The position numbers were made by a program, and so were the translations under genes. A stretch of 64,000 nucleotides of DNA from Methylophaga sp. GTDB taxonomy: Bacteria; Pseudomonadota; Gammaproteobacteria; Nitrosococcales; Methylophagaceae. Below are positions 1 through 64,000 of this stretch, piece after piece. Within the stretch, counting starts at the first letter, position 1. The number at the start of each line of letters is the position of its first letter. Under the pieces are notes generated by a model, which was not told the DNA's origin, did no database searches, and worked only from the letters and a program-made list of their open reading frames with translations. Location of the stretch: assembly GCA_002733505.1 (NCBI GenBank), contig NVVW01000009.1, positions 1-64,000 of the forward strand, given 5' to 3'.

Positions 1-73
1 TTTTCAGTGGCGCTTAGTGAAAGTGCTATCATGTCTATAGCATGATCTCTTTGCAGGAATTTGCAAGCTTTTT

Positions 74-97
74 CTGCAGTTTCAATGATCACGGGTA
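74..97 (+). repeat. Right end of a dispersed TACCC/GGGTA inverted-repeat element
   Basis: The sequence tgcagtttcaatgatc followed by acgggta and TA matches the right terminal repeat of the element at 45072-45252. No left end is visible, so the rest of this copy either precedes the window or has been lost. The remainder of 1-319 holds no gene I can support; besides this repeat it contains only the hairpin at 273-306. Confidence 0.6.
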
Positions 98-272
98 TAA
101 ATGCTATATCTCTTGAGTTTAAATTAATTTGTGGCAAGCGTGACTCTCTCTAAAAGCACAAAACAGTACCGTTGAGTAATCAAGTATTTGGGATGAACCG
201 GTGCTGGATCCCGTTTTTGCCATTAAGCCTGTTTTTAAGGAAGAGCAATAATGCTGGGGGCCTTTTTCTTTG

Positions 273-306
273 GTTCGTTTCTTTTGGGCAAGCAAAAGAA
301 ATGAAC
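273..306. repeat. Hairpin repeat beside the toxin gene
   Basis: Two 13-base arms (gttcgtttctttt at 273-285 and aaaagaaatgaac at 294-306) pair with one mismatch around an 8-base loop. The hairpin lies 14 bases beyond the stop of the minus-strand Doc-like toxin gene and could act as its transcription terminator or be a dispersed repeat. Arms rich in A/T runs make either reading possible. Confidence 0.45.
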
Positions 307-319
307 GCCCAGCGCAGCG

Positions 320-703
320 TCAATTAGAATATTTCTCTAGCCAAATAGCCAGATCCTTCTCCGCCAACGCCCCCGCTGCTAACTGCTCAAAAACAACCAC
401 AATTTCAGGCTCTGGCGCCGACAAAGCAATACCATTAAAATCAAGAAAAATAACAGCCACCGTCAATGCAATTCTTTTATTACCATCCACAAAAGGGTGA
501 TTTTTCGCCAAGCCATAACTATATGCCGCGGCAAGATCGACCAATGTTAAAGCATCATCATAGGAAAAAGCCTGTTGTGGTCTAGCTAAAGCTGATTCTA
601 ATAATGCTTTATCGCGTATGCCTGATAAACCACCATGCTCTGCCAGCAACATTTGTTGCACCGCAATAACAACATCAGGCAATACCCATACCGGTTCATT
701 CAT
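320..703 (-). CDS. Doc/Fic-family toxin (death-on-curing type)
   Basis: This 127-residue protein carries the Fic/Doc active-site motif HPFVDGNKR at residues 69-77, with the catalytic-type His69 and the phosphate-binding NKR. The length matches Doc rather than long Fic AMP-transferases. Doc proteins phosphorylate EF-Tu; the substrate here is not shown by sequence. It starts with ATG overlapping the stop of the upstream antitoxin gene by ATGA, so the two are translationally coupled. The partner is an AbrB/MazE-fold protein rather than Phd, a combination known among toxin-antitoxin modules. Confidence 0.88.
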   Translation of the reverse strand: MNEPVWVLPDVVIAVQQMLLAEHGGLSGIRDKALLESALARPQQAFSYDDALTLVDLAAAYSYGLAKNHPFVDGNKRIALTVAVIFLDFNGIALSAPEPEIVVVFEQLAAGALAEKDLAIWLEKYSN

Positions 704-924
704 TTTGCTAATTCATGTAATGCATTGCGATATTGTTTCATCACTTTTTTTGCCACATTCATTTGGCTCTCAAAATCTTGCTGATAAGGTGTAAGTGTCA
801 AACCTTCGGGTCCATCAACTAGATACAAGATGTCACCTTTTTCAGCATTTAGCTTTGTTAGCGCTTCTTTAGGAAGTACGATCCCCATTGAATTACCAAT
901 TGCTGTTACTTTTACTTTTAGCAT
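700..924 (-). CDS. AbrB/MazE-family antitoxin
   Basis: A 74-residue protein whose N-terminal half (KVKVTAIGNSMGIVLPKE) is the swapped-hairpin AbrB/MazE DNA-binding fold. The rest is a hydrophilic tail likely to neutralise the toxin. An upstream in-frame ATG exists at 966, but I chose 924 because a clear GGGAG ribosome site lies 6 bases ahead and the longer form would read through the operator palindrome. The gene precedes and overlaps the Doc-like toxin gene. Autorepression through the palindrome at 938-957 is expected for this class. Confidence 0.87.
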   Translation of the reverse strand: MLKVKVTAIGNSMGIVLPKEALTKLNAEKGDILYLVDGPEGLTLTPYQQDFESQMNVAKKVMKQYRNALHELAK

Positions 925-937
925 TGAAATCTCCCGC

Positions 938-957
938 GTTATTACAAATGTAATAAC
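938..957. promoter_or_regulatory. Perfect palindrome, probable toxin-antitoxin operator
   Basis: Arms gttattac (938-945) and gtaataac (950-957) are exact reverse complements around an AAAT spacer. The palindrome lies 13 bases upstream of the antitoxin start, just before its ribosome site, where AbrB/MazE-type antitoxins bind their own promoters. Binding by the antitoxin is inferred from position and symmetry. Confidence 0.65.
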
Positions 958-1189
958 AGTGTACATTGTTTGGGGTTATAGATCCAGATGATGCTCACTC
1001 ACATCACCATCTCGAACTATCCCGCTATTTCAATGAACCTAGATTAGCTGATCAATGCCATATTATAGGATTACACCATCTACGTTGATAGCGATTGTGA
1101 TAACATCACGCTAAATGAGTAATTATCAAAATTTAACAACGATAATCAGTTGATAGTTTAGTTTCCTAAGGTAAAAATTAGACCATGAT

Positions 1190-2323
1190 ATGAATAGCAA
1201 CGCTTCTGGATTTCAGCTGATTACCGACACTGCGGACAAAGCTTCTCTTGTCTTGCAGGGAAATTGGACGCAGGATCAGCAGTCCCCCAATTTTTCTGGC
1301 CTACACTCAGAACTTCAGTCCAACTCATCCATTCGTCATCTTCTAGTCTCTGGAGCTGACTTAGCTGAGTGGGATTCTACGCTTATGGCATTTTTACTGC
1401 AATGCCACGATTATTGCCAAGCTAATAATATAGGGTTTCAAACACAGAACCTGCCTGACGGCGCCGAAAAACTGCTTGAAGTCGCGACCGCCGTCGCAGC
1501 TCATCAACTACCAGAAGACTCTGACAAATCATGGCTAAGCTCGCTTAGTCCAATGACTTTCATCAACAATATCGCGGCTGGTTTCACGGAATATCTAGCG
1601 TTTATGGGTGAAGTATCCATTGCATTAGCAAAGCTAGTAGCAGGCAAAGCCAATACGCGCATGACCGACTTTAAAACATTTTGTTATGACGCGGGCCCCG
1701 GTGCATTCGCTATTATCAGCTTAGTCAGTGTATTAGTGGGAATGATTCTCGCCTATCTTGGCGCCGTGCAGTTGGCACAATTTGGCGCTGAGGTCTATGT
1801 CGCCGATCTGGTGGTAGTTGGCACATTACGTGAAATGGGCGCACTGATGACCGCAGTTGTCATGGCTGGACGCACAGGTGCAGCTTATGCAACCCAGCTT
1901 GGAACGATGCAGACTAATGATGAGATAGATGCCATTATTACCATGGGGATATCTCCAATTGAATTTCTAGTCATACCTAGGATCTTGGCACTAGTACTGG
2001 TGATGCCCCTGCTGACCATCTACGCTAATCTTTTAGGTATCATCGGCGGCGGTATTGTTGCTGGTAGCATGGGTATTGACCCCTTACAATATATTCATCA
2101 AGCGAGCGGCGTTTTATCTTGGGCTCATATTTCAGTGGGGCTGATAAAAAGTATTGTCTTTGCCCTATTAATTGCTGTTGCCGGTTGTCGTGCTGGCATT
2201 AACTCTGGACGTAGCTCGGCAGCGGTTGGTCAAGCGGCCACTCAGGCCGTGGTCACATCAATCGTCTATATTATAATCGCAGATGCCGCGATTAATATCA
2301 TCTTTCAACAAATAGGCATGTGA
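1190..2323 (+). CDS. MlaE-like lipid ABC transporter permease with N-terminal STAS domain
   Basis: A 377-residue inner-membrane protein. Residues about 1-115 resemble a STAS domain fused ahead of the permease. Residues about 150-377 form the MlaE/YrbE permease core, with several hydrophobic helices and the conserved stretch GTLREMGALMTAVVMAGRTGAA. It opens a four-gene operon with an MlaF-like ATPase, an MCE protein and a PqiC-like lipoprotein, so it is the membrane channel of a phospholipid or hydrophobic-substrate transporter between the two membranes. The ribosome site is weak (AAGG lies 18 bases before the ATG), so the start is less certain than the family. Confidence 0.9.
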   Translation: MNSNASGFQLITDTADKASLVLQGNWTQDQQSPNFSGLHSELQSNSSIRHLLVSGADLAEWDSTLMAFLLQCHDYCQANNIGFQTQNLPDGAEKLLEVATAVAAHQLPEDSDKSWLSSLSPMTFINNIAAGFTEYLAFMGEVSIALAKLVAGKANTRMTDFKTFCYDAGPGAFAIISLVSVLVGMILAYLGAVQLAQFGAEVYVADLVVVGTLREMGALMTAVVMAGRTGAAYATQLGTMQTNDEIDAIITMGISPIEFLVIPRILALVLVMPLLTIYANLLGIIGGGIVAGSMGIDPLQYIHQASGVLSWAHISVGLIKSIVFALLIAVAGCRAGINSGRSSAAVGQAATQAVVTSIVYIIIADAAINIIFQQIGM

Positions 2324-2324
2324 G

Positions 2325-3116
2325 ATGACAAATAATACAACCGCACATATAGAAATTCGCGATCTAACAATGGCCTTTGGTTCATTGGTTATTCAGCGCG
2401 ATTTGAGTTTTGATGTGAACCATGGTGATATATTCGTTATTATGGGTGGCAGTGGTTGCGGCAAAAGCACGTTACTTAAGCACATGCTTGGTCTTATTTC
2501 ACCTAGCAAAGGTGACATTCTTTACAATGGCGATAGCTTTGTTAATGCTTCACCGCAGCAGCAAGATCTGGTGCGCCAACATTGGGGCATCACTTATCAA
2601 TCTGGCGGGCTATTTAGCGCGATGACCTTAGCAGAAAATATAAACCTACTTTTACAGCTTTATACAAATTATAACCGATCAGAAATAGCTGATATTATTG
2701 CCTACAAACTAGCCTTGGTTGGGCTGGCAGGTTATCAAGATTATTATCCATCAGAAGTCAGTGGCGGTATGCGTAAACGTGCAGCACTCGCTAGAGCCAT
2801 TGCTTTAGATCCAGAAATTCTATTTTTTGATGAGCCTTCTGCTGGTTTAGATCCCATCAGCTCTCGGTTGCTCGATGAGTTAATCGTGCAAATGAAAGAA
2901 TCGCTCGGTGCTACCGTGGTAATGGTGACACATGAATTACCCAGTATATTTGATATTGCAACCAATTCCGTCTATCTAGATGCAAATACACGTACAATGA
3001 TCGGCTACGGTGATCCTCAGTATTTACGAGATCACAGTGATCAGGCCGTTGTAAAACAATTTTTAGCAAGGGGCATTGAACCCAGCACACAACAGGTGAG
3101 TATTGATGAGAGGTAA
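2325..3116 (+). CDS. MlaF-like ABC transporter ATPase
   Basis: 263 residues with a full set of ABC motifs: Walker A GGSGCGKST at 41-49, a Q-loop glutamine near 92, signature VSGGMRKRA near 145-153, Walker B LFFDEP near 167-171 and the switch histidine near 203. The signature SGGMRKR is typical of MlaF-type ATPases. The start lies one base after the permease stop and the 3' end overlaps the MCE gene, which supports one operon. It would power the MlaE-like permease. Confidence 0.93.
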   Translation: MTNNTTAHIEIRDLTMAFGSLVIQRDLSFDVNHGDIFVIMGGSGCGKSTLLKHMLGLISPSKGDILYNGDSFVNASPQQQDLVRQHWGITYQSGGLFSAMTLAENINLLLQLYTNYNRSEIADIIAYKLALVGLAGYQDYYPSEVSGGMRKRAALARAIALDPEILFFDEPSAGLDPISSRLLDELIVQMKESLGATVVMVTHELPSIFDIATNSVYLDANTRTMIGYGDPQYLRDHSDQAVVKQFLARGIEPSTQQVSIDER

Positions 3117-4176
3117 CCCCAATACAGTAACAATCGGCGCTTTTATTCTCGGCGCGCTACTGATCGCAATCTCCACGCTGATATTTATTAATAGTTCTGG
3201 TTGGGGAAGCGACTCTAATAAAGTCATTATGGTTTTTGATGGTTCAGTCAAAGGCTTATCTATCGGCGCACCTGTTGCCTTGCGAGGCGTACAAATTGGT
3301 CAGGTCACCGATATTCGTCTTGTTTTTGATAGTAATACCATCAAAGTAATAACCATTGTAGAAGCCAATATTAATAATAATAGCTATGAAACAACAGGAT
3401 CTCGCGATGACAAAGTTGTTCAGCAGCTAATTGAAAAAGGATTGCGTGCACAATTAGGCAGCCAAAGTCTATTGACAGGCTTATTATACATTCAACTAGA
3501 TTTTCACCCAAACAGTGAAATAAAACTTGTGGAACTCGACTCACCCTACGCCCAAATTCCCACCGTACCCACAGAACTGCAGCGTATTACTCAGGAACTC
3601 CAATCAATGGATTTCGGTGCCATTGCTAAAGATATAGAGTCTATTGCAACGGATATAAAATCTTTTATCAGCACTGAATATTTCCAAAATTTACCTAGCG
3701 ACTTGCACAACACGTTAAGTTCACTAACTGCAATGGCAAAGCAATTCGAAATGACTGTTGAACAGTTTGCTGGCACTGAGACTTTTCAAAAACTACCTGA
3801 CGACTTGCATACTACTTTAAACTCAATAACTAAGGTGGCGGAGCAGCTCACCGTGCAAATCGATAGATCGGGTTTAAAACTTGATAAGGCCTTGGATGAT
3901 GCATCACTCAGTATGCAAACACTGAACACTGAAATCCCAAAAATATCATCTGCGGCTGTTACTACTTTAGCAACACTTGATCCCGCTATTGTGGCGTTTG
4001 AGCAAGCCATGTCAGAAATTAACAATCTCGTTGCCGATGACTCCGCCACCATTTATAGGCTGAGACAGGCGCTACGTGAAGTCGCTCTCGCGGGCCGAGA
4101 ATTGCAGTCATTGGCTAAAACATTAGAAGAGCACCCTGAAGCCCTCATCAGAGGCCTAAGCAAGGATAAGGAATGA
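3106..4176 (+). CDS. MCE-domain (MlaD-like) lipid-binding protein
   Basis: 356 residues with one membrane anchor near residues 8-29, an MCE domain near 38-118 (VFDGSVKGLSIGAPVALRGV) and a long C-terminal helical region (about 160-340). This is the single-MCE layout of periplasmic lipid-carrying proteins that hexamerise on the MlaE permease. I chose ATG 3106, which has AGGTGA 6 bases upstream; a TTG just before it is in frame. The gene overlaps the ATPase by 11 bases and the lipoprotein by ATGA. Confidence 0.9.
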   Translation: MRGNPNTVTIGAFILGALLIAISTLIFINSSGWGSDSNKVIMVFDGSVKGLSIGAPVALRGVQIGQVTDIRLVFDSNTIKVITIVEANINNNSYETTGSRDDKVVQQLIEKGLRAQLGSQSLLTGLLYIQLDFHPNSEIKLVELDSPYAQIPTVPTELQRITQELQSMDFGAIAKDIESIATDIKSFISTEYFQNLPSDLHNTLSSLTAMAKQFEMTVEQFAGTETFQKLPDDLHTTLNSITKVAEQLTVQIDRSGLKLDKALDDASLSMQTLNTEIPKISSAAVTTLATLDPAIVAFEQAMSEINNLVADDSATIYRLRQALREVALAGRELQSLAKTLEEHPEALIRGLSKDKE

Positions 4177-4772
4177 ATACACCCATTAGAATCGTTCTAA
4201 TCGCTATTATTATGTCGGCGATATTAAGCGGATGCGGGACTACGCCCAACAGTAATTACTACTTGTTAAACAGCAACGCATCACCAACACCTATAGGCTT
4301 AAGTCCATCGCTAGGTGTGGGCCCTATCACTATTCCTGATTACCTTAATCGCAATTCTTTTATCTATACGCTGGGTGACAATAAACTGCATATTGCTAGA
4401 TTTGAACGCTGGGCAGAGCCTTTAGACACCGGCATTATGCGTGTTATCCAGTTAAACTTGGCTTCTTTATTAAACACTCAAAATGTGCAGAGCTACCCTT
4501 GGTCTGGAAGCACGCGTCCTGAATACGGTGTTGAAGTGTCGGTATTGATTTTAGATGCCAATGATACGCAGGCAAAATTAACCGCTGAGTGGCATATTTA
4601 CAGACCTCAAAGCAATGAGACGGTGATGCGAAGAATAAGTGAATTGCAACAGCCAATGGCAGAAGGCGCTATTGCCGCAAGTGATATTGAACCCGCCTAT
4701 AGTAAATTATTTTTCCAATTAAGTGAGCTTATTGCGAAAGCGATTGCTGAAGATATTAAACTCTACCCATGA
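4173..4772 (+). CDS. PqiC-like ABC transport auxiliary lipoprotein
   Basis: 199 residues with a signal peptide and lipobox LSGC (Cys21), followed by the ABC_trans_aux pattern (YYLL near the mature N-terminus, then LGVGPITIPDYLNR and FERWAEPL). Such lipoproteins are outer-membrane partners of MCE transporters. The start overlaps the MCE stop and has AAGGA upstream. The last two codons and the stop (tac cca tga) lie inside the left end of the dispersed repeat at 4764, so the native C-terminus has probably been replaced. Confidence 0.87.
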   Translation: MNTPIRIVLIAIIMSAILSGCGTTPNSNYYLLNSNASPTPIGLSPSLGVGPITIPDYLNRNSFIYTLGDNKLHIARFERWAEPLDTGIMRVIQLNLASLLNTQNVQSYPWSGSTRPEYGVEVSVLILDANDTQAKLTAEWHIYRPQSNETVMRRISELQQPMAEGAIAASDIEPAYSKLFFQLSELIAKAIAEDIKLYP

Positions 4773-4925
4773 TCATTCAATTTGCAAAATTTATAGGTCA
4801 TCCCCGATGACCTTACCCAGTCGATCTGAGCACAAGTTTATTGGGGATCTATGGCGGCAAAACTAGACTCCCGCTTAAAACATGAGGGAGTGATGAAAAA
4901 GGTAAACCTGCATTTTCAAACATAG
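4764..4925. repeat. Degenerate copy of the dispersed TACCC/GGGTA element
   Basis: The left end tacccatgatcattcaat matches the family terminus. The interior (cccagtcgatctgagcacaa, then gactcccgcttaaaacatg) aligns with the copy at 14201-14391. The right end (cctgcattttcaaa) has lost its GGGTA. The left boundary falls in the last codons of the upstream lipoprotein gene. Confidence 0.65.
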
Positions 4926-5025
4926 CAATAAGACGAACTAAGCGCTGTAGTTAGTGTCACATTTAAGTTAGACTAAAACGCGCTAAGTTAACAATTACCC
5001 ACTTATTAAACCTAAGGATCACCCA

Positions 5026-5493
5026 ATGTTAAAAAATATTAGAAAATCTATACTTTTAAAGACAATCGCTATTGTCGGCCTTAGTGTTCTGTTCTCTGCA
5101 CAAGCCTATGCACACTGTCAGATCCCATGTGGGATCTTCAATGATCATGCACGGATCCAAACCATGCTAGAAGATGTTACCACCATTGAAAAATCAACCA
5201 ATCTAATCGTCAGTTTAGCAGGAAAGTCTGATGCTCAATCTCAAAACCAATTAGTGCGCTGGGTGATGAACAAGGAAGAACATGCACAAAATATTATTGA
5301 AGTAAGCGCTGATTACTTTCTGGCTCAACGGCTAAAACCTAGCCAAGAAGGCTACACCGATCTGCTAGTTAAGCATCATGCAGTGATCATTGCGGCAATG
5401 AAAGCCAAGCAAAATACGGATAAGGAACATATCAGCGCACTACTAAAAAGTATTGAGGCTTTGGCGCCACATTATCCTGAACATAAACATTAA
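5026..5493 (+). CDS. sodN: Nickel superoxide dismutase, exported form
   Basis: 155 residues. After a Sec-type signal peptide (1-29, ending AQAYA) the mature protein would begin HCQIPCG, the nickel hook, in which the N-terminal amine, His1, Cys2 and Cys6 hold the metal. The helical rest (LEDVTTIEK, NQLVRWVMNKEEHAQ) fits the NiSOD four-helix bundle. Cleavage by signal peptidase would expose the hook, and no SodX-like maturation protease is nearby. Position 9 of the mature protein is Phe where the Streptomyces enzyme has Tyr. It would remove superoxide in the periplasm. The ribosome site AAGGATC is 8-9 bases ahead of ATG. Confidence 0.87.
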   Translation: MLKNIRKSILLKTIAIVGLSVLFSAQAYAHCQIPCGIFNDHARIQTMLEDVTTIEKSTNLIVSLAGKSDAQSQNQLVRWVMNKEEHAQNIIEVSADYFLAQRLKPSQEGYTDLLVKHHAVIIAAMKAKQNTDKEHISALLKSIEALAPHYPEHKH

Positions 5494-5499
5494 TAACGA

Positions 5500-6573
5500 T
5501 TAAAGAAAATCGAGTTGGTGCGCCTCTTCACTATCTTGTCGCACAAAACTGCTGGCAGTAAGCCCTACTAGTCTTACTGGTTGCTTGCCCGCTGCCGTGC
5601 GGCAAAGTAAGCTTGGCAATAATGCCTTAAAATCCTTTAATTCGATTAGTGATTCAGCCACACTTTGCGAACGGGTGACTTGCTGAAAATTAGCATATTT
5701 CACTTTTAGCGTCAGTGTTTTTGGTTTAAGTTTTAGCGTTTGCAATCGTTCAAAAATAATTTCTGTTAATAATTCCAATTGTTCCAACAACGCCTGCGTA
5801 TTCAATATATCTGTAGCAAAGGTAGTTTCTTTACCTAGCGATTTTCGGATCCGTGTGCTGCGTACAGGGCGTTCATCAATGCCTCGCGAGATAGTGTAAT
5901 AATACTGTCCTGACTTACCAAAATTAACCGTTAAATCTTGTTGTGACCACTGCCGTAAATCTAGTCCTGTTTTTATACCCAACTTATTCATTTTGACTTC
6001 AGTCGCAGGGCCAATACCATGAAACTTGCCAACCGCTAATTGGGCAACAAAGGCTTCACCCTGCTCAGGTTTAATCACATATAAACCATCGGGTTTATCC
6101 ATATCAGATGCAATTTTGGCAAGGAATTTGTTATAAGAAACACCTGCAGAAGCCACTAGATTGGTCTCTTCTAAAATATCACGCTTAATGGCTTGGGCAA
6201 TGTGTGTGGCTGAGCCGTCAAAATCAGCGGTATAAGTGACATCTAAAGACGCTTCATCTAATGATAAAGGTTCGACCTCACAGGCATAACGCCAAAATAT
6301 TTCACGTATTTTTTCTGACACTTCACGGTAGGCTTCAAAACGTGGTGGTACAAAAATCGCCTGTGGACAGAGGCGATAGGCCTGTGAACACGGCATGGCG
6401 GAATGAATGCCAAACTTACGCGCTTCATAACTACAGGCGGCAACGACACCTCGGCTATTAGGCTGACCGCCTACAATCAAAGGTTTGTTTTGGTATTCTG
6501 GATTATCACGCTGTTCTACAGAGGCAAAAAAAGCATCCATATCCACATGGATTATTTTACGTTGCTGTGGCAT
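5500..6573 (-). CDS. dinB: DNA polymerase IV (Y-family translesion polymerase)
   Basis: 357 residues matching the usual DinB length. The catalytic carboxylates are present: Asp11 in HVDMDAFFASVE and Asp106-Glu107 in SLDEAS. The helix-hairpin-helix region (GIGPATEVKMNKLGI) and the little-finger domain follow. Residue 109 is Ser where E. coli DinB has Tyr (SLDEAY). It is the last gene of the minus-strand run from thiL and pgpA, with no gap after pgpA. It copies damaged DNA with low fidelity. Confidence 0.95.
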   Translation of the reverse strand: MPQQRKIIHVDMDAFFASVEQRDNPEYQNKPLIVGGQPNSRGVVAACSYEARKFGIHSAMPCSQAYRLCPQAIFVPPRFEAYREVSEKIREIFWRYACEVEPLSLDEASLDVTYTADFDGSATHIAQAIKRDILEETNLVASAGVSYNKFLAKIASDMDKPDGLYVIKPEQGEAFVAQLAVGKFHGIGPATEVKMNKLGIKTGLDLRQWSQQDLTVNFGKSGQYYYTISRGIDERPVRSTRIRKSLGKETTFATDILNTQALLEQLELLTEIIFERLQTLKLKPKTLTLKVKYANFQQVTRSQSVAESLIELKDFKALLPSLLCRTAAGKQPVRLVGLTASSFVRQDSEEAHQLDFL

Positions 6574-7071
6574 TTACCACATCATTGTTGGGAATACATG
6601 ATAAAGCCACTGAATAACCACCAATGCAAAAATGCCTGCAATCACATCATCTACCATAATGCCTAAGCCACCATGAATAGCCTTGTCCGCTAAGTTAATC
6701 GGCCATGGTTTTAGAATATCAAAAAAGCGAAACAGCACAAAACCCAATACCATCCACTGCCAACCCGAAGGCGCTGCAATCATGGTGATTAAATAACCCA
6801 CAATCTCATCCCACACTACGGCAGAAGGATCATCTTGCTGTAACCACTCTGCTGATTTTTGGCAGATCCAAATGCCCGCAATAAACGCCAACACCACCAC
6901 TGAAATATACGTAATTAACGGTAAGTCTTGCATTAACCAATAAAGGGGGATAGCAGCTAGCGTACCAAAGGTTCCCGGTGCTTTAGGTGCCAAACCTGAA
7001 CCAAACCCCAGCCCTAAAAAACACGCCGGACGTTTTAATAACTCACTAAAATTAACGTGTGAAGTGCTCAT
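6574..7071 (-). CDS. pgpA: Phosphatidylglycerophosphatase A
   Basis: 165 residues, membrane protein with about four hydrophobic segments and the PgpA pattern GLGFGSGLAPKAPGTFGTLAAIP near the N-terminus and VWDEIVGYLI in the middle. It removes the phosphate from phosphatidylglycerophosphate in phosphatidylglycerol synthesis. It overlaps the 3' end of thiL by 20 bases, the common thiL-pgpA arrangement in gammaproteobacteria. Confidence 0.93.
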   Translation of the reverse strand: MSTSHVNFSELLKRPACFLGLGFGSGLAPKAPGTFGTLAAIPLYWLMQDLPLITYISVVVLAFIAGIWICQKSAEWLQQDDPSAVVWDEIVGYLITMIAAPSGWQWMVLGFVLFRFFDILKPWPINLADKAIHGGLGIMVDDVIAGIFALVVIQWLYHVFPTMMW

Positions 7072-8023
7072 AGCCTGTTCCTGTTAGTTCGATAAGTTTA
7101 TCGTTATCATCGATATAATAAATACCGTTATCATCGGTGATCATACCTATCCGTGTCACTTGACCTTTAAAACGTTTTTCAACTTCGGAAAAATTCTGTG
7201 GTGGCACAATAAAACATAATTCATAGTCATCACCCGACTGCAAAGCCAATGTTTGTGCAATCTTGTGATTGATTTTGGCAAGCGATTTCGACAACGGTAA
7301 CTTAGCTAAATTTAGCCTAGCACCCACGCCACTTTTATCCAAAATATGTGCTAAATCAATCAATAAACCATCGGAGATATCGATTGCAGCTGTAGCCAAA
7401 CCTAATAAGTCCTGCCCAAGTGACACGCGTGGTGTAGGGCATTCTAGTCGCTGTTGAAAATAAACCTTATCATCGTTATCTAACTGTTCATCATTTAACT
7501 GCTGTAAGTGTAGATTGAGTGCAGCACCCGCATCTCCAATACAACCTGATACATAAATCATATCACCTAATTTTGCATTACTACGCCGCATGGCTTGAGA
7601 CTGATCCACAAAACCATGCACTTGAATACTTATCGTCAACGGGCCTTCAGTGGTATCACCGCCGACCAACTGGATATTATGCTCCTTAGCAAGCTTAGCT
7701 AAGCCATTAGAAAAACTTTTCAGCCAATCATCATCTATTTCTGGCAAGGTCAGCGCCAAGGTAAACCAAGCAGGCTCAGCTCCCATTGCAGCTAAATCAC
7801 TCAAACCAACGGCAAGACTTTTATGGCCTAAACTTTCGGGTTCAACATCTGCAAAGAAATGAACACCTTCAACCAAGGTATCAATCGAAACAGCAATAGC
7901 CTGATCAGTGGGCGCATTTAATAGCGCGCAATCATCGCCAATGCCTAGCTCGACATCATCACGATCTGTCGTGAATTGTTCGAAATATGTCTGGATTAGC
8001 GAAAATTCACTTAAGATGGACAT
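7052..8023 (-). CDS. thiL: Thiamine-monophosphate kinase
   Basis: 323 residues with ThiL motifs GIGDDCALL near 27-35, SIDTLVEGVHF near 46-56 and GGDTTEGPLTIS near 119-130, and a late SGDDYELCF. It phosphorylates thiamine monophosphate to thiamine diphosphate. The start lies inside the last codons of the cytosine methyltransferase gene (13-base overlap). thiL normally follows nusB; here a restriction-modification pair is interposed. No TPP riboswitch is visible upstream. Confidence 0.95.
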   Translation of the reverse strand: MSILSEFSLIQTYFEQFTTDRDDVELGIGDDCALLNAPTDQAIAVSIDTLVEGVHFFADVEPESLGHKSLAVGLSDLAAMGAEPAWFTLALTLPEIDDDWLKSFSNGLAKLAKEHNIQLVGGDTTEGPLTISIQVHGFVDQSQAMRRSNAKLGDMIYVSGCIGDAGAALNLHLQQLNDEQLDNDDKVYFQQRLECPTPRVSLGQDLLGLATAAIDISDGLLIDLAHILDKSGVGARLNLAKLPLSKSLAKINHKIAQTLALQSGDDYELCFIVPPQNFSEVEKRFKGQVTRIGMITDDNGIYYIDDNDKLIELTGTGYEHFTR

Positions 8024-9336
8024 GCTACTAATATGCTAGGGTGATCCCCGTTATTTTTATTGTCACGATAGATGTGCTCTACGTTATTGTGTTGATTTAA
8101 TAGCGTCTGTTCCACGCTTAGATTTTGTTCAATACCATTAAGTAATTCAATCAATTTTTGCCCCATTGCATAAGCCAAATTGACAGGAACAGCATTGCCG
8201 ATCTGCTTATATTGACTGCTCACTGATCCTGTAAATGTCCAGTCATCGGGGAATGTTTGTATTCTTGCATATTCACGTATCGTTAATGGTCGGGTTTCTG
8301 TTGGATGGCAGCGCTCTGTCTGTTTCTGAGCGGGCGCACACGTTAATGTTAGACTGGGGTTATCATAAGATAATCGCCTCGCCATTCCCGTTTTACCGCC
8401 ACCCAAGAAATAACTTTTTTGCATATATTCTTTTTGGATATCATCAGGCAAATCAACCCAACAGCCACCGGGAGGAATAAGCTCTAAAATCTCTTTTTTC
8501 CTTTTTGGGTACACTTGCCCCTGCGATGCTGGACAGTCTGTCTGGTATAGCTCACCTTTTTTGAGCGCATCAGCAAGCGTCAGAACGCGCGAATAAGGCT
8601 CAGGCCAGCTAAAATTGGCATGTTCAACTAAGTCATTTCTAATGCCAACCAGAAAAAGCCGCTCTCTTTTTTGTGGTACACGATAGAAAATAGCTTTTAA
8701 TATTTTAGGTTCAATAAGTGTGTAACCCAACTCATGGATCACTGATCTAATGGTAGCTAATGTTTTACCTTTATCATGACTTAACAAGCCCCGTACATTT
8801 TCGGCTAAAAATACTTTGGGCTGTATCTCTTTAATTACCCTAGAAAACTCAAAAAACAAGGTTCCTCGCGTGTCTTCAAACCCTAATTTATTGCCCGCAT
8901 ATGAAAACGCTTGACAAGGAAAACCACCCGAAACAAAATCAATATCTTGGTAATAAGAAAAGTCAACGTGGCTTATATCTCCCTCTACCACATGCCAGTC
9001 TGGACGGTTATACCTAAGTGTATTACACGCATTTTTATCTATCTCATTGAGTACTACCGCATTAAACCCTGCCTTTTCTAAACCAATTGCCAAACCTCCC
9101 GCGCCAGCAAATAGTTCGATAGAACGATACGGTTTCATTGCTGTGATCCGTAGATCTTTTTCCCAATTTGATTCCAGCATCGCTTGTATTTGAGGAAAGT
9201 GCTTTAAGTTATTTAGAGCATACTCACCATTCTTTAATGCCGTGATTTTGCCATTTTTATTCCAGCTTTCAATGGTTCTTTTTGATACAGACATAATATC
9301 TGCCAACATTGAAGCAGAAACATTTTTATTACACAT
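8011..9336 (-). CDS. DNA (cytosine-5) methyltransferase with N-terminal helix-turn-helix
   Basis: 441 residues. m5C methyltransferase motifs are in order: FAGAGG (I, about 76-81), GGFPCQAFS with catalytic Cys near 141 (IV), ENVRG near 179-183 (VI), QKRER (VIII) and QIGNAVP (X). Residues about 5-50 (MLADIMSVSKRTIESWNKNG) look like a helix-turn-helix that could autoregulate the operon. I chose ATG 9336, with GGAG 6 bases ahead and an 8-base overlap with the endonuclease stop; an earlier ATG at 9366 lies deeper in that gene. Its partner is the Eco47II-like enzyme, so the likely site is GGNCC. Confidence 0.9.
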   Translation of the reverse strand: MCNKNVSASMLADIMSVSKRTIESWNKNGKITALKNGEYALNNLKHFPQIQAMLESNWEKDLRITAMKPYRSIELFAGAGGLAIGLEKAGFNAVVLNEIDKNACNTLRYNRPDWHVVEGDISHVDFSYYQDIDFVSGGFPCQAFSYAGNKLGFEDTRGTLFFEFSRVIKEIQPKVFLAENVRGLLSHDKGKTLATIRSVIHELGYTLIEPKILKAIFYRVPQKRERLFLVGIRNDLVEHANFSWPEPYSRVLTLADALKKGELYQTDCPASQGQVYPKRKKEILELIPPGGCWVDLPDDIQKEYMQKSYFLGGGKTGMARRLSYDNPSLTLTCAPAQKQTERCHPTETRPLTIREYARIQTFPDDWTFTGSVSSQYKQIGNAVPVNLAYAMGQKLIELLNGIEQNLSVEQTLLNQHNNVEHIYRDNKNNGDHPSILVACPS

Positions 9337-10072
9337 CAAAGTCTCCGAAACCAGCATATTGTTCAAAAGCGAGTAAATAAAGACTTTTTAAAATATTGGG
9401 GGAGATCCGTTCTAATTCAGCTAAAACTGTATTATCTGCAACATCACGTTCAATTTCATCTACAACATCATCTATAACCTTAGGCAAAGCTTCACACAAC
9501 TTTTTGAATGAAAATTCGTCGCCCGTAACCAATTGATAAAATTTATCAATTGAGACGCGTCTAATATTTCTATTCGCAATAGCATGCCCATCTAGACTTA
9601 TATTCCAGGTGCTATTTTGGCTATTCCGTGCAATCACTTCTACTAATAAACAGGTTGCATCTGCATCAGCTAAAATCGTGTTTTGCATTCGAATATAGGT
9701 TTTCTGTGCTGATGAAGAATTCATCGTATTATGCTTATTTTTCATTTCCACATAGTAATGTTCTTCCGTATTAACTATATCGTAGCCTGATTGTGGCACA
9801 TGCCATCTATCACTGATAAAATTAAAAATATTTTGATGAAAATAACCAATATGATTGGTATTTAATTTATCTGCTTGCCTGATTATTTCATTTTCAACAA
9901 TAGTTTGAATTGTTTTGCCATACACTTTGGCATCAAAGCTTAGCTTTATTGGATCAACTAGATTTTTATTAAATGAACTTAAATTAGCATTAAAACGATA
10001 TTTTTCAACCGTTTCTCTAACGTGGTTAAATAAGTCAGTATCACTGATAAAGTCTAAGCCATACTCTCTCAA
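9329..10072 (-). CDS. Type II restriction endonuclease, Eco47II family (probable GGNCC)
   Basis: 247 residues. Stretches such as DPIKLSFDAKVYGK, NHIGYFHQNIF, YYVEMKNKHNTMNSSSAQKTY and WNISLDGH match what I know of the Eco47II-like family. The segment D-x(n)-VEMKNK is compatible with a PD-(D/E)xK nuclease core. The start is TTG with an AGAGGAA ribosome site about 7 bases ahead. It precedes and overlaps its methyltransferase. The specificity GGNCC is inferred from the family. The pair lies between nusB and thiL on the same strand, a recent-looking insertion into a conserved operon. Confidence 0.85.
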   Translation of the reverse strand: MREYGLDFISDTDLFNHVRETVEKYRFNANLSSFNKNLVDPIKLSFDAKVYGKTIQTIVENEIIRQADKLNTNHIGYFHQNIFNFISDRWHVPQSGYDIVNTEEHYYVEMKNKHNTMNSSSAQKTYIRMQNTILADADATCLLVEVIARNSQNSTWNISLDGHAIANRNIRRVSIDKFYQLVTGDEFSFKKLCEALPKVIDDVVDEIERDVADNTVLAELERISPNILKSLYLLAFEQYAGFGDFDV

Positions 10073-10086
10073 AACTAATTCCTCTA

Positions 10087-10536
10087 CTAGGATTTACGAC
10101 GCGCCTTGGAAGCTTTATATTCAACAGCACGTAGTTTAGAGCCCATTTTGTCCAATACACCATTAACATATTTATGGCCTTTTTCTCCACCGAATGCTTT
10201 TGCTAGCTCTACCGCCTCATTAACAACAACACGATAGGGTACTTCTGGGCGATGCATAAACTCAAAGACAGCAAGGCGTAAAACGGAACTTTCAACTGGA
10301 TCGATTTCAGCTAAATCTCGATCAATAGCATAAGCCAATTCTGCATCCAGGCTATCAATCTCTTTGGATACGCCCTCAACAAGACCATTAAAATATTTTA
10401 CATCTATCTTGTCAGAATTTTCGGCGGTAACAAAATCTAATGCTGCTTTTTCGGGTTGTTGATTATTCACCAAAGCTTGATATAAAGCTTGCACTGCCGC
10501 GGCACGAGAATGGGAACGAGGTAATACTCTTGCCAT
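10087..10536 (-). CDS. nusB: Transcription antitermination factor NusB
   Basis: 149 residues, all-helical, with the N-terminal RNA-binding arginine-rich stretch (LPRSHSRAAAVQALYQAL) and later DPVESSVLRLAVFEF and VVVNEAVELAKAFGGEKGHKYVNGVLDK, which are family hallmarks. It binds boxA with S10 in rRNA antitermination. It starts immediately after the ribH stop. The next gene is the restriction endonuclease rather than thiL. Confidence 0.97.
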   Translation of the reverse strand: MARVLPRSHSRAAAVQALYQALVNNQQPEKAALDFVTAENSDKIDVKYFNGLVEGVSKEIDSLDAELAYAIDRDLAEIDPVESSVLRLAVFEFMHRPEVPYRVVVNEAVELAKAFGGEKGHKYVNGVLDKMGSKLRAVEYKASKARRKS

Positions 10537-11019
10537 TTATTGTGCACTCTCAATTTGACGTAATACATTGACCATTTCGATGGTTCCCATTGCAGCTTCC
10601 GCCCCTTTATTGCCTGCTTTAGTGCCCGCTCGTTCAATGGCTTGCTCAATGGTATCAACGGTTAGCACACCAAATGATACGGGGATATCCATTTGTAATG
10701 TTAGCTGACCTAAGCCCTTTGAACATTCGCCTGCAACATATTCAAAATGTGGCGTACCACCACGAATTACCGCACCCAGTGCAATAATAGCATCATATTT
10801 TGCTGTTTTCCCCATACGCTGCACAGCTAATGGAATTTCAACCGCGCCCGGCACGCGTGCCAAATCAATATCACTTTCACTGGCACCATGACGGACTAAA
10901 CAATCAATGGCAGCTGAGATTAAATTATCGACAATAAAGTCATTAAAACGACCTGCTACGATACCTATTTTCATGCCTTTGGCTGAAAAATCACCTGAAA
11001 AAGTTGTGATATTGCTCAT
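10537..11019 (-). CDS. ribH: 6,7-dimethyl-8-ribityllumazine synthase
   Basis: 160 residues, the usual length. [11 protein letters not shown] near 22-32, [10 protein letters not shown] near 58-67 and [15 protein letters not shown] with the catalytic His near 94 identify lumazine synthase, the penultimate riboflavin enzyme. It heads the ribH-nusB pair. No ribBA or ribE copy lies in the window; the gene upstream on the strand side is apaH at 11097. Confidence 0.97.
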
Positions 11020-11096
11020 GGTTTGGATCGTTCCACATAATTAGTAAAGTTGTATTGTACTGTTTTTGGCAAGTTTCTGCCCGTTCAACGAATTTT

Positions 11097-11951
11097 CTAT
11101 CGGTTTTTTTTCTTAGCATGAGGCAATCCTGCTGGATCGGCATCAATCATAAACCATTGATACGGCTTTTTATCAATACGCACAGCGGTTAATTGATCGC
11201 CCCAAACCGCACCACTGTCCGTTGAAAAGACGTTGTCATATTGGCCTGTCCCTAATGTTGACCAATGGCCAAAGATAATTCGGTCATCTTTTGTTTTACG
11301 GTTCGGCATATCAAACCACGGAATTTGCCCCGTTGGCCTATCTTTAGGTTCACCTTTAAATTTTAGTGCTAAACGACCATCTTCATGGCAGTAACGTAAG
11401 CGTGTTAGGCAGTTGGTGATATAACGTAATCTATCCCAATCTGCTAATCCTTTTTTCCATTTATCGGGTTTGTTGCCATACATATTTTTGAAAAATTCTC
11501 GCCAATTATCACCACGTAAAACTTTTTCAACTTCTTTTGCTCTTTTTTTGACTTTTTTCAATGACCATTGTGGCGGTAATCCCGCATGCACCATGCTAAA
11601 ACCTAACTCAGCATCATGATGAAATAAGGGTTGATGGCGTAGCCATGTGATCAGCTCTTCTCGATCACCTGCATCAAGGATAGATTCCATGGTGTCCATG
11701 CGGTGACTATGTTCATTAACCCCAGCGGCGGTAGCTAGCAAATGTAGATCATGGTTGCCCAATACCACTTTAACCACATCAGACCCCATTTGTTTGGCAA
11801 AACGGAGTACTTCCGCAGATTTAGGGCCGCGATTCACTAAGTCACCCACCAGCCAAATTTGATCGATCGTAGGGTCAAACTCTACGAATTTAAGCAAATT
11901 TTGAAGCTCATCAAAGCACCCCTGAACATCGCCTATCGCGTACACTGCCAT
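11097..11951 (-). CDS. apaH: Symmetrical bis(5'-nucleosyl)-tetraphosphatase
   Basis: 284 residues with the metallophosphatase signatures GDVQGCFDEL near 7-16, VGDLVNRGPKS near 36-46 and LGNHDLHLLA near 64-73, plus GHWSTL late. It hydrolyses Ap4A to two ADP. It lies between DUF934 and ribH with short gaps, on the same strand. Confidence 0.96.
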   Translation of the reverse strand: MAVYAIGDVQGCFDELQNLLKFVEFDPTIDQIWLVGDLVNRGPKSAEVLRFAKQMGSDVVKVVLGNHDLHLLATAAGVNEHSHRMDTMESILDAGDREELITWLRHQPLFHHDAELGFSMVHAGLPPQWSLKKVKKRAKEVEKVLRGDNWREFFKNMYGNKPDKWKKGLADWDRLRYITNCLTRLRYCHEDGRLALKFKGEPKDRPTGQIPWFDMPNRKTKDDRIIFGHWSTLGTGQYDNVFSTDSGAVWGDQLTAVRIDKKPYQWFMIDADPAGLPHAKKKNR

Positions 11952-11981
11952 CGAATGAAACCCTTACTTTATGAGCCTTGC

Positions 11982-12464
11982 TCATCGACGACGATATAGG
12001 GGCTCCGGTTTTAATACTGTAGTTTGATAGCTTTCACTAAAATCATCAAATGCAAGCAGAGCATCATTCAAATGATGTGGTTCTGCCATTTCAAAACTAT
12101 TTATACCGCATTGTGCCATATAAAATAGTTGATCATACAAAATATCGCCTTGTGCTCTAATTTCACCTTTATAGTCATAGCGATCACGCAAAAGCCGAGC
12201 AAAAGAATAACAACGACCATCCGTAAAAGCGGGGAAGTTAAGCACGATTAATCCGAATTTATCTAAGTCAGCAATAATTTCTTCTAATGGGTCATCTCCG
12301 TTTAATCGTATCCCTAAACCTCCATCATGTTTGAGTAACGATTCATGTTCAGCTTGCCAACGTGCTAATGTTACAGTGACATCGCCTATGACTAAATCAG
12401 CTGCTTCATCATCTAAATGCAGCCAATTGTCTTCAACAATTTTGCGATCTTTAATTATTTGCAT
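11982..12464 (-). CDS. DUF934 protein, sulfite reductase partner
   Basis: 160 residues starting MQIIKDRKIVEDNW; AAGGAG lies 7 bases ahead of ATG 12464, which fixes this start over an upstream ATG at 12491. The conserved core (LDKFGLIVLNFPAFTDGRCYSFARLLRDRY) is DUF934, a family almost always next to a siroheme sulfite or nitrite reductase. It overlaps the 3' end of cysI by 14 bases. Its exact role is unknown; an accessory role in assimilatory sulfite reduction is inferred from context. Confidence 0.92.
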   Translation of the reverse strand: MQIIKDRKIVEDNWLHLDDEAADLVIGDVTVTLARWQAEHESLLKHDGGLGIRLNGDDPLEEIIADLDKFGLIVLNFPAFTDGRCYSFARLLRDRYDYKGEIRAQGDILYDQLFYMAQCGINSFEMAEPHHLNDALLAFDDFSESYQTTVLKPEPLYRRR

Positions 12465-14103
12465 AAACACGCTCCTTAAACGGATCAACACCGACGCGTC
12501 GTACTGTGCTTAAGAACAGTTCATCCTCATGACGTTGCTCTTTAAATACGTCAATTAATATTGCTACCGTATCGACCACTTGATCTTTAGGAATAGCGCG
12601 CCCTAGACGTTGACCAATTGCCGCATCCGCTTCTGAGCTGCCACCAAGGGTAAATTGATACCATTCTTCACCTTTTTTATCAACACCAAGAATGCCTATA
12701 TGACCGACACTTTGATGAGCACAACCGTTCATACAACCGGATAATTTTATTTTAATATCGCCCAAATCATAGAGATAATCTAAATCATCAAAGCGATCGG
12801 TAATTTCTTTCGCCAATGGAATTGATGTGGCATTTGCTAAACCACAAAAATCTAAACCAGGGCAGCAAATTATATCGGTTAAAGTATTAATATTTGCCGT
12901 GGCTAAATTATTTGATTTTAACTGGCACCACAAAGTATAAAGATCAGCCTGTTTTACATCACTCAATAATAAGTTTTGATTATGGGTGGATCGTACTTCA
13001 GCAAAACTAAACTGATCGGCTAAATCAGCAATAATATCTAACTGATCGGCTGATACATCACCGGGGGGTGCAGTCGGTGATTTTAATGAAATATACACCG
13101 CCTTATAACCTGAAATCTTGTGCTCAACCGTGTTTTGTTTAACCCAGCGTGCAAAATCAACTTCTGCACGTTGCGCTTTTGCAAAGCTCTTATCGTCAAC
13201 AGCGTTTACATCATAATCCGGCTCCGTAAAATGGTTTTTCACTCGTTTGATTTCTGTATCATCCAGCACTAGTTGATCACGAATATGTACCCATTCAGCC
13301 TCAACCAGTTCACGAAAGGGTTCAATTCCATGTTCTTTGACCGTGATCTTAATACGCGCTTTGTATTTATTATCACGACGACCTAATTGATTGTAGATCC
13401 GTAAAATAGCTTCTAAATAAGACAGTAAATCTTTCTTTTCTAAAAAGGGTCTGATTTGCTGACCTAAAATAGGCGTTCGGCCCAATCCACCGCCAACAAA
13501 TACTTCAAAACCGATATTACCTTCGGTATTTTTAACAAGATGTAAACCAATATCATGTAATTGGGTTGCGGCACGATCATCATCACCACCAATAACGGCA
13601 ATTTTGAATTTACGCGGTAGATACGCAAATTCAGGATGAAAAGTGGACCATTGCCGAATAATCTCGCACCAAGGACGCGGATCTTCAAGTTCAGCAGCAT
13701 TGATCCCCGCTAGTTGATCAGAAGTGGTATTGCGAATACAGTTACCACTGGTTTGAATGGTATGCATTTGCACTGAAGCCAACTCCGCCAAAATATCAGG
13801 TACTGTTGCTAATTCTGGCCAATTTAATTGGAAATTCTGCCGTGTGGTGAAATGCACATAGCCCTTGTCATAACGACGAGAAATATCGGCGATTTTACGT
13901 ATTTGCTTTGATGACATCAGCCCATAAGGAATGGCAACACGTAACATCGGCGCATGAATTTGCATATAAAGACCATTCATTAACCGCAAAGGGCGAAATT
14001 GCTCTTCGGTTAATTCACCTGCTAAAAAACGACGTGTTTGATCGCGGTATTGCGCTACCCGCTGATCCACCATCGCCTGATCGTAGTTGTCATACTGATA
14101 CAT
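12451..14103 (-). CDS. cysI: Siroheme sulfite/nitrite reductase (CysI-type)
   Basis: 550 residues with paired ferredoxin-like half domains and the siroheme/4Fe-4S ligands CCPGLDFC and SGCMNGC in the C-terminal third (about 420-470). The N-terminal part has HFTTRQNFQLNW and TSGNCIRN. It reduces sulfite to sulfide with six electrons in cysteine synthesis. The DUF934 neighbour favours sulfite over nitrite as substrate. No cysJ flavoprotein lies in the window. The ribosome site is weak. Confidence 0.92.
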   Translation of the reverse strand: MYQYDNYDQAMVDQRVAQYRDQTRRFLAGELTEEQFRPLRLMNGLYMQIHAPMLRVAIPYGLMSSKQIRKIADISRRYDKGYVHFTTRQNFQLNWPELATVPDILAELASVQMHTIQTSGNCIRNTTSDQLAGINAAELEDPRPWCEIIRQWSTFHPEFAYLPRKFKIAVIGGDDDRAATQLHDIGLHLVKNTEGNIGFEVFVGGGLGRTPILGQQIRPFLEKKDLLSYLEAILRIYNQLGRRDNKYKARIKITVKEHGIEPFRELVEAEWVHIRDQLVLDDTEIKRVKNHFTEPDYDVNAVDDKSFAKAQRAEVDFARWVKQNTVEHKISGYKAVYISLKSPTAPPGDVSADQLDIIADLADQFSFAEVRSTHNQNLLLSDVKQADLYTLWCQLKSNNLATANINTLTDIICCPGLDFCGLANATSIPLAKEITDRFDDLDYLYDLGDIKIKLSGCMNGCAHQSVGHIGILGVDKKGEEWYQFTLGGSSEADAAIGQRLGRAIPKDQVVDTVAILIDVFKEQRHEDELFLSTVRRVGVDPFKERVYANN

Positions 14104-14200
14104 ATACGTTTCTTAAAATAACATTGAGCCACATATTATATCGCTCATCACTTATAACTGGAAATTATAAATAACTATATTAATAGATGATTATCCTATA

Positions 14201-14391
14201 TATCAAAACTACTTGGAAATACATTTAAAATATCTGTCATTGCCGAGTTCTTACCCCGTCGAGCTGGGCACAAGCTTATCGGCAACCTGACCGTTTAAGG
14301 TAACTAAAGGAGGTTTTTGCCTTGGACTCCCGCTAACAACATGCGGCAGTGACCAATGAAGAGAAAACTGCGACTTGAATGGTCACGAGTA
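14201..14391. repeat. Copy of the dispersed TACCC/GGGTA element, diverged
   Basis: The right end cttgaatggtcacgagta, then TA, matches the family terminus with one change in GGGTA. The left end (tatcaaaactacttggaaat) resembles the other terminal version seen at 37687 read in reverse. The interior cgtcgagctgggcacaagct matches the copy at 4764-4925. It fills most of the cysI to 14443 gap, which otherwise holds nothing I can identify. Confidence 0.6.
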
Positions 14392-14442
14392 TAAGTTCAT
14401 AAATAAATTGCATGCCATCGTAAAAAAAAGTACTATATTACT

Positions 14443-14880
14443 ATGCGTTTCTCTCACAAATCCAGACAGGTAAAGCTACTATATAGTCTCTTGCTTGCTC
14501 TGTTATTGTTGTTTTCTCAGGATCTAACGCTACATATTCATGATCTGCCACACAGCCATGACAACTATTTTGAACATAACCATAGCGCTGATGGTGGTGG
14601 CAGTTATCACAATCATATCAGCAAGGCTCATTTTGACCATGGTAGTTCATACCATGATCATCATAATGGCTTTATACTGGAATTTGATGTCAGCTCCGAT
14701 GGTATATTAAAAAGTATTACTAATAATCCTCTCGTCTTAGCTTTATTGAGCTTTATGTTTGCCTTGGTATTATCTGCCCCTTCGCGCCTTGTGGTGCAGC
14801 GTTACCAGCAAAGTAAAACTGTCCTCTATAAATATTATCTGCTTTCTCCGCCTTTAAGGGCACCACCTCAATACTTCTAA
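14443..14880 (+). CDS. Small His-rich membrane protein, possibly metal-binding
   Basis: 145 residues with a hydrophobic N-terminal segment (about 10-26), a loop crowded with histidines (about 30-75: HIHDLPHSHD, HNHSADGG, YHNH, YHDHH) and a second hydrophobic segment (about 95-113). I do not recognise a named family. It precedes a His-rich RND adaptor and pump on the same strand, so a periplasmic metal-buffering or sensing role is plausible but inferred. No clear ribosome site precedes the ATG. Confidence 0.6.
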   Translation: MRFSHKSRQVKLLYSLLLALLLLFSQDLTLHIHDLPHSHDNYFEHNHSADGGGSYHNHISKAHFDHGSSYHDHHNGFILEFDVSSDGILKSITNNPLVLALLSFMFALVLSAPSRLVVQRYQQSKTVLYKYYLLSPPLRAPPQYF

Positions 14881-15046
14881 AACTGATCTATTCAGCTAGT
14901 GCTACTGGCTCCATACTTGTGTTACTTGGGAATGGGTTTTGAGCAGGCACTACTTGTCTCACTCAGCAATATTCCATGTTCTCGTTGCCACGCACAACAA
15001 TAAGCAATAGGACATTTCCAGAATTTGTTTTAGGAGAATTACCATT

Positions 15047-15124
15047 ATGCAGTTTTTACCATTACGCCGATTTAACACAGTTGCATTGCGGCTATTAGCT
15101 GCCCCCTATCAGCCTCCTCAATAA
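15047..15124 (+). CDS. Possible 25-residue peptide in the gap before the RND adaptor
   Basis: ATG at 15047 has TAGGAG 10 bases upstream and opens a short frame (MQFLPLRRFNTVALRLLAAP, then YQPPQ). It could be a leader peptide or the broken start of a lost outer-membrane factor gene, since the pump locus has none. The rest of 14881-15300 shows no gene or repeat I can support. Confidence 0.2.
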   Translation: MQFLPLRRFNTVALRLLAAPYQPPQ

Positions 15125-15300
15125 TAGAATGAATTTTGTAAGAGGCAATTTTCTTAACAAACAAAGCTGGTTGAATCCGGTCTATTGCTGATGAATATTT
15201 ATTACAGCACTTTTGAAACAGGAATTGTCATTCTAAAACTGGCATTTGAAACCTGTTTTACACCACTACAATTGGATAAGATTATCACAGGAATTAATCA

Positions 15301-16980
15301 ATGAAAACACACTGCCAGAGAAACCTAACAATAAAAACTTTATTTTGGGCACTTATTTTTCTACCCCTAATAATAAGTATAACTAGCTATGCTGGATCTG
15401 ATGATGACGATCACAGCCATGATCCTTCGCATGGCGTGATTGATGATGTTAAAAACTATTTTAAACATATTTTTGAGCATGATCCTCATGACGAGAATGA
15501 GAATGCTCACGGCGCTGAGAATGACCATGACAAAGATGATACCACCATTGCGATCACTGATTTCACTGATTTCACCGAGCTGTTTGTCGAGTTTCCAGCA
15601 CTGGTGCTAGCACACGAATCAGTCTTTATTATCCACCTGACCCGGCTGGATAACTTTCAACCTATAAGTAGCGGTGTAGTCACCCTGACCCTCAGTGGTG
15701 GTGGTGTAGAAACTGAAGTATTTAGTATAAACAAACCTGATATACCGGGTATTTTTCGATTAGCAATTTTGCCTGTACACACAGTAAGTCGCCAGCTAAA
15801 CCTGCACTTCAAGGGTGAAGAGATAGATGTTATACACCCATTGGGGATCTATAAGGTGCATCCATCACAAAATGAGGCAGAAATACAAACTATCATAGAA
15901 GAAGCCCCTGTTGATGCCATTTCCTTTTTGAAAGAACAACAGTGGCAGCTTGATTTTGCGGTGACACCAGCCGTTATAGCTCAGCTACGGCAAAGCATTC
16001 AGGCTACTGGTAGCTTACGTCCACGGGCAGATGGTGAGGTTCATCTGAGCGCTGTGAGCACAGGACATTTGCGTTCCAAAGGCAAATTCCCATACCCTGG
16101 AATGCAGGTCGAAGCAGGGCAGTTACTGGCAGATATTACACCCCGACTTGGCACAGGTGTCGATCTGTCCACCCTGAAAGCGGCTGTTGACAAAGCGCGT
16201 TCAACGCACAACTTAGCAAAACAGGAACGCCAGCGTCTAGCAAAGCTTTGGCAGGCAAAAGCGGTAGCCAAATCGCGGCTACTTAAAGCTGAGAGCGCCG
16301 AAGTTATTAGCAAAACAGAACTGAACACTGCCATGCGTCGTTATCAACAAATTATCGGTGGCACACAAAATAATCTTACTATCCCCATTATTGCACCTAT
16401 CAGCGGCATATTGGCACAGGTAAATGTGGCTTCAGGTCAATATGTAGATGAAGGCGATGCCCTGTTTCATATCGTTAATCTGGAGCGATTATGGTTGGAA
16501 GCACGCATTGCCGAAGCCGATATCGCACTGTTGCAACAACCCTCTGGTGCTTGGTTTACCTTAACCGGGTTTGACAGCAGTTTTAATACCTTCGATCTGG
16601 ACGGCTCTATGGTGGCGTTGGGAGGTGCTATCGATGCTGTCTCACGCACTGTACCGCTGATTTTCGAATTTAACAGCCCCGATCAACGCTTACGCAGTGG
16701 TATGTTTGCCACGGTGCGAGTTTATACCGGCAAGACTACACATGGCGTGGTGGTTCCCACCTCTGCTATTTTTAACGATGGTGGTCAGGAAGTGGTTTAC
16801 GTAATGCTGGGGGGAGAAACCTTTCAGCGCCGCTTGGTGCGATTAGGCATGCGTGATGGTGAGCAAGTTCAACTTATCAGTGGCGTAGAAGCAGGTGAAA
16901 GAGTTGTTAGCCGAGGCGCTTATTCAGTTCGACTTGCTTCTGCCGACAGTGCAGAAGTAGGTCACGGACATGCGCATTAA
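15301..16980 (+). CDS. RND efflux periplasmic adaptor (CusB/HlyD type), His-rich
   Basis: 559 residues with a signal peptide, then a His/Asp-rich stretch (about 33-80: DDDDHSHDPSH, HDPHDENENAH). The adaptor core follows, with the biotinyl-lipoyl half motifs near 245 and 365 (PYPGMQVEAGQLL and IIAPISGILAQVNVASGQYV) and a beta-barrel. It ends GHGHAH. The length exceeds typical adaptors because of the N-terminal extension. It would bridge the RND pump to an outer-membrane channel and bind metal through its His clusters. GGAATTAATCA precedes the ATG. The pump gene follows after 15 bases. Confidence 0.87.
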   Translation: MKTHCQRNLTIKTLFWALIFLPLIISITSYAGSDDDDHSHDPSHGVIDDVKNYFKHIFEHDPHDENENAHGAENDHDKDDTTIAITDFTDFTELFVEFPALVLAHESVFIIHLTRLDNFQPISSGVVTLTLSGGGVETEVFSINKPDIPGIFRLAILPVHTVSRQLNLHFKGEEIDVIHPLGIYKVHPSQNEAEIQTIIEEAPVDAISFLKEQQWQLDFAVTPAVIAQLRQSIQATGSLRPRADGEVHLSAVSTGHLRSKGKFPYPGMQVEAGQLLADITPRLGTGVDLSTLKAAVDKARSTHNLAKQERQRLAKLWQAKAVAKSRLLKAESAEVISKTELNTAMRRYQQIIGGTQNNLTIPIIAPISGILAQVNVASGQYVDEGDALFHIVNLERLWLEARIAEADIALLQQPSGAWFTLTGFDSSFNTFDLDGSMVALGGAIDAVSRTVPLIFEFNSPDQRLRSGMFATVRVYTGKTTHGVVVPTSAIFNDGGQEVVYVMLGGETFQRRLVRLGMRDGEQVQLISGVEAGERVVSRGAYSVRLASADSAEVGHGHAH

Positions 16981-16995
16981 TTAAAAGGAAGAAAA

Positions 16996-19203
16996 ATGAT
17001 TGGATCCAGCATTAAATGGTCTTTAAAAAACCGCCTATTCGTTATCGCCACTGCCTTGCTGTTATTACTTTGGGGTAGCTACCAAACCAGCCAGATGCCC
17101 GTGGATGTGTTTCCAGATCTGACCGCGCCTACGGTCACCATTGTCACCGAAGCACATGGTATGCCTCCAGAAGAAGTAGAAACCCTTATCACACTGACAA
17201 TTGAAAGCGCACTTAATGGCGCTTCCGGTATTCGCCGGATACGTTCTAATAGCCAAGTTGGATTTTCCACGGTCTATGCCGAGTTCGAATGGGGTACTGA
17301 TATTTATCAGGCACGGCAGATTGTTGCAGAAAAACTGCAAACGGTGAGAGCGATTCTACCACGCGATATTGCGCCACCGGTATTAGCTCCGATAGCATCA
17401 GTAATGGGCGATATTATGTTTATCGCGCTAAAGTCTGATAGCCATGATGCCATGGATCTGAAAACCATCGCAGACTGGAATTTACGCCGCCGTCTACTGG
17501 CAGTACCCGGTGTTGCCGAGGTAATTACCAATGGCGGTCAAACTAAGCAATTTCAGGTGCTGGTTAAACCACCTCTACTGGCATCCTACCGTATAGATCT
17601 GACACAAATCACTGCGGCACTACGAACCAGTAACCAGAACTCGTCTGCTGGTTTTTATGTTGAAAATGCTCAGGAATATTTGATTCAAGGGCTGGGAAGA
17701 GTGAATTCTACAGAAGACATTGGCAATACCTTTGTTGCCATGCGCGGTGGTGAACCGATATTAGTACGCCATCTGGCAGAGGTCAAAATAGCACCAGCCT
17801 TGATGCGAGGCATGGCAGCACACAATGGGCAACAAGCGGTGGTATTGGGTATTCAGAAGCAGCCCGATGCCAATACACTGGAACTGACTAGGCAACTGGA
17901 TCGGGTATTGGAAGAGATCCAAGCGACATTACCCACAGGTATGGAGATCGAAACCCATCTTTTTCGCCAAGCTGATTTTATCTCAATATCAATCGACAAT
18001 CTGTTAGCCGCATTGCGTGATGGCGCATTTTTAGTCCTCGCCATTGTCTTCATTTTTCTAGCCAGCGCTCGTGCTACTGTTATCACCTTAATGGCACTGC
18101 CACTGTCTTTACTAGCAGCTTTGCTGGCACTTAATGCCTTAGGCGCAACCATCAACACTATGACCTTAGGGGGCTTGACCATTGCCTTAGGAGTACTGGT
18201 AGATGATGCTATCGTGGTGGTGGAGAACGTTGTGCGCCGTATGCGAGAGAACCTGCGCGCCGAGCAACAGCTGTCAACTCTGCAAATAGCACTGCGGGCA
18301 ACACGCGAGATCCAAAGCCCCATTGTATTCACCACACTTATTATCATTGTGGTATTTATACCTCTGTTTTTCCTCAGCGGTGTGGAAGGTCGCCTGATGC
18401 AACCGCTAGGGCTAGCTTATATTATTGCTCTTGTCGCATCAACGTTGGTCGCCATTACACTAACACCCGTACTGTGCAGTCTGCTACTAAAACACGCCAA
18501 AATAGTTAAAAGCAATACTGATACCCGATTTGTCATCTGGCTTAAAAAAGCGTATATCCCAATACTGGATGCCACCCTAACACGCTGGCGCATCATCACA
18601 TTTTTATCTTTGCTTGGTTTTGTTATCACCGTAACTGCGCTAATTCTAGCAGGGCGTTCTTTTCTGCCTGATTTTAATGAAGGCAGCCTGACGGTCAGTG
18701 TTGTTACTTTGCCAGGCACATCACTGCAACAGTCTAACCAATTAGGGTTGCAGGTAGAGCAGATTTTGCTTTCTCATGCTGAGGTGGTCTCGACTGCCCG
18801 CCGCACTGGGCGTGCTGAACTTGACCCCCACGCCATGAGCATCAATGCCTCGGAAGTTGAGGTCAAGCTGAAAATGGGTGAACGCAGTAAAGAGCAATTT
18901 CTCGCTGCTTTGCGTGAGGATTTTAAGGCTCTACCCGGTATCAACATCGTTATCGGTCAGCCCATTTCTCATCGCATCGACCATATGCTTTCAGGAACGC
19001 GGGCAAATATTGCAGTGAAAATATTTGGTCATGATTTATACCTACTACGCCGCCTTGCCGAGCAGATCAAAGGCATTGCCGAAACCGTGCCTGGCGCAGT
19101 GGATGTTGCGGCGGAACTACAGGCTGACATCCCCTTTATTACCGTGGAATTTAACCGTTATGCTATAGCCCGTCATGGTCTCAGCGTAGCCGAGCTAAGC
19201 TAA
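16996..19203 (+). pseudogene. RND efflux pump (CzcA/CusA-like), N-terminal part ending at an in-frame stop
   Basis: 735 codons of an HME-type RND permease: first helix, porter domain (MPVDVFPDLTAPTVTIVTEA), and transmembrane block with ALGVLVDDAIVVVENVVRRMREN. The frame ends at TAA 19201-19203 after VAELS, but the same frame continues directly with TIETAFFGQSVSRV, the expected next piece. Without this stop the gene would encode about 1035 residues, the usual length. A CAA or AAA to TAA change would explain it. Metal substrate is inferred from family and His-rich neighbours. AAGGAAG precedes the ATG. Confidence 0.85.
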
Positions 19204-20103
19204 ACTATTGAAACAGCGTTCTTCGGACAGTCGGTATCAAGAGTATTACAGGGTGATGTCAGTTTTGATCTGGTGGTGCGTTATGACACCAGTGTACTAG
19301 ATAACTTTGATGCCTTGCGTAGCACCTTGATTACCACCCCATCTGGAGCACAACTACCGTTGCATAGCCTGGCTAATGTGCGCAAAGATCGCGGTGTGAA
19401 TATTATTAGTCGTGAAAACGTACAACGCAAAATTGTAGTTATGGTCAATGTGGCCGAGCGTGATCTGGCTAGCGTAGTTGAGGATATTCGCGATGCCGTA
19501 ACAGCCCAAATAAACCTACCCAGCGGTTATCACATTGAATATGGCGGTCAGTTTGAAAGTGCGCAGCAAGCAACACGTACCTTAACATTGCTAAGTGCAG
19601 TCGCACTTCTTTTAGTATTTATGTTGCTGTTTGTTGCTTTTCATTCGGCACGCGATGCAACGCTAGTCATGCTCAATCTACCCTTAGCATTGATGGGAGG
19701 GGTAGCTGGTATGTATCTAGGGGATGGCATACTGTCTGTCGCCACACTGATCGGCTTTATCGCACTGTTTGGCATTGCAACGCGCAATGGCGTTATCCTT
19801 ATCGCACATATCCATAATCTCGTGCAATACGAACAAATAGATAATCTCCATCAAGCAGTGCGCCAAGCCGCCATTGAACGCTTGGTTCCCATTCTAATGA
19901 CGGCACTGGCAACCGCCTTTGCGCTGATGCCACTGGCATTGAGTGCGGGGCAACCCGGTAGTGAAATTCAAGCACCGATGGCGATGGTGATCCTATTTGG
20001 GCTACTAAGCTCAACGGCGCTCAACATGATCGTGGTACCTGCACTTTACCTACGCTTTGGCTCTATACCCGTGATCATTCAATCTGTGAAGATTCAGGAC
20101 TAA
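19204..20103 (+). pseudogene. RND efflux pump, C-terminal part after the in-frame stop
   Basis: 299 codons in the same frame as the preceding part: the second porter region (TIETAFFGQ through INLPSGYHIEYGGQFESAQQA) and the last transmembrane helices (MLFVAFHSARDATLVMLNLPLALMGG, FIALFGIATRNGVILIAHI). No ribosome site supports a restart; a GTG at 19273 is only an internal codon. The last twelve residues (IPVIIQSVKIQD) and the stop are encoded by the left end of the repeat element at 20066, so the original C-terminus is lost. Confidence 0.8.
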
Positions 20104-20254
20104 GATAGGAAGTTAGAGCAAGGCGCAATGTGCGGGCAATGACTAGTCCTTTATGTCTAGGGATGGACTGTAGGCAGAAAATCTAGGAGCAATTTTCTGT
20201 GTCAAGCCTTACAAAGCTTCCGCTCCTGCTTACGCCTCTTACCTACATCCCTGT

Positions 20255-20884
20255 CATAGGTAGGATCTTAAGAAGTTGAAATAAAGCTCAAATCATGATC
20301 AAATAGGATAGCCGCACTAGGTGATAAGCAGACAAAATATTTGCCCTTAAATATTAAGGTACTTCAACCAACTTACCGAACAGAACATAAAGTACAAACC
20401 ATTCCATAATCAATTGGTGAAACCTGAACTGGCAGAGCTAATGAAAGAGGTGGCTGACAGGGTATTTAGCCACTGGATAAATGAGGTACTAGAGTACACT
20501 AAAGATAATTTAACTCAATTTGATAAAATATTGATCCAAGATGGTAGCTCAATTATGGTTAACCGAGCATTATAAGGATATTTATCCTGGTCGATTTTCG
20601 CATACCTGCCCTGCAGCGATTGAATTGCATGTGACATTAGATCTAAAGAAAGGATGTTTTGAAAGAGCCAGTATTACGCCAGATAGCTATTCGGAGCGAA
20701 ATGAATTACCCACATTAGCATCGTTAGAAGGACAACTTCTTCTGGCCGATCGTGGTGATTACCTCAGTAAAAATGCTACCCGCTCACATCCCAAAAGGGA
20801 TCGAATAATAGGGGTTTTACAGTATGGCCTAGAGCCAATTATTAGATAGGTACCTATTTGAAATTTCTTAAGTACCTACCTATG
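20255..20884 (+). mobile_element. Decayed IS4-family insertion sequence with 10-bp target duplication
   Basis: The ends cataggtagg (20255) and cctacctatg (20884) begin imperfect inverted repeats of about 35 bases that include CTTAAG. The decamer acatccctgt lies immediately outside both ends (20245-20254 and 20885-20894), a target duplication of the size usual for IS4. At 630 bases it is roughly half a normal IS4 element and carries only a broken transposase, so it cannot move by itself. Confidence 0.85.
20360..20849 (+). pseudogene. IS4-family transposase remnant, frameshifted
   Basis: The first frame (20360-20578) reads FHNQLVKPELAELMKEV and FDKILIQDGSSIMVNRAL before a stop. The next frame (about 20571-20849) continues KDIYPGRFSHTCPAAIELHV and LEGQLLLADRGDY. 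Together they match the DDE-type IS4 transposase, with the first Asp in QDGSS and the second in LLADRG. A single frameshift near 20570-20578 separates them. The C-terminal catalytic Glu region is missing. Confidence 0.8.
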
Positions 20885-21474
20885 ACATCCCTGTAGGCAA
20901 CGCAGTGCTGGTTTTCTAGATTTTGGTCTGAATCTTTACAGATTGAATGAGTATGGGTATATACCCAGACTGAGCCACCAAATCCTTCAGCTTCTCGCAT
21001 ACCTAAATGAATAGTTGAAATATAACTATTACCCTCAATATCATAATAACTTATTTTGACAGGGAGTTCAGACTCATATTCTAAATAGTCGGCATCAGAC
21101 AGCTTCTCCGTAGAATAAGAAAAAAAAGCAGTTTTCACATCTTTATTATTTAATAATAGTGGGATTTTATTTGATGATGAGAAAGTCGATAGAACCCTTT
21201 TTTTATTTTCAGATTTAATGGTGTCTGAAAGAATCTTTTCAATGTCCAGTTTGGCAGCAGAAAGTGTAATGTTTACAGCAGGTCTATTGCCACTATTGTA
21301 AACAGTCAAGTCAAATATCACCACTCCTTTACTACTACTATTCTGGGTTATTTCGGCGGTTACAATTGGTCTATGCGTTGAAAACCAAAAACGTCGAGTG
21401 CTGTGAAGCGAAACAATAGAAATAATAATTGCCAGAATTGAGAATATTGTTCCAATTTCAATCATATTTTTCAA
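20854..21474 (-). CDS. Unknown membrane-anchored protein with repeat-derived C-terminus
   Basis: 206 residues with one N-terminal membrane segment (about 5-24, IGTIFSILAIIISIVSL) and a soluble part resembling an Ig-like beta domain (VVIFDLTVYNSGNRPAVNI). I do not recognise a function. About the last 35-40 residues (from VYTHTHSICKDSD to YLRNFK) are encoded by the right end of the repeat element and then by the right inverted repeat of the IS4 remnant, so the true C-terminus was displaced. The gene may still be functional if the soluble domain ends before that point. Confidence 0.55.
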   Translation of the reverse strand: MKNMIEIGTIFSILAIIISIVSLHSTRRFWFSTHRPIVTAEITQNSSSKGVVIFDLTVYNSGNRPAVNITLSAAKLDIEKILSDTIKSENKKRVLSTFSSSNKIPLLLNNKDVKTAFFSYSTEKLSDADYLEYESELPVKISYYDIEGNSYISTIHLGMREAEGFGGSVWVYTHTHSICKDSDQNLENQHCVAYRDVIGRYLRNFK

Positions 21475-21546
21475 TCGCCTTAATTAATAACAATCATCGA
21501 TAATTATGCCTAAACATTATTACTTTTCTTATTATGTTCAGCTATA

Positions 21547-22479
21547 TTAAAGACCTCGCCCAAAACTCAACTCAAACCGCTCAGCAAACTCAGCCATAGT
21601 AAATGTATGATTCTGTGTACCATGTTGTTCGATTTTAATCGCACCTAATAATGAGGCTATGCGACCTGTTATTTCCCAATCTTTACCGTGCATAATGCCG
21701 TGTAATAATCCGGCGCGATAGGCATCACCACAGCCGGTGGGATCGGCTAGTTTGTCTACTTTTGCACATGGAATATCTAGGCGATTGCCTTCGGTGTAGA
21801 TATAGGAACCTTCACCGCCTCGGGTGATGATAAGTGCTTCTATTTGTTCGGCTATTTCATTGGGTGATAAGCCTGTTCTGTCTTGGAATAATTGGGCTTC
21901 ATAGTCATTTAAGGTGATATATGTCGCTTGTTTGGCGAAGTTTAATAAGTCATCGCCATCAAACATCGGTAGCCCTTGACCGGGATCGAAGATAAAGGGG
22001 ATACCGGCTTCATGGAGTTGTTGGGCATGTTGAATCATGCCGTCACGTCCATCTGGTGAGATGATTGCCAATGTAATATCTTTCGCTTCGCTGATCAGTG
22101 TTTCATGGGCTAGGTTCATTGCTCCGGGGTGGAAGGCGGTGATTTGATTATCATCCATATCGGTGGTGATAAAGGCTTGGGCGGTGTAACTGCCGTCTTT
22201 AACATGCACATGGCGGCGGTTGATGCTGTGTTTATCCATCCATGTGGCATAGCTGGTAAAGTCGCTACCTACAGTGCTCATTGGAATGGGATCATCGCCT
22301 AGTAATTTTAGGTTATAAGCAATATTGCCGGCGCAGCCACCAAACTCACGGCGTAAGTTGGGCACTAAGAATGATACATTTAATATATGCACTTTGTCGG
22401 GCAGGATATGATTTTTAAATTGGTCGGGGAACACCATAATAGTGTCGTAGGCGAATGAGCCACAAATAAGTGCTGACAT
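21547..22479 (-). CDS. PfkB-family carbohydrate kinase (adenosine kinase-like)
   Basis: 310 residues with PfkB signatures: GGCAGNIAYNLKLLG near 47-61 and DPTGCGDAYRAG near 248-259, the latter holding the catalytic Asp and anion hole. The N-terminus (MSALICGSFAYDTIMVF) is typical of the adenosine-kinase-like group common in proteobacteria. The substrate is not certain from sequence. It follows rnd on the same strand after 4 bases, so the two are probably cotranscribed. Confidence 0.85.
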   Translation of the reverse strand: MSALICGSFAYDTIMVFPDQFKNHILPDKVHILNVSFLVPNLRREFGGCAGNIAYNLKLLGDDPIPMSTVGSDFTSYATWMDKHSINRRHVHVKDGSYTAQAFITTDMDDNQITAFHPGAMNLAHETLISEAKDITLAIISPDGRDGMIQHAQQLHEAGIPFIFDPGQGLPMFDGDDLLNFAKQATYITLNDYEAQLFQDRTGLSPNEIAEQIEALIITRGGEGSYIYTEGNRLDIPCAKVDKLADPTGCGDAYRAGLLHGIMHGKDWEITGRIASLLGAIKIEQHGTQNHTFTMAEFAERFELSFGRGL

Positions 22480-22483
22480 GGTT

Positions 22484-23629
22484 TTATCCTTTTGTATTTA
22501 GCTGTGTTGTATTGGCGGTGATGGTGAGTTTACCATCTAAAAAATCTTTTAAATACTGGCCGACAATTTCATTGCGCCAGCCTTGTAATATAGGCAGTTT
22601 GGTTTCACCACTCACCATGCACTCAATCTCTTTTCTTGAGGCTACAGCGACAGGTGCAATCGATTGTTCATCACAAAACTTTCTCACTAAAGCCATTAAG
22701 GCATCAACGATGGCATTTTGTTGTTGTGAGAGTGCTTGTGTTTTTTTCAATACTGGCCATTGATCTTTGGGCGTTGCTTTTGCCTGTTTAATTTCTGTTA
22801 ATAATTTTTCACCGTAGCGTTTAATGGTATTGGCTTCTAAACCACGAATCATGCTGAGTTTATCTATTGATTCAGGTGCCAATTTAGCAAGATCGAGCAA
22901 TACATCATCTTTTAAAATCCAACGGCGAGGGCGGTTAGATGTAATGGCGCGTTGTTCTCGCCAAGCGGAAAGCTGTTTTAAAATGGCTAGTTGCACACCT
23001 TTTAAGCGGCCGAAACCTTTCACTTTTCGCCAAACATTGTCGGGATCAGCTTTGTAGGTTTCTACATTTGTTAAGGTATTAAAATCATCCTCTAACCAAT
23101 GAGTTCGACTTTTTTCTGCTAATTCTTGCTTGAGTATTTTATAGACATCACGCAAATAGCGTACATCATCAGCCGCATAGGTAATTTGAGCAGGATCAAG
23201 CGGGCGTTTTGTCCAATCGGTACGCGAATGGGCTTTATCAAGATCGATATCTAGACATTTTTTTACTAAGTTGCCGTAGCCGATTTGGTCGCCATAGCCT
23301 AAAATCGTTGCGGCTAATTGAGTGTCAAACACATTGCTGGGGAGCGCATTCCGCAACATGTAAAACAATTCAAGATCTTGGCGTGCGGCATGAAAAACGA
23401 TGGTTATCTCAGGATTATAGATAATATCCAAAAGCGGGTCTAAATTACTGATTGCTAACGGGTCGATGCAAGCAATATGATCATCGTTGGCAACTTGAAT
23501 CAAACACAGTTGCGGATAATAGGTTTTTTCACGCAAAAACTCGGTATCAACCGTTATCCACGCGCTATTCGCTATTTGTTGGCAGAATTGGGCAAGTTCT
23601 GCCTCGCTATCTATGTACTGAACGGTCAT
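22484..23629 (-). CDS. rnd: Ribonuclease D
   Basis: 381 residues. The DEDD exonuclease motifs are visible: VDTEFLREKTYYP near 23-35 (Exo I), FHAARQDLELF near 80-90 (Exo II) and TYAADDVRYL near 150-159 (Exo III). An HRDC domain follows (about 210-290, LAILKQLSAWREQRA). It trims tRNA 3' ends. The ATG lacks a strong ribosome site. Confidence 0.94.
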   Translation of the reverse strand: MTVQYIDSEAELAQFCQQIANSAWITVDTEFLREKTYYPQLCLIQVANDDHIACIDPLAISNLDPLLDIIYNPEITIVFHAARQDLELFYMLRNALPSNVFDTQLAATILGYGDQIGYGNLVKKCLDIDLDKAHSRTDWTKRPLDPAQITYAADDVRYLRDVYKILKQELAEKSRTHWLEDDFNTLTNVETYKADPDNVWRKVKGFGRLKGVQLAILKQLSAWREQRAITSNRPRRWILKDDVLLDLAKLAPESIDKLSMIRGLEANTIKRYGEKLLTEIKQAKATPKDQWPVLKKTQALSQQQNAIVDALMALVRKFCDEQSIAPVAVASRKEIECMVSGETKLPILQGWRNEIVGQYLKDFLDGKLTITANTTQLNTKG

Positions 23630-23673
23630 ATAGTAAAGTCGTTATGATAATTAATTGCTTAGTATAACGATTT

Positions 23674-24564
23674 TTAAGGCGATTCGATTAACTTTGCCAT
23701 ATTTATGATGTCTGTAATGGCATCAACAATAATTTGCGGTTGCTCATGTGGAATATCGTGGCCACTTTGGTTGGCAAAGATATGCTGGCTGTAAGGTGAT
23801 AATCGAGTTAAATCTTGCTGTAATTCAATCCAGATTTTTTCACGCCGGCGTAGTTTTTCATTGCCAGACCATTCCGGCATGCCTCGGCTAATGACAATTA
23901 AAGGCACGGTCGGAATACTGCCATTAAGTTGTACTTGCCGTGAACTTTGGTATAAGCCAGCAATTTCTTGGCCAGCTGCGCGATAAGCATGATCACGAAG
24001 AATCTGATGTTTACCATCTGGCGTTGGAGATTTTTTGGCGGATTGCGTGACGATAATATTGCGTCGACCTTTATAAGGTGCGGGCAATTTTATGTTTAGA
24101 CGGTCATATTGCAATTCATGTGAGGCATCAATTAATATCATTCCAGCTACACGATCGGGATAAAAATTAGCAAATAACCTTAAATTAAAACCGCCAAAGG
24201 AATGACCAACCAGAACATAGGGGGGCGGAACTTGTGCTTGCTGAAGTAATTGGCCTAATTCGTAAGCAATACGCCGGCTATTGCGTGGTCTTGGGCCATA
24301 ATCACTCCAGCCGTATCCCGCACGATCGTAAATACAGGTGTGCGTTATTTGGGCAGATTGTTCGAACAATGACTGCCAATCTGATGAGTCCTCACCTAAG
24401 CCTACATCCATAATAACGGTAGGCTTACCTTCGCCTAGACAATTTATATGTAAGCTGTAACCGCCAATATCATAACGTTCACCCGGAAGAGGAGGCAGAT
24501 CCTGTGCAACGGCAACAGCATGAAATCCATAGAATAAAGATAAAAAGTATAAACTTAAACGCAT
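23674..24564 (-). CDS. Secreted alpha/beta hydrolase
   Basis: 296 residues with a signal peptide (1-20, ending VAVAQ). The alpha/beta fold shows an oxyanion region (MDVGLGEDSSDW), YDRAGYGWS, the nucleophile elbow GHSFGG near 124-129 and a late SGHDIPHEQP that provides the catalytic His. The substrate cannot be told from the sequence. It lies downstream of rnd on the opposite side of a 44-base gap and appears to be a single gene. Confidence 0.8.
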   Translation of the reverse strand: MRLSLYFLSLFYGFHAVAVAQDLPPLPGERYDIGGYSLHINCLGEGKPTVIMDVGLGEDSSDWQSLFEQSAQITHTCIYDRAGYGWSDYGPRPRNSRRIAYELGQLLQQAQVPPPYVLVGHSFGGFNLRLFANFYPDRVAGMILIDASHELQYDRLNIKLPAPYKGRRNIIVTQSAKKSPTPDGKHQILRDHAYRAAGQEIAGLYQSSRQVQLNGSIPTVPLIVISRGMPEWSGNEKLRRREKIWIELQQDLTRLSPYSQHIFANQSGHDIPHEQPQIIVDAITDIINMAKLIESP

Positions 24565-24634
24565 AAACTGCGCCTCCCATTTTTATGAGAAACCTTATTT
24601 AGTCGGACGTTTTATTGCAACAAAAGTTTCATTT

Positions 24635-24865
24635 CTATATTAGCTGATTAATTTTACGCTCGATCTCTTTTAGTTCAAATGGCCAATTAAGCTCACTGTT
24701 ATCGGCAAATTTTAATACCGGAATGCTGGTTCCGTAGTGAGCAACAAGGTCATCATCGTCACCTATTTCAATACTAACTATTTGGGCATCTATAGCATTT
24801 AATATGGCCTCTGCCTGTTCACATAAATGACATCCTACAGTGGTAAATAAGGTGATAACAGTCAT
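24635..24865 (-). CDS. Glutaredoxin-like protein
   Basis: 76 residues with thioredoxin-fold start TLFTTVGCHLCEQA, giving a CxxC active site at residues 12-15, and the cis-proline segment SIPVLKF. It matches the short DUF836-like glutaredoxin group. It overlaps the upstream moaB stop by ATGA, so the two are translationally coupled. Its redox partner is unknown. Confidence 0.82.
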   Translation of the reverse strand: MTVITLFTTVGCHLCEQAEAILNAIDAQIVSIEIGDDDDLVAHYGTSIPVLKFADNSELNWPFELKEIERKINQLI

Positions 24866-25377
24866 TTTTCTAAAAGTCGCGGCATCAGTTCAACAAAATT
24901 ACAGGGACGATGGCGAATATCTAACTGATCTTTGAGAATATCATCCCATGCTGTTTTGCATGCGCCTGATGAGCCTGGCAAACAAAAAACAAAGGTACCA
25001 TTAGCTACGCCGCCTATTGCACGAGATTGAATGGTTGATGTGCGAATATCCTGATAGGAGATCTGTCGAAATAACTCGCCAAAACCAGTGATTTCTTTAT
25101 CTAATAAAACAGTTACAGCTTCGGGTGTGCCATCGCGCCCAGTTAAACCTGTGCCGCCTGTTGTGATAATTGCTTGTACATCCGGGGCGGCGATCCATTG
25201 TGATATGATCGCACGAATTTGATACATATCATCACGCACAATTTGCTGATCGGCAACTAGGTGATTTTCAGCTAAAACGCGTTTGCGAAGAACTTTTCCA
25301 GAAGTATCGGTTTCTAAGGTGCGTGTATCTGAAATAGTAAGTAGGGCAATATGAACCGGAATAAAGCTTTGTTCCAT
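24862..25377 (-). CDS. moaB: Molybdenum cofactor biosynthesis protein B
   Basis: 171 residues starting MEQSFIPVHIALLTISDTRT, which aligns with the E. coli MoaB start; a longer frame from 25419 has no ribosome site. Core motifs are ITTGGTGLTGRDGTPEA near 77-93 and FCLPGSSGACKTAWD near 134-148, as in the MoaB/MogA fold. It would act in molybdopterin adenylylation or a related step. No other moa or mog gene is in the window. Confidence 0.9.
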   Translation of the reverse strand: MEQSFIPVHIALLTISDTRTLETDTSGKVLRKRVLAENHLVADQQIVRDDMYQIRAIISQWIAAPDVQAIITTGGTGLTGRDGTPEAVTVLLDKEITGFGELFRQISYQDIRTSTIQSRAIGGVANGTFVFCLPGSSGACKTAWDDILKDQLDIRHRPCNFVELMPRLLEK

Positions 25378-25444
25378 GAGGTAGATCTCGGTAATGGTGT
25401 TAAAGACCAGTATAATCATTTAGATCTTAAATAGGAGTTTTAAA

Positions 25445-26137
25445 ATGAAAAAATTAGTAATCGTTGCCACTATGGCTACTTTCATCACGGCATGTACAAC
25501 GATGGATGATCCCAATCGACAAGCTAAAATAGGTGCGGCCGTGGGGGCTGCGGCTGGTGCAGTAGTGGGTTATGTAGTTGAAGGAGATGCAGGCGGTGCG
25601 GCAGTAGGCGCGGTAGTAGGTGCAGCAGCAGGTGGCGGTATTGGTTATTATATGGATAATCAGCAAAAAGAAATGGAGGCGGCATTGGCGGAAGAGCAGG
25701 CACGTCATGATTTAGAAATAAAGCGTTTAGAAGATGAAACCTTAAAAATTGAGGTATCGAGTGAAATCTCATTTGATTTCGGAAAATCATCATTGAAACA
25801 GGCTTTTATGCCAACGCTTCAAAAAGTATCAGAAATTCTAGTGCGTTACCCACGAACAGTGATTCATGTAGTAGGTCATACCGACAGCGTCGGCTCAGAG
25901 AGTTATAATATGGATCTTTCGCGTCATCGCGCTCAATCTGTGATCAATTATTTTGTATTGCAAGGTATTTCACAAAGTCGATTAGTGACAGTGGGACGGG
26001 GCGAGATAGAACCAAGAGCCAGCAACGATACAGAAGCTGGTCGTCAACTAAATCGTCGAGTAGAAATATATGTCAAACCCGTCATCGAAGGACAAGAATC
26101 ACAAGCATACGAGACGCCGCAAGGCAGCCAAATCTGA
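25445..26137 (+). CDS. OmpA-family outer-membrane lipoprotein
   Basis: 230 residues. A signal peptide ends in lipobox ITAC (Cys17), followed by a glycine-alanine zipper segment (about 28-70, GAAVGAAAGAVVGYVV) and an OmpA C-terminal peptidoglycan-binding domain (about 105-215) with HVVGHTDSVGSESYNMDLSRHRAQSV and LNRRVEIYV. This is the YiaD-like layout. It starts behind TAGGAG and is divergent from moaB. The 3' end overlaps the proposed rlmB start by 68 bases. Confidence 0.88.
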   Translation: MKKLVIVATMATFITACTTMDDPNRQAKIGAAVGAAAGAVVGYVVEGDAGGAAVGAVVGAAAGGGIGYYMDNQQKEMEAALAEEQARHDLEIKRLEDETLKIEVSSEISFDFGKSSLKQAFMPTLQKVSEILVRYPRTVIHVVGHTDSVGSESYNMDLSRHRAQSVINYFVLQGISQSRLVTVGRGEIEPRASNDTEAGRQLNRRVEIYVKPVIEGQESQAYETPQGSQI

Positions 26138-26891
26138 TTCGGTTCCCCCGCAAAATGATTTGATTTTTGGACTGCACGCGATACAGGCAGCACTCGATGT
26201 GCCTGTATCGCGGATCAAAGAAATTTGGCTGGCAGATGAGCGCCAAGATGCGCGTATTGATGCCATTATAGAAGGTGCAAAAAAACACGATATAGAAATA
26301 CAGAAAGTTGCACGAGAACAACTTGATGAAATGCTACCCGATGTGCAACACCAAGGTGGCATAGCCAAATGTCGACCGCTTAAAGTATTAGATGAAACAG
26401 ATCTAGTTAAATTATTAGAAAGCTTAGAGGAGCCTCCATTTCTATTAATTCTTGATGGTGTACAAGATCCACATAATCTAGGTGCATGTATACGCACAGC
26501 CGAAGCCGCTGGCGCACATGCAGTTATCGCGCCTAAGGATCGTGCTTCAAGTTTGACGCATACCGCATTAAAAGTGTCTAGTGGTGCAGCCGAACGATTA
26601 CCTTTTATTCAAATTACTAATTTAGCTCGGGTATTACGTGAACTGCAACATCATGGTATATGGCTAGTGGGTACATCAGCTGATAGTGAAACTACGATTT
26701 TTGAAGCAGATTTAAAAGGGCCACTAGCAATCGTATTAGGTGCGGAAGGCCGCGGTATTCGTCGTTTAACGCGTGAGAACTGCGATCAAACAGTTTATAT
26801 CCCAATGAAGGGGGCAGCTGAAAGTTTAAATGTTTCAGTAGCGGCAGGCGTGTGTTTGTTTGAAGCCGGTAGACAACGCTTACTGAGCTAA
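26070..26891 (+). CDS. rlmB: 23S rRNA (guanosine-2'-O-)-methyltransferase RlmB
   Basis: The SPOUT methyltransferase core is clear: LILDGVQDPHNLGACIRTAEAAGAHAV, LGAEGRGIRRLTRENCD and IPMKGAAESLNVSVAAGVCLFE. The N-terminal substrate-binding part begins FGLHAIQAALD. From ATG 26070 the protein has 273 residues with a basic 25-residue extension that overlaps the OmpA gene by 68 bases; E. coli RlmB begins near FGLHA, so a later non-ATG start (TTG near 26160) is possible. It methylates G2251 in 23S rRNA. Confidence 0.9.
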   Translation: MSNPSSKDKNHKHTRRRKAAKSDSVPPQNDLIFGLHAIQAALDVPVSRIKEIWLADERQDARIDAIIEGAKKHDIEIQKVAREQLDEMLPDVQHQGGIAKCRPLKVLDETDLVKLLESLEEPPFLLILDGVQDPHNLGACIRTAEAAGAHAVIAPKDRASSLTHTALKVSSGAAERLPFIQITNLARVLRELQHHGIWLVGTSADSETTIFEADLKGPLAIVLGAEGRGIRRLTRENCDQTVYIPMKGAAESLNVSVAAGVCLFEAGRQRLLS

Positions 26892-26968
26892 AGCAGGTTA
26901 AGTGCTGCTCTAAGCTTAGCAGGTTGGACACTGTGCAGTAATACCCAATTTATAAACGTTAAGAAATA

Positions 26969-26997
26969 TTGTTGATCAGTAGATATTGGAGTATAAT
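26969..26997 (+). promoter_or_regulatory. Sigma-70 type promoter of the rpsF operon
   Basis: TTGTTG at 26969-26974 and TATAAT at 26992-26997 are 17 bases apart. The leader to rpsF is about 75 bases. It could carry the S6-S18 autoregulatory site known in other bacteria, but I cannot confirm the structure by eye. Confidence 0.7.
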
Positions 26998-27078
26998 AAT
27001 TAGTTACCCGAAAGATGGGTAAACTCCTTGCCTTGTTAATTAGATTAAATAGGGCTGTATAAACCGTGAGGAGCTCTA

Positions 27079-27435
27079 ATGAGACATTACGAAATTGTGT
27101 TTCTGGTCCACCCTGACCAGAGCGAGCAAGTGCCTGCTATGATTGAAAAATATACGCAGATCATCACTAGCGATGGGGGTGCTGTGCATCGCCAAGAAGA
27201 TTGGGGTCGCCGTCAATTGGCTTACCCAATCAATAAAGTTCATAAAGCCCATTACATTTTAATGAATGTTGAGTGTGGTGTTGCGCAATTGGATGAAATT
27301 ACTACCGCTTTCCGTTTTAACGACGCTGTTCTTCGAAATCTTGTTACATCAGTTGATGAGGCTGTTACTGAGCCATCACCGATGATGCAAAAAGACGACG
27401 ATGACAAACCACGTCGTAGAGAACGATCTGACTAA
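27079..27435 (+). CDS. rpsF: 30S ribosomal protein S6
   Basis: 118 residues beginning [21 protein letters not shown] with the S6 hallmark [13 protein letters not shown] near 42-54 and a charged tail. It pairs with S18 in the small subunit. GAGGAG lies 6 bases before ATG. It is first in the rpsF-rpsR-DUF2232-rplI series. Confidence 0.98.
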
Positions 27436-27456
27436 CACTAATTAAGGAGCATAAAA

Positions 27457-27684
27457 ATGGCACGTTTTTTTAGACGTAGACGGTTTTGTCGTTTCACCGC
27501 TGAAGGTGTTAAGCAAATCGATTATAAAGATGTAAACTTGTTAAAGAATTACATTACAGAAACAGGAAAGATTGTTCCTAGCCGTATTACCGGTACTAAA
27601 GCGCGTTACCAACGTCAGCTTTCTACTTGTATAAAACGCGCGCGTTTCTTGGCGTTGATCCCTTATTGCGATATGCATAAATAA
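27457..27684 (+). CDS. rpsR: 30S ribosomal protein S18
   Basis: 75 residues with the S18 core [28 protein letters not shown] and [20 protein letters not shown]. The ribosome site is AAGGAG. The stop codon TAA is the first three bases of the inverted repeat that starts at 27682. Confidence 0.98.
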
Positions 27685-27785
27685 GACCTATGCACGATCA
27701 CTTGCAGGATTTAGGTAGTAAACTGCGCTTTTTCGACTATTTTTGCCTTGTCCTGACGAAAAATACTTATCGTGCAAAGGTCTTA
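27682..27785. repeat. Inverted-repeat element directly after rpsR
   Basis: Outer arms taagacctatgcacgat (27682-27698) and atcgtgcaaaggtctta (27769-27785) pair with one mismatch. An inner pair, tttttcg near 27728 and cgaaaaa near 27757, nests inside. The interior gccttgtcctgac is shared with the element at 45072-45252. It may be another small mobile repeat or a structured intercistronic region that reduces expression of the next gene. Confidence 0.55.
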
Positions 27786-27832
27786 AGTAAGGGATAGATT
27801 AAAATATTTAAAATAATTAGAAGGTAGAAAGT

Positions 27833-28750
27833 ATGCTGCGAACAATTGCAGTGTTTTCAATGAAAGGCAGTGTATATGCCGCAGGCATCATTGCGATATT
27901 TTCATTGGTCGCATTGGTGTTGCCACCTTTTAATTATATTGCAAGTGGAATTGTCGCGCTCTATACCTTGCGTATGGGGCCGAAAGAGGGAATAAAAGTT
28001 ATCGGTCTTACGACGGTGATGGTGACATTAGTCACCCTGCTGTTTGCGGACAAGAGTTTTATTTCAGTTGTATTTTTGTTATCAAGCTGGTTGCCTATAA
28101 TGGTAGCAAGTTTGGTGTTGGGATATACCCGATCGCTGGCTATGAGCATATTAGTAGCAGGTGGGATGGGGATTTTGTTTGTTGTGGGGTTGTATCTATT
28201 TATACCCGATCCTGCATTATGGTGGCAGCAGTTAATGGCGCCCTTTTGGGATGTAATCAGCCAGCAAGCTGGTTGGAATTTAAGCCCAGGAGAAACGCAG
28301 GAAATGGTGGCGGTGTTATCAATAATGATGACAGGGCTAGTAGCGGCCAGCTTAACTATTAATATAGTAGTGGGTTTGTTAATAGGCCGAGCGTTACAAG
28401 CAAAATTATATAACCCGGGTGGTTTTGCAGATGAGTTTCAGCAACTCAGCTTAGGCAAGCCCGCAGCAGTGTTAACAATCGTCTTGATGGCGATTACCAT
28501 CTTGCCATTGGGCAATGAGTTAGCATTATTGCGAGAGTGTTTGCTGGTTGTGTTAGCTGTATTTGCTTTGCAAGGTTTGTCAGTAGTTCACGCTATTGTC
28601 AAAAACCAACAAAAATCAACATTCTGGTTAGTGGCTATTTATGTGCTGCTAATTACAATTCTACCGCAGATGGTAGTCATACTTGCGATGATAGGTATTT
28701 TAGAACAATGGTTTAATTTTCGACATCGTTCTTCGAATGATGCGAGTTAA
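27833..28750 (+). CDS. DUF2232 multi-pass membrane protein
   Basis: 305 residues with about eight hydrophobic segments (for example IIAIFSLVALVLPPFNYIASG near 19-39 and VSQQAGW then ALVGLLIGRAL-like segments). The location between rpsR and rplI is where DUF2232/YybS-like proteins are commonly found in gammaproteobacteria. Function is unknown. AGAAGG lies 7-8 bases before the ATG. Confidence 0.82.
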   Translation: MLRTIAVFSMKGSVYAAGIIAIFSLVALVLPPFNYIASGIVALYTLRMGPKEGIKVIGLTTVMVTLVTLLFADKSFISVVFLLSSWLPIMVASLVLGYTRSLAMSILVAGGMGILFVVGLYLFIPDPALWWQQLMAPFWDVISQQAGWNLSPGETQEMVAVLSIMMTGLVAASLTINIVVGLLIGRALQAKLYNPGGFADEFQQLSLGKPAAVLTIVLMAITILPLGNELALLRECLLVVLAVFALQGLSVVHAIVKNQQKSTFWLVAIYVLLITILPQMVVILAMIGILEQWFNFRHRSSNDAS

Positions 28751-28784
28751 CAGCAGTCAATAAACTGCGAATGAGGATAGAACG

Positions 28785-29336
28785 ATGCAAGTTATTTTGC
28801 TAGAGAAAGTTCAAAGACTTGGAAACTTAGGTGATGAAGTAGCCGTTAAATCGGGCTTCGGGCGTAACTTCTTAGTACCAACAGGTAAAGCGTTACCTGC
28901 TAACAACCGTAACCGTGAAATCTTTGAAGCACGTCGTGCTGATTTAGAAGCCGCGGCAGCTAAATTGCAAGCGGAAGCTGAGCAACGCAAGGTTAAACTT
29001 GTGGCTGCGGGCGATGTTAACATCAAAGCCAATGCCGGTATTGAAGGCAAGCTGTTTGGTTCAGTAGGCGCAGCAGATATTGCTGAGCAATTGAATGCAG
29101 CAGGCGCAGAGATTGAGCGCAATGAAGTGCGCCTGCCGGCCGGTCCATTACGTCATACTGGTGAATTTGATATTGATATTCAATTACACTCCGATGTGGT
29201 TGTGACGGTTAAAGTGAACATCATTTCTGAAGCGCAATTGTTAGCACAAGCTGAAGCTGAATTAGCTGACGCTGCAAAAGCAAAAGCGTTAGAAGAAGCT
29301 GAAGAAATCGCCAAAGCGCAAGAAGACGAAGCTTAG
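28785..29336 (+). CDS. rplI: 50S ribosomal protein L9 with extended C-terminus
   Basis: The N-terminal L9 signature MQVILLEKVQRLGNLGDEVAVKSGFGRNFLVP and the C-terminal domain (LFGSVGAADIAEQLNAAG) are complete by about residue 148. The protein has 183 residues, about 35 more than the usual 149. The extra tail (after IISEAQ) is rich in Ala and Glu and probably helical. GAGGATAGAACG precedes the ATG. Confidence 0.97.
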   Translation: MQVILLEKVQRLGNLGDEVAVKSGFGRNFLVPTGKALPANNRNREIFEARRADLEAAAAKLQAEAEQRKVKLVAAGDVNIKANAGIEGKLFGSVGAADIAEQLNAAGAEIERNEVRLPAGPLRHTGEFDIDIQLHSDVVVTVKVNIISEAQLLAQAEAELADAAKAKALEEAEEIAKAQEDEA

Positions 29337-29348
29337 TAAAAAATGTTT

Positions 29349-29380
29349 GGAGCTGTATTTTAGGTACAGCTCCATCAATT
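29349..29380 (+). terminator. Probable terminator after rplI
   Basis: A perfect 9-base stem ggagctgta (29349-29357) and tacagctcc (29365-29373) around a 7-base loop is followed by atcaattt. The T run is short, so termination may be partial. Confidence 0.55.
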
Positions 29381-29434
29381 TAAGTGGTAGTTGGATGAGT
29401 ATGTCGAGCTGAAACCTAGTTATTTGACTTGGTG

Positions 29435-29558
29435 TATACTTAAAATTACTTACCTATTGTCATTCCCGCATGTTTTTAGTGGGAATCTTATGCTGTGTAA
29501 ACATAGATTCCGGCTAAAAGCTACCGAAACGTAGTAACCGCAGGATCAATGACGGTAT
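29435..29558. repeat. Degenerate repeat related to the TACCC/GGGTA family
   Basis: The segment gtcattcccgcatg with tttttagtgggaatc, then gattccggctaaaagc, resembles the internal hairpin of the copies at 4764 and 39562. The left edge (tacttaaaattactt) resembles the family terminus, but no GGGTA end is left. It lies between rplI and dnaB. Confidence 0.4.
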
Positions 29559-29585
29559 TTCTTGTCAAAAACGTTAAGGTGATCT

Positions 29586-31028
29586 GTGGAAGATATAAGT
29601 TACCCTGAATCCTATACGGATCCTGCCACCGAGGCACTTAAAGTCCCCCCTCATTCTGTTGAAGCCGAGCAATCTGTGCTGGGCGGTCTTCTACTAGATA
29701 ATAATAGCTGGGATAAAATCGCTGATCTATTAGTTGAATCAGATTTTTATCGCCATGATCATCGTTTGATCTTTCGCGCAATTTCCGAGTTATTTGAAAA
29801 ATCCGAACCGGTTGATATGATCACGCTTGCCGAGTGGCATGATAGTCGTGGTGAACTAGAAGAAGTCGGTGAGCTTGCTTATCTTGGCATGCTAGCTAGA
29901 AATACCCCTACCGCCGCAAATATCGTTGCTTATGCAACAATTGTTCGAGAACGTTCCGTTTTACGTCAACTCATTGCAGTGGGTACCGAGATATCAAATG
30001 TAGCGTTTAATCCTGAGGGATTAAATAGTGACGATATGTTGGATAAGGCGGAACAAAAGGTACTTGCCATTGCCGAACAAAGTGTTAATCGAGGTGGTGG
30101 CTTCGTTCAAGTTAAAGAAGTGTTAAGTAAAGTTGTTGATCGCATTGATACTTTATTTGAGCAAGACAGTCCGATCACAGGCTTGTCTTCTGGCTTCACT
30201 GATTTTGATCTGCAAACGGCAGGTTTACAGCCTGCAGACTTAGTGATTGTAGCGGGAAGGCCGTCAATGGGTAAAACGACGTTTGCGATGAATTTGGCTG
30301 AACATGCTGCGATTAAAAGCAAAAAGCCCGTCGCGGTATTTAGCATGGAAATGCCTGCGGATTCATTAGCAATGCGTATGCTGTCATCACTAGGTCAAAT
30401 TGATCAACATCGCTTACGCACGGGGAAATTAAATGATGATGATTGGCCGCGTTTAACTTCGGCGATTGCCTTATTAAATGAAGCGCCTTTATTTATTGAT
30501 GATACACCTGCATTAACGGTAACAGAGCTACGCGCCCGAGCCCGTAGATTAAAGCGTGATAAAGGTTTAAGTTTGATTGTGATCGATTATATTCAACTTA
30601 TGCAAGGCAGTGGTAAGGCTAATGAAAACCGCACCACTGAAGTCTCGGAAATTTCACGCGGCCTTAAAGCATTAGCCAAAGAACTGAATGTCCCCGTGGT
30701 GGCGTTATCACAGTTAAATCGAAGCTTAGAGCAGCGCCCGAATAAACGACCTATTATGTCAGATTTACGTGAATCAGGTGCGATTGAGCAGGATGCGGAT
30801 TTGATTGTATTCATCTATCGAGATGAAGTTTATAATGAGGACTCACCCGAAAAAGGCAAGGCTGAAATCCATATTGCCAAACAGCGTAATGGCCCAATTG
30901 GTAAGGTTAATTTAACATTCCAAGGAAAATATACCCGCTTCGAGAACTTTGCTTACAATAATTATGATGATTATGATACGGGTGTAGGATACGATAATAA
31001 TGCTCAAGCGGGCTTTGACGGAGAGTAG
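29586..31028 (+). CDS. dnaB: Replicative DNA helicase
   Basis: 480 residues. An N-terminal DnaB domain (VPPHSVEAEQSVLGGLLLDN) is followed by a RecA-type ATPase with Walker A AGRPSMGKTT near 222-231, SMEMPADSLAMRM and LIVIDYIQLMQG. The start is GTG with AAGGTGA 3-8 bases ahead. It unwinds DNA at the fork. The gene leads into alr and radA with almost no gap. Confidence 0.97.
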   Translation: MEDISYPESYTDPATEALKVPPHSVEAEQSVLGGLLLDNNSWDKIADLLVESDFYRHDHRLIFRAISELFEKSEPVDMITLAEWHDSRGELEEVGELAYLGMLARNTPTAANIVAYATIVRERSVLRQLIAVGTEISNVAFNPEGLNSDDMLDKAEQKVLAIAEQSVNRGGGFVQVKEVLSKVVDRIDTLFEQDSPITGLSSGFTDFDLQTAGLQPADLVIVAGRPSMGKTTFAMNLAEHAAIKSKKPVAVFSMEMPADSLAMRMLSSLGQIDQHRLRTGKLNDDDWPRLTSAIALLNEAPLFIDDTPALTVTELRARARRLKRDKGLSLIVIDYIQLMQGSGKANENRTTEVSEISRGLKALAKELNVPVVALSQLNRSLEQRPNKRPIMSDLRESGAIEQDADLIVFIYRDEVYNEDSPEKGKAEIHIAKQRNGPIGKVNLTFQGKYTRFENFAYNNYDDYDTGVGYDNNAQAGFDGE

Positions 31029-31030
31029 CC

Positions 31031-32125
31031 GTGCAGTCGTATCCTGTCGCTCATATTGATTTAACGGCTCTTCAACATAATTTCGCCTGCGTAAAACAGT
31101 TTGCAGCTGATAGCCGAGTTATGGCAGTTGTTAAAGCGAATGGCTATGGACATGGCATTGTTGAAGTTGCCCGAGCATTATCAAGCAGTGATGCCTTTTG
31201 CGTTGCGCGACTCGCTGAGGCGCTACAATTACGAGAAGCAGCTATTCAGCAGCCTATTGTTATTCTGGAAGGTGTGAATACAGCGGGCGATCTTCAGCTA
31301 GCAGCGGATAATGAACTATCAGTAGTCTTTACTACTTTATTGCAAGTTGAATTAGCGGTATCAACAAGCCTAACTAAAGCACTGATGTTTTGCTGGATAA
31401 TGGTCGAAACAGGCATGCATCGATTAGGTATTCCAGCAGAAAAGTTAGAGCAGGCAATACAAAACTTAAATCGAACAGACAATATTTCAGGTTCTATTGG
31501 TCTAATGAGTCATTTTGCTAATGCAGATTTGTTGGGAGATAAGCGTAATCAACAACAGTTAGATCGGATCATGCACTGTGCAAAGCACTATGACTTAGCC
31601 GTGAGCATGGCCAATTCAGCAGCGATACTGTCACTTCCTGATAGTCATGCTGATTGGGTGCGACCGGGCATAATGCTTTACGGTTGCTCACCTTTTGAAA
31701 CGCAATCGGCTCACAGTTTAAACCTAAAGCCAGTGATGAAATTAACATCAACACTCATTGCGATTCAGAATCTACAAGCAGGTGATGAAGTAGGTTATGG
31801 CGGTGATTGGATAGCTGATCATGCGATGCGCATTGGAATCGTTAGCATTGGTTATGGTGATGGCTATAATCGGCAATTATCAAACTCTGGTTTAGTGGTG
31901 ATTGCAGACAATGTTGTAGCCGTATTGGGGCGCGTATCAATGGACATGATTGCCATTGATCTTTCTCACGTGCTTGGTGCCAAAGTGGGTGATGAAGTCA
32001 TTCTTTGGGGATGTGAACAATTAGCTATCGATAGCATTGCCAAGCAAGCAAATACTATTTCCTATGAATTATTAAGCCAGATAAACGAACGTGTGAGCCG
32101 CGAATATCATCATGGCGAAGATTAA
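31031..32125 (+). CDS. alr: Alanine racemase
   Basis: 364 residues. The PLP-binding Lys is in VMAVVKANGYGHG near 31-43 and the opposing catalytic Tyr is in the C-terminal domain (EVGYGGDW, near 250). RVSMDMIAIDL is typical. It starts with GTG behind GGAGAG. It makes D-alanine for the wall pentapeptide, supplying the Ddl and MurF steps encoded at 50-59 kb. It overlaps radA by 14 bases. Confidence 0.96.
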   Translation: MQSYPVAHIDLTALQHNFACVKQFAADSRVMAVVKANGYGHGIVEVARALSSSDAFCVARLAEALQLREAAIQQPIVILEGVNTAGDLQLAADNELSVVFTTLLQVELAVSTSLTKALMFCWIMVETGMHRLGIPAEKLEQAIQNLNRTDNISGSIGLMSHFANADLLGDKRNQQQLDRIMHCAKHYDLAVSMANSAAILSLPDSHADWVRPGIMLYGCSPFETQSAHSLNLKPVMKLTSTLIAIQNLQAGDEVGYGGDWIADHAMRIGIVSIGYGDGYNRQLSNSGLVVIADNVVAVLGRVSMDMIAIDLSHVLGAKVGDEVILWGCEQLAIDSIAKQANTISYELLSQINERVSREYHHGED

Positions 32126-33494
32126 ACGTGTTTATAGCTGCAGAGACTGCGGCGCACAAACACCACAATGGGCAGGGCGTTGCGGCGAATGTGGTGCGTG
32201 GAACAGTCTGCAAGAAGAAGTGCAATCAGCCGCATCATCAGCTAGCTTAGAAACAATTGTTCGCCACACGGGTTACGCTGGCGAGCAAAAAAATGATGTG
32301 CAATCACTAAGTGAAGTGACATCAAAGCAAGCGATCCGTTGGACAACAGGATTGCCCGAACTAGACCGTGTTTTGGGTGGCGGATTGGTCACTGGATCCG
32401 TGGTGCTGATTGGTGGTGATCCGGGTATTGGTAAATCAACACTATTGTTACAAGCAATGGCAATGATGGCTAAAACCAGTGGGGTGAGCCCACTTTACAT
32501 TAGCGGCGAAGAATCATTACAACAGATCCGATTGCGCGCTGAACGGCTTAATTTAGAACAGGCTCCACTAGATTTATTAGCTGAAACGCATACCGAACAA
32601 ATTATTGCCGTAGCAAAAGAGCGCAAACCACAAGTGGTGGTGATTGATTCAATTCAAACGGTATTCACTGAATTATTACAATCAGCCCCAGGTACTGTTG
32701 CACAAGTACGAGAAAGTGCGGCTCAATTTGTCCGTTTTGCTAAATCAAGTGGTACAACCTTAATTCTGGTTGGTCATGTGACAAAGCAGGGGGCATTAGC
32801 TGGTCCACGTGTTTTAGAGCATATGGTTGATACGGTATTGTATTTCGAAGGCGACAATTCGACGCGATTTAGAATATTGCGTGCGGTTAAAAATCGTTTT
32901 GGTGCAATCAATGAATTAGGCGTGTTTGCCATGACTGAATTAGGTTTAAAAGAAGTCAGCAATCCTTCGGCGATATTTTTATCACGCGGTGATGAATCAC
33001 TTGCGGGTAGTGTAGTGACCGTTATTCGTGAAGGCAGCCGGCCAATGTTAGTCGAGGTGCAGGCCTTAGTCGATGAAAGTCCGCTAGGAAACCCGCGCCG
33101 AGTTTCAGTGGGTTTAGAACAAAATCGCATTGCCATGTTACTCGCTGTTTTACATCGCCATGGTGGCATCACCTGTAGCGATCAAGATGTGTTTATTAAT
33201 GTAGTAGGTGGTGTAAAGCTAAGTGAAACAGGCGCCGATCTTGCAGTATTAGCGGCTATTTTGTCTAGCCTTAGAAACAAGCCAATAGCACGAAATATGG
33301 TGGTGTTTGGTGAAGTAGGGCTAACAGGTGAGATCCGCCCTGTGCAAGCTGGTGAAGAGCGTATTCATGATGCAGCTAAACATGGTTTCACCCATGCGAT
33401 TGTGCCAAAATCAAATGCGCCTCGCAAAGCGATTAAAGGTATTAAAGTGATTGCGGTGCAGCATCTTTCAGAAGCGATTGATGCTTTGAAGTAA
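32112..33494 (+). CDS. radA: DNA repair protein RadA
   Basis: 460 residues. A C4 zinc finger CRDCGAQTPQWAGRCGECG spans 10-28 and is followed by RecA-like ATPase with Walker A GGDPGIGKST near 101-110, the KNRFG motif near 259, and a Lon-like C-terminal domain. It promotes branch migration in recombination. The start overlaps the alr end. Confidence 0.97.
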   Translation: MAKIKRVYSCRDCGAQTPQWAGRCGECGAWNSLQEEVQSAASSASLETIVRHTGYAGEQKNDVQSLSEVTSKQAIRWTTGLPELDRVLGGGLVTGSVVLIGGDPGIGKSTLLLQAMAMMAKTSGVSPLYISGEESLQQIRLRAERLNLEQAPLDLLAETHTEQIIAVAKERKPQVVVIDSIQTVFTELLQSAPGTVAQVRESAAQFVRFAKSSGTTLILVGHVTKQGALAGPRVLEHMVDTVLYFEGDNSTRFRILRAVKNRFGAINELGVFAMTELGLKEVSNPSAIFLSRGDESLAGSVVTVIREGSRPMLVEVQALVDESPLGNPRRVSVGLEQNRIAMLLAVLHRHGGITCSDQDVFINVVGGVKLSETGADLAVLAAILSSLRNKPIARNMVVFGEVGLTGEIRPVQAGEERIHDAAKHGFTHAIVPKSNAPRKAIKGIKVIAVQHLSEAIDALK

Positions 33495-33500
33495 AAAAAC

Positions 33501-33881
33501 TTAGCTGTTTATTAAAGCGGATAATTCACGATGAAGTAATGCTTCATCACCTAAGTTAAGCTCAACTAAACGTTTTAAATGACTAATGCTATCAAGATCG
33601 ATATGTTCACATAGAAAACCAACGGCTTGTTTATCAAGATGGGCAACAGAAGCATACATATTGATGACTAATTCCGCATTTTCTAACAAAAGGTCTATTT
33701 TGTACTTCTCATGCATTTCGCCCTTCCATTCATTAGGTAACTTAATTAATATACCTTTCAGAGAGATATCTATTACATCACAATTAAGGTGCAAATCTCC
33801 CTTATAAGCTTTAAGATGGGCAGTTGCGGGAAAGGGAATACGGCTGAATTGGCGACGTTCGGCAGAATGAGTATTCGACAT
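33501..33881 (-). CDS. PilZ-domain protein
   Basis: 126 residues beginning with RRQFSRIPFPATAHL, the RxxxR c-di-GMP-binding motif, then DISLKGILIKLP, which matches the second PilZ motif (D/N)xSxxG. It should bind c-di-GMP, which links it to the GGDEF-EAL gene in the window only by chemistry, not by position. The target is unknown. It converges with radA. Confidence 0.88.
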   Translation of the reverse strand: MSNTHSAERRQFSRIPFPATAHLKAYKGDLHLNCDVIDISLKGILIKLPNEWKGEMHEKYKIDLLLENAELVINMYASVAHLDKQAVGFLCEHIDLDSISHLKRLVELNLGDEALLHRELSALINS

Positions 33882-33943
33882 GCTGGTTTCCGGATAGAAT
33901 GAATAATGGATAATAACACTGATTAACCGTGAAGGAAAAACGA

Positions 33944-34369
33944 ATGCTTTGGGTGAAAGCTTTTCATATTATATTTGTAGTGACATGGTTTGCCGCACTA
34001 TTTTATTTGCCACGACTATTTGTCTATCATGCCGAGTGTTGCGATGAAGCAGGCAATGCGCGATTCAAAGTGATGGAGCGCAAGTTATATCGGGGAATTA
34101 TGATGCCGAGTGCCATTTTGACATTCATTTTTGGCGCATGGCTACTCAGCTATTATTCATTAGAGCAGATTTCATCAATGCACTGGCTACATGCAAAACT
34201 ATTACTCGTGGTGATGCTTTATGCTTATCATGGTTATTGTGGAAAATTATTAAAACAATTTGCCAATGATAAAAATACACGTTCACACGTGTTTTATCGT
34301 TGGTTTAATGAGTTCCCTGTTTTAATTCTGATTGCTGTCGTTATTTTAGTGGTTGTTAAACCGTTTTAG
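33944..34369 (+). CDS. hemJ: HemJ-type protoporphyrinogen oxidase
   Basis: 141 residues starting MLWVKAFHIIFVVTWFAALFYLPRLFVYHA, a near-invariant HemJ pattern with its conserved His. Four hydrophobic helices and PSAILTFIFGAWL, MHWLHAKLLLV follow. It oxidises protoporphyrinogen IX in haem synthesis at the inner membrane. I chose ATG 33944 (AAGGA 7 bases ahead) over an in-frame GTG at 33929. It converges with the BON-domain gene, overlapping by 4 bases. Confidence 0.92.
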   Translation: MLWVKAFHIIFVVTWFAALFYLPRLFVYHAECCDEAGNARFKVMERKLYRGIMMPSAILTFIFGAWLLSYYSLEQISSMHWLHAKLLLVVMLYAYHGYCGKLLKQFANDKNTRSHVFYRWFNEFPVLILIAVVILVVVKPF

Positions 34370-34941
34370 TCAGTATATTCAAACAGCTTAACTACGCGCT
34401 GTACACCAGCAGATTGACTCACCACCGCAACCACAGTATTTGCCTCAGCACGACTGATAATACCCATTAAATATACAACGCCATGTTCCGTAACCACTTT
34501 TACACTCAGTGGGTTAATGCCTCTTTCAGCAGTTAATTTTGCTTTTATTTTTGATGTGATCCAAGTGTCACTGCTACGAGAAGGCAATGAGCTGGGCGCG
34601 GCAATAATAATTTCATTAAAAGTGCGGCGTACTTTGGAATGATTTTTTGCAATATCTTCAACTTGCTGGCGTAATGATTCAGTGGGGGTTTCACCAGTAA
34701 GCAAAACCAGACCATTATAACTGGTGATATTGACATGAACCTGATCATGAATTTCTTTATTGCTACGTATAGTGCGATATGCGCTAAACTCAATACCTTG
34801 GTCGTCAATCACCATGCCAGTAGTACGTCTGTCAGTGGCAACTGCGGCTCCGGTGGCTGCACCAGTAATAATAGCGGTAGCACAACCTTGCAATAGCATT
34901 ACTGATAATAAAAGAAGCAGTGTGAATTTATATTTTGGCAT
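34366..34941 (-). CDS. dolP: BON-domain outer-membrane lipoprotein (DolP/YraP-like)
   Basis: 191 residues with lipobox LQGC at about Cys19 and two BON domains (VHVNITSYNGLVLLTGETPTE and VKVVTEHGVVYLMGIISRAEA). I chose ATG 34941, with TAGGA 9-10 bases upstream; a longer frame from 35034 overlaps yraN. DolP supports outer-membrane integrity. It follows yraN-lpoA as in enterobacteria, except that diaA is absent. Confidence 0.88.
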   Translation of the reverse strand: MPKYKFTLLLLLSVMLLQGCATAIITGAATGAAVATDRRTTGMVIDDQGIEFSAYRTIRSNKEIHDQVHVNITSYNGLVLLTGETPTESLRQQVEDIAKNHSKVRRTFNEIIIAAPSSLPSRSSDTWITSKIKAKLTAERGINPLSVKVVTEHGVVYLMGIISRAEANTVVAVVSQSAGVQRVVKLFEYTD

Positions 34942-35014
34942 GGTTAATTTCCTACGTGATTTTTGTTTAGTATAATCTAAATTATTTGAACACACAGATT
35001 TAAAGTAGTTCATA

Positions 35015-35374
35015 TTAATTGAGTTGAAACGCATCTTTTATCCAAGTAATTTCTGGCTGTTCGCTATTCTGCATTGGCATTATTGCAATCACATCAAAAC
35101 GATAATCAAAATAATCCTGTTTAGATTGAAGTAAATAATGTTCAGCAGTGGTAATTATTTTTGCCTGTTTTTTGTGGTCAACACTTTCTAATGCGCTACC
35201 AAACCGGGCATTTTTTCGATAACGTACCTCAACAAAAACTAATGTGTGTTGATCTTGCATAATAAGATCAATTTCACCGCGACGACACTGATAATTTTGG
35301 CTTATTAATGTGAGCTTGTGTTTTTGTAAATACTGGTTTGCAAGTTCTTCAGCTTGTTCGCCTAAATTATTCAT
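35015..35374 (-). CDS. yraN: UPF0102 family endonuclease-like protein YraN
   Basis: 119 residues with the UPF0102 core GEQAEELANQYL, CRRGEIDLIMQDQHTLVFVEVRYR, a PD-(D/E)xK-like arrangement (E..D...EVR). Its biological role is not settled. The ATG overlaps the lpoA stop by ATGA. Confidence 0.92.
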   Translation of the reverse strand: MNNLGEQAEELANQYLQKHKLTLISQNYQCRRGEIDLIMQDQHTLVFVEVRYRKNARFGSALESVDHKKQAKIITTAEHYLLQSKQDYFDYRFDVIAIMPMQNSEQPEITWIKDAFQLN

Positions 35375-37248
35375 CTAGGCAATACTTGCAGTATGCCTTC
35401 ATCAAATTTCCCCCAACGTGTTTCACGGGTAATATGACCAAATTGGTCAATGGCTATTGCTCCCGTTGCACCACTAAAACTTAGGTTTGGGTCGCTGCTT
35501 AAGGCGTTTAATTCGGGTACTAAATGATAAGCATCGGTTCCCAAAGCATAAAGACGTTTTAAATGATTAAAGTTTTTAGGATTGCTAGTTGATAGCGTCA
35601 TATAGGTGGGATCAGATACGGCGAGATCATCAAAAACCCAGGGAATATCACCAATGATAAGCCTGTTGAGATCAATGTCTTGCTGTGGATCTTGATAGCC
35701 GGTATAGGCATGTGATGTTGCAATTATAGGCAGTCTGCCACTGCGATAAAATTTAAGTTGAGGCACTAACTGCCTTGCTTTTTCTGGTTTGGCAACTAAG
35801 AACAGAAAATCAATGTCCTGGCGACGGCGAGGTTCAAATTCTAAATTCCGGCCGACAGTGCGCGTTAAGGATTGGCTACGTTGCTTGCTTGTCACCAACC
35901 CCAACAGTGGTTTCAGAACGTCTGAAAAATCATTCTGAGCTACATCATAAGTGGCTTGGTTTAATACGATGCCATTGTTTATTTGCCATTGATCGATAAA
36001 TGCTGCGCTGATACGCTCCCCCCACTTATTTTGTGGGGCTAGCACTACCGCCCGTTCAAAACCTTGCGCATAGGCATAGTTGGCCACGGCGACGGCATCA
36101 TCTTCTGGTGCTAACCCAAACTGAAAAAGGTTGGCCTTACTTGCTTGGTCAGCAAGTCTATTGAGTGCTAATACAGGTACGGATAACGACACTGATTCAG
36201 CAAGTAATTGCACCGCAATTTTATCGAGTGGACCAATAACCAAACTAACGTTTTTATCGACAGCACGTTGGTATTGCTGTACAACATTACTGGCACCGTA
36301 TTCACGATCTGTTTCTACAGACAGAAAATGCAGCTGTGTATTTGATTGCGCCGTGAGGTGTGCCGCAATAATACCTTCTTTAATAGCTTTTGCGGCCATT
36401 TTATAAGACCCTGACTCAGGTAATAAAATAGCAATATCGGTGATGTTTTGAGGAAGATCCGTTGCAGTCATATCCCCCGTATTGACATGGCCAGGTGATG
36501 GGAAAATTGCAGGATCAGCAGGGTGATTAGGATAACTGCGATACCAGTCTTCCATAGCGACAGCTAACGGATCTGAATTTGCTGGATAGGCCTTAACAGC
36601 ATAAGCTAGGGCAAACCAACCGCTATCAATAGAAGGTGGAACGCCTGGGTTAAATAAATCTAGCATTTGAGGCGATAATTGCATTAATGCTTGCCACAAG
36701 TCCTGTTGGTTTTGCTCGCGTTCGGCATTATCTAACAGCGGTGCTAATAAAATATGACTATTTGCTTTTTCTAACCAGTTTTCAGTAAGTTGATACGCTT
36801 GAATTTGAAACTCAAGCATAACTTGCTTTTGTGGATCAGCTATATTTTTCAAATCAAAAGACTCTAATGCCTGCAATGCTTGTTCTGGCTGGTCATTGCT
36901 GAGTGCTATTTCTGCTTCCAAAATAGCCACGTCAATTTGTTTCGCTGCACTTAGTTTGTGACGATTTATTTTAGCTAAACTAGTAGTGGCTTCTGCTGAA
37001 TCATTATTTTGCCAATAAGCTAAAGCAGCATAGAGATAAAACTGTGCTTGTTGCTCATGATTATTGTTCTCAGCCAGATCAATATATTGTTTCGCCGCGC
37101 TAGCATAATCCCCCGATTGCTCTGCCTGCTCCGCCGCTAAAACGTCAGATTGATTGGGCCGTGTAGCAGTGTCTGGATCTATTGGTTGACATGCACTGAG
37201 GCTAATAGCAAAACAGATAACCAAGAACATGTAAATGCGTGAATTCAT
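35371..37248 (-). CDS. lpoA: Penicillin-binding protein activator LpoA
   Basis: 625 residues. A signal peptide with lipobox LSAC (Cys20) precedes a TPR-like helical N-terminal half (about 35-240) and a periplasmic-binding-protein type I domain (about 265-620, IAILLPESGSYKMAAKAIKEGI). It is an outer-membrane lipoprotein that activates PBP1A. It is divergent from rsmI, the usual order, although here 2.5 kb of inserted genes and repeats separate the two. Confidence 0.92.
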   Translation of the reverse strand: MNSRIYMFLVICFAISLSACQPIDPDTATRPNQSDVLAAEQAEQSGDYASAAKQYIDLAENNNHEQQAQFYLYAALAYWQNNDSAEATTSLAKINRHKLSAAKQIDVAILEAEIALSNDQPEQALQALESFDLKNIADPQKQVMLEFQIQAYQLTENWLEKANSHILLAPLLDNAEREQNQQDLWQALMQLSPQMLDLFNPGVPPSIDSGWFALAYAVKAYPANSDPLAVAMEDWYRSYPNHPADPAIFPSPGHVNTGDMTATDLPQNITDIAILLPESGSYKMAAKAIKEGIIAAHLTAQSNTQLHFLSVETDREYGASNVVQQYQRAVDKNVSLVIGPLDKIAVQLLAESVSLSVPVLALNRLADQASKANLFQFGLAPEDDAVAVANYAYAQGFERAVVLAPQNKWGERISAAFIDQWQINNGIVLNQATYDVAQNDFSDVLKPLLGLVTSKQRSQSLTRTVGRNLEFEPRRRQDIDFLFLVAKPEKARQLVPQLKFYRSGRLPIIATSHAYTGYQDPQQDIDLNRLIIGDIPWVFDDLAVSDPTYMTLSTSNPKNFNHLKRLYALGTDAYHLVPELNALSSDPNLSFSGATGAIAIDQFGHITRETRWGKFDEGILQVLPR

Positions 37249-37369
37249 ACGTTTAATATCTAATGAGTAATTAATTAAAACAATAATACATGAAGATGCA
37301 TGATTTAGTAGGATTTAAAACTGTTTTAGGAGTAGCCCCAGCCACACCTCCAAACAAATATTTTGTATA

Positions 37370-37528
37370 TACCCGTAATCATTCAAGTTGCGGTTTTTTA
37401 GTGCTCATAATGGATGGGCTAGCAAGGCATAATAGTAATGTAATAGTCGTTCTATTGCTTACTATTATAACGTAGATAGCGTATTCAGTATGGGTGCTAA
37501 AAATCTGCAACTTGAATGATTACGGGTA
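37370..37528. repeat. Copy of the TACCC/GGGTA element (first of a tandem pair)
   Basis: Left arm tacccgtaatcattcaagtt and two more bases (37370-37391) is the exact reverse complement of the right arm (37507-37528). TA lies outside both ends. The interior contains a second inverted repeat, attactatt-like sequences around 37430-37465. The gap from lpoA to 37810 consists mostly of this pair. Confidence 0.85.
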
Positions 37529-37530
37529 TA

Positions 37531-37687
37531 TACCCGTGATCATTCAATCTGTGAAGATTCAGGGCAAAAATAGAAAGCCAGAGCTACGTTGCAATGCTTG
37601 ACAAGGACTAGTCATTGCCTTCACATTACGCCTTGCTCTGACCTTCGTGCTAAGCTCTGAAATCTGCATCTTCAAGTAATTTGGGTA
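37531..37687. repeat. Copy of the TACCC/GGGTA element (second of a tandem pair)
   Basis: It begins two bases after the previous copy, sharing one TA between them. The left end is identical to the copy at 20066 for 33 bases. The right end (ttcaagtaatttgggta) is a variant terminus also seen at 39667. The interior motif 37605-37635 (ggactagtcattgcc and on) is shared with 20119-20149 in reverse and in part with 45170 onward. Confidence 0.85.
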
Positions 37688-37810
37688 TATATAAATGAAA
37701 AAAATAAAATTTTAGTGGAATAATGCTTGCTCTTGTTGTATTTTCACGGGCTATTTATTATTTATAAATAGCAACATTATTTTAAGATAATTTAGGAGTA
37801 AGTCATTTTG

Positions 37811-38383
37811 ATGAAACAACAAATAAGATTATTAGCCATTTTTTTACTAACACTTCCAGTTGTTGTCATGGCGGCAACAGCACCGACTCGTCATGTCGTA
37901 GAAGAAAAAATCGTAATCAATGCAGACCCTGCGGCTGTCTGGGAAGTGGTTAAGGATTTTGACGGTATTCATAACTGGCATCCGGCGATTACTGCTACTG
38001 AAGCTACTGGTGGTAATGAACCAGGCGCTAGTCGCACAATAACATTGGCTGATGGAAATACCATTACTGAAGAGTTAAAAACGTTTAGTGAAGAGAAACA
38101 GTCTTTCAAATACAGCATTAAAAATATGAGTTCTGTAGGGACTATTGATGATCATGGTGAAACGTTGGATATCCCTGTTATTCCTGTTGCTAAATACGTT
38201 TCATTCATTACTGTAAAAGCAGTGGATGGCGGAACAGAAGTAACGTGGAAAGCAAAGTTTACTCGCGCTTATGGTGGTCATCATGAGGTGCCGGCTGAGC
38301 TGGGAGATGAGGTTGCTGTGAAGGCTGTAACAGATATTTATAAAGCTGGGTTAGGAAATCTCAAAGCCATGCTGGAAAAATAA
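37811..38383 (+). CDS. Exported SRPBCC (START-like) family protein
   Basis: 190 residues with a signal peptide (to about 22, VVMAATAP) and a SRPBCC ligand-binding fold (EKIVINADPAAVWEVVKDFDGIHNWHPAI, then GTEVTWKAKFTR). The ligand is unknown. The ribosome site AGGAG is 12 bases from ATG 37811 and 9 from an in-frame TTG at 37808, so the latter is an alternative start. It lies between the repeats and htpX, in the region that separates lpoA from rsmI. Confidence 0.82.
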   Translation: MKQQIRLLAIFLLTLPVVVMAATAPTRHVVEEKIVINADPAAVWEVVKDFDGIHNWHPAITATEATGGNEPGASRTITLADGNTITEELKTFSEEKQSFKYSIKNMSSVGTIDDHGETLDIPVIPVAKYVSFITVKAVDGGTEVTWKAKFTRAYGGHHEVPAELGDEVAVKAVTDIYKAGLGNLKAMLEK

Positions 38384-38425
38384 TTTCAGTCTATTTTTTG
38401 TTTGAGCGTATCGTAAAATGCAAAG

Positions 38426-38449
38426 CGACCTTAATTTTAAGGTCGTTTT
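38426..38449 (+). terminator. Rho-independent terminator of the SRPBCC gene
   Basis: A perfect 9-base stem cgaccttaa (38426-38434) and ttaaggtcg (38437-38445), separated by TT, is followed by four T residues. It lies about 45 bases after the stop. Confidence 0.75.
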
Positions 38450-38613
38450 ACTGGTATCTTAAAGTAAGTTTTTGGAGTATTGCATTTTCAGGCCATTTAA
38501 CCATAGCTGATAGTCGGACTGTAATTAATGTTCGAAAATTACGAATTTAATAGTGGGAATATTCGAATTAACTTGTTATTAGATGTGCAGTATGATCGCT
38601 ATCTGATATCATT

Positions 38614-38634
38614 CATCTTGAATGATCATGGGTA
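38614..38634 (+). repeat. Right end only of a TACCC/GGGTA element
   Basis: Sequence catcttgaatgatcatgg, then gta with TA after it, matches the family right terminus. I see no left end in 38450-38613. It lies 29 bases before htpX and may be a solo end. Confidence 0.6.
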
Positions 38635-38663
38635 TAAATAGCAAAAACAAGGCAGGTTAAAGT

Positions 38664-39554
38664 ATGAAACGAATGTTCTTATTTATTATGACTAATATTG
38701 CCATCATGGCAGTGCTGAGTATTACCTTAAGGTTATTAGGCGTCGATAGCATTTTGGCTGAAAATGGTTCAGATCTTAATATTCAAGCATTAGTCATACT
38801 CTCTGGCGTAATTGGTTTTGGCGGCTCGATCATTTCATTGTTCATGTCGAAATGGATGGCAAAACGTATGACGGGTGCAGTAGTAATTACCCATCCAAAG
38901 ACTAATATTGAGCGATGGCTTGTGAGCACTGTAGAAAAACAGGCAAAAATTGTTGGGATAAAAATGCCAGAGGTAGCCATTTTTCCATCACCAGCAATGA
39001 ATGCCTTTGCCACTGGCGCATCTAAAAACAATTCACTAATGGCCGTATCACAGGGGTTATTAGATACTATGTCACAAGGTGAGGTAGAGGCCGTTGTTGG
39101 CCATGAAATGAGCCACATAGCGAATGGAGATATGGTGACTTTGGCCTTGATTCAAGGTGTGGTGAATACATTTGTGGTTTTTGTCTCTCGTATTGTAGGA
39201 CATATCGTGGATCGTGTGATTTTAAAAAACCAACGTGGGCATGGTATTGGATATTTCGTAACGGTGATGATTACACAGGTTATTTTATCTATTTTGGCCT
39301 CTACCATTGTGATGTACTTTTCCAGAAGGCGTGAATTTATTGCAGATACGGGAGGAGCCGATTTGGCCGGTCACCAGAATATGATTAATGCTTTGAAGCG
39401 CTTAGGGCAGGTGGAAGAGGTTGAGCCTTTACCAGAACAGATGGCCGCTTTTGGTATTAACGATAAGGGTGGCATAATGGCCTTGTTTTCATCTCACCCT
39501 CCTATCGAAGCAAGAATTAAGGCTTTGGAAAATCGGGTTGTTTCCAGAAGCTAG
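38664..39554 (+). CDS. htpX: Protease HtpX, membrane zinc metalloprotease
   Basis: 296 residues with two N-terminal helices, the zinc motif HEMSH near 147-151, the third ligand region RRREFIADTGGADLAG near 221-236, and two more helices between them. It degrades damaged membrane proteins at the cytoplasmic face. Placement between lpoA and rsmI is unusual. Confidence 0.95.
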   Translation: MKRMFLFIMTNIAIMAVLSITLRLLGVDSILAENGSDLNIQALVILSGVIGFGGSIISLFMSKWMAKRMTGAVVITHPKTNIERWLVSTVEKQAKIVGIKMPEVAIFPSPAMNAFATGASKNNSLMAVSQGLLDTMSQGEVEAVVGHEMSHIANGDMVTLALIQGVVNTFVVFVSRIVGHIVDRVILKNQRGHGIGYFVTVMITQVILSILASTIVMYFSRRREFIADTGGADLAGHQNMINALKRLGQVEEVEPLPEQMAAFGINDKGGIMALFSSHPPIEARIKALENRVVSRS

Positions 39555-39561
39555 AGTTATA

Positions 39562-39667
39562 TACCCAAAATCATTCAATCTGTAAATTTTCGCTCTTCCG
39601 TCACTCCCGCTAAAAGCATGCGGGAGTGACGAAAAAGGTAAACCTACATCTTCAAGTATTTTGGGTA
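39562..39667. repeat. Short copy of the TACCC/GGGTA element with a strong central hairpin
   Basis: The left end tacccaaaatcattcaatct and right end cttcaagtattttgggta are family termini, with TA on both sides. The centre is a perfect 11-base stem, gtcactcccgc (39600-39610) and gcgggagtgac (39620-39630). At 106 bases it is the shortest complete copy and looks like an internal deletion of the 4764 and 14201 type. It could act as a terminator for htpX. Confidence 0.8.
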
Positions 39668-39794
39668 TAGACTTGAACCACGGAATCAAAAGTGTGCTTG
39701 TGTAGGAAATGAAATAGCTTAAGGAATATATGAGTTCATGACTTGTTCAGAGGCTCCTTAACTGAATAATAATTTACAAATAAGGCGGTGCCCC

Positions 39795-40640
39795 ATGTCA
39801 GCATATCAAGTAGCAACGCTTTATATTGTCGCCACACCGATTGGTAATCTATCGGATATTTCACAGCGCGCAATTGATACCCTACAAGAGGTGGATGTCA
39901 TTGCTGCGGAAGATACTCGGCATAGCGGTAAGTTATTACAACACTATTTAATATCGACACCGATGATTTCTGTGCACGAACATAATGAGCAACAACGTAG
40001 TGAAGTATTATTAGCTAGATTGCAACAGGGTGAATCGGTAGCACTCATTAGCGATGCGGGTACACCATTAATCAGTGATCCTGGCTATCGCCTAGTCTCA
40101 TTAGTTCGCAAACATAATATCCGTGTAGTGCCAATCCCCGGAAGCTGTGCTTTAATTAGTGCCTTATCTGCGTCAGGTTTAGCATCAGACCGGTTTAGCT
40201 TCGAAGGGTTTTTGCCATCCAAACAGGGAGCACGACAACAAGCCTTGCAAGCGTTAGAAAACGAGCGTCGAACATTAATTTTTTATGAAAGCCCCCGACG
40301 ATTAAAATCATGCCTGACTGATATGGTGGCTGTTTTTGGAGAAGATCGCCCTGCTTGTTTAGCGAGAGAGTTAACAAAATTACATGAAACAATTGACACC
40401 AAGCCGTTGGTAGAGTTACTTGCATGGGTAAGTGATGATAGTAACCAACAACGTGGTGAATGTGTTTTGCTGATAGAAGGGATTAAAGAACAAAAAGAAA
40501 GTAGCGAAATAGCAGTGAATCAAATGTTAACGGTATTATTGAAAGAATTACCGGTGAAGAAGGCTGCTGCAATTACAGCATCATTATTAGATGTAAGTAA
40601 AAATACAGCCTACGACATGGCGTTAAAACTTAAGCAGTAA
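39795..40640 (+). CDS. rsmI: 16S rRNA (cytidine(1402)-2'-O)-methyltransferase RsmI
   Basis: 281 residues with the tetrapyrrole-methylase fold: TLYIVATPIGNLSDISQRAIDTL near 8-30, AAEDTRHSGKLL, SDAGTPLISDPGY and FYESPRRL. It methylates C1402 of 16S rRNA. In gammaproteobacteria rnpB follows shortly after, as here (25 bases). Confidence 0.97.
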   Translation: MSAYQVATLYIVATPIGNLSDISQRAIDTLQEVDVIAAEDTRHSGKLLQHYLISTPMISVHEHNEQQRSEVLLARLQQGESVALISDAGTPLISDPGYRLVSLVRKHNIRVVPIPGSCALISALSASGLASDRFSFEGFLPSKQGARQQALQALENERRTLIFYESPRRLKSCLTDMVAVFGEDRPACLARELTKLHETIDTKPLVELLAWVSDDSNQQRGECVLLIEGIKEQKESSEIAVNQMLTVLLKELPVKKAAAITASLLDVSKNTAYDMALKLKQ

Positions 40641-40665
40641 ATTCAACAATACGATAAAATGTATC

Positions 40666-41025
40666 GAAGAGATGGCCAGACAATCGCGCTGTTAGCTAGA
40701 CTAATGGTGAGGAAAGTCCGGGCTCCAATGGGCAGGGTGCCAGATAACGTCTGGAAAGCGTGAGCTTATGGCAAGTGCCACAGAAAATATACCGCCTGAT
40801 TCGTCAGGTAAGGGTGAAATGGTGCGGTAAGAGCGCACCGCGCGACTGGTAACAGCCGTGGCAGGGTAAACCCCACCTGGAGCAAGACCAAATAGAAGAG
40901 CAGTTTGCATTGCAAACAGATACGGCCCGTATCGTTCTTGGGTAGGTTGCTTGAGGCATGCAGTGATGTATGTCCCAGATGAATGATTGTTCTCGACAGA
41001 ACCCGGCTTATCGGCCATCTCTTTC
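40666..41025 (+). ncRNA. rnpB: RNase P RNA (class A)
   Basis: The conserved core blocks are in order: gaggaaagtccgggctcc at 40709-40726, gtgccagataacg-like P-region at 40738-40752, the agcgcaccgcgc and gggtaaaccccacctgg blocks near 40830-40880, and acagaacccggcttatcgg near 40997-41014. The P1 helix pairs agagatggcc (40669-40678) with ggccatctct (41013-41022). It is the catalytic RNA that trims tRNA 5' leaders. Ends are set from P1 and are approximate. Confidence 0.95.
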
Positions 41026-41032
41026 TTTATTA

Positions 41033-41455
41033 TGGGTCTATGTCGTTTTAAGTGGGCAATACATCTATTTTTTATAGACACAGAGACCACTGGGTACACA
41101 GAGTTAAAATCTGTGCCTCATGAATTTTTACTATTTTATCCACAGATTTAAGCTCCAGAATTAAATAATCATCCACCAAAAAATCAAGCCTGTAGCCACA
41201 TTCTAGCTTTATATCTTTGTACTCTATTGGAATGGATGCCTGAGCAATAAAGGGTACATTCTTTACACTTAGTTCATAAGCTAAACATTTTTCATAGGTG
41301 TTTTCCAATAATCCAGCACCTAAATTACGATGTACTTCAATTGCACAACCTATCACTATTTCTGAAAGCTCCCTACTACAATTTTTCATACTCCGTGTCC
41401 TCTGTGGTCTCTGTGTCTATTTATTCTACCCACTCATTATGGCATAGAGCCATTT
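41033..41455. mobile_element. Inverted-repeat unit carrying a GxxExxY gene
   Basis: atagacacagagaccac at 41074-41090 is the exact reverse complement of 41404-41420. Similarity continues outward: 41033-41062 (atgggtctatg to agtgggcaata) resembles the reverse complement of about 41421-41455 at lower identity. The unit contains only the GxxExxY gene, whose last residues are encoded by one repeat arm. Confidence 0.55.
41072..41389 (-). CDS. GxxExxY family protein, C-terminally altered
   Basis: 105 residues. GLLENTYEKCLAYEL near 26-40 is the GxxExxY signature, followed by ECGYRLDFLVDDYLILELKSV, a PD-(D/E)xK-like core (D..ELK), and HEAQILT. The family usually continues with a further strand-helix (a LxxGLLINF-like segment); here the protein ends TLCTQWSLCL, encoded by the inverted repeat, so it is probably truncated. 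Function of the family is unknown; a nuclease-like role is only suggested by the fold. Confidence 0.78.
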   Translation of the reverse strand: MKNCSRELSEIVIGCAIEVHRNLGAGLLENTYEKCLAYELSVKNVPFIAQASIPIEYKDIKLECGYRLDFLVDDYLILELKSVDKIVKIHEAQILTLCTQWSLCL

Positions 41456-42012
41456 TATGGATGGTTCTTGCGATGAAGAGTCGCGATAAAGTTGGCTTGT
41501 TCTGTTGAGCGGTTACTTATTGAATGAGTAACATTGCTATCAAGATAGATGCAATCACCTTTTTTCAAAACATGCTCAGTATTATTAGTCTTTACACATA
41601 GTTCATGATCCAATGCCAAAATAAATTTATCAGAATCAAGGTGAATTATATCGTTTAGGGTTGCCTCGCCATCAAGACATTCATGGAATATTTCTAGACA
41701 TGCACGCTTCATTGATGGCGATATTATTCTTTTATTGTGGACTTTATTCTCAAGTGTAAATTGCTGTTCTGTAGGGTGAAATATAACTTGACCAGAATTT
41801 TTAGCTTGGAACATATCTGAAAGTGAGCATCCTAAACCTTCTGCGATACGTGATGCAGTTTGAATACTCGGCTGCACTTGTGCTAGTTCAATCTTAGATA
41901 TAATGGATTTGCTAACGCCAGATCGCTCGGCGAGAGCTTGAAGACTAAACCCCATTTTCTTTCTTTTAGATATCAACCTCTGTTGATATAGCTGATATGA
42001 AGAATCCGCCAT
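41455..42012 (-). CDS. XRE-family regulator with C-terminal cupin domain
   Basis: 185 residues. The HTH_3 domain spans about 12-66 (KRKKMGFSLQALAERSGVSKSIISKIELAQVQPS) and a small cupin domain about 110-180 (ALDHELCVKTNNTEHVLKKGDCIYLDSNVTHSISN). Such proteins sense a small molecule with the cupin. It is divergent from the signalling gene at 42233 across 220 bases and may control it, which is inference. No ligand can be named. Confidence 0.87.
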   Translation of the reverse strand: MADSSYQLYQQRLISKRKKMGFSLQALAERSGVSKSIISKIELAQVQPSIQTASRIAEGLGCSLSDMFQAKNSGQVIFHPTEQQFTLENKVHNKRIISPSMKRACLEIFHECLDGEATLNDIIHLDSDKFILALDHELCVKTNNTEHVLKKGDCIYLDSNVTHSISNRSTEQANFIATLHRKNHP

Positions 42013-42232
42013 AAGTTGCCATACGTCCTATATGCCAGTAAGTAATTATAAGCCTTAATGATACATCAGAACAAGCTAAAGAGGAATAACCCTACTTATA
42101 GTGTTGACTATATAGCTAAGATTGTGTGAGAATTCTGTTACGATGTCTCATATAAGAGATTAATTTCCATGATATGATTCAATATTAGGATATGCATGAA
42201 TGTGATAAGAAATATTAGATAGGTAAAAAACC

Positions 42233-44089
42233 ATGCCCAATAGCCATGAAAATTATGATGAACAGATAAAAATACAACACATTATCAGCAATTATCTCGG
42301 TAATAGTGCTCCTGTAGATGGGGTGCGTATTTTGACTATTCCGAAAGATAGAATTAATGGTGATTTCCATATAGCGCTACGCAATGGCAATTCAACTTTT
42401 TTATTGGTAGCTGATGGAGCAGGCTATGGCCTATCGGCATTAATGCCAGGGTTAAGCTTCCCTAGTATTTTCGTAAAACTGGTGAATAAGGGCCATTCCA
42501 TCTTAACGATTGCATCCAAGCTAAATGATGAATTATGTAGATATAAACATAAAGGCTATTTTATAGCGGTAACACTGGTGCAGATAAACGAAGTTGAAGG
42601 TTATGTAGAAGTGCTAAATTGCGGTAATCCAGCGGCTTTATTAATTAGTGAACAAGGCAAGCTTTTACATAAATTTAAATCTAAATCATTAGCCTGCGGC
42701 ATTATCGAAAATGATGATTATGATCTATTAACGGAGCGTTTTCAGCTTGAAGAACCGGCTAAACTTTATGTGTTTACCGATGGCATACAGGACACATTGA
42801 TCCAAAGTGGAATGTGTAAAAATATGGCAGCACATGAATTGCTTTATACGAGTAGGGAAGTAACTAAGTGTTTTGATTTAATGTGCTCGGATGTTGAGCA
42901 AGCGCGACTAAAAGGTAATGCCGATGATATTACATTAGTAGAAGTTAGCATTAATTCGGAAAATCATTCTATAGGTGAAGGTGCAGCAGACGCTGAATAT
43001 CAAGCTGACAAAATAAATGATTGGGATAGTAACGAGACACTCTCAAATTACAGCATTCTTTGCATTGACCCTGACACGTCATCATTAGATTTTCTTGCTA
43101 AAAACTTAGCACAGCAACTTCGAAATATTGATCTTTGCGAGACGGTTGACCAAGCGATTATCGCCTATCAGTATCAAGCTGATTTGATTATCATAGATCT
43201 TGAGTTTCTACTAAAAAATCAACAAAAGTTAGCATTGTTTTTAGCAGATCATAACTTATGTATACCTATTATAGTAAGCTGTGAGCCCTCTAACGTGATT
43301 GTGGCAGAACAGTTATTTTCCTTGCCAATAATGCGATATTTACGCAAGCCTTTTGTAATAAAAGAACTAATAAATGTAGTTCAGCAATGTGCTTATAATC
43401 TTGAGCAACAACGAAAATTGAAGATTAAATCTTCCGTTTTTCTTTCATCATCTTTGGCTATGACTATCACTGATGCAAACAAACGCATTATTCGAGTTAA
43501 TGGTGCTTTTTGCGCTATTACCGGCTATAAAGAGGATGAGGTTATTAATTGCAATCCCAGACTGCTTAGTTCCGGTAAACACGATTCTGCTTTTTATCAA
43601 CAAATGTGGCAGAGCATTAATACCACGGGACACTGGAGTGGTGAGATTTGGAATAAAAGAAAAAATGGAGAGGTTTTCTTAGAATGGATTACGATTAATG
43701 CAAATAAAAATAAACAAGGAGATATAGTATCGTATTGTTCTGTTTTTGCTGATATTACCGAGAGAAAAGCAGTTGATGAAGCGGTTAAAAGGCTAAGTTA
43801 CTATGATGAATTAACAAATTTACCTAATCGACGCTTATTTAAAAATAAGCTTGAACAGGAAATAAAACGAGCAGATAAAAAACAATATAAGTTTGCGGTG
43901 TTATTTCTGGATATAGATAATTTTAAAGAAGTGAATGATACATTAGGCCACGAATATGGCGACGATATTTTAAAAGAAACGGCCACTAGGTTGAATGATT
44001 GTCTACGCCATTCAGATTTTATTGCTCGAATGGGGGGAGATGAATTCACTATCTGTATCGTCACCATGCGATTCCACCTTGGATATTGA
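42233..44089 (+). pseudogene. Phosphatase-receiver-PAS-GGDEF part of a broken signalling gene
   Basis: 618 codons. A SpoIIE-type PP2C-like phosphatase (about 40-240) has ADGAGYG and YVFTDGIQD in place of common variants, and DDITLVEV. A receiver (about 270-390) has IDPD, phospho-acceptor Asp in IIIDLEF, and the Lys of RKPF. A PAS (about 400-510), then a GGDEF domain (LTNLPNRRLFKNKL and RMGGDEFTICI) follow. The frame then stops after VTMRFHLGY, whereas the frame +1 continues the GGDEF domain. One extra base, or two missing, would cause this. Confidence 0.85.
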
Positions 44090-45080
44090 TCAGATTATAA
44101 AAAACTTATTGCTAGCAATGACCAAACCCTTTCAGATAAAGGAAGACATCACTTATCTTTCAATAAGCATTGGTATTGCAATCTATCCCGATTATGCTAC
44201 CGATGTTACGTCATTATTAAAGAGTGCCGATCAGGCTATGTTTTATGCAAAGGAAAAAGGCCGAAATTGTGTTCACCATTTTACCCCTGCTATGGAGACA
44301 TCAGCTATAGAGAGAAGATCCCTTATTCAAGATCTTCGCTTTGCCTTAGACAAGCAAGAATTTGAATTATATTATCAACCTATAGTTGACTTGAACACAA
44401 ATGAGACATACAAAGCGGAAGCTTTAATCCGCTGGCATCATCCCGAAAAAGGAATGATATCGCCTGAAATTTTTATACCTTTAGCTGAAGATACGGGATT
44501 GATTGTTGATATAGGAAATTGGGTTTTCAAACAAGCTGTTCATCAATCTCAACAGTGGCGTAAGCGTATGCATCAATACTTTCAGATCAGTATTAATAAA
44601 TCTCCAAAACAATTCAATAAGGAAAATAATCACCATGAAAATTGGCTAGATTACATGGCTGAAAAGCAATGTCCAGCTGACAGTATTACGGTGGAAATTA
44701 CGGAAGGTGTTTTGATGGATGCTAATAGTATTGTTACTGAACAGTTACTTTCTTTTCGAGATGAAGGGATCGAGATCGCACTTGACGACTTTGGTACAGG
44801 CTACTCATCATTAGCCTATCTTAGAAAGTTTGATATTGACTATATAAAAATTGATCGCCAGTTTGTCCAGCATGTTGAAACAAATAGTGATGACAGGGCG
44901 CTATGTAAAGCCATTATTGTAATGGCGCATGCTTTAGGAATAAAAGTCATTGCGGAAGGAATAGAAACTACAGCTCAAAAGGATTTTTTGTTCAATTCAG
45001 GCTGTGATTTCGGTCAAGGGTATTTATTTTCTAAACCAATACCTGTTGACCAGTTTGAGAAATTGATACTATACCCATAA
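44045..45080 (+). pseudogene. GGDEF C-terminal half and EAL domain of the broken signalling gene
   Basis: In the +1 frame the GGDEF domain resumes (IDQIIKNLLLAMTKPF, SISIGIAIYPDYA, ADQAMFYAKEKGRN) and an EAL phosphodiesterase domain follows (about 300 codons) with KAEALIRWHHP, EITEGVLMD and DDFGTGYSSLAYLRKFDIDYIKID. The first ATG of this frame (43995) reads unrelated residues and has no ribosome site, so this part is not a separate gene. A repaired gene would encode about 949 residues. The stop and last two residues (YP) are given by the repeat element starting at 45072. Confidence 0.85.
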
Positions 45081-45252
45081 TCATTGAAACTGCATGATTC
45101 AGCAAGCTTATCAGCTTGCCCTACGGGAGCTCAACACGGATGCCAGCACCGCGTTGCAAGGCTTGAAAAGGACTAGTCATTTCCTGCGCCTTGCGCCTTG
45201 TCCTGACATCCGTGTTGAACTCTGAAACCTGCAGTTTCAATGATTATGGGTA
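45072..45252. repeat. Complete reference copy of the TACCC/GGGTA inverted-repeat element
   Basis: The left arm starting tacccataatcattgaaact (45072-45094, 23 bases) is the exact reverse complement of the right arm (45230-45252). TA lies just outside both ends (45070-45071 and 45253-45254), as expected for insertion into TA. At 181 bases, with no coding capacity, it fits a miniature inverted-repeat element. The interior shares ggactagtcatt (45170 on) and gccttgtcctgac with other repeats in the window. Confidence 0.88.
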
Positions 45253-45517
45253 TAAATAAGTCTCCTTAGCAGCCCTTAAAATAGCTTCCCGCTAAATATT
45301 TATTGCTACGCTACTAAGATCAAATTCGGCACTAGCTAAATAAATAATAAAATCACGACTATTCCCCATATAAATATCTAGAATTCACTTTAACTTTCAA
45401 CGCCACTTTTTTGATAAGAAAGCAGTCTTTTTCAGCCGCTAACATACCCCTGTTCCCGCATTAATAAAATAACGCTAAGTCATTGACAGCAAAAGAACAT
45501 TTTGTTTGTTTTGATGC

Positions 45518-45546
45518 TTGACACGCTCTGCCCTCACTCCTATAGT
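45518..45546 (+). promoter_or_regulatory. Consensus-like sigma-70 promoter of the dcw cluster
   Basis: TTGACA at 45518-45523 and TATAGT at 45541-45546 are 17 bases apart. The gap 45253-45600 holds only this promoter and the MraZ boxes; I see no gene in 45255-45517. Confidence 0.88.
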
Positions 45547-45554
45547 GTTTGAAA

Positions 45555-45580
45555 GTGGGTAAAAGTGGATCAAAGTGGAT
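45555..45580 (+). promoter_or_regulatory. Three MraZ boxes
   Basis: Three GTGG repeats (gtgggt, gtggat, gtggat) begin at 45555, 45565 and 45575, exactly 10 bases apart. MraZ binds TGGG-type repeats spaced by 5 or 6 bases in its own promoter, so this is the probable autorepression site between the -10 and the start codon. Confidence 0.78.
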
Positions 45581-45600
45581 CAGATTTTTAAAGGGTAATC

Positions 45601-46053
45601 ATGTTTCGAGGCGTAGCAACATTTAATCTGGATGCAAAAGGACGGATGGCGATCCCAGCCAAATTCCGTAAGCTTCTTGATGTCTGTTGTGAAGGTCGAT
45701 TGGTGGTGACCATTGATCATAGTGAACATTGTTTACAGATATACCCCTTACCTGAATGGGAAGATGTTGAGAAAAAGTTATCAGCACTACCTAGTTTAAA
45801 CCCTCAAGTGCGTAAATTAAAGCGAATGTTGTTAGGTTATGCCACAGAATGTGAAATGGATAATAACGGTCGTATTTTATTGCCCGCTAAATTACGTGAA
45901 TTTGCTAACTTAACAAAAAGCACCGTGATGATTGGCCAAGGTAATAAGTTTGAATTGTGGGATGAACAAACGTGGAATGCGCTAATGGATGAATGTTTGA
46001 TCGAGAATTTTGACGGTATACTGTCGACCGAATTAGAAAACCTCTCTATTTAG
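45601..46053 (+). CDS. mraZ: Transcriptional regulator MraZ
   Basis: 150 residues with two AbrB-like MraZ repeats (MFRGVATFNLDAKGRMAIPAKFR and ATECEMDNNGRILLPAKLREFA). It is the first gene of the dcw cluster and represses it in E. coli. AAAGGG lies about 5 bases ahead of ATG. It precedes rsmH by 8 bases. Confidence 0.97.
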   Translation: MFRGVATFNLDAKGRMAIPAKFRKLLDVCCEGRLVVTIDHSEHCLQIYPLPEWEDVEKKLSALPSLNPQVRKLKRMLLGYATECEMDNNGRILLPAKLREFANLTKSTVMIGQGNKFELWDEQTWNALMDECLIENFDGILSTELENLSI

Positions 46054-46061
46054 GGATTGAC

Positions 46062-46997
46062 ATGACTAAGCCTACGGAACATTTACCTGTCTTACTCACC
46101 GAGGCAGTTGCCTCTCTTGATGTGAAAGCTGATGGACTTTATGTTGATGGTACGTTTGGTCGTGGCGGTCATGCGCGTGCGGTGTTATCTGAATTATCAG
46201 CACAAGGTCAGCTCTTAGGGTTAGATAAAGATCCCGCTGCTATTGCTGCAGGTAAGTTGCTTACTGAAACTGATACTAGGTTCAGTATTGAACAATGCTC
46301 TTTTGCAGAGTTAGCAACCCCGATCAATGCCCGCTTATGGCAGGGAAAAGTCGATGGAATTCTATTAGATATTGGTGTGTCATCACCTCAAATTGATGTG
46401 GCTGAGCGTGGCTTTAGTTTTCAAAAAGACGGCCCATTAGATATGCGAATGAACCCTGATGTGGGCATAAGTGCGGCGCAGTGGCTAGCAAAAGCAGAGA
46501 TGGCTGATATCGAAGCGGTCATAAAAACCTTGGGTGAAGAGCGTTATGGCAAACGCATTGCCCGCGCCATTGTTGAAACACGCGAACATACGCCGATCAC
46601 GACAACTAAACAATTAGCGACACTAGTTGATAAAGCTAGTCCATCGCGCGAGAAAAACAAACATCCTGCAACACGCACTTTTCAAGCGATTCGCATCTAT
46701 ATAAATAATGAGTTGGAAGATTTAAAAGCAGGTTTAGAGCAGGCCTTAGATGTGCTGGCAGTTGGCGGTCGTTTGGCGGTGATCAGCTTCCATTCCTTAG
46801 AAGACCGCATCGTTAAACGTTATTTTCGTGATCAAGCGCTAGGGGATGATTACCCATCTGACTTTCCTATTAGAGCGGCTGATCTTAATCCTCGTGTTCG
46901 TTTGATTGGTAAAGCTATTAAAGCAGGTGAGGCAGAACTAGCGGTTAATCCAAGAGCGCGCAGTGCGGTATTACGTGTGGTGGAGAAATTGGCATGA
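46062..46997 (+). CDS. rsmH: 16S rRNA (cytosine(1402)-N(4))-methyltransferase RsmH
   Basis: 311 residues with HLPVLLTEAVASLDVKADGLYVDGTFGRGGHARAVL (SAM site near 20-40), ILLDIGVSSPQID and AVISFHSLEDRIVKRYF. It methylates N4 of C1402, the same base RsmI methylates on the ribose, so both enzymes for m4Cm1402 are in this window. It overlaps ftsL by 4 bases. Confidence 0.97.
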   Translation: MTKPTEHLPVLLTEAVASLDVKADGLYVDGTFGRGGHARAVLSELSAQGQLLGLDKDPAAIAAGKLLTETDTRFSIEQCSFAELATPINARLWQGKVDGILLDIGVSSPQIDVAERGFSFQKDGPLDMRMNPDVGISAAQWLAKAEMADIEAVIKTLGEERYGKRIARAIVETREHTPITTTKQLATLVDKASPSREKNKHPATRTFQAIRIYINNELEDLKAGLEQALDVLAVGGRLAVISFHSLEDRIVKRYFRDQALGDDYPSDFPIRAADLNPRVRLIGKAIKAGEAELAVNPRARSAVLRVVEKLA

Positions 46998-47284
46998 GTA
47001 TGCGTAGCCAATTACAATCACTGCGCGTATTGAAGCCGGCGATCTGGATGTTGTTAGCGGTTATGGCTTCTGCGGTAGCAGTCGTTTATAGCAAGCATGT
47101 AGCACGAACAGAATTTGTGGTATTGCAAAGCTTGGAACAACAACGCGATATGCTCAATGAAGAATGGGGTCGTTTATTATTAGAGCAGAGCACATGGGCA
47201 AGCCCTAGCCATGTTGAGCGGCAAGCGATTAAACGCTTAAATATGATTGTGCCAACAGCCGACATGACCGTGGTGATTAAATAA
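46994..47284 (+). CDS. ftsL: Cell division protein FtsL
   Basis: 96 residues with one membrane helix (about 16-34) and a short coiled coil (LQSLEQQRDMLNEEWGRLLLEQSTWASP), the FtsL layout. It works with FtsB and FtsQ at the septum. It is linked by overlaps with rsmH and ftsI. Confidence 0.93.
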   Translation: MSMRSQLQSLRVLKPAIWMLLAVMASAVAVVYSKHVARTEFVVLQSLEQQRDMLNEEWGRLLLEQSTWASPSHVERQAIKRLNMIVPTADMTVVIK

Positions 47285-48993
47285 TGGCTCGCCGCAGTAA
47301 TATTAATCAGATTGCTAGCTGGCGGCTAAACTTAGTGCGGATAGTCTTTCTTAGTTTGGTACTGGGTTTAGGCTGGCGTTTGGTTGATATTCAAGTATTG
47401 AATGCAGACTTTCTACGTAGCCAAGGTGATGCTCGTCATATTCGAAATGTGCCTGTTGCAGCACATCGCGGCATGATCCTCGATCGTCATGGTGAGCCTT
47501 TAGCGATAAGTACGCCCGTTCACTCAGTATGGTTAAACCCACAACAAACGGATAGTGATGATGCTCAATTAAAAACGCTAGCAAAATTACTTAATATTAA
47601 ACATAGCGTTATTACTAAAAAAATAAGCAGTAATAAAAATAAAGAATTTATTTACTTAAAACGTCGTTTGGCACCAGAGTTAGCAGCAAAAATAAAGCAG
47701 TTGGATATTGCAGGTGTGGCACTGCAACGTGAGTATAAACGCTATTATCCAGTGGGTGAGGTGACATCCCATCTGCTTGGTTTTACCAGTATTGATGATA
47801 ATGGCCAAGAAGGGTTGGAGTTAACCCATAATGAGGCACTGTCTGGTGTGCCGGGTTTAAAACGGATGATGCGTGACAGTCGCGGCACTTATGTGGGGGG
47901 CGGTGAGCAAATAAAACCAAGTAAAGATGGCCAGAATATTAGCTTAAGCATTGATCTGCGCTTACAATATTTAAGCTATCAATCACTCAAAGCAACGGTT
48001 AAAAAATATCGTGCGCGTTCTGGTTCAGCGGTCATTTTAGATGTGAAAACAGGTGAAGTGCTGGCAATGGTTAATCAACCCGCCTTTAATCCTAATAATC
48101 GTCGCGGCTTGAAAGTAAGTGATTTTCGTAATCGAGCAGTAACGGATCTATTTGAACCGGGTTCAATTGTAAAACCCTTTACGGTTGCTAGTGGTTTGAA
48201 ATCAGGAAAATTTACAGCAGCTACAGTGATTGATACGCGACCGGGGCTTTATAAAGTGAGCGGGCACACCATCAAAGATTTTCGTGATTATGGTGAGATC
48301 AATATTGAAACACTGATCCAGAAATCAAGTAATGTTGGAGCCAGTAAAATTGCTTTAGCATTAAAACCCGAACAGTTATGGCAGGGTTTTAATGCTTTTG
48401 GTTTGGGCGAGCCTACCGGTGCTTATTTCCCCGGTGAAGCGATGGGTAGATTGCCTGATCCACAATCATGGCGTGAGCTTGATCGTGCGGTTATGGCGTA
48501 TGGTTATGGGTTAGCAACATCAAATTTGCAAATAGCGCGGGCTTATATGGTGTTAGCCAATGGCGGAATTTTACAGCCTGTCAGCTTTATCAAATTAGCA
48601 GAAGCGCCGCAAGGGCGACGCGTATTTTCACGCGACGTGATACAACAAGTGTTAAGCATGATGGAAAAAGTGGTGCAAGAAGGAGGTACCGCTCGAAAAG
48701 CAGCAGTTGAAAATTATAGCGTTGCAGGTAAAACAGGTACCGTTAAGAAAGCAAGCCGTGGTGGTTATGCCGAGGATCACTATTTATCGTTATTTGCAGG
48801 TGTTATTCCTGCCAGTAACCCACGATTAGTTATGGTAGTCATGGTCGATGATCCACAAGGTGAAGACTATTATGGCGGTTTAATAGCCGCGCCAGTATTT
48901 TCTGAAGTGATGGCAGGCGCAATGCGCTTATTAAATGTAGCGCCCGATAATTTGCCAGAATCCCCCATTCGATTACAGCTTGCACAACAATGA
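47284..48993 (+). CDS. ftsI: Septal peptidoglycan transpeptidase FtsI (PBP3)
   Basis: 569 residues: one membrane helix (about 14-35), a pedestal domain, and the transpeptidase domain with catalytic Ser in GSIVKPF near 292-298, SxN in SSNVGASK near 350, and KTGT near 481. It crosslinks septal murein. It starts at TAATG with ftsL and overlaps murE. Confidence 0.97.
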   Translation: MARRSNINQIASWRLNLVRIVFLSLVLGLGWRLVDIQVLNADFLRSQGDARHIRNVPVAAHRGMILDRHGEPLAISTPVHSVWLNPQQTDSDDAQLKTLAKLLNIKHSVITKKISSNKNKEFIYLKRRLAPELAAKIKQLDIAGVALQREYKRYYPVGEVTSHLLGFTSIDDNGQEGLELTHNEALSGVPGLKRMMRDSRGTYVGGGEQIKPSKDGQNISLSIDLRLQYLSYQSLKATVKKYRARSGSAVILDVKTGEVLAMVNQPAFNPNNRRGLKVSDFRNRAVTDLFEPGSIVKPFTVASGLKSGKFTAATVIDTRPGLYKVSGHTIKDFRDYGEINIETLIQKSSNVGASKIALALKPEQLWQGFNAFGLGEPTGAYFPGEAMGRLPDPQSWRELDRAVMAYGYGLATSNLQIARAYMVLANGGILQPVSFIKLAEAPQGRRVFSRDVIQQVLSMMEKVVQEGGTARKAAVENYSVAGKTGTVKKASRGGYAEDHYLSLFAGVIPASNPRLVMVVMVDDPQGEDYYGGLIAAPVFSEVMAGAMRLLNVAPDNLPESPIRLQLAQQ

Positions 48994-50534
48994 TTACGGT
49001 TAGTAAACAATCATTGAATAGTTTGTTAGCGGGCATGGTCGCTGATCCTGCTGTGCTAGAAGATATTCAGCTCTCAGCCATTAGTTTGGATAGTCGCTAT
49101 GTTGTAGCGGGTAGTTTGTTTTTATCATTATCGGCGGATCAGTTACAACGGCTAAACTATTTAGAGCAAGCCATTGCTTTGGGTGCAAGTGTAGTGCTTT
49201 ATGAGCAAGAACATGATTTGACATCAAGCGAAATAACCGCATTAGCAAAACAAAACATAGCAGCATATGCGGTTAAAGATTTAGCATCAAAGGCTGGCGA
49301 AATAGCTGCACGCTTTTATGGTCATCCCTCAATGGCATTAACGGTGATTGCGATTACTGGCACCAATGGCAAAACATCGGTCAGCCAATTTATCGCACAA
49401 AGCTTAGAGTTATTGGGTTTTCCTTGCGGCATTATCGGTACGCTGGGTGTCGGGCGATTAGAACATTTATCGGACACAGGTATGACAACGCCCGATCCAG
49501 TTATATTGCAGGGTGTTTTAGCGGATTTTTGTCAGCAGAATATCAACTATGTAGTGATTGAAGCATCATCCCATGCCTTAGATCAAGGTCGGCTAAATAA
49601 TGTAATGGTTGATGTGGCTGTGCTAACAAATTTAACTAGAGATCACCTTGATTACCATAAAAATATGGCTAATTATGCCGCTGCAAAAGCACGCTTGTTT
49701 AGTTTTCCTAGTGTCAAGACGGCCATTATAAATAGTACAGATAGTTTCGGTCAGAGCTTGATAAATACATTGTCAGCAACCAAGGCAGTCAAGGTTTGGA
49801 GTTACAGTACGCATGATGCTGCGGCTAAATTTTATGCTAAAAATAGTCAAGCAACACGGCAAGGCGTGCAGTTTGAGCTGGTCAGTAATGTTGGCGAAGC
49901 AATAATAACAAGCCCATTGTTAGGCTTTTTTAATAATGAAAATTTATTAGCGACTATTGCCAGCCTACTGGCTATTGAAATCCCATTTGAAGACATTATT
50001 GCTGTTATTGAACAATGCCACTCAGTTGAAGGCCGAATGCAATGCTACGGTAATAAGCAACAAACGCAGCTGGTGATTGATTTTGCACATACGCCAGATG
50101 CCTTAACACAAGCGCTGCAATCTCTGCGTGCTCATGTGCCAGCAGCAGGTCAACTGTGGTGTGTCTTTGGCTGCGGTGGTGACCGTGATGCGGGCAAGCG
50201 TTCGGCAATGGGGCGCAGTGCAGAACGCTATGCAGATAAGTTGATAGTAACGGATGATAACCCGCGTAGCGAAGATCCTGCACAGATTGTTAGTGATATT
50301 TTATCAGGGGTAACCGCAGTGGATAATGTGCATATAGAGCATGATCGAAAGTTAGCAATCGAGTATGCGGTTTCACAGGCATCAAGCGATGATATTGTGC
50401 TGGTGGCAGGCAAAGGCCATGAGCAGTATCAAGAGATAGCGGGTGTTAAACAGCCTTTTAGCGATGTGGCTGTTGTGATGGAAGCACTAGCGGCAAATGA
50501 TAAGCATGATCACAATATAACAGTGGGAGCATAG
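48990..50534 (+). CDS. murE: UDP-MurNAc-L-Ala-D-Glu:meso-diaminopimelate ligase
   Basis: 514 residues with ITGTNGKTS near 113-121 and DDNPRSEDP near 412-420; the DNPR motif indicates meso-diaminopimelate as substrate. It adds the third amino acid of the stem peptide. It overlaps ftsI by ATGA. Confidence 0.97.
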   Translation: MITVSKQSLNSLLAGMVADPAVLEDIQLSAISLDSRYVVAGSLFLSLSADQLQRLNYLEQAIALGASVVLYEQEHDLTSSEITALAKQNIAAYAVKDLASKAGEIAARFYGHPSMALTVIAITGTNGKTSVSQFIAQSLELLGFPCGIIGTLGVGRLEHLSDTGMTTPDPVILQGVLADFCQQNINYVVIEASSHALDQGRLNNVMVDVAVLTNLTRDHLDYHKNMANYAAAKARLFSFPSVKTAIINSTDSFGQSLINTLSATKAVKVWSYSTHDAAAKFYAKNSQATRQGVQFELVSNVGEAIITSPLLGFFNNENLLATIASLLAIEIPFEDIIAVIEQCHSVEGRMQCYGNKQQTQLVIDFAHTPDALTQALQSLRAHVPAAGQLWCVFGCGGDRDAGKRSAMGRSAERYADKLIVTDDNPRSEDPAQIVSDILSGVTAVDNVHIEHDRKLAIEYAVSQASSDDIVLVAGKGHEQYQEIAGVKQPFSDVAVVMEALAANDKHDHNITVGA

Positions 50535-50536
50535 CG

Positions 50537-51886
50537 ATGGCGATTTATCTTGCTGAACTAGCGACATTATTAGGCTGCAAAGTGCCCACAAATGATGTTG
50601 TGGTAATGGGCACGGCGATTGATAGCCGAAAAATAGCAGTCAATAGCTTATTTGTAGCGCTTAAAGGGGACTCTGTTGACGGTCATGATTATATTGCATC
50701 TGCGCGACAAGCAGGTGCCTGCGCGGCGTTAGTTTCTAGTCAACAAAATGATGTGTTGCCACAGCTAGTAGTTGCAGATGTGGTGAAAGCGTTTGCTCAA
50801 ATAGCCTGCTATTGGCGACAACAATATAGTGCCAAAGTAGTCGCTATTACCGGTAGCAATGGCAAAACAACAGTCAAAGAAATGGTGGCAGCCATTACAA
50901 AACAGTGTGGCACGGTGATCGCAACACAAGGCAATTTAAATAATGAGTTGGGTGTACCTCTCACCTTAACGCGATTAAATGATGCTGTTGATTATGCCGT
51001 CATTGAAATGGGGGCAAATCATGCGGGTGAAATTGCGGGTTTAGTAGCAATGGCGGTTGCTGATGTTGCTTTAATTAATAATATAGGTGCGGCGCATATT
51101 GAAGGTTTCGGTAGTATTAATGGCGTAGCAAAAGCGAAGGCAGAAATTTATGCAGGCTTAACACAGCATGCTATCGCCGTGGTCAATAATGATATGTCTT
51201 TTGTTGACAGTTGGCAGGCAGAGTTGGCAGGCAAACAAATTATTAGTTTTGCACTAGAAAATGATGCTGATATTACCGCCCAGAATTTACAACTAGATCC
51301 CGATGCCAGTCATTTTATGGTGAAGCTGGATGATGAGTTTCATCATATTAATTTGCCATTGCCAGGTCTACATAATGTGGCTAATGCTTTAGCTGCTATT
51401 AGTGTGACAAAAGCGTTGGATATTGCTCCCGCTGCGATGGTGAAAGGCTTGTCATTAATGGCAAGTGTGCCACATCGTTTACAGCTTCGAACCGGTGTTA
51501 ATGGATCACATTTATTGGATGACAGTTATAACGCTAATCCAAGTTCATATCAACCGGCACTACAGGCGTTAATGGCTTTTCATAGTCAACACTGGTTGGT
51601 GTTAGGTGACTTTGCTGAATTAGGTAAAGAGAGCGAGGCGATCCACTACCAAATGGGACTTGATGCTAAAGAATCCGGCATAACACGCCTTTGGACAATC
51701 GGTGTGCAGAGTCGTAATGCAAGTGAGGCGTATGGTGAAGGTGCGCAGCATTTTGACACGATGGATGAGTTAAAAAAACAGTTGAAAACTGAATTAACAG
51801 AGGACGTGACCTGCTTGATAAAAGGCTCACGTTTTATGCAGTTAGATAAGTTGGCTGACGCACTAGCCGTAGTGGGAGAGCACTAA
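50537..51886 (+). CDS. murF: UDP-MurNAc-tripeptide:D-Ala-D-Ala ligase
   Basis: 449 residues with [16 protein letters not shown] near 103-118, [12 protein letters not shown] and [10 protein letters not shown], the Mur ligase C-terminal motif. It completes the UDP-MurNAc-pentapeptide using D-Ala-D-Ala from Ddl. It lies 2 bases after murE. Confidence 0.97.
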
Positions 51887-52968
51887 TGTTACTAATGCTA
51901 AGTGAATATTTGAGTCAATTTCATAGTGGCTTCACCGTATTCCAATATTTAACACTGCGCTCAATATTGGGTGTGATGACGGCGTTGGGTATTGCCTTAA
52001 TTGTCGGTCCAACCATGATTCGTCACCTTAGTTTCAAGCAAATTGGCCAAGTGATCAGGGATGATGGGCCAGAGTCACATTTAAGCAAAGCCGGTACGCC
52101 AACCATGGGTGGCGCACTTATTTTAGTAGCGATTGCGGTAAGCACATTGTTATGGGCAGATTTGTCGAATAAATATATTTGGGTGGTGCTGGCGGTGACA
52201 CTAGGATTTGGCATTATTGGCTTTATTGATGATTACATAAAATTAGTACGACAAGATCCACAGGGCTTAAAAAGTCGATACAAATACTTTTGGCAATCCG
52301 TTGTGGGTGCAGGAGCAGCGATATTTTTATTTATGACGGTATCCATGCCCGCAGAAACCGAACTTATTATTCCATTCTTCAAAAACATCATTATTCCAAT
52401 GGGTGCATGGTATATGTTGCTGACCTATCTGGTGATCGTCGGCACTAGCAATGCGGTGAATTTAACAGATGGGCTAGATGGTTTGGCCATTATGCCAACG
52501 GTGATGATTGCAGCAGCATTAGGTTTGTTTAGCTATTTAACAGGTCATGCGGAATTTTCACGTTACCTTTCTATTCCGCACATTCCAAACGCGGGAGAAT
52601 TAACGGTATTTTGTGCGGCAATGATAGGTTCGGGCTTGGGGTTTCTCTGGTTTAACACCTATCCTGCTCAAGTGTTTATGGGCGATATTGGCGCCTTAGC
52701 ATTAGGTGCTGCTTTGGGTACTGTTGCCGTGTTAGTAAGACAGGAGCTGGTATTGCTGATCATGGGCGGTGTTTTTGTAATGGAAACCTTATCGGTAGTA
52801 GTGCAAGTAGTGTCCTATAAAATGCGTGGTAAACGGGTGTTCTTAATGGCACCTATTCATCATCATTATGAATTAAAAGGCTGGCCAGAACCGCGTATTA
52901 TTGTGCGGTTTTGGATCATTACCGTGTTCTTAGTGCTAGTAGGCTTAGCGAGCTTGAAACTTAGATGA
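51886..52968 (+). CDS. mraY: Phospho-N-acetylmuramoyl-pentapeptide transferase
   Basis: 360 residues with ten hydrophobic segments, the catalytic Asp pair in [17 protein letters not shown] near 116-131, [16 protein letters not shown] and [15 protein letters not shown]. It makes lipid I on undecaprenyl phosphate. The start overlaps murF at TAATG. Confidence 0.97.
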
Positions 52969-54308
52969 ATCTTATGGCTACTAAAATCACACAACAATCC
53001 ATTGTCATTGTTGGCTTAGGTCAAACAGGGTTATCGTGTGCACGATTTTTAACTCAGAAAGGCTTTGCAGTAGCTATTATGGATAGCCGTGAACAACCAC
53101 CTGCATTAGGTATTCTTCAGCAAGAACACCCTGAAATTATAGTAAAAACGGGTGGTTTTGATGCAAGTTGGTTACAGCAAGCCGATATGATTGTATTGAG
53201 CCCAGGTGTTGATCCACGTGATGAGGCTATTGAAGCTGCCAAACAAAGTGGTGTTGAAATTGTGGGCGATGTGGAATTATTTGCACGTTTTAGCAATGCC
53301 CCTATCGTTGCTATTACAGGCTCCAATGGCAAAAGCACCGTTACAACCTTGCTGGCTGCTATGGCGGGCGAAGCGGGTAAAAATTGTAAAATAGGGGGTA
53401 ACTTGGGTACGCCCAGCCTAGATTTGATTAGCGAACCTGCCCCCGATTTTTATATTGTAGAGCTATCAAGCTTTCAATTGGAAACAGTCAGTTCATTGAA
53501 TGCCTTTGTCTCGACTGTGTTGAATATCAGCCCCGATCATATGGATCGTTATAACAGCACACAAGATTATCAAAATACCAAAGCAAAAATATACAGTGGC
53601 GATGGCGTTATGGTGATCAATGTGGATGATGCCTTTGTAAACCAATTATCTCGACAACAGCGAAATACCATCACCTTTGGTTTAGATGCTGATTTTAGTG
53701 TTATTACTAAACAGGGTGAACAGTGGTTAGCAGAGCAAGGTCTACCACTAATTGAAGTCAATAAGCTGAAAATTATTGGCAAGCATAATATCGACAATGC
53801 CTTGGCGGCATTAGCATTGGGATCAGCAATGGCATTGCCTATGCCCGCTATGCTTACAGCATTGCAGCAGTATTCAGGTTTGCCACATCGTTGTCGCCTA
53901 GTAGGTGCAAATAATGGTGTACGTTGGTTTAATGACTCTAAAGCAACCAATGTAGGAGCCTGTATTGCTGCAATAGAAGGGCTTGCCAATGCAAGCGATC
54001 TTATTCTGATTGCAGGCGGTGAAGCTAAGGATCAAGATTTTTCAGAATTAACAGCTACACTACAGCAGCATGTACGCGCTGTGATTTTATTAGGGCAAGA
54101 TGCACAATTAATGGCAGCATCGATTCCTCAACAAGTTGAACTCTATTTTGTGACTTCGTTACAGCAGGCTGTATCGAAAGCCAAAGAAATAGCCAAGGCA
54201 GGCGACAATGTACTGTTATCACCTGCGTGTGCCAGTTTTGATATGTTTAGTGGTTACGCAGAGCGTGGCGATACATTTGAATCCTTAGTAAAGGAGCAGT
54301 GTTTATAA
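52965..54308 (+). CDS. murD: UDP-MurNAc-L-Ala:D-Glu ligase
   Basis: 447 residues with an N-terminal nucleotide-binding fold ([16 protein letters not shown]), [13 protein letters not shown] near 111-123, and [15 protein letters not shown]. It adds D-glutamate. It overlaps mraY by ATGA; a second Met four codons in is an alternative start. Confidence 0.97.
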
Positions 54309-55432
54309 TGCCTCTTAGTATCGACCGAACATTATTATTTGTGGTTAGTAGCTTATTAGCACTAGGTTTAGTAATGGTGGGATCTGCATCTATTAGCACC
54401 GCCGCCAGTCAATTGGACCAACCTTTTTATTATTTTAATCGACAAGTTATTTTTGCCGTAATCGGACTGGGGTTGGCTTGGGCTGTAGCAACAGTACAAC
54501 TGTCTTTTTGGCAAAAAAATGCCCCTTATTTATTAATGATAGGTATCGCATTACTGGTTTTAGTGCTCACGCCAGTAGGTCGTGAAGTAAACGGTAGTAA
54601 ACGCTGGTTGCCACTGGGTCCCATTAATATGCAAGTGGCTGAATTAATAAAATTATTTTCTATTATCTATATAGCGGATTATTTGCAGCGTCATCACCAG
54701 CAATTACGCGGTTCATTTTTCAAAGTGATGGGGCCTTTATTTTTGCTAGGTATTGCTGCGATATTGTTGTTACTGCAACCCGATTTAGGCTCCGTGGTAG
54801 TGATTTTATCGGTGGTGATAGCAATGATGTTTTTAGGCGGTGCTCGACTCGATGTATTTGTAGCATTATTGGCGATACTGGCGGGCTTGTTTTCATTGAT
54901 GATTTGGCTAGTGCCGTGGCGTTTAGAACGCTTAAAGATTTTTATGGATCCATGGGCAGATCCTTTTGGAAGTGGTTTTCAATTAACGCAAGCTTTAATC
55001 GCCTTTGGACGTGGAGATTGGCTAGGTGTGGGCTTGGGTAGTAGTATGCAAAAACTATTTTACTTACCCGAAGCACATACTGATTTTCTATATGCAATTT
55101 TAGCTGAAGAATTAGGCTTGATAGGGGCATTAAGTGTGCTCACGCTATTTGCAGTATTAATTTGGCGTGCCTTTGCCATTGGCCGTGCAGCTGAATTAGC
55201 AGGTCAAGTATTTGCATCACAAATAGCCTATGGCATTGGTCTGTGGATTGGTTTACAAGCCTGCGTCAATATGGGTGTCAATATGGGTGCTTTGCCCACC
55301 AAGGGACTGACTTTGCCATTTATGAGCTATGGCGGCAGTAGCTTAGTTATTGTTTGTATTGCGATCGCTTTATTATTTAGAGTTGATATTGAAACACGTT
55401 ATCCCGAAAAATCAGCAGTGAGGGTGAAATGA
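54308..55432 (+). CDS. ftsW: Septal peptidoglycan glycosyltransferase FtsW
   Basis: 374 residues, SEDS family with about ten helices. KRWLPLGPINMQVAELIKL and LPFMSYGGSSL are family hallmarks. I chose ATG 54308 (AAGGAG 11 bases ahead, overlapping the murD stop TAATG) over a GTG at 54299 that sits only two bases from the ribosome site. It works with FtsI. Confidence 0.95.
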   Translation: MPLSIDRTLLFVVSSLLALGLVMVGSASISTAASQLDQPFYYFNRQVIFAVIGLGLAWAVATVQLSFWQKNAPYLLMIGIALLVLVLTPVGREVNGSKRWLPLGPINMQVAELIKLFSIIYIADYLQRHHQQLRGSFFKVMGPLFLLGIAAILLLLQPDLGSVVVILSVVIAMMFLGGARLDVFVALLAILAGLFSLMIWLVPWRLERLKIFMDPWADPFGSGFQLTQALIAFGRGDWLGVGLGSSMQKLFYLPEAHTDFLYAILAEELGLIGALSVLTLFAVLIWRAFAIGRAAELAGQVFASQIAYGIGLWIGLQACVNMGVNMGALPTKGLTLPFMSYGGSSLVIVCIAIALLFRVDIETRYPEKSAVRVK

Positions 55433-56505
55433 TGACAACTCAAGCGTTGATAATGGCGGGAGGAACGGGCGGACATGTGTTTCCAGCTTTGGCTGTGGCT
55501 GCCGCTTTGCAACAACACCATGTCAATATCGCATGGATAGGTACAGAAAAAGGTATCGAAGCCAAACTTGTCCCCGAGGCAGGCTATTCTTTACATTTTA
55601 TACAGGTGCAAGGTTTGCGTGGTAATGGCTTGTTAGGCTGGTTATTGGCACCTTTCAAATTAGTTAAATCTATCTACGAAGCAATGCGGATCATTCAACA
55701 TGTGAAACCCGATGTGGTATTGGGCTTGGGCGGTTTTGCATCTGGCCCAGGTGGCGTTGCCGCGTGGCTATTAAGGAAACCATTGGTTATTCATGAACAA
55801 AATGCCATTCCCGGTCTAACCAACCGTTTGCTATCTAAATTAGCTAACCGTGTATTAGAAGGTTTTGATAATAGCTTTGTAAATATCAATGATGCTATCT
55901 GGGTTGGTAACCCTGTTAGAGCCAGTATTGAAGCTTTGCCTGCACCGGAACAGCGATTTGAGGGGCGATTAGGTCCAATAAAATTACTGATTTTAGGTGG
56001 CAGTTTAGGTGCAAAAGCATTAAATGAAGTTGTACCACAGGCTCTGGCATTAGTAGAACAAGATATTGACGTTATCCATCAATGCGGTGAGCGTCACTTA
56101 ACTGATTGTAAATTAAGCTATCAGCAAGCAGGTGTCGAGGCTGAGATAACCACATTTATTGATGATATGCCCACAGCATATGCCAAGGCAGATTTAGTAA
56201 TTTGCCGTGCGGGCGCATTGACTGTTGCCGAGCTTTCAGTGGCAGGTGTGGGCGCATTGTTAGTGCCTTATCCTTATGCGGTTGATGATCATCAAACGCA
56301 TAATGCACAGGCTTTAGTTGCCGCTGGAGCCGCTTATTTGATGGCAGAAAACACACTAACAGTAGCAACACTGGCTGAAAAGATTAAGCAGTGTATTAAT
56401 GACCGAGCACAATTGAAAGATATGGCTATTGCTGCCTGCACACAAGCTAAGCTAGGAACAGCAGAGCAAATTTCATCTATCTGTCTGGAGTTAGCACATG
56501 GATAA
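55429..56505 (+). CDS. murG: Lipid II synthase, UDP-GlcNAc transferase MurG
   Basis: 358 residues with [16 protein letters not shown] near 10-25, [31 protein letters not shown] and the UDP-GlcNAc site [15 protein letters not shown]. It converts lipid I to lipid II at the inner face of the membrane. It overlaps both ftsW and murC. Confidence 0.97.
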
Positions 56506-57916
56506 ACTGACCTCAGCCATGCAAAGTCGTGTCAAACATATCCACTTTATTGGTATCGGTGGTGTCGGCATGAGTGGTATAGCAGAAGTATTGCTTAACC
56601 TAGGCTACCAAATTTCCGGCTCTGATCTACAAGAAAATGCTTTAATTCAGCATTTACGTCAATTAGGTGCAACGGTGATGATTGGCCATGATGCCAGTCA
56701 CTTATCCGGCACAGATGTGGTGGTGGTGACTACGGCAATCAATGCTGATAACCCAGAGTTATTAACGGCTAAAGCGCTTCGCATTCCAGTGGTGCCACGA
56801 GCCGAAATGTTAGCAGAATTAATGCGCTTTAGTTACGGCATTGCCGTTGCCGGCACACATGGTAAAACCACCACAACCAGCTTGCTGGCAGCATTATTAA
56901 GTGAAGGTGAATTAGATCCTACTTTTGTTATTGGTGGCCGATTAAATAGTGCGGGCAGTAATGCCCGTTTGGGCAGCGGTCGCTATCTTGTAGCCGAAGC
57001 AGATGAAAGCGATGCGTCATTTTTATACCTGCAACCGGTGATAGCGGTGGTGACTAATATTGATCAAGATCATATGGTAACGTATGGAGGCGATTTTAAT
57101 AAGTTGAAAGCCACCTTTATTGAGTTTTTGCATCATTTGCCATTTTACGGTATGGCGGTGATGTGCATTGATGATCCGGTGATCAATGAGATCTTGGATG
57201 AGGTTACCCGCCCTGTTTTAACGTATGGCAGTGGCGATGATGCCGATTTCCAGCTTACAAAACTACACCAAGCGCAAGGTATTAGCCATTTTACGGTGAT
57301 TGATAAAAAAAATAACGACCAGTTTGATATTACACTGACGATGCCGGGCGAACACAATGCGCTTAATGCGGTAGCAGCATTGGCAATTGCCCGAAATTTA
57401 GGGGTGTCGATTGAAGCATGTCAGCGCGCGATGAATAATTTTGCGGGCATTGGTCGACGTTTTAATATTATGGGTGAGCTGGTGGTAGATGCTGGCAACG
57501 TGCTGTTAATTGATGATTATGGACATCATCCTACCGAGCTTGCTGCCACCTTTGCCGCCACTAGAGCAAGCTGGTCTGATCGTCGTTTAGTGGTGGTATT
57601 TCAACCGCATCGTTATAGTCGTACCCGTGATCTATTTGATGATTTTGCCCAAGTGCTATCAACCGTTGATGTGTTAGTGATGTTAGAAGTTTACCCTGCC
57701 GGTGAAACCGTAATAGCGGGCGCAGACAGCAAAAGTCTGTGTCGCGCTATTCGTTTGCGCGGCCAGGTTGAGCCGGTCTTTGCTGAAAGCGAACAAGCGC
57801 TCTATAAGATTTTACCGGGTTTGTTAAGTGATAATGATGTGTTGCTGACCTTGGGCGCGGGCGATATTGGTAGCATGGCGCGTCAGTTAGAACTACGGTT
57901 GGGAGGGCAACAATAA
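56498..57916 (+). CDS. murC: UDP-MurNAc:L-alanine ligase
   Basis: 472 residues with [17 protein letters not shown] near 15-31, [15 protein letters not shown] near 116-130 and [12 protein letters not shown]. It starts the stem peptide. It overlaps murG by 8 bases and murB at TAATG. Confidence 0.97.
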
Positions 57917-58806
57917 TGGTTGCTTTAGCCAATACATTGCAAGGCGAATTACGGATCAATGAGCCTTTAGCTAAACATACCTCATGGCGTGTCGGTGGCA
58001 TTGCCCAGCAATTTTATCGCCCTGCAAGTGCAGAAGATTTGGCGCTATTTTTATCGCAGTTACCCGAGTCTGAGCCAGTGCTTTGGTTAGGTCTAGGTAG
58101 TAATTTGTTGGTACGTGACGGCGGTTTTGCAGGCACAGTGATTGCGACTGCTGGTGTGCTAAATTCTGTAGAAATAACAGGCAATATTGTTTATGCAGAG
58201 GTAGGCGTTTCGTGTGGCAAGATGGCTAGGAAGCTTGCCAAGTTAGGATTAAGCGGCGTTTCATTTCTAGCAGGTATTCCTGGCACATTAGGGGGTGCAT
58301 TAGCAATGAATGCCGGTGCCCATGACGGTGAAACATGGCAATTAGTCACATCGGTGACAACGGTTGATCGCCAAGGTGTGTTACGCCAACGCTTACCAGC
58401 AGATTTTACGGTGTCCTACCGCCATGTAGAGCTTCCTCAAGGTGAATGGTTTGTATCGGCTGAGTTAACGCTGGCAGCGGGTGACGCTCAAATAGAATCA
58501 GCTAAAATTAAAGCCTTACTCAAACATCGTAATACTACGCAACCAACTAATCAACCCTGTGCGGGTTCCGTTTTCCGTAATCCACAAAATGATTTCTCAG
58601 GTCGGTTAATTGAAGAAATGGGATTGAAAGGCTTAACTATCGGTGGTGCAAGCGTATCTGAAAAACATGCCAACTTCATTATCAATGATGGCACCGCAAC
58701 AGCAGCAGATATTGAAAATTTGATTTTGTTATTACAACAGAAAATTGAGCAACAATATGGCGTGAGATTGCAGCCAGAAGTACATATTGTAGGCGAGGCG
58801 GCATGA
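57916..58806 (+). CDS. murB: UDP-N-acetylenolpyruvoylglucosamine reductase
   Basis: 296 residues with the FAD fold (LGLGSNLLVRDGGFAGTVI, FLAGIPGTLGGALAMNAGAHDGE) and PCAGSVFRNP with the catalytic Ser; the length fits the short type II MurB. It makes UDP-MurNAc. It overlaps ddl by ATGA. Confidence 0.96.
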   Translation: MVALANTLQGELRINEPLAKHTSWRVGGIAQQFYRPASAEDLALFLSQLPESEPVLWLGLGSNLLVRDGGFAGTVIATAGVLNSVEITGNIVYAEVGVSCGKMARKLAKLGLSGVSFLAGIPGTLGGALAMNAGAHDGETWQLVTSVTTVDRQGVLRQRLPADFTVSYRHVELPQGEWFVSAELTLAAGDAQIESAKIKALLKHRNTTQPTNQPCAGSVFRNPQNDFSGRLIEEMGLKGLTIGGASVSEKHANFIINDGTATAADIENLILLLQQKIEQQYGVRLQPEVHIVGEAA

Positions 58807-59744
58807 TGGAGCGCGCAGTGTCAACGGCAACGGATTTTGGCAAGGTAGCTGTGCTTATGGGCGGCAGCTCTGCGGAGCGTGACATTTCGCTTATCAGCGG
58901 ACAAGCAGTGTTGGAAGCTTTGTTAGAGCAAGGAGTCAATGCTTATAAAGTTGATACGGCGAATGATGTTAGCGTTCAGCTACAACAAGGTAAGTTTGAT
59001 AGAGCCTTTATTGCCCTACACGGTCGTGGTGGTGAAGACGGTGAGATCCAAGGTGTTCTGAGCTCATTGTCGATCCCCTTCACCGGCAGTGATATGACCG
59101 GTGCCGTATTGTCGATGAATAAAATGATCAGTAAACAGATTTGGTTGCAGCAAGGTTTGCCGACAGCACAATTTGAACAAGTCACGATGAGCACCGATGT
59201 AAACGATATTGCAATGCGGATAGGCCTGCCGCTATTTATCAAGCCAGTGAATGAAGGTTCTAGTATAGGTATGAGCAAGGTGAATTCAGTGGCTGAATTA
59301 TCACAAGCCATCGCACTAGCGACGGAATATGACGCTGAAGTGATTGCAGAACAATGGATTGACGGTGAAGAATATACGATAGCGATATTAAAAAACGTTG
59401 CTTTACCCACCATACAACTAAAAACACCGAATGAATTCTATGATTTTGAAGCTAAGTATCAAGCAGATACCACGGAGTATTTGTGTCCTTGTGGTTTAAG
59501 TGAACAAGAAGAGCAACAGTGTCAGCAAATGGCAAAAGAGGCCTTTAATAGTTTACGGATGAACGGTTGGGGACGGATTGATTTTATGCAAGATAAGCAG
59601 GGTCAGTTCTACCTGCTAGAAGCCAATAGCATTCCCGGTATGACCGATCATAGCTTAGTGCCTATGGCGGCTAAACAAGCAGGTTTGTCATTTGCCGACT
59701 TGGTGTGGCAGATATTAGAAACCAGCATGGAGGACACCGAATAA
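58803..59744 (+). CDS. ddl: D-alanine--D-alanine ligase
   Basis: 313 residues, an ATP-grasp enzyme with VLMGGSSAERDISLISG near 18-34, ALHGRGGEDGEIQGVL, FIKPVNEGSSIGMSKV and LLEANSIPGMTDHSL. It makes the D-Ala-D-Ala used by MurF and depends on D-alanine from Alr at 31 kb. Confidence 0.96.
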   Translation: MMERAVSTATDFGKVAVLMGGSSAERDISLISGQAVLEALLEQGVNAYKVDTANDVSVQLQQGKFDRAFIALHGRGGEDGEIQGVLSSLSIPFTGSDMTGAVLSMNKMISKQIWLQQGLPTAQFEQVTMSTDVNDIAMRIGLPLFIKPVNEGSSIGMSKVNSVAELSQAIALATEYDAEVIAEQWIDGEEYTIAILKNVALPTIQLKTPNEFYDFEAKYQADTTEYLCPCGLSEQEEQQCQQMAKEAFNSLRMNGWGRIDFMQDKQGQFYLLEANSIPGMTDHSLVPMAAKQAGLSFADLVWQILETSMEDTE

Positions 59745-60523
59745 TGGTAAGAAAAGCAAAACGCGGTGCCAGTCGTAAACAGGTAAAAAAACAACGCCAA
59801 CCAATTGTTTGGAGCACGTTAATTCAGCCTGTAGCAATTATGTTAACGCTTATTGCGGTGATTGCTGGGCTTAGTTATACGCAGCAAACTGCCACCTTGC
59901 CAATATTGCATGTCACTGTTGATGGCAAATTTGTACATGTTGATAAGGAAGCATTAGTAAAAGCGGTTACCCCTTATGCAACCGGTAGCTTTTTAAGTGT
60001 AAATGTAGCTAGTTTACGAGAAGCAGGAGAAGCATTGCCTTGGGTCAAACAAATCCAAGTTCGACGGGTATGGCCAGATAGTTTGCACTTGATTGTTGAA
60101 GAACAGGTGGCGGTAGCAAGATGGAAAGATAATTGGTTAGTCAATACCAAAGGTGAAACTTTCTTATCTAAAAAGAAAGATATTCCTCAAGGTTTAGCCG
60201 TGTTGGATGGGCCAGCAAGCAGTCATGAAATAGTGGTGCAACGCTATCAATCAATGGCAAGGGTATTGGCACAACAAAATTTAGCTATTACCCATTTAAC
60301 AATGGATCTACGTCGATCATGGAGTTTGACATTGAATAATGAAATCAAGGTGGTGCTAGGTCGCGCCAATAGTGAACAACGTTTTGCACGATTTATACGG
60401 GTTTATCAAAAAGAGTTCAAGCAATATGAAGATCAAATTGCAGTAATGGATATGCGATACACCAATGGCTTAGCAGTGATCTGGAAGCAAGGGCAAAAAC
60501 CAAACGTTAGTGGAACAGTTTAA
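59744..60523 (+). CDS. ftsQ: Cell division protein FtsQ
   Basis: 259 residues with a basic cytoplasmic start (MVRKAKRGASRKQVKKQRQ), one membrane helix (about 26-44), a POTRA domain (LHVTVDGKFVHVDKEAL to VRRVWPDSLHLIVEEQVAVARW) and a beta domain. I chose ATG 59744, which overlaps the ddl stop and has GGAGG 10 bases ahead. It recruits FtsL-FtsB to the septum. Confidence 0.95.
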   Translation: MVRKAKRGASRKQVKKQRQPIVWSTLIQPVAIMLTLIAVIAGLSYTQQTATLPILHVTVDGKFVHVDKEALVKAVTPYATGSFLSVNVASLREAGEALPWVKQIQVRRVWPDSLHLIVEEQVAVARWKDNWLVNTKGETFLSKKKDIPQGLAVLDGPASSHEIVVQRYQSMARVLAQQNLAITHLTMDLRRSWSLTLNNEIKVVLGRANSEQRFARFIRVYQKEFKQYEDQIAVMDMRYTNGLAVIWKQGQKPNVSGTV

Positions 60524-61773
60524 TGACAAATAAAACAGAAAGAGAATTAATCGTCGGCTTGGATATTGGCACATCAAAGGTGGTCGCTATTGTTGCGGCA
60601 CCTATTGCTAATGCCGGGCCAAATGAAAATTCACTTGAGATTATCGGTATTGGCTCACACCCTTCGCGTGGTATTAAAAAAGGGGTAGTGGTTAATATTG
60701 AATCAACAGTGCAATCAATTCAGCGTGCCATTGAAGAGGCGGAGTTAATGGCTGGTTGCCAAATCCACTCTGTTTTTGTCGGCATTGCAGGTAGTCATAT
60801 TCGAAGCTTGAATTCACATGGCACAGTAGCAATTCGTGATAAAGAAGTCGTACAGAGTGATGTTGACCGTGTGCTTGATGCGGCAAAAGCAGTGCATTTT
60901 CCAGGTGATCAACAATTACTTCATGTGATGCCGCAGGAATATATTATTGATAATCAAGAAGGTATTCGTGAGCCGATTGGTATGTCAGGTGTACGGCTTG
61001 AAGCCAAAGTACATTTGATTACCGGTGCAGTGAGTGCGGCTCAGAATATTACCAAATGTATAGAGCGCTGCGGTTTAACCGTCGATGGCATTATTTTAGA
61101 ACAAATGGCGTCGAGTTATTCGGTGTTAGAACAGGATGAAAAAGATCTGGGTGTTTGCTTGGTTGATATTGGTGGAGGCACCACCGACATTGCGGTGTTT
61201 ATTGGCGGTGCAATTCGTCATACCGCAGTGATCCCCATAGCAGGCGATCAAGTGACCAATGATATCGCGGTGGCGTTACGAACACCGACACAATATGCCG
61301 ATGAAATCAAAATCAAATATGCCTGTGCTTTGACACAATTAGCACGTGAAGATGAAACTATTGAAGTGCCTAGTGTCGGTGATAGACCCCCTAGAAAATT
61401 GGCACGACAAACATTGGCTGAAGTCGTTGAACCGCGCTATGAAGAACTATTAATGCTGATCCAAGCTGAACTGCGTCGTAGTGGTTTTGAAGAAATGTTG
61501 GCGGCAGGCGTGGTGTTGACGGGCGGTAGTTCTAAAATGGAAGGTGTTATTGAGCTGGCGGAAGAAGTATTTCATCTTCCGGTGCGACTAGGTTTGCCTC
61601 AGCATGTGGGAGGGCTAGTTGATGTGGTGAGAAACCCAATACATGCAACCGGTGTGGGGCTGTTGTTATTTGGCAATGAAGCAGATGAAAATGGGCAGTC
61701 GGTAGCAAAAACAGGTGGCGGACTTAAGGTAATGATGGAACGAATGAAAAGTTGGTTTCAAGGCAATTTTTAG
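60523..61773 (+). CDS. ftsA: Cell division protein FtsA
   Basis: 416 residues, actin fold with IVGLDIGTSKVVAIVA near 10-25, CLVDIGGGTTDIAVF and VVLTGGSSKMEGVIELAEEVF. The C-terminal amphipathic helix (GGLKVMMERMKSWFQGNF) tethers it to the membrane. It anchors FtsZ. It starts at the last base of the ftsQ stop. Confidence 0.97.
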   Translation: MTNKTERELIVGLDIGTSKVVAIVAAPIANAGPNENSLEIIGIGSHPSRGIKKGVVVNIESTVQSIQRAIEEAELMAGCQIHSVFVGIAGSHIRSLNSHGTVAIRDKEVVQSDVDRVLDAAKAVHFPGDQQLLHVMPQEYIIDNQEGIREPIGMSGVRLEAKVHLITGAVSAAQNITKCIERCGLTVDGIILEQMASSYSVLEQDEKDLGVCLVDIGGGTTDIAVFIGGAIRHTAVIPIAGDQVTNDIAVALRTPTQYADEIKIKYACALTQLAREDETIEVPSVGDRPPRKLARQTLAEVVEPRYEELLMLIQAELRRSGFEEMLAAGVVLTGGSSKMEGVIELAEEVFHLPVRLGLPQHVGGLVDVVRNPIHATGVGLLLFGNEADENGQSVAKTGGGLKVMMERMKSWFQGNF

Positions 61774-61829
61774 TAGATAGACATAAATAATAGTTAATAA
61801 TTTAAAGCACACATTGAAAGGAGAAGGAA

Positions 61830-62987
61830 ATGACATTTGAATTAATAGATACATATACCCAAAACGCGGTAATTAAAGTAATTGGAGTGGGCGGTGGCGG
61901 TGGCAATGCCTTAGAGCATATGGTGTTAAATGAAATCGAAGGTGTAGATTTTATTTGTGCAAACACTGATGCGCAGGCATTAAGAAAAAGTTCAGCAACC
62001 ACACAATTGCAACTTGGTACCGATATTACAAAAGGTCTGGGCGCTGGTGCTAACCCTGATGTGGGACGGCAAGCGGCATTGGAAGATCGTGAACGCATTA
62101 TGGAAGTCATTAGCGGTGCAGATATGATATTTATCGCAGCCGGTATGGGCGGTGGCACAGGAACTGGTGCAGCACCGGTAGTGGCTCAAGTAGCTAAAGA
62201 AATGGGTATTTTGACGGTTGCAGTAGTGACAAAACCCTTCCCATTTGAAGGTGCAAAACGTTTGAAAATAGCCAATGCAGGTATAGAAGAACTTAGTCAG
62301 CATGTAGATTCATTAATCACCATTCCAAATGAAAAATTAATTGCGGTTTTGGGTAAAGAAATGAGTTTGCTCAATGCCTTTAAAGCAGCAAATGACGTGT
62401 TGCTGGGTGCGGTGCAGGGTATTGCGGAATTAATTACTCGTGAAGGCATGATCAACGTCGATTTCGCCGATGTACGCACAGTTATGTCAGAAATGGGCAT
62501 GGCAATGATGGGAACCGGTAGGGCAACAGGTGATAATCGTGGTATAGAAGCGGCGCGTCATGCAGTCTCTAGCCCACTGTTAGAAGATGTTGATTTATCA
62601 GGTGCACGTGGCGTGCTTGTTAATATCACTGCAGGTTTAGATATGACTATTCAAGAATTTGAAGATGTTGGTAATACCATTAAAGACTTTGCCTCAGATG
62701 ACGCTACCGTCGTGGTCGGAACAGTCATTGATCCAGAAATGACAGATGAATTGCGAGTGACTGTTGTAGCGACGGGACTGGGCGCTGAGAAAATTACCGC
62801 AGTAGCATTAGTGGCAGATGCAGAAATAAAAGAGATGGTTATTGCAAAAAAACCGGCTGACATTGATTACGATAAGCCAACATTTACCCGTAATCAAGAA
62901 CAATCACAGCAAAAGCAGGTGGTAAATGGTGACGTCAATATGGATTATTTAGATATCCCCGCTTTTTTACGTAGACAGGCAGATTAA
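61830..62987 (+). CDS. ftsZ: Cell division GTPase FtsZ
   Basis: 385 residues with VIGVGGGGGNALEHM near 15-29, the tubulin signature GGGTGTGAAP near 108-117, and a C-terminal conserved peptide MDYLDIPAFLRRQAD that binds FtsA and ZipA. It makes the Z ring. AAAGGAGAAGG is close to the ATG, a strong ribosome site. The 56-base gap from ftsA has no element I recognise. Confidence 0.98.
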   Translation: MTFELIDTYTQNAVIKVIGVGGGGGNALEHMVLNEIEGVDFICANTDAQALRKSSATTQLQLGTDITKGLGAGANPDVGRQAALEDRERIMEVISGADMIFIAAGMGGGTGTGAAPVVAQVAKEMGILTVAVVTKPFPFEGAKRLKIANAGIEELSQHVDSLITIPNEKLIAVLGKEMSLLNAFKAANDVLLGAVQGIAELITREGMINVDFADVRTVMSEMGMAMMGTGRATGDNRGIEAARHAVSSPLLEDVDLSGARGVLVNITAGLDMTIQEFEDVGNTIKDFASDDATVVVGTVIDPEMTDELRVTVVATGLGAEKITAVALVADAEIKEMVIAKKPADIDYDKPTFTRNQEQSQQKQVVNGDVNMDYLDIPAFLRRQAD

Positions 62988-63008
62988 AAACAGGCGTATC
63001 TCAGCTAG

Positions 63009-63037
63009 TTGAAAAGACTAGAATTGTGATATTATAT
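63009..63037 (+). promoter_or_regulatory. Probable sigma-70 promoter of lpxC
   Basis: TTGAAA at 63009-63014 and TTATAT at 63032-63037 are 17 bases apart, in the 84-base gap between ftsZ and lpxC. It would allow lpxC to be expressed separately from the dcw transcript. Confidence 0.6.
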
Positions 63038-63071
63038 TGGTCATAAATATGAAACAAAGGGATAATGCGCC

Positions 63072-63989
63072 GTGATAAAGCAACGAACATTGAAAAATGT
63101 CATTCGTGCAACAGGTGTTGGCTTACATAGTGGCGACACTGTATATCTAACGTTGCGCCCAGCTGCCCCCGATACAGGTATCATTTTTAGACGTGTTGAT
63201 CTTGAGCCTCCGGTTGAGATAAAAGCCAAAGCAGAGAATGTGGGTGAGACCGCATTATCAACCACATTAATGGAAAATGGCCAAAAAATTTCAACAGTTG
63301 AGCATTTATTATCAGCTTTTGCAGGTTTGGGTATTGATAATGCTTACATTGATGTCAATGCGGCGGAAGTGCCGATTATGGACGGCAGTGCAGGACCCTT
63401 TGTGTTTTTAATACAATCGGCAGGCATTGAGGAACAGGCTGTAGCTAAGAAATTTATCCGAATCAAGAAAACTGTCAAGGTAGAAGATGGCGATAAGTGG
63501 GGCATATTTGAACCATTTGAAGGTTTTAAAGTAAGCTTTACTATTGATTTTTCACATCCTGCGTTCACAGGACGATCGCAACATGTTGAGGTTGATTTTT
63601 CATCGACATCATTTGTGCGGGAGGTGAGCCGAGCACGCACCTTTGGCTTCATGAAAGATATTGAAAAATTACGTGAAAATAACTTAGCGCTAGGTGCCAG
63701 TGTAGATAATGCCATTGCTTTAGATGACTATCGTGTTGTTAATGAAGATGGATTGCGTTACGAAGATGAGTTTGTGCGCCATAAAGTATTAGATGCCATT
63801 GGCGATTTATATTTGCTCGGCTATAGCTTAATTGGCTCGTTTAATGGATACAAATCTGGGCATGAGCTAAATAATAAATTATTGCGTAAATTGTTAGCGC
63901 AAGAGGATGCATGGGAATTAGTGAGCTTTGAAGATGAGGCGGATGCGCCTATTTCATTTAGCCGACCTGCGGCTTCGATTGTAACTTAA
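63072..63989 (+). CDS. lpxC: UDP-3-O-acyl-N-acetylglucosamine deacetylase
   Basis: 305 residues starting GTG ([21 protein letters not shown]). Zinc ligands are His in [17 protein letters not shown] near 79, and His and Asp in [14 protein letters not shown] near 237-241; the catalytic His is in [10 protein letters not shown] near 265. It is the committed step of lipid A synthesis. GGGATA lies about 9 bases ahead. It ends 11 bases before the end of the window. Confidence 0.97.
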
Positions 63990-64000
63990 TCTTTAAACCG

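Follow-up and report, generated by a model that had tools for sequence, protein, structure and literature searches.

Miniature inverted-repeat elements of a Methylophaga genome and a resident IS630 element with matching ends

RUP of Streptococcus pneumoniae is a miniature inverted-repeat element (MITE) of about 100 bp, which is intergenic, occurs in more than 100 copies, uses TA as its target and is paired with IS630-Spn1 (PMC2229807). The Correia/NEMIS elements of Neisseria have terminal inverted repeats (TIRs) of 24 bp and many small intergenic copies (PMC2229807). For QMITE1 and QMITE2 of Coxiella, present in about 120 copies that often overlap the 3' ends of genes, no autonomous partner is known, and they are regarded as ancient and immobile (PMC5896051). 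In pneumococcus, small elements inserted in one another form clusters (PMC10969869).

The elements of Methylophaga sp. described here form a RUP/IS630-Spn1-like family, of a kind already known, which is unusually dense and has an intact transposase at hand. The likeness to RUP, whose ends also match an IS630-family element, lies in the way of working and not in the RUP sequence. Unlike RUP, the present family has at least four interiors on two end types, ends that trace to several IS630 lineages in one genus, and lengths from about 35 to 311 bp. With Correia/NEMIS, compared by description only, it shares the long TIRs and the small intergenic copies, and the genome has yielded an autonomous partner bearing the same ends. 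The QMITEs are gammaproteobacterial MITEs as well, but their direct repeats are not the simple TA seen here. None of the papers searched for the end sequences contains them.

The window, that is, the whole stretch of 64,000 nucleotides under analysis (contig C37:1-64000), belongs to a genome of 2.37 Mb in 43 contigs, which was searched. The following features were identified in the window.

1-98, minus strand: autonomous IS630, left end (98 bp at 100% identity with the 1109-bp element), inside which the contig begins.
4764-4931, plus strand: D-type MITE, left end intact, right end decayed (boundary approximate).
14201-14391, plus strand: decayed D-type MITE, left end TATCAAAACTACTTGG placed by eye, right end TACTCGTGACCATTC.
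20066-20959, plus strand: A-type MITE with two nested small double-hairpin inserts and one IS remnant of about 630 bp.
20152-20200, plus strand: nested 49-nt double-hairpin micro-element, a mutated copy, in the MITE core.
20255-20884, strand not given: degraded IS within the 20066 MITE, inverted ends CATAGGTAGG.
37370-37528, plus strand: C-type MITE of 159 bp, paired ends from the tolerant scan.
37531-37687, plus strand: A/B chimeric MITE of 157 bp, paired ends from the tolerant scan.
38600-38634, minus strand: decayed mini-copy of about 35 bp with two near-abutting ends, left boundary by eye and uncertain.
39562-39667, plus strand: D-type MITE of 106 bp, interior the CGTCACTCCCGC hairpin, paired ends from the scan.
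45072-45252, plus strand: MITE with a B-type interior that has an internal deletion, TA outside both ends.

The copy at 45072-45252 starts with TACCCATAATCATTGAAACTGCA and closes with ...GGGTA, and its 23-bp inverted ends contain no mismatch, exactly as the earlier note had read them. In all, eight related TACCC copies, some of them decayed, and one IS end lie in the window. The copies that had been listed at 4764, 14201, 20066, 37370, 37531, 38614 and 39562 stand, some as decayed copies, whereas position 74 proved to lie in the IS630 left end (bases 1-98) and was rejected as a MITE. The candidate at 29435 was likewise rejected, being a bare GTCATTCCCGC...CAATGACGG repeat without TACCC ends. 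This repeat lies at 29451-29555, upstream of a DnaB-like gene, and is shorter in the related genome G023 and absent in G014; hairpins resembling it make up the interior of the D-type MITEs.

The long feature at 20066-20959 is a single copy lengthened by internal insertions. A 10-bp direct repeat, ACATCCCTGT, borders the degraded IS within it (20245-20254 and 20885-20894), and this IS may be IS4-like, to judge from resemblance only; a Pfam search with its 102-aa ORF gave no match. When relatives were searched at the DNA level with window 14392-21600, the matches were mainly to repeats, and no ortholog that could serve for the 20066 copy came up. The copies at 37370-37528 and 37531-37687 adjoin via a single TA (GGGTA-TA-TACCC), and the latter is A-type in its left part and B-type in its right part. 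About 2.5 kb at 37284-39791, with a polyketide-cyclase-like gene and htpX, lies between MITEs; the sister genomes G023 and G014 are collinear but lack this segment, with 57-95 bp in its place, and it has possibly moved as a MITE-flanked unit. The htpX neighbourhood around the 39562 copy was not collinear in 16 relatives.

The ends fall into two types, a-type ends TATACCC-NNN-ATCATT and a second type TATACCC-AAN-TACTTG. With no more than one mismatch, TATACCCNNNATCATTNNA occurs 286 times genome-wide. For the second end type, TATACCCAANNTACTTGNA, the count is 84, and neither pattern gave a hit when reversed. The consensus TACCC-N-GATCATT proposed earlier is too narrow, since that 13-mer gave little excess. 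In a sample of 462 kb (20% of the genome), partly picked around query hits so that the density is biased upward, there were 139 ends and 46 inward-facing pairs, compared with 5 and 0 in the reversed-sequence control. A looser scan of the sample gave 52 paired copies, and TA stands on both sides of 43, with a one-TA background of 7.5% (binomial P about 4e-88). The elements are short, non-coding, bounded by TIRs and multicopy, with size classes of about 106-190, 156-161, 262 and 311 bp. Although ORFs of at least 120 aa cover 85% of the sample, none of the 52 copies is centred in one, and nine overlap an ORF end; the copies are intergenic, often at gene ends. Fifteen cases of elements abutting via one shared TA were counted in the sample.

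The interiors are of at least four types, two of which (A and B) share a core around AAGGACTAGTCATT, where at least two types had been supposed. Type A is 158 bp long and type B 262 bp, the latter with 94% mean identity; type C, of 159 bp, has a core distinct from A/B, and type D consists of CGTCATCCCGG/CGTCACTCCCGC hairpins. One further copy, named E, has a CGTCATTGCGA...CAATGACGG hairpin interior, and chimeric copies occur among the types. Within types A, B and C the copies differ by about 6-23% on average. That such unrelated hairpin cargoes bear the same ends suggests that the end sequence alone decides mobilisation.

For five interior types, and for the 45072 copy among them, insertion is proved by sites that are empty in sister species. 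At the orthologous position in G014, which is otherwise collinear with the window, the 45072 copy is absent. The EAL-domain gene ends with EKLMDKS* in G014 and is cut by the MITE to EKLILYP* in the window, and when the MITE and one TA are deleted in silico, the window gene end is restored to EKLILNKSP*. Conversely, a C-type MITE of G014 has an unoccupied site in the window; once joined, the flanks from G014 give an alignment of about 600 bp that is ungapped at the junction. Clean empty sites were also found for an A-type copy (L044:624-829) in G008, a D-type copy (L042:1789-1953) in G014, an E-type copy (L049:19500-19642) in G008, and a B-type copy of G023 (L196) in G008. A further G023 copy sits in a dispersed repeat, uninterrupted copies of which exist in the own genome and in G008. 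For another B-type copy (L057:15160-15421), the corresponding site in G023 is unoccupied and differs slightly at the junction. Most of the clean empty sites have one TA, so the target TA is duplicated on insertion, and the proposed TA insertion is borne out both here and by the TA flanks of the sampled copies.

The insertions also rewrite protein ends. LYP* closes two unrelated genes of the window, at 4772 and 45080, because the MITE end TATACCCAT(A/G)A carries a stop codon within the TIR; in the former case it is the PqiC-like gene upstream of the 4764-4931 MITE that takes its stop codon from the element. A dispersed intergenic repeat around TATGAGTTCATGACTTGTTCAGAG..CCTTAA was also noted, at window 39729, L050:9374, L051:12377, L125:8496 and L189:9034, and its copy L189 is interrupted by a MITE in G023.

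A full element with the same ends does exist in the genome. A PF13358 profile search revealed two complete IS630 elements of 1109 bp encoding a 365-aa transposase (NCBIfam transpos_IS630, 1.6e-65; Pfam DDE_3, 3.3e-36), in which D-34-E spacing (DD34E) could be read from the protein. Its left end, TACCCGTGATCATTGAAACTGCA, is the same as MITE ends, and matches the ends of the 45072 copy at 21 of 23 positions; its right end is TACCCGTAATCCTTCAATTTGCA. The earlier suggestion of an IS630/Tc1-type mobiliser agrees with this intact element, with the correction that the tip of the transposon lies within the window, at 1-98. Besides the two full copies, there are 13 IS630 end fragments of 80-390 bp, most of them lying at contig edges. 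Their identity is 100% throughout, which implies roughly ten or more identical copies and recent transposition, and explains the assembly breaks at several contig edges. A comparison of the IS630 with the rest of the genome, MITEs included, gave matches of 24-33 bp at the ends and, on C5, a stretch of 117 bp at 78%, and nothing else. Since mostly these 24-33 bp of ends are in common, the data do not support an origin of the MITEs from the resident IS630 through simple loss of its interior. Three IS630 copies adjoin a B-type MITE via one shared TA, at L032:1380-2804 (C28), L031:1-1179 (C22) and L009 (C20); such a composite might move as a unit.

Counts of a-type ends in 29 congeneric genomes are 286 (own genome), 101, 100, 96, 38, 34, 33, 30, 20, 14 and 12, and close to zero in the rest; in other genera there are hardly any. 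At E<=1e-20, five of the 29 gave a transposase match, namely the own genome, G008, G023, G021 and G001, of which G008, G023 and G021 are MITE-rich and G001 is poor, and outside the own genome the matches are fragments or contain internal stops. G028 has 96 ends and no transposase match in an assembly that is 77% complete. The genus offers a natural gradation, from an intact IS630 with hundreds of copies down to no copies, in which the link between IS and MITE is traceable via empty sites. The IS630 ends of the relatives include both MITE end types, the second type beside the transposase genes; their right ends resemble this second type (in G008, TATACCTAAAATACTTGAAGATGCAGG), and the B-type MITE ends are nearer to the G008 right end than to the resident IS630.

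Further afield, a transposase 70% identical occurs in an uncultured gammaproteobacterial MAG, with one end of each type, and the scan of named genomes gave only one related transposase. Two plasmid IS630s, of E. coli (NZ_KR779901) and Vibrio (NZ_CP026320), encode transposases 53-56% identical. Both have the left end TATACCCGTGATCATTGAA and a right end ...ACTTGAAGATGCAGG, the E. coli one (53% aa identity) reading TATACCCATTCAACTTGAAGATGCAGG on the right; a full copy of the plasmid IS630 was not found in complete E. coli genomes. Because the MAG, sister-species and plasmid IS630s all carry them, the ends are a signature of long standing in this IS630 group. Among plasmids only the ends of the B-type MITE find a match; its interior does not, and so seems local.

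It is very probable, in our view, that the MITEs are moved in trans by IS630-group transposases, the resident intact IS630 being the likely current driver. The non-autonomous MITEs insert at TA and duplicate it, and transposases of the IS630 group (Tc1/mariner superfamily) would recognise the ends, which begin with TACCC and have about 17-25 bp in common. The ends alone seem to decide what gets mobilised, because the MITE interiors are unrelated to IS630 and of several types. In the IS630 cousins of sister species, the right end corresponds to the second end type, TACCCAAA-TACTTGAAGATGCAGG, which suggests that successive IS630 lineages mobilised the families. The MITE copies are diverged and the IS630 copies identical; therefore most MITE insertions predate the present IS630 burst. 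This divergence, together with the better fit of the G008 right end to the B-type ends, is also what would be expected if the MITEs were relics of extinct IS630 lineages that the resident IS630 does not move, with matching ends due to common descent only. We regard that as rather unlikely, since many MITE ends differ hardly at all from the resident left end, ends are by far most numerous in the genome that has the intact IS630, and the 15 shared-TA abutments, with IS630 itself abutting MITEs, show use of the same kind of target. We infer that the resident transposase mobilises the MITEs, and likewise which lineage drives which family.

The elements could also be considered as conserved structured RNAs, or terminators or attenuators, at orthologous places. 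A single strand of the 45072 copy folds at -90.2 kcal/mol (z = -11, from the fold computation), and the copies are intergenic and often at gene ends. However, the strong fold follows from palindromic DNA, as any palindrome folds so, and the flanks are TA. Orthologous conservation as structured RNA, which the earlier note had named as the outcome that would speak against it, was not what was found: at the positions tested, sister species have no copy, and within the window the Rfam covariance models match RNase P only. An RNA role is thus very improbable, and as the primary nature of the elements it is excluded by the empty sites, while a secondary effect of the MITEs on transcripts is possible. 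Still less credit is due to REP/BIME-like repeats moved by a RAYT (Y1 HUH) transposase. Such repeats would likewise be palindromic, intergenic and present in more than 100 copies, but true 23-bp TIRs, flanking TA at both ends and a DDE IS630 to match are foreign to REPs, and TA duplication is seen at clean empty sites. The TA flanks and the empty sites led us to reject both readings.

Several MITEs hold an insert of 45-50 nt with two hairpins, whose loops, CATGGATG and GCAGGAGC, are constant, while the stems change in a compensatory, covarying way. A second mobile element, far smaller (about 45-50 nt) and conceivably of an undescribed structure-directed kind, may use the palindromic MITE cores as landing platforms, a proposal that we make tentatively and with some doubt; it may be newer than the finding of the MITEs. 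An Rfam search with this micro-element gave no family match. Its motif occurs 17 times in the own genome, with no control hits, and 9-13 times in two sister species. Its sites include MITE cores, CGTCATCC-type hairpins of G008, the loop of another copy and a tRNA gene spacer in G019, and the insertions have no visible target duplication. Examples are window 20152-20200, L213, L219, L224, L203, L208 and L225.
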